Below, one piece after another: positions 1 to 45,065 of a stretch of 45,065 nt of DNA (position 1 is its first letter; each line of letters starts with the position of its first letter). Both the position numbers and the translations under genes were made by a program. The DNA comes from Nitrososphaerota archaeon. Its GTDB lineage: Archaea; Thermoproteota; Nitrososphaeria; Nitrososphaerales; Nitrosopumilaceae. The DNA is taken from positions 1 to 45,065 of the forward strand of contig JAGWFW010000007.1 in NCBI GenBank assembly GCA_028867735.1, in the 5' to 3' direction. The notes under the pieces are model-generated. The model worked only from the letters and a program-made list of their open reading frames with translations. It was not told where the DNA came from and ran no database searches.

Positions 1-2
1 CA

Positions 3-302
3 GTGGATCATCGGGAGTTCTTGGTACAAATAGTTCCCTTCGATAATGGAGATTTTATTTCTATGACAGAAGGTGCTGAAAAAATTGGAACACTTGTTGT
101 TTCAATTGGTTCTGTGGGCCGAACGAGTACTGCTACAGTAATACCGTCAAAATCCGAGACAATTTTTTTGAAAATGGTTTCGGAGAGGGTGGCATCAACC
201 ACAAACGGAATCTGTATTTTTTCATTAAACATACAAAAAGAGTTGGATCTTGAAAGCATGAAGGCTCTGATGAATGAAGTAATGGAGATTATAAAACAAT
301 GA
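3..302 (+). CDS. small protein coupled to UbiD; LpdD/PAC4-like candidate
   Basis: A 99-residue protein begins at the GTG at base 3, although the true start could lie upstream of the window. Its stop overlaps the start of the UbiD-family gene in an ATGA, so the two are translationally coupled. There is no signal peptide or membrane segment. The pattern (a beta strand after IGTLVVSIG, then a VSERVA helix, a hydrophobic strand ICIFSLNI, and a C-terminal helix LMNEVMEII) resembles from memory both LpdD-type prenylated-FMN chaperones, which accompany UbiD-family decarboxylases, and proteasome-assembly-chaperone folds. The UbiD coupling makes a role in prFMN loading the more attractive inference. 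No catalytic residues are visible. I am sure of the gene, not of the function. Confidence 0.75.
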   Translation: MDHREFLVQIVPFDNGDFISMTEGAEKIGTLVVSIGSVGRTSTATVIPSKSETIFLKMVSERVASTTNGICIFSLNIQKELDLESMKALMNEVMEIIKQ

Positions 303-1639
303 CTGCAGATCTGAGGGGATACCTGAGCCGGGTTTCAAAGGCAAGGGAACTGGCAATTGTAAAAAAGAGAGTCTCTACAAAATACGAGATAGCAGCCATC
401 ACTGCAAAACTTGATGGTTCCAAGGCAGTTCTGTTTGAAAACATCAAGGAAAGCAAGTTTCGTGTCGTGTCAAATCTTGTTGGTACAAAGAAAAGATTTG
501 CAGTCGCAGTAGGGGCAACAGAAGACAAGATTCACGACAAGGTAAGCCATGCCATCAGCCATGCATCAAAGGCAAAAATAACAACAAAAGCCAAGTTCAT
601 GGAAAACCGCTCAAAAAATCTCTATGACCTGCCCATCATAACACACTTTGAAAAAGAGCCCGGTGCCTTTATTACGTCTTCTGTAATTTACACGCAAAAT
701 CAAGAGACTGGAACGCAGAACTCCTCCTTCCACAGGCTGCTCCGGCTCGACGAGCGCCACTTTTCAGTGAGAATGGTGGAGGGAAGACATCTGCACAGGT
801 CATACATGTATGCCAAGGAGCGCGGCAAAGACCTGCGCGTGGCCATTACTGTGGGGGTTCATCCTGCCGTATCTATAGCAGGCGCCTACCAGGCAGACTG
901 GGGCAAGGACGAGCTTGAAATCGCAAATGTCCTGCTAAACAAAAAGCTGACACTTGCCATGTGCCCATATTCTGGCATGCTTGTGCCATCGGAGGCAGAG
1001 ATTGTCCTGGAGGGACGCATACTCAAGGACAAGACCCACAAGGAATGGATGGTGGAGATGCTGCGCACCTATGACTTTAAGCGGGAGCAGCCGGTCTTTG
1101 AGCTTGAAAGGATGTATTTTAGAAACAATCCAATATTTCATGACATCCTGTCAGGCTATGCAGAACACAGGCTATTGATGGGCATGCCGATTGAGGCAAA
1201 GCTAAACAAAAATCTCAGACAGGTACTGCCGCAGATAAAGAGGGTGGTGCTAAGCGACGGGGGATGCAACTGGCTGCATGCCATTGTACAGATTTCAAAG
1301 AAGAAAGAATCTGATCCAAAAAAAGCAATTGACGCAGCATTTGGAGCACACAGGTCTCTCAAACATGTCACTGTGGTAGACGATGACATCAATCCGTCAA
1401 ATCCAGTGGAAGTTGAGTATGCAATAGCCACAAGGTTTCAGGCAGACAGGAACCTTGTCATAGTGCCCAAGGTACGCGGTTCAAGCCTTGATCCGTCAAG
1501 TGATCAGAAAAACTTGCTTACAACAAAGATGGGAATAGATGCAACCAAGTCCTTCTCAAAGCGTCCGGAGGGATTTGAGATTGCAAAGATTCCGCACTCG
1601 GACAAGATATCCCTTAAAAATTATCTCAAGCTATCTTAG
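299..1639 (+). CDS. UbiD-family decarboxylase (candidate anhydromevalonate-phosphate decarboxylase)
   Basis: The 446-residue product has the length and central signature of the UbiD family (NSSFHRLLRLDERHF, then KERGKDLRVAITVGVHPA near residues 140-200). UbiD enzymes are cytosolic, use prenylated FMN and decarboxylate unsaturated acids. In archaea with the modified mevalonate pathway a UbiD homologue acts as anhydromevalonate-phosphate decarboxylase. An HMG-CoA reductase gene lies in the same window at 31.5 kb, so that role is my preferred inference over a quinone or aromatic-acid role. The start codon overlaps the stop of the upstream small gene, and the 3' end overlaps the convergent ctaB gene by 9 bases. 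Family assignment is firm; substrate is inferred. Confidence 0.9.
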   Translation: MTADLRGYLSRVSKARELAIVKKRVSTKYEIAAITAKLDGSKAVLFENIKESKFRVVSNLVGTKKRFAVAVGATEDKIHDKVSHAISHASKAKITTKAKFMENRSKNLYDLPIITHFEKEPGAFITSSVIYTQNQETGTQNSSFHRLLRLDERHFSVRMVEGRHLHRSYMYAKERGKDLRVAITVGVHPAVSIAGAYQADWGKDELEIANVLLNKKLTLAMCPYSGMLVPSEAEIVLEGRILKDKTHKEWMVEMLRTYDFKREQPVFELERMYFRNNPIFHDILSGYAEHRLLMGMPIEAKLNKNLRQVLPQIKRVVLSDGGCNWLHAIVQISKKKESDPKKAIDAAFGAHRSLKHVTVVDDDINPSNPVEVEYAIATRFQADRNLVIVPKVRGSSLDPSSDQKNLLTTKMGIDATKSFSKRPEGFEIAKIPHSDKISLKNYLKLS

Positions 1640-2539
1640 GACAGAGTCTACCATCAATGCAATGAACAAGATTGCAAGATATGGACTTGAAAACTTGAAG
1701 AGCGTCCAGGATGCTCTCTCGGAAGGCTTGACAAGAAGCCACAGGCTCAGTGCAACCATTATTGCGCCTGATGCTATCGCACTGAAAAGATAGATCTCGT
1801 GAAACAGGTGCTTTCCGGAACTGTCTACCATGAAAAATGGCAATATGCTGAACAAAACCATCATTAGTGTGGTTCCTGCGATTACTCGGACAGATGTCTT
1901 TTCAGACTCGACTGCAGTAAGCATGGGCACCTTTACTTTGTTGTAATCGTCCTTGACATGTAATGTCAGACTCCAGATGTGCATTGGAATCCAGACAAAG
2001 ACCAGTCCTGCCATGACAAGCCCGAGATCCCAGAGTCCTGTTGTTGTTACCGCAACATATCCAATCATTGCAGGGGCCCCACCTGAGAACCCTCCAAGAA
2101 CAATGTTGGTTCTGCTTCTTCGCTTTAGAAACTTGCTGTAAACCAGAATGTTATCTGCAAGTCCAAACGCCATGAAGACACCTGCCCACATGTTGATTGC
2201 AAATGCACAAACAAGAGATATTCCGGCAAGAATTAATCCAAAGTACAGGGCCTTGTTTGCAGGATAGATCCTTCTGCTTGGAAGCGGTCTCTCCTTCGTC
2301 CTCTCCATTATTGCGTCAATGTCCCTGTCATTGTAGTTTGTCAGCGTGTTGGCAGCAGCAGAGCCTGCAATGACTCCAAAGGTGACAAGTGCCCACGTCA
2401 GTGCTGAGACTGGGATGTGATAAATATTGGAAGCAGTATATGTCGCGCCCATCGCGGTAAAGACTAGAAGATACCATATCTTCGGCTTGGTTACTTCATA
2501 GTACGTCTTGATTCTTGAACTGGCTTTTGTTGTTAGCAA
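1631..2539 (-). CDS. ctaB: protoheme IX farnesyltransferase (heme O synthase)
   Basis: The 302-residue integral membrane protein belongs to the UbiA prenyltransferase superfamily. It carries the Asp-rich prenyl-diphosphate site NYNDRDID (residues 68-75) followed by the CtaB-type RTKERPLPSRR, and a second site around YSKFLKRRSRTN (about 134-146). It transfers a farnesyl group to protoheme IX, giving heme O for heme-copper terminal oxidases, as expected in an aerobic ammonia oxidiser. About eight to nine hydrophobic segments are visible. The start is a TTG. It lies downstream of the Lrp gene on the same strand and converges on the UbiD gene with a 9-base overlap. Confidence 0.93.
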   Translation of the reverse strand: MLTTKASSRIKTYYEVTKPKIWYLLVFTAMGATYTASNIYHIPVSALTWALVTFGVIAGSAAANTLTNYNDRDIDAIMERTKERPLPSRRIYPANKALYFGLILAGISLVCAFAINMWAGVFMAFGLADNILVYSKFLKRRSRTNIVLGGFSGGAPAMIGYVAVTTTGLWDLGLVMAGLVFVWIPMHIWSLTLHVKDDYNKVKVPMLTAVESEKTSVRVIAGTTLMMVLFSILPFFMVDSSGKHLFHEIYLFSAIASGAIMVALSLWLLVKPSERASWTLFKFSSPYLAILFIALMVDSVLR

Positions 2540-2590
2540 CGCTCTTCTCTTTTTTGAGCCTTTTGTTATTTATAGCTTGAAAATGCCGGA

Positions 2591-3049
2591 CTATTTGCCA
2601 GCCTTGTAAGGCATGGGTTTTGTGGTCCTTTTCATCTCAATGAAGCTCTCGGAGCGCTGGACACCCTGTATGCGCCCGACCCTTTCTGATATGAGCCTGT
2701 GCATCTCATCGAGATTCCTAGCATACATTGTAACTATGATGTCAAACCTGCCTGTTACCTCTGAGATCTCTCTTACTTCTGATATCTTCAATAGTTCCTC
2801 AATCACGTGGTCTCTCATCTTGGAGTCCATGTTTATGCCCGTCAGTGCCTTTACAGTGTAGCCAAGCTCCCTGTCATTTACCACTATGGTAAAGCGCTCG
2901 ATGAGCTTCCTCTTGATGAGCCTCTTGATTCTGCTGTAAACAACAGACGAGTTTACGTTTATCTTCTTTGAGATTCGTGGTACCGAGATGTTTGCATCCT
3001 GGGATAATTCCGATAAAATTATCATATCTAAATCATCAACTTTTGCCAT
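2591..3049 (-). CDS. Lrp/AsnC-family transcriptional regulator
   Basis: The 152-residue protein has the standard two-domain layout: an N-terminal winged helix-turn-helix (about residues 5-55, with ISVPRISKKINVNSSVVYSRI) and a C-terminal RAM/AsnC effector domain (about 65-140, with the TGRFDIIVTMYARNLDEM core). Such proteins bind DNA as dimers or octamers and sense amino acids. A perfect 9+9 inverted repeat sits just upstream of the ATG, which suggests autoregulation. The next upstream gene on the same strand is asd, so aspartate-family amino acid control is possible but unproven. The ATG start is supported by the usual MAKVDDLDMIIL opening of the family. Confidence 0.93.
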   Translation of the reverse strand: MAKVDDLDMIILSELSQDANISVPRISKKINVNSSVVYSRIKRLIKRKLIERFTIVVNDRELGYTVKALTGINMDSKMRDHVIEELLKISEVREISEVTGRFDIIVTMYARNLDEMHRLISERVGRIQGVQRSESFIEMKRTTKPMPYKAGK

Positions 3050-3057
3050 TCAAAACA

Positions 3058-3078
3058 CCATTTATTGTGAATAAATGG
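3058..3078 (-). promoter_or_regulatory. palindromic operator upstream of the Lrp gene
   Basis: A perfect inverted repeat has arms CCATTTATT and AATAAATGG separated by GTG. It ends 8 bases before the ATG of the Lrp-family gene (read on the minus strand). The arm sequence itself is TATA-box-like, at about 15-28 bases upstream of the start, so a bound regulator would block TBP/TFB. Symmetry and position are seen directly; identity of the bound protein (probably the adjacent Lrp) is inferred. Confidence 0.6.
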
Positions 3079-3125
3079 ATCTTAATAAACTTGTTATTAT
3101 AATTTTTCCAAAATTTGCTTCTGGT

Positions 3126-4205
3126 TTAGATGTATCCTTTCTTATGCAGCATCTCGGCAAGCAGCACGGCTCCTTTTGCAGAGCCCATCTTCTCGTTGTG
3201 TGAAAACAGTACGTACTTTATTCCATTGTCAAAGACTGTGTCCTCTCTTATCCTTCCAACTACTGTTGTCATGCCATCATTTATTTCACGATCTAGTCTG
3301 GGCTGCGGCCTTGTCGGATCCTCGTTAACCATGAGGTATTCTTTTGGAGCAGAGGGCAGGCCTGCCACGCTAACCTTGTTGGAAAATTCTTTCATTGCAT
3401 TCTTTACGCCTTCTGGATCAGTGTGAGTTGCTGTTTCTATGAAGACAGTCTCTGTATGTCCGTCAATTACCGGCACTCTTGTACATGTGCAACTGACTCG
3501 CATCTTGGCCGGGTCTATCTTTCCATCCACTAGCTTGCCTAGGATCTTTCCGGTTTCAAGCCTTACCTTGTCTTCCTCTTTTGGAATGTATGGAATGATG
3601 TTATCAGTGATGTCCAGTGCAGAGACACCGGGAGACCTTCCTGCTCCGGACATTGACTGCATTGACGTCATGATTATCTTTAGAACCCCGAACTTGTCCA
3701 AAAGCGGCTTCATTGTTATTGCAAGGCCCGTGGTGGTACAGTTTGGCAGTGGTGCGACAAATCCCTTCCATCCCCTGTTTTTTCTCTGCTGATCCAAGAG
3801 TGCAACATGATCGTCGTTTATTCCGGGAATCAGGATGGGTACGTCAGGCTCGTATCTGTGTGCTGCAGAGGTACTGATCACAGGCACGTATTTTGCAAAC
3901 TTGGATTCAATCTCCCTTGCCGCCTCGCTTTCTACGGAGCTAAATATCAAATCAAGATTTTCAGGCTTGATGTCGTCTACTGACTCTATTATCATATCTT
4001 TAACATAATCGGGAATTGCATCCCTGATGTGCCATCTGAGAATTCCGCTGTTTGGATCCCTTATTGCCTCTACAAACTTTTTTGATGCAGACCTTTCAGA
4101 TGCAGCTATCTGTTTTACCTCGAACAACGGGTGGTTGTTCAGGGCTGTCACAAACTCTTGTCCTACTGCACCAGTAACGCCTATGATAGCTACCCGTTTC
4201 TTCAT
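3126..4205 (-). CDS. asd: aspartate-semialdehyde dehydrogenase
   Basis: The 359-residue enzyme opens with a Rossmann motif (VAIIGVTGAVGQEFV, residues 5-19) and contains the catalytic-cysteine motif PLPNCTTTG near residue 155, followed by the dimerisation/substrate domain. It reduces aspartyl phosphate to aspartate semialdehyde with NADPH, the branch point to threonine, methionine and lysine. The sequence style (PNCTTTG, about 355-360 residues) is that of the archaeal/fungal class. Threonine synthase appears at 40.8 kb. The gene is divergent from the cobalamin operon across an 89-base AT-rich gap that contains TATA-like elements for both directions. Confidence 0.94.
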   Translation of the reverse strand: MKKRVAIIGVTGAVGQEFVTALNNHPLFEVKQIAASERSASKKFVEAIRDPNSGILRWHIRDAIPDYVKDMIIESVDDIKPENLDLIFSSVESEAAREIESKFAKYVPVISTSAAHRYEPDVPILIPGINDDHVALLDQQRKNRGWKGFVAPLPNCTTTGLAITMKPLLDKFGVLKIIMTSMQSMSGAGRSPGVSALDITDNIIPYIPKEEDKVRLETGKILGKLVDGKIDPAKMRVSCTCTRVPVIDGHTETVFIETATHTDPEGVKNAMKEFSNKVSVAGLPSAPKEYLMVNEDPTRPQPRLDREINDGMTTVVGRIREDTVFDNGIKYVLFSHNEKMGSAKGAVLLAEMLHKKGYI

Positions 4206-4294
4206 AACGAAAAATTCCCTTTATACAATTAATATTCCTTTAGCTGGGACAAATCCAAAACACAAGTAAATACCCGCGTGATATCAGGTAGGTA

Positions 4295-5374
4295 TTGAGG
4301 CTGGGAGTATCGCCGTCTGTTGCAAATCACAGGAACGTAGCTCATGGTGGAATATACTCTGCGGGAATGGGGTTTGATCCAAAGATACTGGACTTTAGTT
4401 CAAATGTAAACCCGCTTGGATTTCCAGCATCGGTAAGAAACGGCCTGAAAAAAACGTCGACGCTGTTTTCCGTATATCCTGATTCTGATTCGGCCAAACT
4501 GAAAAGCAGCCTGCAAAAATACACTGGCGTTCAAAAAGATCAGATAACTGTAGGCAACGGTGCAACCGAGATAATCTACAACTTTTGCAAGGCATTTCTG
4601 GGCAGGAAAAACGCGCTTGTTCCAATACCTGTCTTTGGGGAATACGAGTCTGCCGCAAGACTCCATGGCGCCAAAGTCTCTCACTTTGAAACCATGAATC
4701 TCAATTACGACATTGACGGCTTTCTCAAAGCTATTCCAAAAAATCACTGCACCTTTGTCTGTAATCCCAACAATCCAACCGGAGTACTTGTCAGCCAAAA
4801 AAACATGCTCAAGATACTGGATGTTTCACGCGCAAGTTCTGCTCTGGTCTTTGTTGACGAATGCTTCATTGAGCTTGCATCAAATCCAAGGGAAAGCATT
4901 GTACCAAAACTACGTAAATATGATAATCTCTTCATCCTGAGATCAATGACAAAATCTTTTGGGCTTGCGGGCCTCCGGGTGGGATACGGACTTGGAAGCA
5001 AAAAAATGGTTGAGATCCTAAACAGAATAAAAATTCCATGGAATGTGAGCGGCATTGCCCAAGAGGCTGCAACAAAGGCATTGTCAAGCATGTCTCACCT
5101 GGAAAAGACAAGAAGACTGGTTGAAAAAGAGCGAAAATTCCTGAAAAATTCGATATCAAAGATTAATGGATTCCAGTGCTATGACTCTGATGCAAACTTT
5201 GTCTTGATAAAATCACGGAAAAATTCAAAACAACTGCAAAAAAAACTGTTGAAAAAAAACATACTGGTTAGGGACTGCAGCTCGTTCAGGGGGCTGGATG
5301 ACAGGTTCATTCGTATTGCCGTGAGAACCCACGGCGAAAACCAAAAACTTGTCAGAGAACTGGGAAAGACATGA
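4295..5374 (+). CDS. cobD: threonine-phosphate decarboxylase-like PLP enzyme (cobalamin aminopropanol arm)
   Basis: This 359-residue fold-type I PLP aminotransferase-family protein has the PLP lysine in RSMTKSFGLAGLRVGYG (about residues 214-230) and the CNPNNPTG motif near 156-163. Its opening, HGG followed by LDFSSNVNPLGFP, is the hallmark of CobD/CobC proteins rather than of HisC, and a separate HisC is encoded at 35.0 kb. CobD decarboxylates threonine phosphate to aminopropanol phosphate for attachment by CbiB. It is the first gene of the cobalamin operon and ends in a 4-base overlap with the next gene. The start is a TTG with no closer alternative before the conserved N-terminus. Confidence 0.88.
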   Translation: MRLGVSPSVANHRNVAHGGIYSAGMGFDPKILDFSSNVNPLGFPASVRNGLKKTSTLFSVYPDSDSAKLKSSLQKYTGVQKDQITVGNGATEIIYNFCKAFLGRKNALVPIPVFGEYESAARLHGAKVSHFETMNLNYDIDGFLKAIPKNHCTFVCNPNNPTGVLVSQKNMLKILDVSRASSALVFVDECFIELASNPRESIVPKLRKYDNLFILRSMTKSFGLAGLRVGYGLGSKKMVEILNRIKIPWNVSGIAQEAATKALSSMSHLEKTRRLVEKERKFLKNSISKINGFQCYDSDANFVLIKSRKNSKQLQKKLLKKNILVRDCSSFRGLDDRFIRIAVRTHGENQKLVRELGKT

Positions 5375-6207
5375 CAAAGACGCTGATGATCCAGGGAACA
5401 TCTTCTGGGGCAGGCAAGACAACCCTTGTGACAGCACTGTGTAGAATTTTTGCAGACAGGGGCTACAGGGTAGCTCCATTCAAGTCGCAAAACATGTCAT
5501 CCTACTCTTATCGGGGAAGAGATTTTGAGATATCCAGAGCCCAGGCAATCCAGGCCATCGCGGCAAGGGCAGAGATCTCCCCAGACATGAATCCAATCAT
5601 GCTCAAGCCACTTGGGGATTACAAAAGCGAGGTCTTTATCATGGGAAGGCGCTACAAAAAAATGCACGCCGATGAATATTACAAAAGGTTCGTCCTGACA
5701 AAAGGGCTTGGTATTGCAACAAAGTCACTTGACAGTCTAAGGTCCAGCCACGATCTGGTCATACTGGAAGGCGCAGGCTCTCCCGCGGAGGTAAACATGC
5801 AAAAATACGATATTGCCAACATGAGGATGGCAAGACACTGCTCATCCCCAGTAATCTTGGTGTCAGACATTGACAGGGGAGGAACCTTTGCCAGCCTAGT
5901 GGGTACGCTGGAACTGCTTGAATACAGGAGGCTTGTCAAGGGCTATGTGATAAACAAATTCCGGGGAGACCCAAAGATCTTGCGGCCGGGATTCTCATTT
6001 TTAAAACACAAGACAGGCAGGCCTGTGCTCGGAACAGTCCCGCTCTTGAAATTTGACATACCAGAAGAGGACTCGCTGCACGCAAATCCAAAACAAGTGG
6101 CATTTACTGCAAAATATGTCAAACTGCTTGACCGGGAGATAGAGCATTTAAGTCGCGTTGTAAAATCCAGTCTTAACATGAAGGCAATAGGTGATCTTTT
6201 GAAATGA
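5371..6207 (+). CDS. cobQ: cobyric acid synthase-like protein lacking the glutaminase domain
   Basis: The 278-residue product matches the N-terminal ATP-binding half of CobQ/CbiP: P-loop GTSSGAGKTT (residues 9-18), APFKSQNMS, MNPIMLKPLGD, VILEGAGSPAEVN, SDIDRGGTFASLVGTL and INKFRGD. CobQ amidates four carboxylates of adenosylcobyrinic acid diamide. The usual enzyme is about 490-510 residues and carries a class I glutamine amidotransferase domain. Here the chain ends soon after the EEDSL motif with a short helix (EIEHLSRVVKSSLNMKAI), with no Cys-His-Glu glutaminase triad. The gene is intact and overlaps both neighbours by 4 bases, so this is not an obvious frameshift. Direct ammonia use or a separate glutaminase subunit would be needed. 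Confidence 0.85.
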   Translation: MTKTLMIQGTSSGAGKTTLVTALCRIFADRGYRVAPFKSQNMSSYSYRGRDFEISRAQAIQAIAARAEISPDMNPIMLKPLGDYKSEVFIMGRRYKKMHADEYYKRFVLTKGLGIATKSLDSLRSSHDLVILEGAGSPAEVNMQKYDIANMRMARHCSSPVILVSDIDRGGTFASLVGTLELLEYRRLVKGYVINKFRGDPKILRPGFSFLKHKTGRPVLGTVPLLKFDIPEEDSLHANPKQVAFTAKYVKLLDREIEHLSRVVKSSLNMKAIGDLLK

Positions 6208-7196
6208 TGATAATGCTTGTACTTTCGATTGTATTTGCTGTAACACTGGATCTTGCCCTTGGGGATCCAAAAAACAGGTATCATCCAACAGCCTGGATTG
6301 GAATCCTGATAGGCAAGCTTGCGCCACTGGCAAGATCTGGCAACTCTCACTTTGAAAAACTGGGCGGAACGGTTCTTCTTGTTTCTGTAACTGCACTTGT
6401 TGCTGTTCTGGCGTATTCTGTTGATCACACATTTGCATATCTTGACAGTCTTGATCTAAATGGAATTTACAAAATTCTTGTCTTGGTGGCATCTGTCTCT
6501 GCGGTAGGACTGCTGCTAAAAACCACGATTGCAATCAAGGGAATGCAAATGCACGCATCGCAAATCATGGACTCGCTTTCTAAAAATGATCTGGATGGGG
6601 CAAGGGAAAGATTATCAATGATAGTAAAAAGAAACACAAAGAGCCTGGACAGACAGCACATCATATCTGCAACGCTTGAGAGCATAAGCGAAAACATCGT
6701 GGACGGCATAACAGGCCCGCTGTTCTACTTTGCATTCTTTGGGCTTGCAGGTGCCTTTGTCTACAGGGCAGTAAACACTGCAGATTCCATGATTGGCTAC
6801 AGGACTGATCTTTTTAGAAACCTGGGCTGGTTTGGGGCAAACTGTGACAAGGCACTAAACTTTGTGCCGTCAAGGCTGACAAGCATGATAATGGTACTTG
6901 CAAGCGTAATTGTGGGATGCAACTGGAGACACTCTGCTAAAGTGATGAAGCGGGACGGCCCGAAAACTGAGAGTCCAAATGCTGGATACCCGATGGCTAC
7001 AATGGCAGGTGCACTCGGAGTGAAATTTGAAAAACTTGATCACTATGTCCTGGGTGACGGCAGTACGGAATTTACAGAGAAACATTTCAAGGCAGCCATA
7101 TCTATGATGAAAGTCACATCTGTATTGTTTGCCGGGCTGTTTGCAATTCCTGTGATCGTGGCCTTGTATTACTTGGGATGGTGGAATCTTGCTTAA
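6204..7196 (+). CDS. cbiB: adenosylcobinamide-phosphate synthase
   Basis: The 330-residue membrane protein shows CbiB/CobD-type motifs: LALGDPKNRYHPTAWIG at the N-terminus, DGITGPLFYFAFFGLAGAFVYRAVNTADSMIGY in the middle (about residues 168-200) and the NAGYPMATMAGALGV block near 255-270. It joins the aminopropanol (phosphate) arm to adenosylcobyric acid at the membrane. Several hydrophobic segments are visible. It overlaps the preceding and following genes of the cobalamin operon by 4 and 8 bases, consistent with one transcript. Confidence 0.93.
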   Translation: MMIMLVLSIVFAVTLDLALGDPKNRYHPTAWIGILIGKLAPLARSGNSHFEKLGGTVLLVSVTALVAVLAYSVDHTFAYLDSLDLNGIYKILVLVASVSAVGLLLKTTIAIKGMQMHASQIMDSLSKNDLDGARERLSMIVKRNTKSLDRQHIISATLESISENIVDGITGPLFYFAFFGLAGAFVYRAVNTADSMIGYRTDLFRNLGWFGANCDKALNFVPSRLTSMIMVLASVIVGCNWRHSAKVMKRDGPKTESPNAGYPMATMAGALGVKFEKLDHYVLGDGSTEFTEKHFKAAISMMKVTSVLFAGLFAIPVIVALYYLGWWNLA

Positions 7197-7914
7197 GGGG
7201 ATATCATCTGTAATATCGTTTCTGACAATTATTCCGTCAAAAGGTGCGGAGCTTGACATTGTTGCAAAAAACATGTATCTCTTTCCGGTTGCCGGCGCAA
7301 TCATTGGGTTGCTGATTGGCGGCGCGGGTTATGGACTGTCGTTATATGTGCAGCCGCTCATTGTAGGTCTTGTCCTGACAGGCGCGCTTGTCATAATGAC
7401 AGGAATACACCACACCGACGCACTCTGCGATTTTGCAGACGGCATGATGGCAAAAGGAACAAAGGAGAAGAAGCTCAAGGCAATGAGGGACCCGGCAGTG
7501 GGCTCGGCAGGGGTGGTTACCGTGGTTCTGTATGTGGCAGGAATGATAATGTCGATTTCCATGATGAAGGGATTTGCACTCTTTGAGGCCATACTTGTCA
7601 GCGAGCTTATGGCAAAATTTGCAATGGTACTGCAGGCAAATCGGGGCTCGTCTGCATGGCAGGGCCTCAGCTCTCCGTTTACCCAATACATGAAGAGTCC
7701 TGCCAAACTGGCAGCAGCATCTGTACTGGCAATTGTGCCTGCAGTGATACTTGGGGGCATTACGGGAATTATAGTAGCCGGCGTAGCAGTCGGCATGTCA
7801 TTTCTACTTCTTGCTGTCTCTAACAGGAGCTTTGGGGGGATTTCCGGAGACGTCTTTGGGGCAAGCAATGAACTTGTAAGACTTGCATCGCTCATAATTT
7901 TTGCATCAAGATGA
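7189..7914 (+). CDS. cobS: adenosylcobinamide-GDP ribazoletransferase (cobalamin synthase)
   Basis: The 241-residue polytopic protein has the CobS layout: an N-terminal segment with FLTIIPSKGAE, the Asp-rich metal/substrate site HHTDALCDFADGMMA (about residues 65-80), KLKAMRDPAVGSAGVV, and the C-terminal GGISGDVFGASNELVRLASL motif. It condenses adenosylcobinamide-GDP with alpha-ribazole (phosphate) in the membrane. The start is a TTG within the 3' end of cbiB. It overlaps the next gene by 4 bases. Confidence 0.93.
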   Translation: MLKGISSVISFLTIIPSKGAELDIVAKNMYLFPVAGAIIGLLIGGAGYGLSLYVQPLIVGLVLTGALVIMTGIHHTDALCDFADGMMAKGTKEKKLKAMRDPAVGSAGVVTVVLYVAGMIMSISMMKGFALFEAILVSELMAKFAMVLQANRGSSAWQGLSSPFTQYMKSPAKLAAASVLAIVPAVILGGITGIIVAGVAVGMSFLLLAVSNRSFGGISGDVFGASNELVRLASLIIFASR

Positions 7915-8498
7915 TCGGACTTGTAATGTGCGGGGGCAAGGGGACAAGGATGGGGTCTTCACCGGAAAAACTGCTTTTGAAATACAAAAAACCCGTGGTA
8001 CAGCATGTCATTTCCGCACTGGAAGAATCCGGGTGCTTTACAAAAATAATATGCGCAACAAGCAGAAATGCGCCCAAGACTGCAGAGTTTGTCAGGGGGC
8101 TTGGCATGCAAACAATTGAAACAAGGGGAAATGGATACGTCGAAGACCTGAACGAGGCCCTGAAAAATTTCAACGAGCATGTGTTTGTAGCATCGGGGGA
8201 TCTTGCACTGCTAGATTCTGAAATTGTGCAAAAAATTGTAAACCATTCTGAAAGCAGGCATCCTTGGACAAGCGTGCTTGCAAGCAAAAAGTTCCTGGAC
8301 TTGGTTGGAATCAAACCGGAATATCTTGTAAGCCATGACGGAAAGGAGTGCGCATTTACCGGAATATCCATCGTAAGCCCAAAAGATGTTGCGGACATGA
8401 AGTCTGTAAAGGAATCGTATATAGTAATTGATGACAAGCGTGTTGCGGTAAATCTTAACACAAAAAGAGATTACGAGCTACTACTCGGCACTGCCTAG
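7911..8498 (+). CDS. cobY: GTP:adenosylcobinamide-phosphate guanylyltransferase, archaeal CobY type
   Basis: This 195-residue nucleotidyltransferase has the glycine-rich NTP loop MCGGKGTRMGSSPEKLL near its N-terminus and a Rossmann-like alpha/beta pattern. The position at the end of the cobalamin operon identifies it as CobY, the archaeal non-orthologous replacement of the bacterial CobU kinase/guanylyltransferase. It activates adenosylcobinamide phosphate with GTP for CobS. The 3' end overlaps the convergent rps27e gene by 18 bases. A MobA-type molybdopterin guanylyltransferase is the main alternative, but context and the short length favour CobY. Confidence 0.88.
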   Translation: MIGLVMCGGKGTRMGSSPEKLLLKYKKPVVQHVISALEESGCFTKIICATSRNAPKTAEFVRGLGMQTIETRGNGYVEDLNEALKNFNEHVFVASGDLALLDSEIVQKIVNHSESRHPWTSVLASKKFLDLVGIKPEYLVSHDGKECAFTGISIVSPKDVADMKSVKESYIVIDDKRVAVNLNTKRDYELLLGTA

Positions 8499-8678
8499 TA
8501 CTTTGCCGTTAATCTCTGCAATGGCGCCTGTTGGCTCTGCCAGTGTATTGCCGCATGCCTTGCATGCAACTGTAGTAGATACATGAGAATAAACAACGCT
8601 TTCCTCCCCGCATTCCTTGCACTGGACTCTCTGGAATCTGCTTCCAGGCTTTGGGATGAGAATTTGGGATTTTTTCAT
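8481..8678 (-). CDS. rps27e: ribosomal protein S27e
   Basis: The 65-residue protein has the S27e zinc ribbon: a CKECG pair near residues 21-25 and a CKACG pair near 38-42, with the flanking basic N-terminus PKPGSRFQRVQC. It is a small-subunit ribosomal protein shared by archaea and eukaryotes. It is co-transcribed with the L44e gene, whose stop overlaps its ATG by 4 bases. Its 3' end overlaps cobY on the opposite strand. Confidence 0.95.
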   Translation of the reverse strand: MKKSQILIPKPGSRFQRVQCKECGEESVVYSHVSTTVACKACGNTLAEPTGAIAEINGKVLGSAE

Positions 8679-8956
8679 TGTGCTACCAACTCTAACTTTC
8701 TTAGTCTTATTCCTGCCACGTTAAATTTCTTTTTACATTCTGGACACAGCAGGATGGGTGTCATCTTCTTTGTGGTCTTTGCCGGCTTGGCAAGCTTTGG
8801 GAATTTCTGGCCGCCATATCCCTTTTTGTCCTCGGCGTGTCTTCTTTCACCGATTGCAGAACCCCTTCTCTTTCCTGCCTTGTACAAGGAAACCTTCTGT
8901 AAGGTATGCTTTTTACATTTGGGACAATACCTTCTGATCTCCTTGGGCATGTTCAT
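8675..8956 (-). CDS. rpl44e: ribosomal protein L44e
   Basis: The 93-residue basic protein matches L44e: an N-terminal CPKCKKHT zinc pair (about residues 11-18), the Lys/Gly-rich linker with GERRHAEDKKGYGGQKFP, and the second CPECKK pair (about 75-80). It is a large-subunit protein near the E site in archaea and eukaryotes. The pairing L44e then S27e is a typical archaeal arrangement. The promoter region lies in the 121-base divergent gap 8957-9077. Confidence 0.96.
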   Translation of the reverse strand: MNMPKEIRRYCPKCKKHTLQKVSLYKAGKRRGSAIGERRHAEDKKGYGGQKFPKLAKPAKTTKKMTPILLCPECKKKFNVAGIRLRKLELVAQ

Positions 8957-9077
8957 AAAAGATGTCGGCCCTTGACCGTTATTTAGATGTTAGAAAATCA
9001 TCTCTTGTGAAATCTTTACGCTTGAATATTTTGTAAAACCTAGGCATCCGTAAATATCGCGGCGTGCTACTTATGAT

Positions 9078-9317
9078 ATGGTTAGCCGACGTACAGTGGA
9101 ATTGGCTGGAGTCATTATGACTGTAGGTATAGTTGCCATGTCTGGCACTAACTTGGCCTTTGCACAACAACCATCATGTGGAGAGCAAGCTTACGGATAC
9201 ATCGGATGCACTCCACTAAATACAGCGCAACTGTATGGCAGCATTTTGGTGGCAGGCGTGGTTGCTCTTGCTATCGGATGCGGAGCCGCAGGAGTGCGAT
9301 ACCATACCATCCCCTAA
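9078..9317 (+). CDS. small exported/membrane protein, unknown function
   Basis: The 79-residue protein has an N-terminal hydrophobic signal-like segment (about residues 9-27) with a plausible cleavage after AFA-QQ, a short loop with three cysteines (CGEQAYGYIGC), and a C-terminal transmembrane segment (about 54-72). A TAAATATC box lies about 25 bases upstream of the ATG, fitting a leaderless message. I do not recognise the family; small secreted proteins of this type are common in Nitrososphaerota. The gene stands alone between the divergent L44e gene and adenine deaminase. Confidence 0.65.
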   Translation: MVSRRTVELAGVIMTVGIVAMSGTNLAFAQQPSCGEQAYGYIGCTPLNTAQLYGSILVAGVVALAIGCGAAGVRYHTIP

Positions 9318-9451
9318 CGTCAATTAACAGACTTGACACCTGAACGGAGTCCCGCCTAGTGTACGTTCTAATTCATAATTGATGCAACTCTTGCAGACCT
9401 TAAATTGCGCTTTGAATTTGCTTTAATAGCGTACCAGCCTAGAATCATTTT

Positions 9452-11224
9452 GTGAAGACAAGCTCTCTTGCAGAAATGATTGGTCCCTTAAACCAAGTTG
9501 CAATGGGGGAGAAAAAGGCAGACATTGTACTGAAAAACTGCAGGCTTGTCAACGTATATTCAAGAGAGATAATACCGCAAACGCAGATTGCCATTCTAAA
9601 AGACAGGATTGCATATGTCGGCAGGGACGCATCGCACACCGCAGGAGAAAAGACTGCAATAATAGACCTGGAAGAAAAGTTTGTCACTCCGGGGTTTGCA
9701 GATTCGCACATACACATAGACCAGTATATTTTGCCGTCCGAGCTTGCAAGGCACGCCCTTCTTTGTGGAACCACGGCATTATTTTCAGATCCTATTGATA
9801 TCGTAAGCGTTTGCGGGTATCGGGGATTTCGAGAGTTCGTCAGGATGACAGACGAGCTGCCAATTCGAGTATTTCACATGATACCTGGAGGACTGCCGGT
9901 CGACAGAAAATTCAGTCACGCAAGAACAATATCAAAAACAGAGCAGAAAAAGACGTTTGAGCTTGCAAGCGTTCTTGGAATGGGAGAGGTGTTTTCCTGG
10001 ACAAAGGTTACAACACACGACCCGATTACGATTCAAAACATAAGCCATATTCTTGAAAACGGCGGGATTGTAAACGGCCACACTGCGGGGGCAAGCGACA
10101 AGAAGCTAAATGCCTACATTGCATCCGGGATATTCTCATGTCACGAGCCAGTCAACTATGATCAGGTAATGGAAAGGCTGAGGCTTGGCATGTGGGTAAT
10201 GATGAGGGATGGTTCCATACGAAGGGATCTTGAGAGTATAGTGCCAAACGTCCTGTCAAACAAGACATACCTTGACAGGCTGATGTTTTGCACCGACGGG
10301 GTGACACCAAAAGATCTCTTGGAGTTTGGCATGATTGATCACTGCATCAGAAAATCGGTGTCAATCGGCATGGAACCAATAGATGCGATAACTATTGCAT
10401 CAAGAAACTGCTTTGAATATTATAAAATGGGCAACGACCTGGGCGGAATTGCGCCGGGAAAGCTTGCAGACATTCTGGTCTTTGATGACCTGGACAAGCT
10501 AAGGCCTGACAAGGTCTTTGTGGGAGGAAAACTGCTTGTCGCGCACGGAAACCTTGTCTCCAAGAGCCCAAAACCTGTACTCTCCAAATGGATAACAAAA
10601 ACGGTAAGAGTGCGACATAAATTTGCAGAAAACGATTTTCTAGTGCGTAGCAAGGAAAGTTCTGTGCAGGCCACCGTAATCAGGATGGATACTGAAATTA
10701 TAACAAAAAAAGACAGCGAGGAACTCTGTGTCAGGGACGGAAATGTTGCAGCCTCACGGGAAAAAGATGTCTGGAAGGTGGCTGCAATAGACAGGACGTA
10801 TGGAACCGGGAAAAAGTGTGTCGGATTTTTGAAGAATCTTGGCGCCGACATTGGCGCATTTGGGTCTACGCAAAGCTTTCATGAAAATGACATGATAGTG
10901 ATTGGCTCAAATGAAAAGGACATGGCGCTGGTGGCAAATGAACTGGCAAAGGCACAGGGCGGCATGGTTGCCGCAAGGGACGGAAAAATAATGTGCAGGT
11001 TTGAAATGCCCGTAGCAGGCCTTGTCTCAAAGCTTCCCCTTGAGGAGGCAGTGGTACAATACAACGAGATCGACGAAAAAATAGCTGAATCAGGCTGCAA
11101 ATTCAAGCAGCCCCACCTTATACCTCTCTTTCTTCCATTTCTTGCGCTGCCAGAGGTTAGAATTTTGTACAGCGGGGTAGTTGATGTTAAAAACAGAGCT
11201 TATCTGAAGATTTTGGGCGGATAA
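9452..11224 (+). CDS. ade: adenine deaminase
   Basis: The 590-residue amidohydrolase has an N-terminal composite beta domain (DIVLKNCRLVNVYSREIIP), a metal-binding HIHIDQY motif near residue 90, the NGHTAG and SCHEPV histidines around 200-230, FCTDGV near 276 and GGIAPGKLADILV near 330, then the C-terminal domain typical of long adenine deaminases. It hydrolyses adenine to hypoxanthine and ammonia in purine salvage. The start is a GTG; a CTTTAATAG box lies about 25 bases upstream. A paralogous amidohydrolase with another substrate is a lesser possibility. Confidence 0.88.
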   Translation: MKTSSLAEMIGPLNQVAMGEKKADIVLKNCRLVNVYSREIIPQTQIAILKDRIAYVGRDASHTAGEKTAIIDLEEKFVTPGFADSHIHIDQYILPSELARHALLCGTTALFSDPIDIVSVCGYRGFREFVRMTDELPIRVFHMIPGGLPVDRKFSHARTISKTEQKKTFELASVLGMGEVFSWTKVTTHDPITIQNISHILENGGIVNGHTAGASDKKLNAYIASGIFSCHEPVNYDQVMERLRLGMWVMMRDGSIRRDLESIVPNVLSNKTYLDRLMFCTDGVTPKDLLEFGMIDHCIRKSVSIGMEPIDAITIASRNCFEYYKMGNDLGGIAPGKLADILVFDDLDKLRPDKVFVGGKLLVAHGNLVSKSPKPVLSKWITKTVRVRHKFAENDFLVRSKESSVQATVIRMDTEIITKKDSEELCVRDGNVAASREKDVWKVAAIDRTYGTGKKCVGFLKNLGADIGAFGSTQSFHENDMIVIGSNEKDMALVANELAKAQGGMVAARDGKIMCRFEMPVAGLVSKLPLEEAVVQYNEIDEKIAESGCKFKQPHLIPLFLPFLALPEVRILYSGVVDVKNRAYLKILGG

Positions 11225-11268
11225 ACTATTAAAGGGGGAAATTTGACTACCGATCTCAGGGAATAATT

Positions 11269-12900
11269 TTGGCTTCAATTCAGCAAACACCACAGGGTCC
11301 AGTCCTGGTGCTCAAGGAGAGCGCCTTACAGCAAAAAGGACGAGATGCCCAGAAAAATAATATCGCAGCAGCAAAACTGGTTGCTGAACTTGTACGTACA
11401 AGCCTGGGTCCAAGAGGAATGGACAAGATGCTTGTAGATTCTTTGGGAGATGTTACAATTACAAACGACGGCGCTACCATTCTAAAGGAGATAGATGTGC
11501 AGCATCCCGCAGCAAAGATGATGGTAGAGATCTCAAAAACAGTAGACACCGAGGTAGGCGACGGAACAACATCGTCTGTTGTCTTTGGAGGATCGCTTCT
11601 TGCAAAGGCAGAGGAGTTATTGGAAAAAGATGTTCATGCTACAGTAATTATTGAGGGATTCCAGGCAGCATCTGAAAAAGCACTGTCCTTGCTTCAGGAG
11701 CTTGCCAAGTCTGTGAGCCCAAACGAGAGGGAAGTTCTCATAAAGGTGGCAAAGACAAGCATGGAATCAAAGCTTATCTCAGAAGACAGCGACATGCTCT
11801 CAAAACTTGTTGTTGATGCAACACTCCAGGTGGTAGAAAAAGAAGAACGTGGAAACAAGGTCGACCTTGACAACATCAAGGTGGAAAAGAAGGCCGGAGG
11901 CTCGATTCGAAATACACATCTAATCAAGGGTATAGTTCTTGACAAGGAAGTTGTACACAGCGGCATGCCGACAAAGATGGAAAAGGCAAAGATTGCACTG
12001 TTAAATTCTGCCCTTGAGATTGAAAAGACCGAGATGAGCGCTGAAATCAGAATCACCGACCCGACACAGATGCAGATGTTCCTGGAAGAGGAAAACAGGA
12101 TGCTAAAATCCATGGTGGACAAGATTCACGAGATTGGTGCCAACGTATTGATCTGCCAGAAGGGAATTGACGACATTGCACAACATTACCTTGCAAAACA
12201 AGGAATTCTTTCAGTAAGACGTGTAAAGGAAAGCGACATGACAAAACTTGCAAAAGCTACTGGTGGAAGAATCAGCAGCAACATTGATGACATGACATCT
12301 AAAGACCTTGGCACCGCTGAAACAGTAGAGCAGCGAAAAGTGGAGACAGAAAAATGGGTCTTCATTGAGGGATGCAAGAACCCGCGCGCAATCACCATAC
12401 TCATCAGGGGAGGATCACAGAGAGTTGTAGATGAGGTAGACAGATCACTTCATGACTCGTTAATGGTAGTAAAAGATGTAATCGAAAAGCCGGCTGTTGT
12501 AGCTGGTGGAGGCGCTCCAGAAGAGTTCCTTTCATCAAACCTAAAAGACTGGGCAGACAGATTTGAGGGACGGGAGCAGCTTGCAATCAAAAAATATGCC
12601 GAAGCGCTAGAAATTATCCCGCTGACAATTGCGGAAAATGCCGGAATGGATCCAATCAATACGATGGTAACCTTGCGCGCAAAGCAAAGCCAGGGCAAGA
12701 AATGGACCGGAATTGACGCACGAAACACTAGAGTGGCAGACATGTACTCTCTTGATATCATAGAGCCGGTTGCGGTAAAAGAGCAGATAATAAAATCTGC
12801 GACAGAGGCGGCATGCATGATTCTAAGAATTGATGATGTGATTGCATCATCTGGCAAGGGCGGAGGAAGAGGCGGACCTCCAATGCCGCCAATGGGCTAG
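11269..12900 (+). CDS. ths: thermosome subunit (group II chaperonin)
   Basis: The 543-residue protein is a full-length CCT/thermosome subunit: [31 protein letters not shown], then [12 protein letters not shown] for ATP binding, an apical domain, and the VVAGGGAPE motif in the returning equatorial domain. It ends in a short Gly/Pro/Met tail ([13 protein letters not shown]). It folds proteins in the cytosol as a double ring. The start is a TTG giving [17 protein letters not shown], the expected N-terminus. A CTATTAAAG box lies about 40 bases upstream. Confidence 0.96.
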
Positions 12901-12909
12901 AACCATTTC

Positions 12910-13911
12910 ATGCTAGAAAAACTGCGAAAAACCAAGCTAGGCCCAGTTGTTGTTTTAAACGACTTTTTTCTTGACAGGATACTCTCCGTGCCAGACATTG
13001 GCAGTTTTTACAACCAGATCATGGAAAAAATCAGCCTTGGCGGAAGCATACGAGGTGTACAGCAAAAAGACATCAAGGGGGGAAACGCCACAAATGTTGC
13101 ATACGCGCTTGCAATGCTTGGCTGTCCGATATCACTCATTACAATATCTGACAGGGCAGGCGCCATTCTGCTAAAGGAGACATTTTCAGAGTTCAAGAGG
13201 GCAGCACTCTATGTAATTGACGGCAAGCCTGGCAGAACCACCGCACTAGAGTTTCAAAACGACTCTGACATTGTAAATATCATGCTGTCTGATCTTGGCG
13301 ACAATGAAAAGTTTGGCCCTGAAAGGATTGGAAAAAAGGAGCAGGGCGCGCTGGCAAAGGCGTCTGCAGTAATTGTTACAAACTGGGCAAGCAACAGAAA
13401 GGGAACAGAACTTGCAAAATTTGCATTTGAAAAATCAAAAAATGCACTCCATCTTCTGGACCCGGCTGACATTCAAACAAGGGCAAAGGAATTCAGGGAC
13501 TCGCTTGGAAAGATTGGGCCACACTTGGACTCCTTGTGCATAAATGAAAATGAGTGCAACGTGTTATTGGCGCAATACAGGCTTGGGAAAATATCTGGTA
13601 CAAGCGAGACAAAAAAGCTTGTCATGGAGCTTGCAAGAAAATCTTCCGTATCCATAGACCTGCACACGGCAGCCGGTTCCTACTGGACTGATGGAAAAGA
13701 GGTAGAGTTTGCAAAATCTTTTTCCGTAAAACCAATACTTGTAACCGGGGCAGGAGATGTCTGGGATGCTGCAAATGTCATCGGATACATGTCAGGTCTT
13801 GATCCTGGTGAAAGACTTGTCTTTGCAAATGCCGCAGCGGCTCTGTATATCTCAAATCCAAGGGGAATCCCACCTACCATGGATGAAGTATTCTCCCTTG
13901 CAAAAAACTAA
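12910..13911 (+). CDS. PfkB-family carbohydrate/nucleoside kinase
   Basis: The 333-residue protein belongs to the ribokinase/PfkB superfamily. GGNATNVAYALAMLG (about residues 58-72) is the first signature and GAGDVWDAANVIGYMSG (about 278-294) is the second, with the Asp of GAGD as catalytic base. It starts 9 bases after the thermosome stop, so it probably shares that transcript. The substrate cannot be read from sequence; nucleosides, ribose or ribose 1-phosphate are candidates, and adenine deaminase two genes upstream leans towards purine or ribose salvage (inference). Confidence 0.88.
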   Translation: MLEKLRKTKLGPVVVLNDFFLDRILSVPDIGSFYNQIMEKISLGGSIRGVQQKDIKGGNATNVAYALAMLGCPISLITISDRAGAILLKETFSEFKRAALYVIDGKPGRTTALEFQNDSDIVNIMLSDLGDNEKFGPERIGKKEQGALAKASAVIVTNWASNRKGTELAKFAFEKSKNALHLLDPADIQTRAKEFRDSLGKIGPHLDSLCINENECNVLLAQYRLGKISGTSETKKLVMELARKSSVSIDLHTAAGSYWTDGKEVEFAKSFSVKPILVTGAGDVWDAANVIGYMSGLDPGERLVFANAAAALYISNPRGIPPTMDEVFSLAKN

Positions 13912-13919
13912 TTTCCGGG

Positions 13920-14081
13920 TTAGGACTTTACAGAGATAATCTTGTTACAGTCCACGCACTTGATGGCGTTCTCCTCGCGCTGAATGTGGTCAGAGCCGCA
14001 CCTCAGGCATATGAGCACGTGCTTTCTTGAGCTTTTGACCCCGAAGAAATTCAAGAGTTCAAGCTTGTTACTTGATGCCAT
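13920..14081 (-). CDS. small zinc-ribbon protein
   Basis: A 53-residue protein from the ATG at 14081 contains one zinc ribbon, CLRCGSDHIQ...KCVDCNKI (four cysteines in two CxxC pairs, about residues 26-47). Similar tiny ribbons in archaea are transcription or translation accessory factors, but no specific role can be assigned. The same frame stays open to a start at 14231, but that extension is hydrophobic, cysteine-studded and overlaps the divergent gene at 14222, so the short form is preferred. A GTG three codons upstream is another possible start. Confidence 0.65.
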   Translation of the reverse strand: MASSNKLELLNFFGVKSSRKHVLICLRCGSDHIQREENAIKCVDCNKIISVKS

Positions 14082-14221
14082 CCTAGTCACGACTAGATTG
14101 TTTTTACGGGATTTAATCAGTATGTACGCATTGGAGTGCACTGCAAACAACCACAGACAGAAGATATAATCCGAAATAACGCAATAGAATGATGTCAAGG
14201 CTTTATTAGTAGTATGTTTCG

Positions 14222-14827
14222 GTGGATGCACGGAGAGAAGAGTTGCGAAGACACGGATTCGTTGAGAGGGATATTGACCCCAAAGATGTTTATTTACATG
14301 TTAAAGAACTCTTACAATCGCAAGAATTCAAGATCACATCAGAGGATACAAAGGACGGATTCTGGGATATCCATGCAAGAAAATCCAATACGGCTAGAAT
14401 AATCATGGGAAGGGTCAGGGATGTTGATATTGTCATTGCCGGTACCAAAGGAAAATTCGAGGTTCAGCTGCATGCTGGTATCTGGGGAAGAGACATGGCC
14501 ATTCCAGCCATTGAGGGACTTGCAACACTTGGCATAGCTGCTGCAGCGGATATTCATTCTGCACACAAGTTCGAGGAAAAACTTTGGGAGCAAATAGTTA
14601 ACAAGATAGATTCTTCGTTGAAGATATGCCGGCTGGACGGACTACTCTTCAAATCCGATGAAGATCTGACAGAACACCAACAAGTACATCAACAACAAGC
14701 ACAAGGTTCTACGATGAACCAGATGCTTATGATGGGAATGCTTGGAGGAGGGGGAATGGGAATGTATGGAATGGGCATGGGTTACGGCGGCTTTGGTTAT
14801 GGTGGCTTGGGCGGCCTATGGATCTAG
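14222..14827 (+). CDS. conserved-looking protein with a Gly/Met/Tyr-rich tail, unknown function
   Basis: The 201-residue protein has a compact alpha/beta domain (about residues 1-145; LHAGIWGRDMAIPAIEGLATLGIAAAADIH is its most hydrophobic part), a Gln/His-rich linker (EHQQVHQQQAQG, about 154-165), and a low-complexity tail of Met, Gly and Tyr ending GGLGGLWI. A CTTTATTAG box lies about 25 bases before the GTG start, fitting a leaderless transcript. I do not recognise the domain. The tail resembles self-associating or membrane-contacting Gly-rich tails rather than a signal sequence. Confidence 0.7.
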   Translation: MDARREELRRHGFVERDIDPKDVYLHVKELLQSQEFKITSEDTKDGFWDIHARKSNTARIIMGRVRDVDIVIAGTKGKFEVQLHAGIWGRDMAIPAIEGLATLGIAAAADIHSAHKFEEKLWEQIVNKIDSSLKICRLDGLLFKSDEDLTEHQQVHQQQAQGSTMNQMLMMGMLGGGGMGMYGMGMGYGGFGYGGLGGLWI

Positions 14828-14940
14828 CCATTGTACTGCATATTGTCATATGATTCTAAAGTGCTAAAATATCAATCAACAAACCATCTGCACAATCACT
14901 AACAAAACGTGTTCTACTGTCACACCGGGTCTGTTCATGA

Positions 14941-15568
14941 AAGGAAGTCAAGCTGAAACCCAAGTTTCCTGTTTGGTTCAATCAAGTGATATCATCATAC
15001 ATTACAGGATTTGCAAGGGCGCAGCTTTACAAATTTATAAAATATCATCAGTTGGAAAAATATGTGGTTGCCTTTGCAACTGATTCAATTGCGTGTAGGA
15101 AAAAGATTGCCGGACTGGATAGCAGAAAATTAGGTGAAATGAAACTAGACAAGGAAGACGTGACGTGTACTTTCTCTCAAATGGGTTTTACTTGTTTAAT
15201 GGGGTATGGAAGAACCGCGGGATTGGGTACGATGCTGAGAGAAAGGCCGAGATCGAGCACTTGGATACCAAGGTTGACGAAGACGGTAGCCTCTACATTA
15301 CCGTTAAAACTACGAAGACCACGCATATCAAGAGCGGAATTATCTACAACAAACTCGACAAAATAGGCAAGATCGAGGAATATGAGAAGAAAATTGGCTT
15401 GAATTCTGACAGAAAACGCCTTGGCTTTCTGATCTGAAATCCTTGAAGGAAAAGACATTTTGTGATTCTTCGCCCATTCCGATTGATATTGTAGGAGATA
15501 TCATATCAAAAAAGGAAATTGAATGGGCTGTGGATGATGAAGGGTATGAGCCTGAAAGTAATCTTTAA
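14941..15568 (+). pseudogene. C-terminal remnant of a virus/plasmid-type family B DNA polymerase
   Basis: Reading frames join across two breaks. The first part (frame of 14986) carries NQVISSYITGFARAQLYKF and the palm motif C equivalent VVAFATDSI. A tandem duplication of GACGT at 15157-15166 then shifts the frame; removing one copy restores KEDVYFLSNGFYLFNG in the frame of 15165, followed by the KNRG motif. A one-base loss near 15420 shifts it again, giving WLSDLKSLKEK and a stop at 15566-15568. Upstream of 14941 the frame has stops, and the exonuclease domain and motifs A and B are absent. Family assignment rests on motif order (helix, TDS, KxRG); a casposon, provirus or plasmid source cannot be told apart. 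Confidence 0.6.
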
Positions 15569-15604
15569 GGTCAAATCTTTTGTGAAATTGGTAATCGTAT
15601 CAAT

Positions 15605-15682
15605 GATAATATTTTTTGATAATATATTTAGATAATACATAAAGATTATATAATGAGATTATGTATACAGATTAATGAAATT
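15605..15682 (+). repeat. array of six 13-bp-period GATWAT repeats
   Basis: GAT occurs at 15605, 15618, 15631, 15644, 15657 and 15670, exactly 13 bases apart. The first three units begin GATAAT, the next two GATTAT and the last GATTA, which runs into the ATG at 15675. The remaining seven positions are almost all A/T. The array therefore covers the core promoter and start codon of the DGQHR gene. It could be an operator array or an AT-rich 13-mer unwinding element of a replicon; the pattern itself is directly visible. Confidence 0.8.
15635..15666 (+). promoter_or_regulatory. TATA box inside an operator-like dyad for the DGQHR gene
   Basis: The self-complementary TATA-like core ATTATATAAT (15645-15654) is flanked by inverted arms ATACATAA (15635-15642) and TTATGTAT (15659-15666). 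The core is centred about 25 bases before the ATG, which fits an archaeal TATA box for a leaderless transcript. The dyad suggests a dimeric repressor that would exclude TBP. Confidence 0.6.
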
Positions 15683-16733
15683 CAAAGCAATTCATTTTGT
15701 CCAGCACGAAACTGAGATGTATAATTGTGTCATCTCAGCAGGAGACTTGGTAAAGTCGGGTAAGGTCGATATCTGGAAACCAAATCATGAAGAAGGGTAT
15801 CAGAGGGAACCCGAACCAAGTAGAGCAAAAGCCTATAGCAGATACATATCTGCAGAGATTTCGCCTCCTGCCATACTAGCAAACATAAGAACTAGCGACA
15901 AGGAAAAAGTCAGATACAACAACGGATGGCTTGAGATTCCCGACGATGTACCTCTATGGTTAGAGGATGGGCAACATAGAGTGGGAGGCTTAAAGTTACT
16001 GATGGAATCTGCACCAGAAAAATTTGTGGATCTTCCAATACCCATAGTCATTACAATGGGCCTATCCGTATATGAGGAAGCAAAACAGTTCTTAGTTGTA
16101 AACAAAACACAGAAGAAAGTAAGAACAGATCTAGCAGAGAGATTTCTTCAAAAAGCAGAAAAAGAGGAAGGTGTGAAGAACTTGTACAACAGGGGGTTCC
16201 TTCGTGGAATAGAGTGGATCCCAACTGCTATAGCGATAGCAGATACTCTGAATAGAGACGATCACAGCACATGGCATGATAAGATAAGATTACCTAATGA
16301 ACCTAAAGGCGTGACTGTCGTAAATCAGAAATCGTTCACCGATTCTCTCAAACCTCTTGTGCATGCTGATGGAGTGCTTGCAGGAAAATCTCCCGCAGTA
16401 ATTGCATCAATCCTTAATCGCTATTGGGAAGCAATTCGCGAATTGAATCCAAAACCATTTGACGAACCAGAAAACTATGTAATTCAGACAACAACTGGAG
16501 TCTTTGTTCTACATTCTTTGATGACCAAAGTATGTATGAAAGTTGGTAAGGACGAACCACAAAAGAAAGACTTCCTCAATGTGTTAGGAAGAATAGAGTC
16601 TCTCAAAGACGAAGGTAAATGGAGTAAGAATGGAGAGTATGGCAATATGGCAGGACAGAAAGGTTTCAATCTGATAAAATGGGAACTGCAAAACGAATTG
16701 GAGTCAGCATATCAAAATGCTGTAGTCCAGTAA
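15675..16733 (+). CDS. DGQHR-domain protein (DndB-like)
   Basis: The 352-residue protein has the eponymous DGQHR motif at residues 98-102, preceded by the GYQREPEPSRAKAYSRYI block (41-58) and followed by FLVVNKTQKKVRTDLAERFL. These are the conserved blocks of the DGQHR/DndB family, which includes the regulator of DNA phosphorothioation operons and related ParB-like proteins in DNA-modification clusters. No dndA, C, D or E gene is present here. The next gene encodes a PD-(D/E)XK nuclease-like protein, so the pair looks like a defence or genome-maintenance module. A 13-bp repeat array overlaps the promoter. The ATG start fits a TATA box 25 bases upstream. Confidence 0.8.
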   Translation: MKFKAIHFVQHETEMYNCVISAGDLVKSGKVDIWKPNHEEGYQREPEPSRAKAYSRYISAEISPPAILANIRTSDKEKVRYNNGWLEIPDDVPLWLEDGQHRVGGLKLLMESAPEKFVDLPIPIVITMGLSVYEEAKQFLVVNKTQKKVRTDLAERFLQKAEKEEGVKNLYNRGFLRGIEWIPTAIAIADTLNRDDHSTWHDKIRLPNEPKGVTVVNQKSFTDSLKPLVHADGVLAGKSPAVIASILNRYWEAIRELNPKPFDEPENYVIQTTTGVFVLHSLMTKVCMKVGKDEPQKKDFLNVLGRIESLKDEGKWSKNGEYGNMAGQKGFNLIKWELQNELESAYQNAVVQ

Positions 16734-16736
16734 CTC

Positions 16737-16753
16737 TTTTCTTTTTTATTTTA
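16737..16753 (+). terminator. T-rich terminator candidate
   Basis: Immediately after the DGQHR stop codon there is a run dominated by T (TTTTCTTTTTTATTTT). Archaeal RNA polymerase terminates at such oligo-T tracts without a hairpin. The downstream nuclease gene has its own TATA-like box, so the two genes are probably transcribed separately. Confidence 0.5.
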
Positions 16754-16988
16754 ATAATCAAAAATCATAAAAATCACCATCAACTACGCAATTCACTGTT
16801 AATGTATCGCAGAAAAATGTTCAAAATCTGAGTAATCTAGCTTCCTTCTAAAACACGCTCATAGTATGGGAGTATTACGACATCTTCTCTCATAATTTAG
16901 GAAATCAAACCTTATGCAATAGCATGAGACGAGGCAATTCCTCCTCTGATCCCTTTATTAATACGAATTTGATTACTACATCTCCAAT

Positions 16989-18305
16989 TTGACAAGAAAG
17001 GAAACAGTACAAATCAAGAAAACACAAGAAAAGAGAAAATTAGAGAAATGGTCAGAGATAGTATCAAAACTGAATCTTGATCTTACCAAAGGCGTGAATA
17101 GGGTTCAAAGTAAAGAAATCAAAGAGATAACAAATGAAGAACCGAGGCTAATGGCAAAGATAGATCAAGCAGAGGATTTGCCTTCAATCTTCAAGAAAAA
17201 TGGTGTGTTTATCTTGCCAGTTGATCGTCATTCATACGCGCTATTGCAAGGTAAAGGATATCATGCTCTAGAACCCATGGACTCTTCACCTGAAAAACAT
17301 CCTACTGAAAATCCATTTCCTACATCAGCTGAGGGAGTACAGAGTGAATCGGTTTACTTGGATTACGCATATGCGACTGGCCTTTTAGGACGTTTTTCAG
17401 GTGTCAAGAATCTATTTAGCGCATTCCGCGGAAGAAGGGCCACACCAGAGTTTGATTTTTCAGTTGGCAGAAATAATCTGACTGTCAATGGTGCGCAAAT
17501 AGAGATTGATGGTAGCTATGAAAATGTAGAACAGATTGTTCTGGTTGAAGCAAAACTTGGGACTCCTACGACATTCATCATACGCCAACTCTATTATCCC
17601 TATAGGACGTTACATTCAGATAAAAAATCCGTAAGAAACATTTTCTTCTGTTATGAACCAAAAGAACAGGCTTATCTCTTTTATGAATATGATTTTCGGT
17701 ATCCACTTCGTTATGATTCAATAAACTTTGTTAGAAATGGAAAATATAACATAGTTTACAAACCGTTAAAGATCAAGGAATACCAGCAGGTAAATCCTGA
17801 CACTGAAAAGATCCGCATTCCACAAGCTGATGACCTTGATAAAATTGTAGAAATACCTTTCAGAGTGGCAGAGGGAATAGACACAGCTGATAAGATGGCT
17901 ACATATTTTCAATTTGCCAAAAGACAGAGTTCGTACTATCGAGAGGCGGCAGAGATACTTGGGCTGGTAGAACTAAACAGAAATCACTACTCACTTACGG
18001 ATAAGGGCAAACAATACATTCAGTTACCTACTGAGGTTAGAATGAAATACTTTAGCAAACTACTTTTAGAATTTCCTGTAATAAACCAGATATTTCTTAA
18101 CCTTAGTGTAGAACGTAACAAGCCAGTTATCAGAAATGAGATAGTAGAAATCCTGAAGGAAAACTCAGATTTGACAGGTTCCACGCTATTCCGTAGGACA
18201 CAAACCATACTTGCATGGTTCAGATGGATTCAGCATAATGTTGGTCTCGTTGAGGTATCAAAAGATAGAGTATCTTTTTCTCGTCAAATGAAGTTGGAAT
18301 TCTAA
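16989..18305 (+). CDS. putative PD-(D/E)XK restriction-endonuclease-like protein with C-terminal winged helix
   Basis: The 438-residue protein has a basic N-terminal region, then a central domain with IEIDGSYE (D174) followed by VLVEAKLG (E187, K189) and a helix with RQLYYPYR (Q200). This spacing is that of a PD-(D/E)XK nuclease core. A C-terminal part (about residues 290-345) reads like a winged helix: DKMATYFQFAKRQSSYY, AAEILGLVEL, YSLTDKGKQYI. From memory, similar architectures are annotated as type II restriction enzymes. No cognate methyltransferase gene is in the window. The TTG start lies about 30 bases after a TTTATTAATA box. It follows the DGQHR gene after a 255-base gap. Confidence 0.65.
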   Translation: MTRKETVQIKKTQEKRKLEKWSEIVSKLNLDLTKGVNRVQSKEIKEITNEEPRLMAKIDQAEDLPSIFKKNGVFILPVDRHSYALLQGKGYHALEPMDSSPEKHPTENPFPTSAEGVQSESVYLDYAYATGLLGRFSGVKNLFSAFRGRRATPEFDFSVGRNNLTVNGAQIEIDGSYENVEQIVLVEAKLGTPTTFIIRQLYYPYRTLHSDKKSVRNIFFCYEPKEQAYLFYEYDFRYPLRYDSINFVRNGKYNIVYKPLKIKEYQQVNPDTEKIRIPQADDLDKIVEIPFRVAEGIDTADKMATYFQFAKRQSSYYREAAEILGLVELNRNHYSLTDKGKQYIQLPTEVRMKYFSKLLLEFPVINQIFLNLSVERNKPVIRNEIVEILKENSDLTGSTLFRRTQTILAWFRWIQHNVGLVEVSKDRVSFSRQMKLEF

Positions 18306-18401
18306 TTAATTTCTAAAAACGGGTTCTGATATCTGATGAAAATACTAGCCTTGAGTTTTGTACTTTGATTGAGAGGCCGTAGCCGTGAAGGAAAAGCGAT
18401 T

Positions 18402-18815
18402 TCATTTCTCGCGCACTTTAGACGTGTTCAGCCCCACGGCTTCGCGAATGAGTGCCTTGAACGCAGCCTCATTTACAATGTCACCTTCGTGGAAGTCGAT
18501 GGCACGCCTCGCCTTGCCTTCTAGACTCGAGTTGAAGAGCTTCTTTGGATCCTTCATCTGAGCACCTTTGGAGAATGTCGTCTTCACGACGTTCTTGTAC
18601 GTCTCTCCTGTGCAGATCAGTCCGTCATGAGACCAGACGGGGACTCCCCACTTCCATTCTTCGACCATGGCGGGGTCGGCTTGCTTGATTAAAGCACGCA
18701 GCTGTGATAACATCTTGCCCCGCCAGTCATCCAGCTCCCTGATTCTGGCGTCTATCAGTTGAGAGGGAGATTCGCCTTTCCGCGGACTCGTCTTCATCCA
18801 CTTATTCTTGATCAA
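18402..18815 (-). CDS. DUF1801 (YdhG-like) domain protein
   Basis: The 137-residue protein matches the DUF1801 fold: LRALIKQADPAMVEEWKWGVPVWSHDGLICTG and VVKTTFSKGAQMKDPKKLF, ending in ALIREAVGLN. Members are common in bacteria as small cytosolic proteins of unknown biochemical role. Third codon positions look richer in G/C (GCC, GTC, GGC) than in the AT-rich island genes next to it, which suggests recent acquisition. It stands alone between the nuclease gene and guaA. Confidence 0.8.
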   Translation of the reverse strand: MIKNKWMKTSPRKGESPSQLIDARIRELDDWRGKMLSQLRALIKQADPAMVEEWKWGVPVWSHDGLICTGETYKNVVKTTFSKGAQMKDPKKLFNSSLEGKARRAIDFHEGDIVNEAAFKALIREAVGLNTSKVREK

Positions 18816-18879
18816 TTTACAGTTCTAAAGCATTACGACACGCGTCAGATTTCTAGGCGTAATTAGGGGGCGTTCTATT

Positions 18880-20403
18880 TTACTGCGGCTCTATGGTTGC
18901 AGGGGGCTTGCTTGATATCACATAGCTTACCCATGCCACGTCCTCAACCTCGTTTGTTATCCTGTTGCTAATCTTTTCAAGTATCTCAGGGGGCAGCCTT
19001 GTCCAGTCCGCAGTCATGGCATCAATCGAGTCTACAATGCGCACAAGAACAACATGTCCATACGTGCGCTCATCGCCTACCACGCCCACTGCCCTGTCGT
19101 CGCCCACTGCAGCAAAGGCCTGCCAGACCCTGTCGTACAGTCCTGCTTCCAGTAGCTCGTCTTCAACTATCCTGCTTGCCTGCTTGCATATCTGCAGCTT
19201 TTCCCGAGTCACCTCGCCCATTACCCTGACACCAAGGCCGGGACCTGGGAACGGATGGCGGTACAAAAGCTTGTCAGAGACTCCGAGAATCTTTCCGACT
19301 TTTCTTACCTCGTCCTTGTAGAGGAACCTCAGAGGTTCGAGCACCTGAAGGCCAAGCCATGACGGCAGTCCGCCCACATTGTGGTGCGTCTTTATGACAG
19401 CGGCAGGCCCCTTTGAGACTCCGCTTTCGATCACATCAGGATACAGCGTGCCCTGCGCCAGCCATTTGAACGGTCCGCTCTTTTCTGCAAACTCGGTGAA
19501 CACCCTGACAAACTCCTCGCCCACAATCTTTCGCTTCTGCTCGGGATCGGCAACCCCTTTTAATCTTGAAAGAAACCTTTCTTTTGCATTGATTGCAGTA
19601 AAGTTCATGCCGAAATTGTTCTTGAACATGTCCTCGACTTCGTTTTCCTCGTTTAACCGAAGAAGGCCATTGTCCACAAAGACGCACTTTAGCCTGCCGC
19701 CTATTGCCTTTTGAATCAGGAGGGCGGCCACCGTGGAATCCACCCCGCCACTTATTCCGCATAGTACGTTTCCGTCAATTCCTGATATCTCGGATACCGT
19801 ACTTTCAACAAAGTTCTCAAGCGTCCAGTCCTGTCTTGCCTTGCATATATCCAGTACAAAGTTTTTGAGAACCTGCACCCCGTTTTCTGTATGTACGACT
19901 TCGGGGTGGAACTGTATGCCGTAGACAAGTTTCTGCCTGTTGGCAATTGCTGCTGCAAAGGAGCTCTCGGTATGCCCTATTACCTCAAACCCGTCAGGCA
20001 GGCTCTCTGCAGCATCGCCGTGGCTCATCCACGCCCTTGTCTCCTTGCCCATCCCTGCCAGAAGATCTGAACCGCTGTCTATCTTCAGGGTAGAGGAACC
20101 GTATTCCTTGTTTGCACGTTTTACTTTACCGCCGAAATTATTTACAATCAACTGGTGGCCATAGCAGATTCCAAGGACCGGAAGGCCTATCTCAAATATC
20201 TTGGACGAGGGCTGCGGCGAGTCCTTGCTGTACACGCTTGCAGGCCCGCCACTGAATACAATTCCCTTGGGATTGAGCTTTTTTAGCTCCTCAGGAGAAA
20301 TATCAAACGGCACAAGCTCTGCATACACTGAAAACTCTCTTATTCTTCTGCAGATCAGGTGGCTGTACTGTGAACCAAAATCTAGAACGATTATCTTGTC
20401 CAT
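18880..20403 (-). CDS. guaA: GMP synthase (glutamine-hydrolysing), fused form
   Basis: From the ATG at 20403 this gives 507 residues. The N-terminal class I amidotransferase has the nucleophile in LGICYGHQ (C80) and the QFHPEV histidine near 171. The ATP-pyrophosphatase domain has its P-loop GISGGVDST near 215, and the chain ends with the GuaA dimerisation domain and RLPPEILEKISNRI. It converts XMP to GMP. Many euryarchaea split this enzyme into two genes, but this is the fused form. The frame extends to an ATG at 20427, but the shorter start gives the standard MDKIIVLDFGSQY opening and avoids overlapping the upstream gene. IMP dehydrogenase (24.2 kb) is the preceding step. Confidence 0.95.
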   Translation of the reverse strand: MDKIIVLDFGSQYSHLICRRIREFSVYAELVPFDISPEELKKLNPKGIVFSGGPASVYSKDSPQPSSKIFEIGLPVLGICYGHQLIVNNFGGKVKRANKEYGSSTLKIDSGSDLLAGMGKETRAWMSHGDAAESLPDGFEVIGHTESSFAAAIANRQKLVYGIQFHPEVVHTENGVQVLKNFVLDICKARQDWTLENFVESTVSEISGIDGNVLCGISGGVDSTVAALLIQKAIGGRLKCVFVDNGLLRLNEENEVEDMFKNNFGMNFTAINAKERFLSRLKGVADPEQKRKIVGEEFVRVFTEFAEKSGPFKWLAQGTLYPDVIESGVSKGPAAVIKTHHNVGGLPSWLGLQVLEPLRFLYKDEVRKVGKILGVSDKLLYRHPFPGPGLGVRVMGEVTREKLQICKQASRIVEDELLEAGLYDRVWQAFAAVGDDRAVGVVGDERTYGHVVLVRIVDSIDAMTADWTRLPPEILEKISNRITNEVEDVAWVSYVISSKPPATIEPQ

Positions 20404-20407
20404 ATGT

Positions 20408-20974
20408 TCACTTTTTCGAGTTTTCAATCATCCGCGAGAATGACCATGTTGCCGTATTGATTATCTCGTTTGCCCTGTCCTTTTCTCTATAATTTTTTAT
20501 TAAAATCTCCCTTATCCTGCTTCCCTCCTTGTTTACCATGCACCTTATGGCCAGATTCTGTGAAATCTTGCCGCTCTTGATGTCTGTGCTGTCCTGGCTC
20601 TCCATGCCTCCGATTATCCTGCCCAGAAAAAATGACTTGAACGGCTGCGTCTCAATATCAAGCGATACCTCTTCTGACGGTATGATCACAAGCTCGTCAG
20701 GCGTAATGTGGGCATTGGCTATTACCTGGTTGTCAGATGCCTTCATCTGAATCACACTTGCAGTCTCCTGCACGGATTGCGGGATCTTGGCCGCAGGCGG
20801 GGACGACACCAGGCTTGACGCCTTGCTAAAGCTTGACTGCTTTACAAGCGAGTCTAAAATCCGGAGATTCTGGGTCAGTTTTTCAATCTCTTTTTGTCGC
20901 TTTTCAATCTCTTCTGCTATCCACTCACGAAGCTCTAGGGTGTCTCGAATCTCGTCTTCTGAGTGATAGTCCAT
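20408..20974 (-). CDS. coiled-coil protein upstream of guaA, unknown function
   Basis: From the ATG at 20974 the protein has 188 residues. The first 55 are strongly helical and charged (EIRDTLELREWIAEEIEKRQKEIEKL), a likely coiled coil, followed by a Ser/Pro-rich linker and a C-terminal alpha/beta domain (about 85-185; PFKSFFLGRIIGGM, then REILIKNYREKDRANEIINTATW). Its stop lies 4 bases before the guaA start, so the two are co-transcribed. I recognise no named family. An alternative ATG at 21010 would add 12 residues with no coding signal that I can see. Confidence 0.7.
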   Translation of the reverse strand: MDYHSEDEIRDTLELREWIAEEIEKRQKEIEKLTQNLRILDSLVKQSSFSKASSLVSSPPAAKIPQSVQETASVIQMKASDNQVIANAHITPDELVIIPSEEVSLDIETQPFKSFFLGRIIGGMESQDSTDIKSGKISQNLAIRCMVNKEGSRIREILIKNYREKDRANEIINTATWSFSRMIENSKK

Positions 20975-21160
20975 GTATTGTCTATTTATGAACGGATAAT
21001 AAATATTCAAATGAGCCCAGGGCCGATTTACGTATTGTTTTTGTTACATGACTATCTTATAACTGGAATCAAGTATTAGATCTGGATTATGTGAAGTTTT
21101 AAACTAGAAAAAACCTTATTAAAAATACCTTTTAATCCAAAAACACACATGTCATAATGA

Positions 21161-21691
21161 TCATCTCTTCTTAAAGTCAGATCGGTTTGTTTTGTATATT
21201 TTTTTCATTGTGATAATCTGTGAAGTTTCATTAAATGTTATCTCATATTTATTAAAAAGTCCATTACGACCTAACAAAATTTTCTTTTCTATATCATCTC
21301 CTAGTTCGTATTTTTCTGGTACAGATACATCTATCATTCCTATTGGTATTCTATGCATTCCGTATATGATTTCCAGATGTACTTTGGTCCTAAATGTCCA
21401 AAATGATTCAGATGCACTTTTTGATTCTTTCTTAGTACTTTCATCTAGATCCAGTTTTAAAATTTCAGCAATTTGTCTTGGAATATAAGAAACATCTGCT
21501 CCCGAATCTACCAGTCCAAAAATTCTAAATTCAGGATTCGTATCAGTATTTTTTGCATCAGAATATTTTCTAAATACCACTTCAATTTTTGGACGTGGAA
21601 TATGATGTATGTGGTTTCCATCGTTGTCCACTGTAACCTCTTTGACATATTTGAAATACATTTTTTCTTCAATACGGGATCCTCCCACCAT
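21161..21691 (-). CDS. retropepsin-like aspartic protease domain protein
   Basis: The 176-residue protein contains the aspartic protease active-site motif FGLVDSGADVSYIP (D62-S-G-A65) and, about 75 residues later, the flap-and-return strand KKILLGRNGLFNKYEITF (about 137-153), the hallmarks of a single-domain retropepsin fold. Such proteins act as homodimers with one Asp from each chain. There is no signal peptide, so it is cytosolic. An ATG at codon 11 (MYFKYVKEV) is an alternative start. The gene follows a small DUF5678 gene by 25 bases on the same strand, probably as one transcription unit. Enzyme activity is inferred from motifs only. Confidence 0.72.
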   Translation of the reverse strand: MVGGSRIEEKMYFKYVKEVTVDNDGNHIHHIPRPKIEVVFRKYSDAKNTDTNPEFRIFGLVDSGADVSYIPRQIAEILKLDLDESTKKESKSASESFWTFRTKVHLEIIYGMHRIPIGMIDVSVPEKYELGDDIEKKILLGRNGLFNKYEITFNETSQIITMKKIYKTNRSDFKKR

Positions 21692-21716
21692 TAACGGAAT
21701 TGAAAAATACTAACTA

Positions 21717-21926
21717 TTAAAGAATTAAAGTTTCTTCAGAATCTTTCTCTGGAACTTGTTTGAATAGTGGAGTACGTATCTTGGATTTTTCCGTTGCTTC
21801 TTTATACACTTGCTGCAATTCTTTTCCTTCTGCAATTATTTTATTATCTAGAATAGCAATCCATTTGCCTCTGTATTCTTGTTTATCTTTTATAGACATT
21901 AGAAACTGGCTTTCTGTACTAGACAT
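21717..21926 (-). CDS. small DUF5678-like protein
   Basis: The 69-residue protein has the pattern YRGKWIAILDNKIIAEGKELQQVYKEATEK, a beta-hairpin followed by a helix, typical of DUF5678 proteins (a K-W-V-A core followed by G-x-D/E-x-x-E). It is found just upstream of the retropepsin-like gene and probably in the same operon. The arrangement of a tiny protein before an enzyme recalls substrate/adaptor or antitoxin pairs, but nothing in the sequence proves this. Confidence 0.68.
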   Translation of the reverse strand: MSSTESQFLMSIKDKQEYRGKWIAILDNKIIAEGKELQQVYKEATEKSKIRTPLFKQVPEKDSEETLIL

Positions 21927-22079
21927 GCTCCATCATCTGTATAATAGATACAAATATCTTTCTTTTAAAACCTAGCGTGTTTTTTATTCTTGACATACTC
22001 TAATGAAGGTAGAGTAGAAATTATGACTCCCTATCATTTTTTAATTCTATAGATTTGCTTTTATTATACACGAGAGGCA

Positions 22080-22463
22080 TTACTCAACAATTCTTGTACT
22101 ATTAGCTTCAAGCCACTTTCTATTCTCCTCATAACCAGGCATGAATTTTCGAACCAGTTCCCAGAAACGATGGGAGTGGTTCCTAATCTTCAGGTGGCAG
22201 ATCTCATGCAGTATCGCATAATCAATTGCTCCTTTTGGAGCCTTCAGTAGATGTTCGTTTAGGTTAATCACGTTATCCTTTGATGCACTGCCCCACCGGG
22301 TTTTCATCTTCTTGATGTTGACCTTACTTGGATGAGTGCCTGCTTTTATGGCATAAGAATTAACTCGCTTTGAGCCAGATCGCAAATTTCTGCCTTTTTG
22401 CGTCCCTGGTTTTTTCTCAATAATTCTCACACAAATTTTTACTAAAGTTTTTTTAGTTTGCAA
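22080..22463 (-). CDS. short YgjP/DUF45-type metallopeptidase
   Basis: The 127-residue protein carries the YgjP/DUF45 zinc motif HEICH (residues 86-90) with a downstream His (RNHSHRFW) and the preceding MKTRWGSASKDNVINLN block. Full family members are about 230 residues, so this is essentially the catalytic half with a shortened, basic N-terminus. The start is a TTG ten bases after the mptE stop, suggesting translational coupling. It may be a natural mini-form or a truncation; all catalytic residues are kept. Confidence 0.72.
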   Translation of the reverse strand: MQTKKTLVKICVRIIEKKPGTQKGRNLRSGSKRVNSYAIKAGTHPSKVNIKKMKTRWGSASKDNVINLNEHLLKAPKGAIDYAILHEICHLKIRNHSHRFWELVRKFMPGYEENRKWLEANSTRIVE

Positions 22464-22473
22464 CGTGTCTTGT

Positions 22474-23217
22474 TCAATGTTTTTTTGTCAGCTCTTCAAG
22501 ATCTGAAAACCTTATTTTCTCAAACCCTCTTATTTTTTCCGTAGTCGTATAGTACTTGCATTCCTTTCTTGACGCAAGCCACTCCAAGAGCTCCCTTGCC
22601 CTGGCAAGCTTTGCAAGCTTTACCTTCCTGTCATATTTTACGTCCTTTGAATAGGTTCCAATTTTTTTTCCAAAGTCCATTCCAAACAAGACAATTTTCT
22701 CCACCCCAAAGTATCTCGCTAAAAATACACACCTGTCACCGTCCGTAAAACCGCCAAAGTTTCTAATCCTGCCAAAGGGCCTCCCCTCTGTCGTACCGAT
22801 GCAGTGCCTAAACAGCAGGGCAAGGGGAAGCGTGCCAATGTTGTCCCCGTGGGAGTGCACCACCATGATGGAATTTTCCTCAGACGCTTTTTTCAGATGT
22901 TCCAGACTGCCGTCAAGGTCGGTCACAACAATGTCAGGCCTGATGCCGTTCTCAATGAGCGCCTCTGTCGCACCGTCTGCTGCAATCTTTGTCACCTGTC
23001 CAAACTTTTTGATATGCGGTATGGCAGAAGAAAGAGACGGGCCTGCACCGATTACAAATACCGTGTGTCCGCGTATCATGCGCTCAAGCGTGCCAAGAGG
23101 CTCTTTTCTCTCAAGCAGCGAGTCAAGAAACCTGGCTGCCCGGAGATCCTCTTTTCTGTCAAACCCAAACTCGTGCAGTATCTCGCTGTACCTGCGGGCC
23201 CATCCCGGTAACCTCAT
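22474..23217 (-). CDS. mptE: 6-hydroxymethyl-7,8-dihydropterin pyrophosphokinase, archaeal MptE type
   Basis: The 247-residue protein has the MptE/DUF115 signatures: N-terminal W-x-x-x-Y-x-x-I-x-x-x-FGFDRKEDLRAARFL, VFVIGAGPSL (about residues 53-62), AADGATEALIENGIRPDIVVTDLDG, and a C-terminal GMDFGKKIGTYSK block. It transfers pyrophosphate from ATP to hydroxymethyl-dihydropterin, the step before dihydropteroate synthase. The folP gene starts divergently only 34 bases away, which strongly supports the assignment. Confidence 0.9.
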   Translation of the reverse strand: MRLPGWARRYSEILHEFGFDRKEDLRAARFLDSLLERKEPLGTLERMIRGHTVFVIGAGPSLSSAIPHIKKFGQVTKIAADGATEALIENGIRPDIVVTDLDGSLEHLKKASEENSIMVVHSHGDNIGTLPLALLFRHCIGTTEGRPFGRIRNFGGFTDGDRCVFLARYFGVEKIVLFGMDFGKKIGTYSKDVKYDRKVKLAKLARARELLEWLASRKECKYYTTTEKIRGFEKIRFSDLEELTKKH

Positions 23218-23251
23218 AGGTCTAAATGTCGATGCCCTGTCATTAAATCAT

Positions 23252-24121
23252 ATGAACAGACTTGGCAGAGTTCCCGTAGGAAACAAAAACCAAGTACGGG
23301 TTATGGGTATAATCAATGCAAGCCCGGAATCGTTCTACAAAAAATCCGTCCACACAGAACAGAGAGATATTGCAAAAACAGCAAAACAGATGGAAGAAGG
23401 CGGCGCAGATTTCATCGATGTGGGAGGCATGTCCACTGCTCCATATCTGAATACACTTGTGCCAGAAAAGACCGAGATTGAGAGAATAACAAAGGCAATC
23501 AACACAATCCAAAAAGTATCAAATCTTCCAGTCTCGATTGACACCTGCAGGGCAGGTGTAGCCAAAGCAGCATTTCACCTTGGAGTGGACATACTAAATG
23601 ACGTTACGGGATTAAAGCATGACAAGTACATGATACAAGTGCTGGAAGAGTATCATCCGTCTGTAATAGTGTGCGCATTTGGTACTGGTCGTATCTATGG
23701 AAACCAGGTTATACAGGCAAAGAAATTACTTCAGGATAGCATATCAATTGCAACAAAGTCAGGCATACCAAAAAGCAGGATAGCAGTCGACCCGGCAATA
23801 GGTTTTTTCCGAAAAAATGCAAAGGGAATCTTTTTTACAAAAATAAATTCCGACTGGCTCAAAAGAGATCTTGACATGATACAGAATCTCAAATCGATCA
23901 AGCTTGGACAGCCCCTGCTGATATCGGTCTCAAGAAAATCATTCATCGGATCCTTGTTGAATGAAAAGGATCCGGGAAAGAGACTTTACGGATCGCTTGC
24001 CGCAGAAATCATTTCAGTGATTCACGGAGCTGACATAATCAGGACACACAATGTCAAAGCAACTCATGATGCGATAAAAATTGCACAACGGATAAAAAAA
24101 TCCAACCTGCAACTACAGTGA
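23252..24121 (+). CDS. folP: dihydropteroate synthase
   Basis: From the ATG at 23252 the protein has 289 residues with all DHPS blocks: RVMGIINASPESFY (metal/pyrophosphate site), GADFIDVGGMST, PVSIDTCRAGVAKAAF, ILNDVTGL, AVDPAIGF and LISVSRKSFIG, ending in IIRTHNVKATHDAI. It joins hydroxymethyl-dihydropterin pyrophosphate to an aminobenzoate. The frame is open back to 22799, but that part is antisense to mptE and has no DHPS similarity. Divergent pairing with mptE gives two consecutive folate/pterin steps. Confidence 0.93.
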   Translation: MNRLGRVPVGNKNQVRVMGIINASPESFYKKSVHTEQRDIAKTAKQMEEGGADFIDVGGMSTAPYLNTLVPEKTEIERITKAINTIQKVSNLPVSIDTCRAGVAKAAFHLGVDILNDVTGLKHDKYMIQVLEEYHPSVIVCAFGTGRIYGNQVIQAKKLLQDSISIATKSGIPKSRIAVDPAIGFFRKNAKGIFFTKINSDWLKRDLDMIQNLKSIKLGQPLLISVSRKSFIGSLLNEKDPGKRLYGSLAAEIISVIHGADIIRTHNVKATHDAIKIAQRIKKSNLQLQ

Positions 24122-24162
24122 AAGGCTTATAACAGAATGCAAGGCTAATCAAGAAGGTTTCA

Positions 24163-25602
24163 TTGGATATCAGGGAAGGATTAACTTTCGATGATGTACT
24201 CCTTGTTCCCAAACGCTCCAGCATAGTCACCAGATCCCAGACCAACTTGCAGACAAGGCTCTCGCGCAACATCTCGCTTAACATTCCAATTGTGAGCGCC
24301 AACATGGATACGGTAACAGAGTCTGCAATGGCAGTGGCAATGGCAAGGGAAGGCGGAATAGGAATAATACACAGGTTTCTTACAATATCAGAGCAGGTCA
24401 CAGAGGTGCTCAAAGTCAAACGCTCGGGAAGCATCCTGATTGAAAACCCATACACGATAGGCCCGAACCAGAGCGTCCATGAGGCAATCGAATACATGAG
24501 AGAAAAGAGCGTCTCGGGGCTGCTCGTTACCGATCCCCAGGGCAAACTGGTGGGCATCCTGACAAGAAGGGACATTGCAATGATAGAGCCTGCAGACGAG
24601 AAAAAGCAGGTAAGCGATGTAATGACAGGTGATGTAATCACTGCCAAGTCCGGTGTAAGCATACAGGAGGCACGCGATCTTATCAGAAAGAACTGCATTG
24701 AAAAACTGCCGCTCCTCGACGAGCGCGGAAACGTAAGGGGGCTAATAACAAGCAAGGACATCATAAACGCAGGAAACTATCCCCATGCGTCAAAGGACAA
24801 GAAGGGAAGGCCGCTTGTGGGCGCGGCAGTCGGAGTCAAGGGGGACTTTATGGAAAGAACAGAGGCCTTGCTTGATGCAGGAGCAGACGTTATAGTAGTT
24901 GACATTGCACACGGACACAGCGACAACGCAATCAATACCGTACGATTGATAAAAAAGGCATTTCCAGACTGCGAGCTTGTTGCAGGAAATGTCGCAACGG
25001 CCCAGGGAGCAGAAGACCTGATAAAGGCAGGAGTTGACGCAGTCAAGGTAGGGGTAGGTTCAGGTTCCATCTGCATTACGCGGGTAATCACAGGTTCCGG
25101 CGTGCCGCAGCTCACGGCAGTAGTGGACTGTGCAGAGGTCGGCAAGAAATATGGCATACCAATAATCTCTGACGGCGGGGTTCGAAACTCGGGCGATGCA
25201 ACAAAAGCCCTTGCCGCAGGTGCATCCACTGTAATGGTGGGAAGCCTGCTTGGGGGGACAGACGAGAGTCCTGGCTCGTATGTGATGAAGAACGGCAAGA
25301 GGTACAAGATCTACCGGGGAATGGCCTCGTTTTATGCAGCGCTTGGCAGAAAGTCAAAGGAGACAGGGACTGCCGCAATGAGCGAGGATCTCAATGATTA
25401 CGTGGCAGAGGGTGTTGAGGCAATGGTCCCGTACAAGGGAACCGTTGTGGATATCGTAAAGCAACTCACAGGCGGAATACGCTCGGGCCTGAGCTACTGC
25501 GGGGCAAACACCATACCGCAAATGCAGCAAAATGCCGAATTTATAAAAATGTCAACTGCCGGATATGCAGAAAGCCAGCCCCACGACGTAGAACTGATGT
25601 AG
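24163..25602 (+). CDS. guaB: inosine-5'-monophosphate dehydrogenase
   Basis: The 479-residue enzyme has the TIM-barrel start GLTFDDVLLVP, two CBS domains (about residues 95-210), the catalytic-cysteine loop VGVGSGSICITRVITGSGVPQ (Cys near residue 305), DGGVRNSGD and the flap with SYVMKNGKRYKIYRGM. It oxidises IMP to XMP, which GuaA (18.9 kb) converts to GMP. The start is a TTG that gives the usual opening. The upstream gap from folP is only 41 bases, so read-through is possible. Confidence 0.95.
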   Translation: MDIREGLTFDDVLLVPKRSSIVTRSQTNLQTRLSRNISLNIPIVSANMDTVTESAMAVAMAREGGIGIIHRFLTISEQVTEVLKVKRSGSILIENPYTIGPNQSVHEAIEYMREKSVSGLLVTDPQGKLVGILTRRDIAMIEPADEKKQVSDVMTGDVITAKSGVSIQEARDLIRKNCIEKLPLLDERGNVRGLITSKDIINAGNYPHASKDKKGRPLVGAAVGVKGDFMERTEALLDAGADVIVVDIAHGHSDNAINTVRLIKKAFPDCELVAGNVATAQGAEDLIKAGVDAVKVGVGSGSICITRVITGSGVPQLTAVVDCAEVGKKYGIPIISDGGVRNSGDATKALAAGASTVMVGSLLGGTDESPGSYVMKNGKRYKIYRGMASFYAALGRKSKETGTAAMSEDLNDYVAEGVEAMVPYKGTVVDIVKQLTGGIRSGLSYCGANTIPQMQQNAEFIKMSTAGYAESQPHDVELM

Positions 25603-25634
25603 TTTTAATATAGTGTAAAATCAAGTCTCACCTA

Positions 25635-26099
25635 GTGCTGACAAAAAAAACCGCAATAGGAATTGGCGTAGGGGCGCTGGTAATAGGTCTGGGATCTTTT
25701 TCCCTGGTCCAGTCTCTCCTGTCCAATGAAAATATAGTCAACGATGCAGTCGACATGGGCAAAAGCGATGTCTTTCAGTTTGATGCGCAAAAGCATTTTC
25801 ACGAAATACTCAATGTGACCGGAAGTTCCTTTCATGTAAAACTTGCCACCCCGTCCAACGGATTGCAGGTGGACAAGGATTTTGAAAATGAGATTAGCTT
25901 TGACTGGGTCAGTCTTGCAGACGGGAAGCACTTTATCAACATAACAAACACCGGAGGCTCACCACTCCGTGTTACGGGCAAGCTGGAGGCAGTCCAGGAC
26001 CCGATAATATTTGCAAGCCATGCCATTGTAATCACCTCTGGAATCCTGATTATCGGATTCAGCACAGCATTTTCACTGCGAAAGCCAAGGGGATTCTAG
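25635..26099 (+). CDS. membrane-anchored protein with two membrane segments, unknown function
   Basis: The 154-residue protein has an N-terminal transmembrane segment (about residues 7-28), an extracytoplasmic beta-rich middle part (about 45-120, with FHVKLATPSN and HFINITNTGGSPLRVTGKLEA) and a C-terminal transmembrane segment (about 127-146) followed by a basic tail. The start is a GTG 32 bases after guaB. The layout is typical of small thaumarchaeal surface proteins. The 3' end overlaps the convergent pheA gene by 4 bases. Confidence 0.72.
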   Translation: MLTKKTAIGIGVGALVIGLGSFSLVQSLLSNENIVNDAVDMGKSDVFQFDAQKHFHEILNVTGSSFHVKLATPSNGLQVDKDFENEISFDWVSLADGKHFINITNTGGSPLRVTGKLEAVQDPIIFASHAIVITSGILIIGFSTAFSLRKPRGF

Positions 26100-26911
26100 C
26101 TCATCTCTGCCCGCGGATAGGAGCCAAGTATCTTGAGGAAGACTGTGTTCTGCCCTATCTTTTCAAGTGCATCCCGGATGTTCCCGTCGTCCTGGTTTCC
26201 CTCAAAATCAACATAAAAGTTGTATTCCCACGGGGTGGTCTTTGTGGGGCGGGATTCAATCTTTGTGAGGTTTATCTTGTTTGCGTGAAATTTCTCAATT
26301 ACATTGTACAGAGCCCCGGGCGTGTGTTTTATTGAAAATATTATCGATGTCTTGTCTTTTGCTGTAGCACCGTGCTTTTGGTTTGAGAGGACCAGGAATC
26401 TTGTATAGTTGTTGGCATTGTCCTCGACTCCCTCCATTATGACTGGCACTTTGTAAATCTCAGCAGCCCTCCTGCTTGCTATGCAGGAAAGGTTGTCTTT
26501 TTTCAGCTCTAGGAGAATCTTGACGCTTCCTGCCGTGTCATACGTAGGAACCGCCTTGAGGTGGTGGTCCTGGATGAACCTTCTGCACTGGCCCAGGGCC
26601 TGCGGATGGGAATATACAGTATCAATCTTTTCAAGACCGTCAAATCCTATGAGGCAGTGCTTTATGCGGTGGTAGATCTCCCCTGTTGCATAAAGCCTAG
26701 TGTCTAACAGCAGGTCATAGCTCTCCCCCACGCTTCCCTCAAGAGAGTTTTCAACAGGCAGTACTGCATAGTCTGTCCTGCCTGCCTCCGTTGACTCCAA
26801 AACTTGGTGAAACGTGGGATACGGCACGGTCTCAATCAAATCCCCAAAAAAGGCCATGGCGGCGGCCTCGCTGTATGCACCACGCTCTCCTTGGAACGCT
26901 ACTTTGAGCAT
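26096..26911 (-). CDS. pheA: prephenate dehydratase
   Basis: The 271-residue protein has the PDT domain (VAFQGERGAYSEAAA at the start, LPVENSLEGSVGESYDLL near 55-72, and the catalytic NYTRFLVL near 167-174) and a C-terminal ACT domain (SIIFSIKHTPGALYNVIEKF; KIESRPTKTTPWEYNFYVDF). It makes phenylpyruvate for phenylalanine synthesis, with the ACT domain expected to give phenylalanine feedback. It follows csl4 by 5 bases on the same strand. Confidence 0.95.
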   Translation of the reverse strand: MLKVAFQGERGAYSEAAAMAFFGDLIETVPYPTFHQVLESTEAGRTDYAVLPVENSLEGSVGESYDLLLDTRLYATGEIYHRIKHCLIGFDGLEKIDTVYSHPQALGQCRRFIQDHHLKAVPTYDTAGSVKILLELKKDNLSCIASRRAAEIYKVPVIMEGVEDNANNYTRFLVLSNQKHGATAKDKTSIIFSIKHTPGALYNVIEKFHANKINLTKIESRPTKTTPWEYNFYVDFEGNQDDGNIRDALEKIGQNTVFLKILGSYPRAEMS

Positions 26912-26915
26912 GTTT

Positions 26916-27470
26916 TTAATTGGAATCGAATTTTATAAAATCGCTGTTTCCAAATTTTGTTGACAGCTTTCTTTCCTCGATGTATCCACAATCCACGCAT
27001 TTTACGCTGCTGCCCATTGATACAATGCTTCCTGCACACTTGTTGCACGTGGAAAAAAGCACGCCAAGTTCCGGCTCGCTTATTATGGCATGAATCACGC
27101 CGTTTAGCAGGCTGATGACTTTGGCCGTTGCAATGTCTCCCACCCGCACAAGAATTCTCTTCTTTGCGCCTCTTGCCTGGCAGATGACTTCAAGGCCGGC
27201 ATGGGTCGGCCTGCCGTCTATGTACATTACATTTATCGCAAACATGTTGTTCATCAGTGCAGATACGTTTCCCACTATGACATTGCCGGGCTTTGGCACT
27301 GCAGGTTTTTTGATCCCGTTAATTTTAGCGACACGGTTTGTCTTGTCAAATTCAGGCGTGCCTACTACAAGAGACCTTATCGAATGCCCGTCATCAAATG
27401 TATTCTGGCCGGTCTCAAATTCCTCAATTATTGCAATCTTATCCCCCGGAAGGGCCTGCTTGCTGGACAA
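26916..27470 (-). CDS. csl4: exosome subunit Csl4
   Basis: The 184-residue protein has the Csl4 layout: N-terminal domain with LPGDKIAIIEEFETGQNTF, a central S1 RNA-binding domain (about residues 60-135, PKPGNVIVGNVSALMNNMFAINV) and a C-terminal zinc ribbon (CNKCAGS and CVDCGY, about 142-163). It caps the archaeal RNA exosome and helps select substrates. It lies between dph2 and pheA on the same strand. The start gives the family-typical opening. Confidence 0.93.
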   Translation of the reverse strand: MSSKQALPGDKIAIIEEFETGQNTFDDGHSIRSLVVGTPEFDKTNRVAKINGIKKPAVPKPGNVIVGNVSALMNNMFAINVMYIDGRPTHAGLEVICQARGAKKRILVRVGDIATAKVISLLNGVIHAIISEPELGVLFSTCNKCAGSIVSMGSSVKCVDCGYIEERKLSTKFGNSDFIKFDSN

Positions 27471-27537
27471 TGGTCTGAGCTGGGTTTTTGATGATTATAA
27501 TTGTTTATGCCTGCATCTCTGACCTGTCTGACAAAAA

Positions 27538-28533
27538 TTACAGCCAGTGGGGAACCTGCAGAAAACTGTCCACGTTTTCCTTCTTCAGTATCTTGACAAG
27601 CGCGTTTGCCTGGGGCGTGGACAGCACGGGCTTGTGAAAGTGGTTGTCAGTTGAAATTCTCGGGCAGGCCACCTGTATGAAGGCATCAATTCCCTTTAGG
27701 TTCTGCAGCTTGTCGTCTGTTATGTCAGTCAGTGCAAAAAGCTGGACTTTTTTCCCGAGGCTTTCAAGCTCCTTCTTGAACTTGAGCGCGGTTACCTTTG
27801 AGAACTGCCCCTCCTTCAGGCCAACAATGATTCCAAACGATTCAGCCTCGGCCGCCTTGTAGACCGATAGTACTGCCTTTTTCTGAAGCGTCTGGGCAAA
27901 CTCTGTCACTTCCCGTATTTCGTTAAAGTATGGATCAAGAACATACGTTGGCCTGTTTGTAGACAGTGCTATTCCGGCCGCATGAAAGTTGCTCTGGCCC
28001 AGAAATATGTTGGCGTCAACACTATCCCTTGTATCCATCACGGGATAAAACTCGCAGCCAAACACCTGTCCGTCGTTTAGCTGTCCCTTTCCCTTTCCTA
28101 TCATGACCCTGACTCCCCCCTGCTCAAGTATGGCCCTTACCTTGTCAACCTCGTGAAGGTGCTGGCTGTCTGTCACAAGCGATATTGTCTTTCCGCCAAA
28201 TTCCCCGGCGCATTTTTTTGCAATGTCATCAAACGGTATGTTGTCAAACGCATCAACAAGGATTACGTTATTTCCAAAACTTGTAGAGTTTACAGTGTGT
28301 CCTATGTGAAAGAGGATCTCTGCTCCCAGCACCTTGGCCCCATTTGTGTTCATGTCGCACGTTCCAAAACAACTGTCTGCAAGAACATATGCCGGAATGC
28401 CAAACGCTTCCATTATTCTGGATGCAGTGTCCTGTATCTTTGGCAAGATACCGTCCGGTCCATTGAGGGCAACCGATACCGGTCTTCTTTTCTGGATCTC
28501 GTCAAATATTGTTTTCTCATCTATTACTATCAA
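27538..28533 (-). CDS. dph2: 2-(3-amino-3-carboxypropyl)histidine synthase (diphthamide step 1)
   Basis: The 331-residue protein matches archaeal Dph2. The three cluster-binding cysteines are visible: in LADSCFGTCD (C55 or C59), in FGCEFYPV near 160 and in VACPRIST near 290. It uses a [4Fe-4S] cluster and SAM non-canonically to start diphthamide formation on elongation factor 2. It is the upstream gene of the dph2-csl4-pheA group and is divergent from the AsnC-like gene at 28615. Confidence 0.93.
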   Translation of the reverse strand: MIVIDEKTIFDEIQKRRPVSVALNGPDGILPKIQDTASRIMEAFGIPAYVLADSCFGTCDMNTNGAKVLGAEILFHIGHTVNSTSFGNNVILVDAFDNIPFDDIAKKCAGEFGGKTISLVTDSQHLHEVDKVRAILEQGGVRVMIGKGKGQLNDGQVFGCEFYPVMDTRDSVDANIFLGQSNFHAAGIALSTNRPTYVLDPYFNEIREVTEFAQTLQKKAVLSVYKAAEAESFGIIVGLKEGQFSKVTALKFKKELESLGKKVQLFALTDITDDKLQNLKGIDAFIQVACPRISTDNHFHKPVLSTPQANALVKILKKENVDSFLQVPHWL

Positions 28534-28614
28534 TCGCTATCGAAAATTGTTTTTTTAATTTAAACCAAACGAACGCGCATAATATTTAATATAGTTGATC
28601 TTCAAAAACAATTG

Positions 28615-28845
28615 ATGGCGATAGCGTTTGTACTGCTCAATGCAGAACTTGGAAAAGAAAGCGAGCTGCTCAGCCAGGTGAGATCAATCGAGCATGTCAA
28701 GTACGTGTATGTGCTTTATGGCGCCTATGACCTTGTAGTAAAGATAGAGGCCCCAGATACAGAGATGCTCAAAAAGACCATATCAAATCACATACGACAA
28801 CTAAAAAATGTGCGTTCCACCCTTACAATGACTGTTATAGAATGA
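28615..28845 (+). CDS. stand-alone Lrp/AsnC ligand-binding (RAM) domain
   Basis: The 76-residue protein from the ATG at 28615 (a TTG directly precedes it) is only the AsnC C-terminal domain: AFVLLNAELGKESELL, VLYGAYDLVVKIEAPD and LKNVRSTLTMTVIE. There is no helix-turn-helix, so it cannot bind DNA alone; such single-domain proteins form rings that bind amino acids and may co-assemble with full-length Lrp proteins such as the one at 2.6 kb. Its stop overlaps the tiaS start by 4 bases. Confidence 0.85.
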   Translation: MAIAFVLLNAELGKESELLSQVRSIEHVKYVYVLYGAYDLVVKIEAPDTEMLKKTISNHIRQLKNVRSTLTMTVIE

Positions 28846-30161
28846 AGCAGAGCATACTCCATGTCGGCTTTGACGACACCGACTCTAGAAACGGCATGTG
28901 CACCACATTTCTTGCCTACAAGATTGTAGAGCACCTGCGAAAGAACAAAGTCACATTCCTGGACTATCCGTATCTGATAAGATTCAACCCAAATATCCCA
29001 TGGAAGACAAGGGGAAACGGGGCTGTCGCACTGAAGATCAAGACCCAAAACCTAGGTACAACCAAGAAAAACATAGTCGATTTTATCAAAAAATACTCTG
29101 CAATCCACGAAGGTGCAAACCCGGGCCTGGTCTTTTACGAGAATGATTCCATACCAAAAGAGTTCTCCGAGTTTGGCAGGATGGCGCTGTGCACCCTTGT
29201 AAGCAGAAACAAGGCAAAGAGGTTTGCAGCGCAAAACCACATTGAAACATTCCACATGGGAAACGGCCAGGGACTGGTTGGTGCGATAGGCGCCATAGGG
29301 TATCCGTTCAATGATCACACGTTTGAGCTGATCTCGTACAGACACAAATCAAATTTCGGTAAAAAACGATTGATTCTCAAGGACAGTGTAAAAAAGATGC
29401 AAAAGCTAACCTATCCCAAGACGTTTAACAGCTACGATGATTCCAAAAACAGAATCCTCATAGCTCCCCATGGCCCTGACCCGGTTTTTTTCGGGGTGCG
29501 CGGAGAAGACGTCCCGTCTGTTATCAGGGGAGCATCACTTGTCCAGTCGCCAGAAAAGTTTTCAGGATACATGGTGTTTCGATCAAACCAGGGTACAGGC
29601 GACCATCTTAAAAATGAGCTTGACATTGAAGACCTGAGGCCGTTCTCGTCCGGGTATGTCGTAGGCCGCGTATCCAAATCTCCAAAGACTGGGCTTGGAG
29701 GGCACGTGACGTTTGCAATTTCCAAGTCCGGCAAAAAAACAGACTGTGCAGTTTACAAACCAACCGGACTGACAAACATAGCATCAGGCTTGATCAAGGG
29801 AGATCTGATAAGAATTGGCGGAGGAGTGCGCAAGGCCTCAAAAACACATGGCAGGACCATAAACATCGAGTTTATCGAGATAGTCAAGCTTGCAGAGTAC
29901 ACCATCCAAGCAAACCCAATATGCAAAAAATGCACAAAACGCATGAAATCAAAGGGAAGAAACCAAGGCTACAAGTGTGAAAAATGTGGAAAAACTTCAG
30001 GGAACAAAGTCTTGGAACGCATACCGCGTAAAATAAAAGAACAGCTCTATCTGCCTGTTGCATCTGCCCACAGACACCTGACAAGACCGCTGCAGAGAAT
30101 CTCAAAATTCAACACAAAAACTGAATTTGACGATTCAAGGAAATGGTTCCACACTTTCTAA
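28842..30161 (+). CDS. tiaS: tRNA(Ile2) 2-agmatinylcytidine synthetase TiaS
   Basis: The 439-residue protein has the TiaS opening LHVGFDDTDSRNGMCTTF (residues 6-23), a TGDHLKNELD region in the middle, an OB-fold-like part and a C-terminal zinc ribbon (CKKCTKRM and CEKCGK, about 363-387). It modifies C34 of the CAU-anticodon isoleucine tRNA with agmatine so that it reads AUA rather than AUG. It is coupled to the AsnC-domain gene and is followed, on the opposite strand, by the initiator tRNA gene, another CAU tRNA. Confidence 0.93.
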   Translation: MKQSILHVGFDDTDSRNGMCTTFLAYKIVEHLRKNKVTFLDYPYLIRFNPNIPWKTRGNGAVALKIKTQNLGTTKKNIVDFIKKYSAIHEGANPGLVFYENDSIPKEFSEFGRMALCTLVSRNKAKRFAAQNHIETFHMGNGQGLVGAIGAIGYPFNDHTFELISYRHKSNFGKKRLILKDSVKKMQKLTYPKTFNSYDDSKNRILIAPHGPDPVFFGVRGEDVPSVIRGASLVQSPEKFSGYMVFRSNQGTGDHLKNELDIEDLRPFSSGYVVGRVSKSPKTGLGGHVTFAISKSGKKTDCAVYKPTGLTNIASGLIKGDLIRIGGGVRKASKTHGRTINIEFIEIVKLAEYTIQANPICKKCTKRMKSKGRNQGYKCEKCGKTSGNKVLERIPRKIKEQLYLPVASAHRHLTRPLQRISKFNTKTEFDDSRKWFHTF

Positions 30162-30215
30162 TTGTGTTTTTTGAAAAGATAGCGGGGAGTAGATTTGAAC
30201 TACTGACTTGCGGGT

Positions 30216-30232
30216 TTCTCATCTTGATTGAT
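30216..30232 (-). other. 17-nt intron at position 37/38 of initiator tRNA
   Basis: The exon CTCA pairs with the intronic TGAG in a four-base helix with bulges TA^A and AA^A, the canonical archaeal site after base 37. Removing 17 nt restores the seven-base anticodon loop CTCATAA. Confidence 0.85.
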
Positions 30233-30252
30233 TATGAGCCCGCCGGGATGAC

Positions 30253-30265
30253 CTAGCCCCTTAGT
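30253..30265 (-). other. 13-nt noncanonical intron in the D-loop of initiator tRNA
   Basis: The intron ACTAAGGGGCTAG splits the two D-loop guanines. The exon AGCC pairs with the intronic GGCT in a four-base helix, flanked by three-base bulges AG^A and AG^G, which is a bulge-helix-bulge splice site. Removing it restores a normal 10-nt D-loop (AGCCAGGTCA) closed by GGGA/TCCC. Confidence 0.8.
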
Positions 30266-30307
30266 CTGGCTTCCCCACCCCGCTAAGTGAAAAGAAGTTT
30301 CGGGGTG

Positions 30308-30314
30308 ATATATA
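30308..30314 (-). promoter_or_regulatory. TATA box of the initiator tRNA gene
   Basis: ATATATA is centred about 27 bases before the first base of the tRNA (30284, minus strand), the standard archaeal TATA position. The same near-palindromic box could not serve the plus-strand gene at 30367 as well, because it is more than 50 bases from that start. Confidence 0.65.
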
Positions 30315-30366
30315 CGCTTTATCTAGTTTTAGAAATAATTAATAAGATTTCAGAGGCTTCAGACCC

Positions 30367-31461
30367 GTGGACAAAAAAACTAGAATCATAGCAATAGCTG
30401 CCGCGGTCGCTGCCTCAATTATTATAATTACATCACCATCAAACTCCATCGTAATTCCGCAGCCAACCGCAAGTCATAATGGAACAGATGCAGTGCAAAT
30501 TGTTGCAACCAACCTGCAAAAGCCCTGGGCCATGAGCTTTGCCGACAACAAAATATTCTTTACAGAAAAAGTGGGCAGAATAAGGGTGATTGACAACGGC
30601 ACGCTTGTAAGCGATCCTGTCGCAGATCTCCATGTCGCAGATATCACAGACGCAGGCCTGCTTGGAATAGCGGCGCATCCAGATTTTGAGAAAAACCATT
30701 TCCTTTACGTCTATTATACGTACAAGGACGGGGACAACCTCTGGAACAAAGTACTGAGGATTACCGTATACAATGATAAAATAACTGACGCAAAGGTGAT
30801 CTTGGACAAGATACCTGGCGCAGAGTTTGATGACGGCGGGGTGCTGAAATTTGGGCCTGACAAAAAACTCTACATAGGTACGGGTGACGCCACGGATCAA
30901 AACGCCACACAGGATCTAAAGTCTCTTGCAGGAAAGATTCTCCGCCTCAACGATGACGGTTCCATACCTTCGGACAACCCGTTTACAAACTCGCCTGTCT
31001 ATTCATATGGACACAGAAACCCGCAGGGTCTTGCATGGGATGATAAGGGAAACCTGTATGAAACCGAAGAGGGACCGACAAGAAACGATGAGATAAACCT
31101 AATCAAGCCAGGGCAGGACTATGGCTGGCCCGCCCAAGAGTGCTCAGGCTCGTCACAGTACCAGACAGCACTGGTCTGCTATAATCCAAGCATCGGGCCT
31201 GCAGGAATTGTCTACTATTCCGGAGACAAGCTTGACATTAAAAACAGTCTTGTACTGGCCGCACTGACTGGACACGGGCTCTACCAGCTGCCTGTTGGAA
31301 ACGGAACCATACTGGAACAAAAAATCATATTGGATGGAGTAGGAAGAATCAGGGATGTCAACGAAGGACCAGACGGGTACCTGTATGTTCTTACATCAAA
31401 TACCGATGGCATGGGCTTTCCCGACAGAACTGATGACAAACTTTTGAGGATTGTAAAATAA
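30367..31461 (+). CDS. secreted PQQ-dependent sugar dehydrogenase-like beta-propeller
   Basis: The 364-residue protein has an N-terminal membrane anchor or signal (about residues 6-27) and then the glucose/sorbosone dehydrogenase propeller: LQKPWAMSFADNKIFFTEKVGRIRVI, GLLGIAAHPDF, FLYVYYTY, IGTGDA, YGHRNPQGLAWD (about 217-228) and the EEGPTRNDEINLI motif (about 236-248). Family members oxidise aldose sugars with PQQ outside the cell, but no PQQ synthesis genes are here and activity is unproven. The start is a GTG; hmgA begins one base after its stop. Confidence 0.85.
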   Translation: MDKKTRIIAIAAAVAASIIIITSPSNSIVIPQPTASHNGTDAVQIVATNLQKPWAMSFADNKIFFTEKVGRIRVIDNGTLVSDPVADLHVADITDAGLLGIAAHPDFEKNHFLYVYYTYKDGDNLWNKVLRITVYNDKITDAKVILDKIPGAEFDDGGVLKFGPDKKLYIGTGDATDQNATQDLKSLAGKILRLNDDGSIPSDNPFTNSPVYSYGHRNPQGLAWDDKGNLYETEEGPTRNDEINLIKPGQDYGWPAQECSGSSQYQTALVCYNPSIGPAGIVYYSGDKLDIKNSLVLAALTGHGLYQLPVGNGTILEQKIILDGVGRIRDVNEGPDGYLYVLTSNTDGMGFPDRTDDKLLRIVK

Positions 31462-31462
31462 G

Positions 31463-32716
31463 TTGGCCAGATCACATACCAAGAAATTTCATGAAAAGAG
31501 CAGGGACGAGAGGCTCAAGACAGTCAAGTCTTTTGCAAGGCTCTCAAACAAAGACGTTGAAGTTCTAAAAAGCAGCGGTGGAATCTCGTTTGCAGAAGCA
31601 AATCACATGGTAGAAAATGTGATAGGCACATTGTCGTTTCCACTGGGAATTGCAACCAATTTCAGGATAAACGGAAAGGACTATCTCATCCCAATGGTGA
31701 TTGAAGAGTCATCGGTTATTGCCGCTGCATCAAAGGCGGCAAAGATTGCAAGAAAGCATGGCGGATTTGTGATGGAGTCTGACGAGTCGTACAGCATTGG
31801 GCAGATTCAGCTGGTAGATGTAGATGCCAGGTCTGCAATTCCAAAGATCATAAAGGCATCAAGAAAGATCCTCAGTCTGGCCAACTCAAAAAGCGAAACG
31901 CTGTCCCGAATGAACAAGGGTGCAAAAAAGATAACATGCAAAAAACTGGAGACAAAATCCGGAACCATGCTGATTGTGGAGATACTTGTCGATGTCGGAG
32001 ATGCGATGGGGGCTAATGTAACCAATACCATGTGCGAAGCAGTTGCCCCCCTGATAGAGGAGATTACTGGAGGAAGGGCAATTCTCAAAATTTTATCAAA
32101 TTATGCAACAAAGAGGCTTGTCCGAGGCAGGGCTATATTTGACAAAGAAGAGGTTGGCGGCACGCATGTTGTAAACAACATAATACATGCATATCACTTT
32201 GCGGCAAACGATCCGTACAGGGCAGTGACCCACAACAAAGGCGTAATGAACGGAATCATTGCGGTTGCAAACTCGACAGGGCAGGATACAAGAGCAATTG
32301 AAGCTGCAGCACACGCCTTTGCATCAAAAGACAAGAGGTATACCTCGCTTACCACATGGAAAAAGGACAGGCAGGGAAACCTGGTCGGATACATAGAGGT
32401 GCCAATGCCCGTGGGAATCATAGGCGGGATAGTAAACGTACACCCAATGATCAAGGTATGCACAAAAATTCTCGGAACAAAGTCAGCAAAGGAACTTGGG
32501 TGCGTAATCGGGGCAGTGGGGCTTGCCCAAAACTTTAGCGCAATCAGGGCACTTGCCTCCGAGGGAATACAAAAGGGACACATGAAGCTTCATGCAAAGA
32601 ACATCGCTGCAAGTGCAGGCGTGCCAAAAAACAAGATACATGAGGTGGTCTCAAGAATGGTAAAGGAAAACAATGTCTCAGTTACACGGGCCCGGGAAAT
32701 ACTCAGGGAACTCTAG
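31463..32716 (+). CDS. hmgA: hydroxymethylglutaryl-CoA reductase, class II type
   Basis: The 417-residue enzyme has MVENVIGTLSFPLGIATNF (catalytic Glu), VDVGDAMGANVTNTM (cofactor site), and VPMPVGIIGGIVNVHP, with a C-terminal helix and the His in GHMKLHAKN. The ENVIGT-LPLGIA form and the GIIGG-VHP block resemble class II (bacterial/Archaeoglobus-like) rather than class I reductases with ENVIGYMP. It supplies mevalonate for archaeal lipids. The start is a TTG one base downstream of the preceding gene, so the two are co-transcribed. Confidence 0.93.
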   Translation: MARSHTKKFHEKSRDERLKTVKSFARLSNKDVEVLKSSGGISFAEANHMVENVIGTLSFPLGIATNFRINGKDYLIPMVIEESSVIAAASKAAKIARKHGGFVMESDESYSIGQIQLVDVDARSAIPKIIKASRKILSLANSKSETLSRMNKGAKKITCKKLETKSGTMLIVEILVDVGDAMGANVTNTMCEAVAPLIEEITGGRAILKILSNYATKRLVRGRAIFDKEEVGGTHVVNNIIHAYHFAANDPYRAVTHNKGVMNGIIAVANSTGQDTRAIEAAAHAFASKDKRYTSLTTWKKDRQGNLVGYIEVPMPVGIIGGIVNVHPMIKVCTKILGTKSAKELGCVIGAVGLAQNFSAIRALASEGIQKGHMKLHAKNIAASAGVPKNKIHEVVSRMVKENNVSVTRAREILREL

Positions 32717-32756
32717 CGACTAGATATATATCCAAAAGGCTTGGTAGGAGACTACG

Positions 32757-33734
32757 TTGACCCGAGTAAAATTTGCAATACCGAAAGGAAGCATCGAAGA
32801 ATCAACCTTCAAGATACTGGAAAAGTCCTGGACCCGAATAGTTCGAAGGGAGAGGACCTACAGGGTGATGCTGGATGACCCAGAGATTTCAGTCAAGATG
32901 CTCCGCCCGCAAGAGATCCCAAACCTGGTAAGTGACGGACTTTATGACGTCGGAATAACCGGCAGGGACTGGGTTGCCGAGACAAAATCTGACGTTGACA
33001 TTCTTCTTGATTTGGAGTACGGAAAAATAAAACTTGTAATTGCAATCCCGGATTCTTACAATTTCAAATCTCTTGATGAGATGATACTTGCCTATGCAAA
33101 AAAGAAAAAAATTCTGAGGATATCATCAGAGTATCTTACAACTGCAGCCAAGTTCATCACGCAGTGTAAAAACTACAAAAAACTTTACGGATCAAAACAG
33201 CCAGTGATTGTTACCCCATGGCTGAGGCTGGGCTCAAACAAGGACGTCCAGATATTTCTCTCCTTTGGGGCGACAGAGGCAAAGCCGCCGGAGGACGTGG
33301 ATGCCATCATGGATGTGACGGAAACAGGCACCACTCTTACACAAAACCAGCTGAGAATAGTTGATACCGTAATGGAATCGACCGCTGTCCTGATAGCAAA
33401 CAAGACATCGCTCAAAGACAAGACCAAGCGTGAAAAAATCTATGACATTGTTACCATGCTGCACGGAGCAGTAGAAGGCAAGAAGCACCTGCACATATTC
33501 CTAAACGTAAAGCAGGAAAACCTCAGCAGATTGCTCAAGGAGCTGCCCTCACTCAAGCGTCCAACCATAAGCCCGCTAAGCGAGAAAGGCTGGTATGGCA
33601 TAAACACAGTGATTCCAAAATCGGAATTCCACAAGCTAGTTCCAAAACTACGAAGGATAGCACAAGGCTTGGTCGTGCACGAGCCAAAGCAGATTCTCGC
33701 ACTTGAGGAGATAAAGCGTGATGAGGAACGTTGA
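32757..33734 (+). CDS. hisG: ATP phosphoribosyltransferase, long form
   Basis: The 325-residue enzyme carries KFAIPKGSIEESTF at its start, DVGITGRDWVAE (about 61-72) and the phosphate-binding DAIMDVTETGTTL (about 182-194), followed by the C-terminal ACT-like regulatory domain of long-form HisG, so HisZ is not needed. It commits ATP and PRPP to histidine synthesis and is expected to be histidine-inhibited. The TTG start lies 40 bases after hmgA, with a GATATATATCC box just upstream. It heads the his operon and overlaps hisD. Confidence 0.95.
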   Translation: MTRVKFAIPKGSIEESTFKILEKSWTRIVRRERTYRVMLDDPEISVKMLRPQEIPNLVSDGLYDVGITGRDWVAETKSDVDILLDLEYGKIKLVIAIPDSYNFKSLDEMILAYAKKKKILRISSEYLTTAAKFITQCKNYKKLYGSKQPVIVTPWLRLGSNKDVQIFLSFGATEAKPPEDVDAIMDVTETGTTLTQNQLRIVDTVMESTAVLIANKTSLKDKTKREKIYDIVTMLHGAVEGKKHLHIFLNVKQENLSRLLKELPSLKRPTISPLSEKGWYGINTVIPKSEFHKLVPKLRRIAQGLVVHEPKQILALEEIKRDEER

Positions 33735-35002
33735 TGAAGATCATAGCAGTCAAAGACACAGATTCCGTCCTGGAATCGCTAAGGCCTCAACCTGATGAAA
33801 ACCTCAAGAGAAAAGTAGCTGCCATTATCTCAGACGTACAGAGGAGAAAGGACAAGGCCCTCCGTGAATATGAAAAAAGGTTCAGCAAGGCAAACCCAAA
33901 GTCATTTAAAATAACGCGGGCCGAGATAAAAGATGCCTACGCCAGAGTATCACGGACACAAATCGAGGCGATAAGACTTGCAAAGAAAAGGCTGGAAAAA
34001 TCTGAGAATCTGATAAAAAAACAACTGCAAGACATTACGCTATCAGCTGACGGAATAAAGATAAACAAAACATTTTCTCCTCTGGACAGTGTGGCGTGCT
34101 ACATCCCAGGTGGCAAGGCCCGTTATCCAAGTACCGTCGTAATGTCAGTCATACCTGCCAAAGTTGCAGGAGTAAAAAGAATAGTTGCAGTATCGCCTGC
34201 AAACCCAAAAGGGATGGTTGACCCCCTTACACTAGTGGCAGCTGACATTTGCGGCGTAAACGAGTTTTACAAAATAGGGGGGGCCCAGGCAATAGCCGCA
34301 CTTGCATATGGCACCCAGTCTATTCCAAAAGTAGACAAGATAGTGGGCCCTGGAGGAATGTTTGTTACTATTGCCAAATCGCTTCTCAGCAGTGTTGTCT
34401 CAATTGATATGATTGCAGGTCCTACAGAGCTTGCAATTATTGCAGACTCGTCAGCAGATCCTGCCCTTGTTGCAGTTGATCTGATATCGCAGGCAGAACA
34501 CAGCAGTGATACCACATGTTGCCTGATAACAAATTCCAAATTCCTAAAAGAGCAGGTGATAAAACTGCTCAAAAAAAGAACTGACTCCATACCGCGGGCT
34601 GACATTGTCAAGCAAAGTTTCAAAAATAACGGGTTTGTCGCCATCTGTAAAACCGAGGCTCAAATGATAGACCTTGCAAACAATCTTGCCCCCGAGCATC
34701 TGGAAATCATGACCAGAAACCCGCAAAAGATAGCCGGAAAGATAAGGTCTGCCGGCCTTGTACTTGTAGGCAGCAATACGCCTTCCTCTGCAAGCGACTA
34801 TCTACTGGGATCAAACCACGTGCTGCCAACCAGTGGATTTGGAAAGACAAGGGGCTCCCTTGGAGTGCTGGATTACATGAAGCTGCAAACCAGGATAGAG
34901 TCATCGAAGAATTCCCTTGCCAGAATATCAAAATACATGAAAGCTTTTACTGACGCTGAAGGGCTTCCAAATCACTACGAGGCAGTGAGGAAAAGACTAT
35001 GA
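33734..35002 (+). CDS. hisD: histidinol dehydrogenase
   Basis: From the ATG at 33734 the protein has 422 residues. Family blocks are VACYIPGGKARYPSTVVMSVIPAKVAGV, KIGGAQAIAALAYGT, DMIAGPTELAIIADSSADP, and the zinc-site stretch DLISQAEHSSDT, with LAPEHLE near the C-terminus. It oxidises histidinol to histidine in two steps. A TTG one codon upstream is an alternative start. Both ends overlap the neighbouring his genes. Confidence 0.96.
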   Translation: MKIIAVKDTDSVLESLRPQPDENLKRKVAAIISDVQRRKDKALREYEKRFSKANPKSFKITRAEIKDAYARVSRTQIEAIRLAKKRLEKSENLIKKQLQDITLSADGIKINKTFSPLDSVACYIPGGKARYPSTVVMSVIPAKVAGVKRIVAVSPANPKGMVDPLTLVAADICGVNEFYKIGGAQAIAALAYGTQSIPKVDKIVGPGGMFVTIAKSLLSSVVSIDMIAGPTELAIIADSSADPALVAVDLISQAEHSSDTTCCLITNSKFLKEQVIKLLKKRTDSIPRADIVKQSFKNNGFVAICKTEAQMIDLANNLAPEHLEIMTRNPQKIAGKIRSAGLVLVGSNTPSSASDYLLGSNHVLPTSGFGKTRGSLGVLDYMKLQTRIESSKNSLARISKYMKAFTDAEGLPNHYEAVRKRL

Positions 35003-36069
35003 AAAAAAACTGGTTTGAAAAAAAGATAGAAAACCTATCAAAACTTGATGGATACAAAAAGCCTGACAAGTATTCAAACGTAATCAAGCTTGATTCCAAT
35101 GAGAATTATGCAGTTGACCCCTCCTTCTTCCAGGATCTGGTAAACCAAACCCTGGACAAGATGGATGTAAGAGAGTATCCTCTTGGAGGAACTGAAAGAC
35201 TGGTTGTATCCCTTGCAGACTATGTAAAAATGCCAAAGGAGATGGTAGGGGTTGGAAACGGCTCTGATCAGATAATTGACCTGGTTCTTGGAAACCTGGC
35301 ATCAAAGGAGACAAGGATACTCACATCAGAGCCAACTTTTGGCTTTTTTGAAGAAAGATGCAAGCTGTATGGCATCCCGACAACAAAGATTCCATTTGAT
35401 GGCGAGATGAGTCTGCGCCTCGAGGACTTTGTTGCCAGTTCCAAGAAATCTGACATACTGTATCTTGACTCTCCTAACAACCCCACGGGATTCCAATTTC
35501 AGAGAAAACAGCTTGAAAAACTGATCCAGTCGTTTAACGGACTTGTAATTATTGACGAGGCCTATGTGGAATTTGCAGACTATACAATTACCGGCATGAC
35601 AAAAAAAATGAGTAATTTGATCGTACTAAGAACACTCTCAAAATCATTTGGGCTTGCAGGGCTACGAATCGGCTACTTTGTGGCCAGCAAGAAAACCGTA
35701 GACGCATTTTCAAGAATTATCCAGTATCCGTATCCTCTCAATACCGTTGCCATAGAAACAGGAATACTGGCTTTGAAAAAGTCAAAATACTTTACAGATG
35801 TCACAGATCTTGTAAAAAGGGAGCGCCTCCGCATAATTGAGAAGCTGAGGGAGATGAGGGTTTTCAAGGTCTTTGACTCCAAGGCAAACTTTGTCTTGTT
35901 TGCAGCAGGCGGTGCAGGCAGGCGAATCCACAAGGCACTCATAGAACAGGGCATAGTGATAAAGAACCTCGGAAAGGTTGGAAAATACGACGGATGCCTG
36001 AGGGTTACTGTAGGCACCCAGGAAATGAATTCAAGATTTCTAACTGCAATACGTGATCTGCTAAATTGA
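34999..36069 (+). CDS. hisC: histidinol-phosphate aminotransferase
   Basis: The 356-residue PLP enzyme has KLDSNENYAVDP at the N-terminus, the DSPNNPTGFQ motif near 155-164, DEAYVEFAD and the PLP lysine in RTLSKSFGLAGLRIGY (about 213-228). It converts imidazole-acetol phosphate to histidinol phosphate. Position between hisD and the HAD gene separates it from the paralogous CobD-like enzyme at 4.3 kb. Overlaps with both neighbours are 4 bases. Confidence 0.95.
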   Translation: MKKNWFEKKIENLSKLDGYKKPDKYSNVIKLDSNENYAVDPSFFQDLVNQTLDKMDVREYPLGGTERLVVSLADYVKMPKEMVGVGNGSDQIIDLVLGNLASKETRILTSEPTFGFFEERCKLYGIPTTKIPFDGEMSLRLEDFVASSKKSDILYLDSPNNPTGFQFQRKQLEKLIQSFNGLVIIDEAYVEFADYTITGMTKKMSNLIVLRTLSKSFGLAGLRIGYFVASKKTVDAFSRIIQYPYPLNTVAIETGILALKKSKYFTDVTDLVKRERLRIIEKLREMRVFKVFDSKANFVLFAAGGAGRRIHKALIEQGIVIKNLGKVGKYDGCLRVTVGTQEMNSRFLTAIRDLLN

Positions 36070-37049
36070 CCCTAAAAAAAATGGACGAAGGCATATACGT
36101 GGATGCACAAAAGATTGACAAGATAAGAAAACTGGATGCCATAATATTTGACTGCGACGGGGTGCTAATCAACGTCTCAAATTCCTACGACCTTGCAATA
36201 AAAAAAACAGTAGAGTTTGTAACAAATGAATTTGCTGCAATAAAGTTGCCAGAGGTGACAACCGAGATGATAGACATATTCAAAAAAACAGGCGGGTTCA
36301 ACGATGAAGTCGACGTGACATACGCCTTGATACTTGCAGCCGTGGCATCAAAAAAAACAGAAAAAAATTTCCCTGAGCTAGTCTTTGAGGTTGCAAAAAA
36401 CGCTGATTCGACTGGAATAAGGTCGGTTGAAAAATACCTAGATTCATTAAAAATAGACCTTGCAGAGATTAAAAATAATCTTGCCTACCCTGCAAAAAGA
36501 TTTGCAAGCCCGCTTTCATCAATCTTCGACGAGATGTTTTATGGCGCGGACCTGTATGCACAGCTTTACAAAAGGCCGCCCAGGTTCTTTCACGGAAGGG
36601 GGCTGATTGAAAATGATGTTGTACTTGTGACACAAGATCTCCTGGACTATCTACACAAAAGATTTGGCAGAAAAGTTGCCATTGTCACAGGAAGGGGAGT
36701 TATTTCTGCAAGATATTCACTGAAAAAATTATTTGACGAATTTAACCTGGAAAATTCAAGGTTTCTTGAGGACGAGTCCCGCGAGATGGCAAAGCCAAAC
36801 CCGCAGTCCCTCATATCGTCAATCACTGGAATGAAGGCTGCATGTTCCATGTTTGTAGGTGACTCGATGGAGGACTATATCATGGCACGCAAGGCAGACG
36901 AGTCTGGAAACCAGACCTTGTTCTGCGGTATATATGGAACTGGCAAAGACCCGCAGTCCAGAAGGGACTTTTTTGAACAAAAGGGTGCTGATCTGATACT
37001 CGAATCAATTGGTTTACTTTCGAAGGCATTAAATCTAGTCAGGGCATAA
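36066..37049 (+). CDS. HAD-family phosphatase in the his operon (candidate histidinol-phosphatase)
   Basis: The 327-residue haloacid-dehalogenase-superfamily protein has motif [14 protein letters not shown] (D29 and D31), a helical cap with a long insertion (about 40-190), motif [14 protein letters not shown] near 200, a conserved Lys in MAKPNPQSL and motif [17 protein letters not shown]. It lies between hisC and hisB with a 4-base overlap to hisC. Its operon place is exactly the step (histidinol phosphate to histidinol) for which no HisN, HisJ or HisB-N phosphatase is seen here. The function is inference from position. The start is a TTG, with an ATG at 36081 as alternative. Confidence 0.82.
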
Positions 37050-37072
37050 GCCCCTTCTCTCTGGGGGATCTC

Positions 37073-37660
37073 ATGAAATCTAGGATAGGACGCATTATTA
37101 GAAAAACCAAGGAAACGGAGGTATCTGTATCCATTAACCTGGATGGTAGCGGCAAAATTTCTGTAAAGACAGGCCTGCCATTTCTTGATCATATGGTCAC
37201 CTCTTTTGCAAAGCACTCCATGTTTGACCTTAAACTCAACGCAGTATCAAAGGACGGGATAGATCATCATCTAGTTGAGGATACGGCAATCGCACTGGGC
37301 AGTGTCATAGACGAATCGCTTGGAAACAGATCAGGAATAACGCGTTTTGGCTATGCGTCAGTACCCATGGATGAGGCGCTTGCAGATGCCTCGCTTGATC
37401 TTGTAAAACGACAATATCACAGGATACAATTATCAGTAATCCGGGATAAGATAGAAGAAATATCAAAAGAAGATCTGGAACACTTTTTCAGGTCTCTTGC
37501 CCAGAGCCTGAACATGTGTGTCCATGTGTCAGTCAAATATGGAGAAAACGATCACCACAAAATAGAAGCTGCAGTCAAGGCACTAGCGGTAGCACTGAGA
37601 AACGCCACAAGCCAAGACAAGCGGCAAAGAGGCACTCCAAGCACAAAAGGTGTCATGTAA
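37073..37660 (+). CDS. hisB: imidazoleglycerol-phosphate dehydratase
   Basis: The 195-residue monofunctional enzyme contains [29 protein letters not shown] (metal-binding histidines) and the second half-repeat with [17 protein letters not shown] and [17 protein letters not shown]. It makes imidazole-acetol phosphate. There is no fused phosphatase domain, which leaves the HAD gene upstream as the likely partner activity. hisH begins just after its stop. Confidence 0.96.
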
Positions 37661-37661
37661 A

Positions 37662-38261
37662 ATGGTCAAGGTGGCAATCTTTGATTATGGCGCAGGCAAC
37701 ATATTCAGCCTCAAGTCGTCTCTTGAAAAAAATGGGGCCGAGGTTAGTATCATCACTGATTTGAACAAAATGAACGGCTATTCGGGATTGCTCCTTCCGG
37801 GCGTGGGAAACTTTGATCCCGCAATCAAGAGTCTCAACAAAGCATCATTTCACGACTTGGCAAAAAAACAAGTCCCGGTTCTCGGCATATGTCTTGGAAT
37901 GGAAATGTTCTTTGAAAAGAGCGAGGAGGGAACGCTCAGCGGGCTTGGAGTTTTAGAGGGAGAAGTTGTCATACTTCCAAACAAATTCAAAATTCCTCAC
38001 ATGGGATGGAATGACCTGCAGGTAAAGAAACCAAGCATGCTACTCGAAGGAGTAAAGGAAGGATCCTGGGTTTACTTTGTCCACTCGTATAGAGTTAAAC
38101 CAAAAAATGAGGACATTGTAAAAGCTGATTCTGATTACGGAATCAGCGTTCCTGCAGTGGTGGAGAACGGAACTCTTTTTGGAACGCAATTCCACCCGGA
38201 AAAGTCTGGTAAAATTGGCTCCGAAATGATTAAAAACTTTTTGCGGACGTGCAAAAAGTGA
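37662..38261 (+). CDS. hisH: imidazole glycerol phosphate synthase, glutaminase subunit
   Basis: From the ATG at 37662 the protein has 199 residues with a class I amidotransferase fold: VAIFDYGAGNIFSL at the start, LLPGVGNFDPAI, the nucleophile in VLGICLGMEMFF and the QFHPEKSG histidine/glutamate pair near the C-terminus. It feeds ammonia to HisF. A GTG at 37650 in the same frame lies inside hisB and is less likely. It overlaps hisA by four bases (GTGA). Confidence 0.95.
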   Translation: MVKVAIFDYGAGNIFSLKSSLEKNGAEVSIITDLNKMNGYSGLLLPGVGNFDPAIKSLNKASFHDLAKKQVPVLGICLGMEMFFEKSEEGTLSGLGVLEGEVVILPNKFKIPHMGWNDLQVKKPSMLLEGVKEGSWVYFVHSYRVKPKNEDIVKADSDYGISVPAVVENGTLFGTQFHPEKSGKIGSEMIKNFLRTCKK

Positions 38262-38965
38262 AAGTTATCCCTGCAATTGACATCATGGAGGGTAAGGTAG
38301 TGCGTCTGGTGAAAGGTGATCCAAAAAACAAGACCGTCTATAGCAACGATCCCGTGGAAATTGCCAAGCGATGGGAGAAGGCAGGAGCAGATACGCTGCA
38401 TGTTGTAGACCTTGATGCGACTCTGGGCAGCGGTTCCAACCTGAAAACAATAAAAAAAGTAGTTGAAGAGATCTCAATACCCGTGGAGGTTGCAGGGGGG
38501 CTCCGTACGGAAGAAATTGTAGAAAACGTACTTGATTTTGCACCAAAGGCGGTGCTTGGCACGATGGCATTCAAAAACAGAGACACTTTGCAGAAAATAT
38601 CAAAAAAACTTGGGAGCAATAGAATCGTGATATCAGCCGACCAGTTAAACGGCAAAATAGTGGTAAGCGGCTGGAAAGAAAGCACCGGAATAAGCCTAAT
38701 CCGGGGAATTGAGGAATTTGTTAGTCTGGGGTTTTCCGAGTTTCTCATCACAAGCGTTGACCGGGACGGGACCCTCAACGGACCTGATCTTGATTCCCTA
38801 AAAAGGGCCTGCGCTATCAAGGGGGCAAAAATCATAGCAAGCGGAGGAATTTCCAAACTGCAGGATACGATAGATGTAAAACAAATAGGCGCCACAGGTG
38901 TTATACTTGGCAAGGCATTATATGACAAAAAAATTACAATTGAGGAGGTCAAAGCAATAGCATGA
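38258..38965 (+). CDS. hisA: ProFAR isomerase (phosphoribosylformimino-AICAR-P isomerase)
   Basis: This 235-residue half-barrel-repeat TIM barrel begins VKVIPAIDIMEGKVVRLVKGDP, with catalytic Asp near residue 8, VVDLDATLG, VAGGLRT and TSVDRDGTLNGPD with the second Asp, and IASGGISKL for phosphate binding. The GTG at 38258 overlapping the hisH stop is preferred; a GTG at 38249 would add three residues. It precedes hisF, its ancient paralogue. Confidence 0.94.
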   Translation: MKVIPAIDIMEGKVVRLVKGDPKNKTVYSNDPVEIAKRWEKAGADTLHVVDLDATLGSGSNLKTIKKVVEEISIPVEVAGGLRTEEIVENVLDFAPKAVLGTMAFKNRDTLQKISKKLGSNRIVISADQLNGKIVVSGWKESTGISLIRGIEEFVSLGFSEFLITSVDRDGTLNGPDLDSLKRACAIKGAKIIASGGISKLQDTIDVKQIGATGVILGKALYDKKITIEEVKAIA

Positions 38966-39765
38966 CTCTGACCAAGCGTGTCATACCTTGTCTTGATGTA
39001 GACAACGGAAGGGTTGTCAAGGGAATGCACTTTAAATCAATACAGGATGCGGGAGATCCTGTTCTGCTTGCAGAAAAGTACAGCAACGAAGGTGCAGACG
39101 AGCTAATCTTTCTTGATATCACCGCTTCAGAGCAGCAGCGGGAAACCATCAAGAGCCTGGTAAAAAAAGTGGCGCAGGTAATTGATATTCCATTCACGGT
39201 AGGCGGAGGTGTAAAGACGCTCCAAGATGCAAGGGATATACTACTCAGTGGTGCAGACAAGGTTGCAATCAACACAGGTGCTGTAAAGAATCCGGATGTA
39301 ATCACCAAACTCATGGAAATTTTTGGCAAACAATGCATTGTAGTTGCAATGGATGTAAAGCATAATTATGATATCAAAGATGGCAAGAACATCTTTACTT
39401 TAGACTCTAAGAAATTCTGGTTCGAAATATACATCTATGGAGGAAAGACCCCAACAGGCCTTGATGCCATAGAATGGGCAAAGGAAGTAGAAAGGCGCGG
39501 TGCCGGAGAGATCCTGCTGACAAGCATAGACATGGACGGCACAAAGGAAGGGTATGACCTCCAGCTTACAAAGGAGATAGTCAACGCAGTAAATATCCCA
39601 GTTATTGCATCTGGCGGAGCAGGCAAACCAAAACACATGCTTGACGTGTTTTTGCAAACTAATGTAGATGCAGCTCTTGCAGCCTCCATATTCCACTACA
39701 AGACACACTCTGTAGACAGGGTAAAGGAATACCTTAAAGAAAATGGCGTACCTGTAAGAATATAG
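38962..39765 (+). CDS. hisF: imidazole glycerol phosphate synthase, cyclase subunit
   Basis: The 267-residue TIM barrel has [18 protein letters not shown] at the start (catalytic Asp in CLDVD), [37 protein letters not shown] (second Asp) and [12 protein letters not shown]. With HisH it makes IGP and AICAR. It overlaps hisA by four bases. Confidence 0.96.
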
Positions 39766-39784
39766 CAAAAAGAGATGACATGAG

Positions 39785-40114
39785 ATGAAAATGAAGATTT
39801 CAGACATTGACTTTACAAAAGGGGACGGCCTTGTTCCCATCATAGTTCAAGATGTTAACACAAAAGAAGTCCTAACGCTGGCCTATGCAAACAAAGAATC
39901 GCTTGAGCTTACCCAAAAGACAGGAAACTCTTGGTTTTGGAGTAGATCTAGAAATAAACTGTGGATGAAAGGGGAAGAATCTGGCAACGTGCAAAAAGTA
40001 AAAGAAATCTTGGTTGACTGTGACTCTGATGCAATAATATACTTGGTTGAGCCGTCTGGTCCCGCATGCCATACAGGCGACAGAGTGTGCTTCCACCACC
40101 AGCTGGAAAAATAG
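39785..40114 (+). CDS. hisI: phosphoribosyl-AMP cyclohydrolase
   Basis: The 109-residue protein is a monofunctional His[46 protein letters not shown] and the zinc-binding C-x-S-D near DCDSDAIIY with [13 protein letters not shown] at the C-terminus. It opens the purine ring of phosphoribosyl-AMP. It is the last gene of the operon. No fused or adjacent HisE (phosphoribosyl-ATP pyrophosphatase) is present in the window. Confidence 0.95.
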
Positions 40115-40115
40115 A

Positions 40116-40598
40116 CTAGCACGGATCTATCGCTTTTATTTCTGCCTGTGAGCCTTCTACCCATTTATTTATGACTTGAAATGATATGGATCTATACTGG
40201 GTTCCCTGAAAATCTATAGTCCAGTTTCCAACCAAGTCCTGAGGCGTACACAATTTTTCTATCTTCTCTGTGTTTGGTTTGAACATGTAATTAAAGTCAG
40301 ACTTCATTGTGCCATTAAATGCAACTTTGGTAAACATCCCGCCTTTTGGATCAAATACTACTATATTACCAACGTCAGTTGGTTTCAAACCTGTGACTAT
40401 AATGAATACATTGTCTCCAAGTCTGTATGTACTGTTATTGATTGAAAATGGTCCAGATGTGACAATCCACTGCGTGTTTTGAGAACCAGACTTTTGGTTG
40501 TAAAAATAAATGACACCAGCTGAAACAGCTATTACCACAATTACTGCAATTATTGCGCCAGCGGCATTTTTCTTTTTTGCACTCTTGGGTTTTTTCAA
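40116..40598 (-). CDS. membrane-anchored extracytoplasmic protein, unknown function
   Basis: The 160-residue protein has a very basic cytoplasmic N-terminus (KKPKSAKKKN), a single transmembrane anchor (about residues 13-33) and an outside beta-rich domain (about 42-150) with four NxS/T sites. The domain (YRLGDNVFIIVTGLKPTDVGNIVVFDPKG) resembles immunoglobulin-like surface domains of thaumarchaea, but I recognise no named family. It converges on the his operon, with a one-base gap to hisI. Confidence 0.75.
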   Translation of the reverse strand: MKKPKSAKKKNAAGAIIAVIVVIAVSAGVIYFYNQKSGSQNTQWIVTSGPFSINNSTYRLGDNVFIIVTGLKPTDVGNIVVFDPKGGMFTKVAFNGTMKSDFNYMFKPNTEKIEKLCTPQDLVGNWTIDFQGTQYRSISFQVINKWVEGSQAEIKAIDPC

Positions 40599-40686
40599 TT
40601 TTCGTTTAACGTTTCTCTGACATCATTAATATCTCTTCTAATTGTAAAAAATTCATAAAATTCCCAGATCACAATAATTTTCAATA

Positions 40687-40767
40687 ATGTCAACCTCATT
40701 TGCCCTGATCTTTTTCATGTTAATCCCTGTATTTGCATTAATTTTTACTGAATTCGGTAGATGTTAA
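40687..40767 (+). CDS. possible 26-residue hydrophobic microprotein
   Basis: Within the 234-base gap before thrC, an ATG opens a 26-codon frame (TAA at 40765-40767) whose product is one membrane-spanning stretch (FALIFFMLIPVFALIF) with a short polar end. An A/T-rich box TTCATAAAATTCC lies about 35 bases upstream. Composition alone in AT-rich DNA can give hydrophobic frames, so this is tentative. Confidence 0.25.
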   Translation: MSTSFALIFFMLIPVFALIFTEFGRC

Positions 40768-40832
40768 AATTAAGTGATACTTAAATTAATATTAGGATTT
40801 TTTATGTATTATCTTACAAAGTCAGAATTATC

Positions 40833-42050
40833 TTGGCTAAGATAAAATCATTACAATGTAGAGAATGCAAAAAGGAATATGCGCCTACATTTAGGTACAT
40901 CTGTGAGGAGTGCTTTGGTCCTCTTGACGTAAACTATGATTTTCCCACTGTAAACAAAGATACATTTGCAAATCGCGAGCATACTTACTGGCGATACCAT
41001 GAGCTTTTGCCCATAGAATCAAAATCAAACATAGTGAGCATCGGGGCCGGACTCACACCGCTTGTAAAAGCAGACAAGCTTGGCGAGAAACTTGGCCTAA
41101 ATAATTTGTACATAAAAAATGATTCTGTAAATCCTACTTTTTCATTCAAAGACAGGCCTGCCGGAGTTGCAATCTCAAAAGCCAAGGAATTTGGTCTTTC
41201 TGCAGTGGGCTGCGCATCGACTGGAAACCTTGCATCGGCCACCGCGGCTCATGCTGCAAAAGGCGGCTTTCCATGCTATATCTTTGCTCCAAGCGACATA
41301 GAACACGCAAAAATTACACAAGCTCTTTCCTATGGCGCTGATTTCATAGCAGTTGATGGAACCTATGATGATGCAAACAGAATTGCAGCCCAGATAGGGG
41401 ATAGCAAAGGAATAGGAATTGTAAACATAAACATGCGTTCCTACTATGTTGAAGGATCAAAAACACTAGCTTTTGAGGTTGCAGAACAACTTGACTGGAA
41501 GATGCCAGATCAGCTGATTGTACCGGTAGGAAGTGGAGCAATGCTAAATGCTATCTGTAAGGGATTTGAAGAACTTGAAAAATTATCCCTGATAAGCAAC
41601 GTATCTAACATGCACATGATTGCAGCACAACCACAGGGTTGTGCTCCCGTAGTGGAGGCCTTTAAGAAAAATAGGACTGACGTCATACCAGTAGAGAATC
41701 CTGATACCATTGCAAAAAGTCTTGCCATTGGAGATCCTGGAGACGGCCAATACGTACTGAAAAGATTAAAACAATACAATGGTTATGCCGAAGAATCATC
41801 AAACCGAGAAATTTTAGATGCCATACTGCTGCTCGCAAAAACCGAAGGAATCTTTACAGAACCTGCTGGAGGAGTGTCGATATCAGTACTACAAAAGATG
41901 GTAGAGGCAGGCAAGATTGACAAAAACGACTCTGTTGTCTGCTATGTAACAGGAAATGGTCTGAAGACCACAGAGGTGATGATGGAAGTATTATCAAAGC
42001 CTCAAACCATGCAGGCAGATGTAGCAAAGATTGCTGCACTGGTGAGATAA
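40833..42050 (+). CDS. thrC: threonine synthase
   Basis: The 405-residue PLP enzyme has an N-terminal zinc-ribbon-like segment (CRECKKEYAP and CEECFG), the PLP lysine in PTFSFKDRPAGVAIS (about residues 91-105), the CASTGNLASATAAHAA loop and VPVGSGAMLNAI, with the C-terminal VVCYVTGNGLK. It makes threonine from O-phosphohomoserine. The start is a TTG, with ATCTTACAAAG upstream. It is followed two bases later by the E1-like gene, so the two form an operon. Cysteate synthase is a related alternative but less likely in this context. Confidence 0.93.
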   Translation: MAKIKSLQCRECKKEYAPTFRYICEECFGPLDVNYDFPTVNKDTFANREHTYWRYHELLPIESKSNIVSIGAGLTPLVKADKLGEKLGLNNLYIKNDSVNPTFSFKDRPAGVAISKAKEFGLSAVGCASTGNLASATAAHAAKGGFPCYIFAPSDIEHAKITQALSYGADFIAVDGTYDDANRIAAQIGDSKGIGIVNINMRSYYVEGSKTLAFEVAEQLDWKMPDQLIVPVGSGAMLNAICKGFEELEKLSLISNVSNMHMIAAQPQGCAPVVEAFKKNRTDVIPVENPDTIAKSLAIGDPGDGQYVLKRLKQYNGYAEESSNREILDAILLLAKTEGIFTEPAGGVSISVLQKMVEAGKIDKNDSVVCYVTGNGLKTTEVMMEVLSKPQTMQADVAKIAALVR

Positions 42051-42051
42051 G

Positions 42052-43368
42052 ATGTCTAACATCAAATTCACTATACCGTCGGTTCTAAACAAGGGCGGCG
42101 GCGAAAAAAAAGTCGACATTTCAGCCGCTACCCTCAACGAAGCATTCAACAAGATCTCAGAACAGCTAGGTGACGAATTCAAGCGCAGAGTCTTAAATCC
42201 AGACGGGACTCCTCGCTCTCTTATCAACATATACGTGAACGGTAAAAACATGCGATTTTCAGGAGGTATGGAGACTGCCCTAAATGATGGCGATGAGATT
42301 TACATACTTCCAGCAGTGGCAGGCGGTTCTGAATTATCCAGCAAAGAACTTGAGCGATATTCGAGGCAAGTCATGCTTGAAGAAATAGGCTACGAAGGAC
42401 AACTCAAGCTCAGACACAAAAAAGCGTGCGTCGTAGGGGTGGGAGGACTTGGTAATCCCATAGTAAGCAGACTGGTAGCAATGGGTATTGGCAGAATAAG
42501 AATCGTAGACAGGGATGTTGTAGAACTGTCAAACCTGCACAGACAAACCATGTTTGACGAGTCTGACGTCGGACAGGTAAAAGTAGAGGCAGCTGAAAGA
42601 AAACTGAAAAAAATGAACTCTGAAGTGGTAATTGAAGCCCTGCCTGTGTCAGTAAACGACTATACCGCTTTGGATATAGTGGAAGGTTGCGATGTGGTAA
42701 TCGATGCACTTGATAGTGTAAACGCAAGATACTCGCTCAACAAAGCATGCGTGAAAAAAAACATTCCATTTGTAACAGGGGCTGCGGTTGGTGTTTCAGG
42801 ACAGGTATTTACTATCTTGCCAAACAAGACTGCTTGCTATCACTGCATTTTCCCGTCGCTTGATGAAAACTCGATGCCAACATGCAGTACAGAAGGAGTA
42901 CATCCGTCAATACTCTCTATTGTGGGTGGAATTGAAGTTGCCGAAGCTGTCAAGGTACTGATTGAACGACCTCCCACCTTGGCAAACAAATTACTTTACA
43001 TAGATTTAGACAATCTGGATTTCAACACTGCTGAATTTAAGAAAGTTGATGAGTGTTCCGTCTGCGGAAAAGGCAAGAAGGAAGAGTTGCCGCAACAAGA
43101 ATTGATAATTGAAGAGCTTTGCGGCCGTAACAGGGGAAAGAGAACATTCTCAATTACACCTACAAAGATGTTTGAGATTGATGTACCAAAAATCACAAAC
43201 GCGGCTTCAACAAAGGGATTCAAGGTTCAAAATCAGGGCGAGCTTGGCCTCTCCATGTCGACAAACGATGTCTTTGTAAGCTTTCTAAAGCGAGGCTCTG
43301 CAGTTATCGTGGGAGAAAAGGACGAAGATTCGGCAATCGCACTATACAAGATACTAATGAAAGCCTGA
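42052..43368 (+). CDS. MoaD/ThiS-like domain fused to an E1-like (ThiF/MoeB) adenylyltransferase
   Basis: The 438-residue protein has a beta-grasp MoaD/ThiS domain (residues 1-92) ending PAVAGG (G91-G92), an E1-like domain (about 97-340) with ATP loop GVGGLGNP (129-136), the DVVELSNLHRQ block, zinc cysteines C262, C265, C335 and C338 and a candidate catalytic Cys in PTCSTEG (C278), and a C-terminal extra domain (about 345-438). E1-like proteins adenylate the Gly-Gly end of a small sulfur carrier for thiamine, molybdopterin, cysteine or tRNA thiolation. Here the carrier is fused with Gly-Gly internal, so cleavage or an in-cis role is implied. It is coupled to thrC. Confidence 0.88.
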   Translation: MSNIKFTIPSVLNKGGGEKKVDISAATLNEAFNKISEQLGDEFKRRVLNPDGTPRSLINIYVNGKNMRFSGGMETALNDGDEIYILPAVAGGSELSSKELERYSRQVMLEEIGYEGQLKLRHKKACVVGVGGLGNPIVSRLVAMGIGRIRIVDRDVVELSNLHRQTMFDESDVGQVKVEAAERKLKKMNSEVVIEALPVSVNDYTALDIVEGCDVVIDALDSVNARYSLNKACVKKNIPFVTGAAVGVSGQVFTILPNKTACYHCIFPSLDENSMPTCSTEGVHPSILSIVGGIEVAEAVKVLIERPPTLANKLLYIDLDNLDFNTAEFKKVDECSVCGKGKKEELPQQELIIEELCGRNRGKRTFSITPTKMFEIDVPKITNAASTKGFKVQNQGELGLSMSTNDVFVSFLKRGSAVIVGEKDEDSAIALYKILMKA

Positions 43369-43373
43369 ACATT

Positions 43374-44966
43374 CTACAAAGCCTTAATCGCATACATCAA
43401 TTTTGAGTAAGGATCTTCCATCGAATTCAAAATTCTTTGCGCTCTTTCTTTATTTGTTGAACCCTTCTCAAGCATTTTTTTGGCTGCCTGAAGAATACTT
43501 TTAGGGTTAGTTTCTCTTTTTGCCAGACCTGTTTTCACTAGATATTTTTCAACATGGTTGGGTACTGCATCATAAGATATGGTCGGGACGCCCATCAGGG
43601 CAGCCTCTGCAGTCATTGTGCCCCCTGATCCTATGAAAAGGTCAGTAATAGAAAGAAGAGACTTTCCATCAACAACCTTATTCATGATTTTTACCTTGTC
43701 CCCAAATTCTTTTCTGAGACTATTTATCTTAGGCTTGTATCTTGCCAAAACTATGACATTGTATTTTTTTGCCTCCTTGCTGAACTCATAAATTATATTA
43801 TTACTGGTACTAGCTTTTCCAAGAACATAGGCTGCAGCAGATTCTTCAGGTCTAATGACTATGGTTTTTTTCCGTTTATCTACCTTGATTGACTTGATAT
43901 TTGATTTGTTTTTTACAATGACAGCAGCATCAATTGCTCTGTACTGAATTATGCTATTTTTTGAAATTCCATATCTTACAAATTCCTCTTTTGGTATTAT
44001 CCATGGAATTAGCAGCTTTTGTGCAAATGGAAGTGTGAGCCTCATTACGGCTTCTGCATGTGGGGAATCCGAAAAAACTATGTGCTTGAGGCCAAGACCA
44101 AATGCAACTCTTGACGCTTCAGGAGAGCAGAAACTGATAACCAGATCAGGCGAAAATTTAGACACAATATCAGTTAACCGGTCAATTCTTTGTGTACTAG
44201 CTCTGAGCTTCTCTTCCCTTTCCGAACCGCCATGTTTTCCTGCTAGTACGAGATTGACGCGTTTTAGCTTTGCGAGATCTACTACCTGACTATATTTCCT
44301 AGAGGTACAGAGTATTTTGTGATTTTTACCAAGTTTTTGTATCATTGGACCAAAAAATAGCAACTGTTTTGGCGTAAGTATATCAAACCAAATTTTCAAA
44401 CATTTCTGATAGAATTTAAGGGTGGAAAAAGTTTTTCTTAGCCTTTTTCGGGCTAAGAATGACCAACCGCTGCTGATTTGCGGTTTAAATATAATTAAGG
44501 ATGCCATGCTTATCAGCAAGACCAAGACTGTAAGCGGAAATTCTGGAATAGGTTTCCCGATACCTAGCACCTGTAAGTCTCCATACGAATTTGCCAAATT
44601 CTTGGTTCCAACACAAATGTCTGTAGATAGAGTGTTATTGCCGTGTGCATAAACTAGGTATGTTTCATTCATCTTGAACTGATAAGTACAGTCACCATAA
44701 GGCCCAGTAGATATCATTACTTCATTAGTAGAGACTCCTTTCCATGTTTTTTCCACGCTAAATTTTGTCCCGTTTAACTCACCAGATGGGGTTCTTTCAA
44801 ACCCAATTACCTTTCCCATGAAAACTGCAGCACTTTTTTCAGATTCTTTGAGAGGGTCATCGGTTACTGCACATGAACATGCAAATGCATCATGATGACT
44901 TGTGAGAAAGATAAGAGATAGAATTGCAATTACCGCAAGATGGCCAGTATTCAAAACATCATTCAT
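43374..44966 (-). CDS. fusion of secreted NTR/TIMP-like domain, membrane segment and DUF354 domain
   Basis: The 530-residue frame begins with a signal peptide and the ACSCAV start of an NTR/TIMP-like domain (about residues 29-130, cysteines 30, 32, 93, 118), then IPEFP and a transmembrane segment (about 141-160), as at the end of many thaumarchaeal surface proteins. After a basic linker a DUF354 (glycosyltransferase-B-like) domain runs from about 191 (KIWFDILTPKQLLFFGP) to the end, with SGGTMTAEAALMGVPTISYD. A TTG at residue 190 (44397-44399) could be a separate DUF354 start. The linker lies at one copy of a 17-bp direct repeat, suggesting a recent fusion. Confidence 0.78.
   Translation of the reverse strand: MNDVLNTGHLAVIAILSLIFLTSHHDAFACSCAVTDDPLKESEKSAAVFMGKVIGFERTPSGELNGTKFSVEKTWKGVSTNEVMISTGPYGDCTYQFKMNETYLVYAHGNNTLSTDICVGTKNLANSYGDLQVLGIGKPIPEFPLTVLVLLISMASLIIFKPQISSGWSFLARKRLRKTFSTLKFYQKCLKIWFDILTPKQLLFFGPMIQKLGKNHKILCTSRKYSQVVDLAKLKRVNLVLAGKHGGSEREEKLRASTQRIDRLTDIVSKFSPDLVISFCSPEASRVAFGLGLKHIVFSDSPHAEAVMRLTLPFAQKLLIPWIIPKEEFVRYGISKNSIIQYRAIDAAVIVKNKSNIKSIKVDKRKKTIVIRPEESAAAYVLGKASTSNNIIYEFSKEAKKYNVIVLARYKPKINSLRKEFGDKVKIMNKVVDGKSLLSITDLFIGSGGTMTAEAALMGVPTISYDAVPNHVEKYLVKTGLAKRETNPKSILQAAKKMLEKGSTNKERAQRILNSMEDPYSKLMYAIKAL
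44428..44444 (+). repeat. 17-bp direct repeat, copy 1
   Basis: The sequence AAAGTTTTTCTTAGCCT is identical to the copy at 45033-45049 and lies in the coding linker between the NTR-like and DUF354 domains. With the copy upstream of the gene it brackets the whole NTR-encoding segment, as a target duplication or recombination scar would. Confidence 0.75.
44435..44459 (-). repeat. coding-sequence hairpin at the domain junction
   Basis: Nine-base inverted arms TTCTTAGCC and GGCTAAGAA with a seven-base loop lie inside the 530-residue frame, overlapping the direct repeat and encoding the basic linker ARKRLRKTF. Confidence 0.65.
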
Positions 44967-45032
44967 TCAACTTCAAACTTTAAAAAATTGACGTAGATTT
45001 TCTCCAAAAAGACCTTTTAAAGTGTGGTAGGC

Positions 45033-45049
45033 AAAGTTTTTCTTAGCCT
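45033..45049 (+). repeat. 17-bp direct repeat, copy 2
   Basis: This is the second copy of AAAGTTTTTCTTAGCCT, 67 bases beyond the start codon of the NTR-DUF354 gene (minus strand). It sits between GTAGGC and GCCTAC, so it can form its own stem-loop with different arms. Confidence 0.75.
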
Positions 45050-45065
45050 ACACTCTTAAGTTCGC

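What the first reader, a model, noticed from the sequence alone, without database searches (positions are those of the whole stretch)
15605..15682. Six 13-bp-phased GATWAT repeats covering the promoter and start codon of the DGQHR gene
GAT recurs at exactly 13-base steps (15605, 15618, 15631, 15644, 15657, 15670), and the last unit contains the ATG. Six exact periods are unlikely by chance even in AT-rich DNA. Two readings: an operator array for autoregulation (DndB-family proteins are known regulators of dnd operons), or an AT-rich 13-mer unwinding element of a former replicon, since a DNA polymerase remnant lies just upstream.
Basis: partly seen in the sequence, partly recalled or inferred. 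Interest (0 to 1): 0.75.

Follow-up and report, generated by a model that had tools for sequence, protein, structure and literature searches.

The report
Thirteen-base repeat switch at archaeal gene
Six short repeats spaced exactly 13 bases apart cover the promoter and start codon of a DNA-modification-linked gene in an archaeon; both close relatives of the gene have a similar array in the same place, so it is probably a control switch for that gene rather than chance or a replication origin.

Summary
In detail: GAT recurs at 15605, 15618, 15631, 15644, 15657 and 15670, and the last unit holds the ATG at 15675. It is not chance: it is the only such array in the 45 kb window, unique in the 1.65 Mb assembly, and no shuffle reached its periodicity. 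In 250 genomes of the same family only two others carry the gene (53-54% identity). Both have a 13-bp GAT array at the same place, with diverged units (TGGATTTT, TGGATTNTTA) and a TATA-like unit about 26 bp before the start. The conserved upstream DNA begins at about -58, where the array begins. Best reading: an operator array that blocks the TATA box and start site. DGQHR (DndB-like) autoregulation is the leading candidate for the binder, unproven. The origin/DUE reading is not supported. Distant DGQHR genes (40% identity or less) lack the array. An unexpected result bears on the binder: many genomes of this family carry 13-bp-phased TGATTTTCA arrays at UspA, CBS, thermosome, Hsp20, PAC2 and related promoters, and upstream of a small winged-helix regulator. 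So 13-bp tandem sites are a wider regulatory habit here, and a host regulator with this binding mode is a serious rival.

The parts
15605..15617 (+). repeat unit 1, GATAATATTTTTT (-70 from ATG)
15618..15630 (+). repeat unit 2, GATAATATATTTA (-57)
15631..15643 (+). repeat unit 3, GATAATACATAAA (-44)
15644..15656 (+). repeat unit 4, GATTATATAATGA (-31); contains the TATA-like box
   Evidence: the equivalent unit in L009 (GTTTTTATACTTG) and L011 (GACTTTTATGCAT) is also the TATA-like one
15646..15653 (+). TATA-like box TTATATAA, centre about 25 bp before ATG (inferred leaderless or short-leader promoter)
   Evidence: sequence; A+T peaks at -25 (0.84) over 169 gene starts of related genomes
15657..15669 (+). 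repeat unit 5, GATTATGTATACA (-18)
15670..15682 (+). repeat unit 6, GATTAATGAAATT (-5), containing the start codon; GATTAATG is identical in L011
15675..16733 (+). DGQHR / DndB-family protein, 352 aa; ParB/sulfiredoxin-like fold
   Evidence: PF14072 8e-18, TIGR03187 2e-29, AlphaFold pLDDT 89.5, best PDB fold hits Noc-DNA complex and pNOB8-like ParB
16989..18305 (+). putative Type II restriction enzyme (DUF6996-DUF6997-DUF7226), separate downstream gene about 255 bp away; neighbour, not shown to be controlled by the array
   Evidence: Pfam; PADLOC REase_II 1.4e-45

Best explanation
The repeats are a cis-acting operator array for the DGQHR gene. A DNA-binding protein loads cooperatively on 5-6 tandem, same-orientation sites (13 bp each, core GATWWW), starting about 57-70 bp upstream. 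It covers the TATA-like box in unit 4 and the start site and codon in unit 6, so TBP/TFB cannot assemble and the gene is repressed until the protein is titrated or released. The most likely binder is the DGQHR protein itself (negative autoregulation, as for DndB). Shown: the array, its statistical reality, and conserved period, place and GAT core at all three close homologues. Inferred: that it binds protein, that it represses, and that the binder is DGQHR. I hold the operator role at about 0.8 and DGQHR as the binder at about 0.5.
For: All 3 genomes of 250 in the family that carry the gene also have the array: GATs in the best 13-bp phase are 6, 4 and 4, and no more than 2 at every other period from 8 to 20. 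Only 2 of 280 ORF starts reach 4 or more. Phase is kept relative to ATG: -5, -18, -31, -44, -57 in the window; -5, -18, -44, -57 in L011; one base off in L009. L009 and L011 proteins are 70% identical, and both are 53-54% identical to the window. Upstream DNA of L009 and L011 aligns from about -58, where the array starts, and not further upstream. The array is single-copy and only at this promoter in G000 and G610, and the best match in G623, as expected of a dedicated operator. Gene neighbourhoods differ: integrase, AbiE-like pair or REase. DGQHR is the only gene seen next to the array in all three. Precedent: Salmonella DndB binds its own promoter from -72 to +4 and represses it (PMC4507180). 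RptR represses an RM island through three 9-bp direct repeats over the -10 box (PMC12255303). Predicted fold is ParB/Noc-like, i.e. related to site-specific DNA binders.
Against: No binding, transcript or mutant data. DndB sites are palindromes, not 13-bp direct repeats. DGQHR homologues at 40% identity or less (L002, L004, L005, L007, L012) have no 13-bp array. L011's array is weak by plain autocorrelation (55/5000 shuffles at lag 13; 1430/5000 allowing any lag) and convincing only because GAT positions and phase match. Fold matches are low in TM-score (0.47 or less of target for Noc and pNOB8-like ParB), so a DNA-reading domain is not demonstrated. Three loci only, two from one genus. Other promoters in the family use 13-bp-phased TGATTTTCA sites without a DGQHR gene among the neighbours looked at.
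Confidence: 0.5

Rival explanations
1. The array is an operator, but for a host (or other) winged-helix-type regulator of the kind that reads 13-bp-phased TGATWWTCA sites elsewhere in this archaeal family; the DGQHR gene is a target of that regulator or of a paralogue.
For: In 43 family genomes TGATWWTCA-gap-TGATWWT peaks at a spacing of 13 bp (70 of 150 listed matches; TGATTTTCA subset 36 of 50, other spacings 1-3), reversed-pattern control about 7 matches in all. These arrays lie at UspA, CBS, thermosome, Hsp20, PAC2, permease and P-II promoters. A 116-aa predicted winged-helix protein has such an array ending just before its own start codon in L094, L109 and L110, the same layout as DGQHR. 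Sharing 13 bp and a GAT core by coincidence is unlikely.
Against: Unit sequence differs: GATWWW without TCA here, against TGATTTTCA there; 5-6 units over TATA and ATG, against 2-3 units commonly 40-60 bp upstream of the start. G000 shows no 13-bp enrichment of TGATWWT pairs outside this array, and none was seen in 203 kb of G610. A shared host regulator would be expected to have more than one target of the same sequence.
Confidence: 0.3
2. AT-rich 13-mer unwinding element or iteron of a former replicon or provirus.
For: AT-rich (19% GC) direct repeats; a DNA polymerase remnant at 14986-15366 matches viral polymerase families.
Against: Both homologous arrays sit at the same offset from the DGQHR start codon in different contexts; no replication gene was identified next to them. 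The conserved DNA stops at the array. As recalled, E. coli oriC 13-mers are not at an exact 13-bp pitch (not tested here).
Confidence: 0.04
3. A neutral 13-bp minisatellite produced by slippage in AT-rich DNA.
For: Units 1 and 2 are 92% identical; near-perfect 13-bp minisatellites exist in unrelated contigs (L071, L073).
Against: Presence in all three homologous promoters with period, orientation and start-codon phase kept but unit sequence diverged; neutral arrays at this protein divergence should be gone or shifted.
Confidence: 0.06
4. A conserved promoter or mRNA-leader feature (BRE/TATA spacing, translation initiation) rather than an operator for a specific regulator.
For: Unit 4 is the TATA-like box and unit 6 holds ATG in register; A+T peaks at -25 at gene starts in general.
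Against: The other gene starts examined in these genomes do not show the array, and it reaches to -57/-70, beyond the core promoter.
Confidence: 0.1

Closest known systems
DndB autoregulation of dndBCDE (Salmonella, PMC4507180)
   Same: DGQHR/DndB-family protein gene with a repetitive operator across about -72 to +4 of its own promoter (inferred here).
   Different: Salmonella sites are two TACGN10CGTA palindromes in front of a dnd operon; here 5-6 direct 13-bp repeats and no dndCDE genes seen.
RptR operator of Type I RM defence islands (PMC12255303)
   Same: Short tandem direct repeats over the core promoter of a defence-linked gene.
   Different: 9-bp units with TAGCTA palindrome, small dedicated repressor, bacterial promoter.
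Archaeal Lrp/Lrs14-type repeated sites (review PMC2995911)
   Same: Clusters of regularly spaced sites, negative autoregulation by blocking TBP/TFB (Lrs14).
   Different: Lrp sites are two or three helical turns apart on one face; 13 bp is about 1.24 turns.
13-bp-phased TGATTTTCA promoter arrays found here in the same archaeal family
   Same: 13-bp pitch, direct repeats, GATWWT core.
   Different: 2-3 units with TCA, commonly 40-60 bp upstream of UspA/CBS/chaperone genes; not over TATA and ATG.

Membership tests
DGQHR/DndB protein family (PF14072/TIGR03187) | Profile match above curated cut-off and DGQHR motif | tested here: met
   65 bits vs 29.1 and 103 vs 58.85; DGQHR at residues 98-102
DndB of a dnd phosphorothioation system | DGQHR_dnd_1 equivalog score and dndCDE neighbours | tested here: not met
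   35 bits vs 450; neighbours with Pfam matches are not dnd genes
DpdB (7-deazaguanine DNA modification) | NF041060 equivalog cut-off | tested here: not met
   50.8 vs 300 bits
DndB-type operator | TACGN10CGTA palindromes in own promoter | tested here: not met
   15560-15720 was read in full and has no such site
Operator array (functional class) | Conserved position and unit core at homologous promoters | tested here: met
   3 of 3 close homologues
Operator array (functional class) | Protein binding and effect on transcription | not testable with these tools
   needs EMSA, footprint, reporter
13-bp TGATTTTCA promoter class of this archaeal family | TGATWWTCA consensus | tested here: not met
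   no unit of the three DGQHR arrays has GATWWTCA
13-bp TGATTTTCA promoter class of this archaeal family | 13-bp direct-repeat pitch with GAT core | tested here: met
Replication origin DUE / iterons | Adjacent initiator gene and origin context | tested here: not met
   no initiator among the adjacent genes searched in the three loci; polymerase remnant only in the window

The most novel reading that the evidence does not exclude
Archaea of this family use a 13-bp-pitch tandem-site code read by one family of DNA-binding proteins that assemble along DNA at about 1.24 turns per unit: TGATTTTCA triples on a stress/UspA-CBS-chaperone regulon, and GATWWW arrays on mobile DGQHR genes that have taken up the same binding mode.
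Probability: 0.25. Interest if true: 0.75.

Novelty: new variant of a known kind. Interest (0 to 1): 0.55.

Why it matters
Gene regulation in ammonia-oxidising-type archaea is little mapped (general knowledge). A conserved, easily recognised operator array, tied to one mobile defence-like gene, gives a direct test of whether DGQHR proteins outside dnd systems are autoregulators. The wider 13-bp TGATTTTCA promoter class found while checking it offers a ready-made candidate regulon for a stress-gene island in these archaea.

Tried and rejected
Viral relatives: three protein scans of viral contigs found none. The GATWAT x4 scan of viral contigs gave two tandem minisatellites and one hit with no nearby downstream ORF, read as background. 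A first array pattern was too strict and missed even the known arrays. Looser five-GAT matches elsewhere in the three genomes were examined and lie mostly inside coding regions. Phage and plasmid DGQHR genes (about 25% identity) mostly lie inside operons and were not used for the promoter comparison. The AT-rich subset printed was contaminated by N runs and is not used. Weak PDB sequence hits for the small winged-helix protein were treated as chance. Replication-origin and minisatellite readings were considered and set low (see rivals).

Full report
Observation. Six GAT-led 13-mers run from 15605 to 15682 with the ATG at 15675 in the last. Lag-13 identity of the 70 bp before the ATG is 0.754; no dinucleotide shuffle in 5000 reached it at any lag, and one in 5000 contained any 3-mer six times at any period 7-21. 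It is the only such array in the window and, as GATWAT x3 at 13 bp with up to two mismatches, in the whole 1.65 Mb assembly. The finding is real.

The gene. 15675-16733 is a DGQHR/DndB-family protein but scores far below the dnd-specific and DpdB equivalog cut-offs. Its AlphaFold model (pLDDT 89.5) is ParB/sulfiredoxin-like; the only PDB hit below 0.001 is the Noc-DNA complex, followed by pNOB8-like ParB. TM-scores are low, so a DNA-reading domain is suggested, not shown. Downstream lies a putative Type II restriction enzyme; upstream a broken viral-type DNA polymerase.

Homologues. Of 250 genomes of the same family, three carry the gene: the window's, G623 (= L009/L010, record title Thaumarchaeota archaeon B12T1B11) and G610 (L011). 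All three have the array. L009: GATCACCAACTTG GATTTTTTACGTG GATTTTACACTAA GTTTTTATACTTG GATTTTATTACCT. L011: GATTTCTTACTTG GATTCTTAACAAG, then a TATA unit (GACTTTTATGCAT, one base out of register), GATTGTTATCTAA GATTAATG. In the best 13-bp phase there are 6, 4 and 4 GATs, and no more than 2 at every other period from 8 to 20; only two of 280 ORF starts in the comparison DNA reach 4. In a blind lag-13 scan of 301 kb the two top windows are the window's and L009's DGQHR promoters, and they rank first and second of 169 gene starts. The conserved upstream DNA between L009 and L011 begins at about -58, where the array begins. L011's array is weak on autocorrelation alone but shares phase and GATTAATG with the window. 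Distant homologues (40% identity or less) lack a 13-bp array; L005 instead has GATC-centred palindromes.

Anatomy and mechanism. In each promoter the unit about 31 bp before the start is TATA-like (TTATATAA; TTTTTATA; CTTTTATG). A+T peaks at -25 over gene starts in these genomes, so a leaderless or short-leader transcript is likely (inference). The array therefore runs from upstream of TATA to the start codon, which is where a repressor would block TBP/TFB. Units are direct repeats 13 bp apart, about 1.24 turns (from 10.5 bp per turn, general knowledge), so a protein binding each unit would wind around DNA rather than line one face. Archaeal Lrp sites, by contrast, are two or three turns apart (PMC2995911). 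Uniqueness in each genome and dissimilar neighbourhoods tie the array to the DGQHR gene itself. The closest experimental precedent is DndB repressing its own promoter through palindromes spanning -72 to +4 (PMC4507180); a direct-repeat defence operator is known for RptR (PMC12255303). I therefore favour autoregulation, at about 0.5.

What complicates it. A hunt for the pattern across 250 family genomes found recurrent 13-bp-phased sites at other genes. With a variable gap in 43 genomes, TGATWWTCA-TGATWWT pairs peak at 13 bp (70 of 150 listed; TGATTTTCA subset 36 of 50). They sit at promoters of UspA, CBS-domain, thermosome, Hsp20, PAC2, amino-acid permease and P-II genes, often as triples GATTWTC-N6-TGATTTTCA-N4-TGATATT; in six stress-gene regions 23 of 28 lay outside the ORFs called, commonly 40-60 bp before a start codon. 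In three genomes such an array ends just before the start codon of a small predicted winged-helix protein. I did not find this class in the literature searched, which is not proof of novelty. The DGQHR arrays share the 13-bp pitch and GAT core but not the TCA, unit number or position, and G000 shows no such enrichment elsewhere. A host regulator with this binding mode is thus a real rival (0.3).

Rejected readings. A replication element: no initiator identified, and the array follows the DGQHR start codon, not replication genes. A neutral minisatellite: period and phase are kept while units diverge.

Limits. The six stress-gene regions were picked because they held matches, so their counts describe the class and are not an unbiased sample; the unbiased evidence is the spacing peak.

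Noticed in passing
L181-L186, L089, L090, L095, L096, L099, L101-L107, L125, L126: Family-wide class of promoter arrays with 13-bp-phased TGATTTTCA/TGATWWTCA units at UspA, CBS, thermosome, Hsp20, PAC2, permease and P-II genes, strongly peaked at 13-bp spacing. Possibly an undescribed stress regulon.
   Followed up: partly
L094, L109:1040-1071, L110: 13-bp-phased GAT array ending just before the start codon of a 112-116 aa predicted winged-helix protein (a homologue in L140 is divergent from such an array); candidate regulator for the 13-bp class.
   Followed up: partly
output (e.g. G322:C16:14401, G037:C2:204224): A second, smaller peak at 11-bp spacing made of palindromic TGATNATCA-NN-TGATWAT sites, apparently another operator type.
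   Followed up: no
window 14986-15437: Frameshifted remnant of a viral or casposon-type DNA polymerase C-terminus (phrog_11768).
   Followed up: partly
window 16989-18305: Putative Type II restriction enzyme (DUF6996/6997/7226) next to DGQHR without a recognised methyltransferase among the adjacent genes searched; orphan or partnered elsewhere.
   Followed up: no
L005 about 1330-1400: Upstream of a distant archaeal DGQHR gene: GATC-centred palindromes (TTTGATCAAA, TTTAGATCTAAA) about 27-28 bp apart; possibly a different operator of the same gene family.
   Followed up: no
L059, L060, L061, L062: DGQHR genes on bacterial plasmids and phages sit next to a hypothetical protein, often beside methyltransferase or restriction genes, supporting a defence-linked role.
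   Followed up: no
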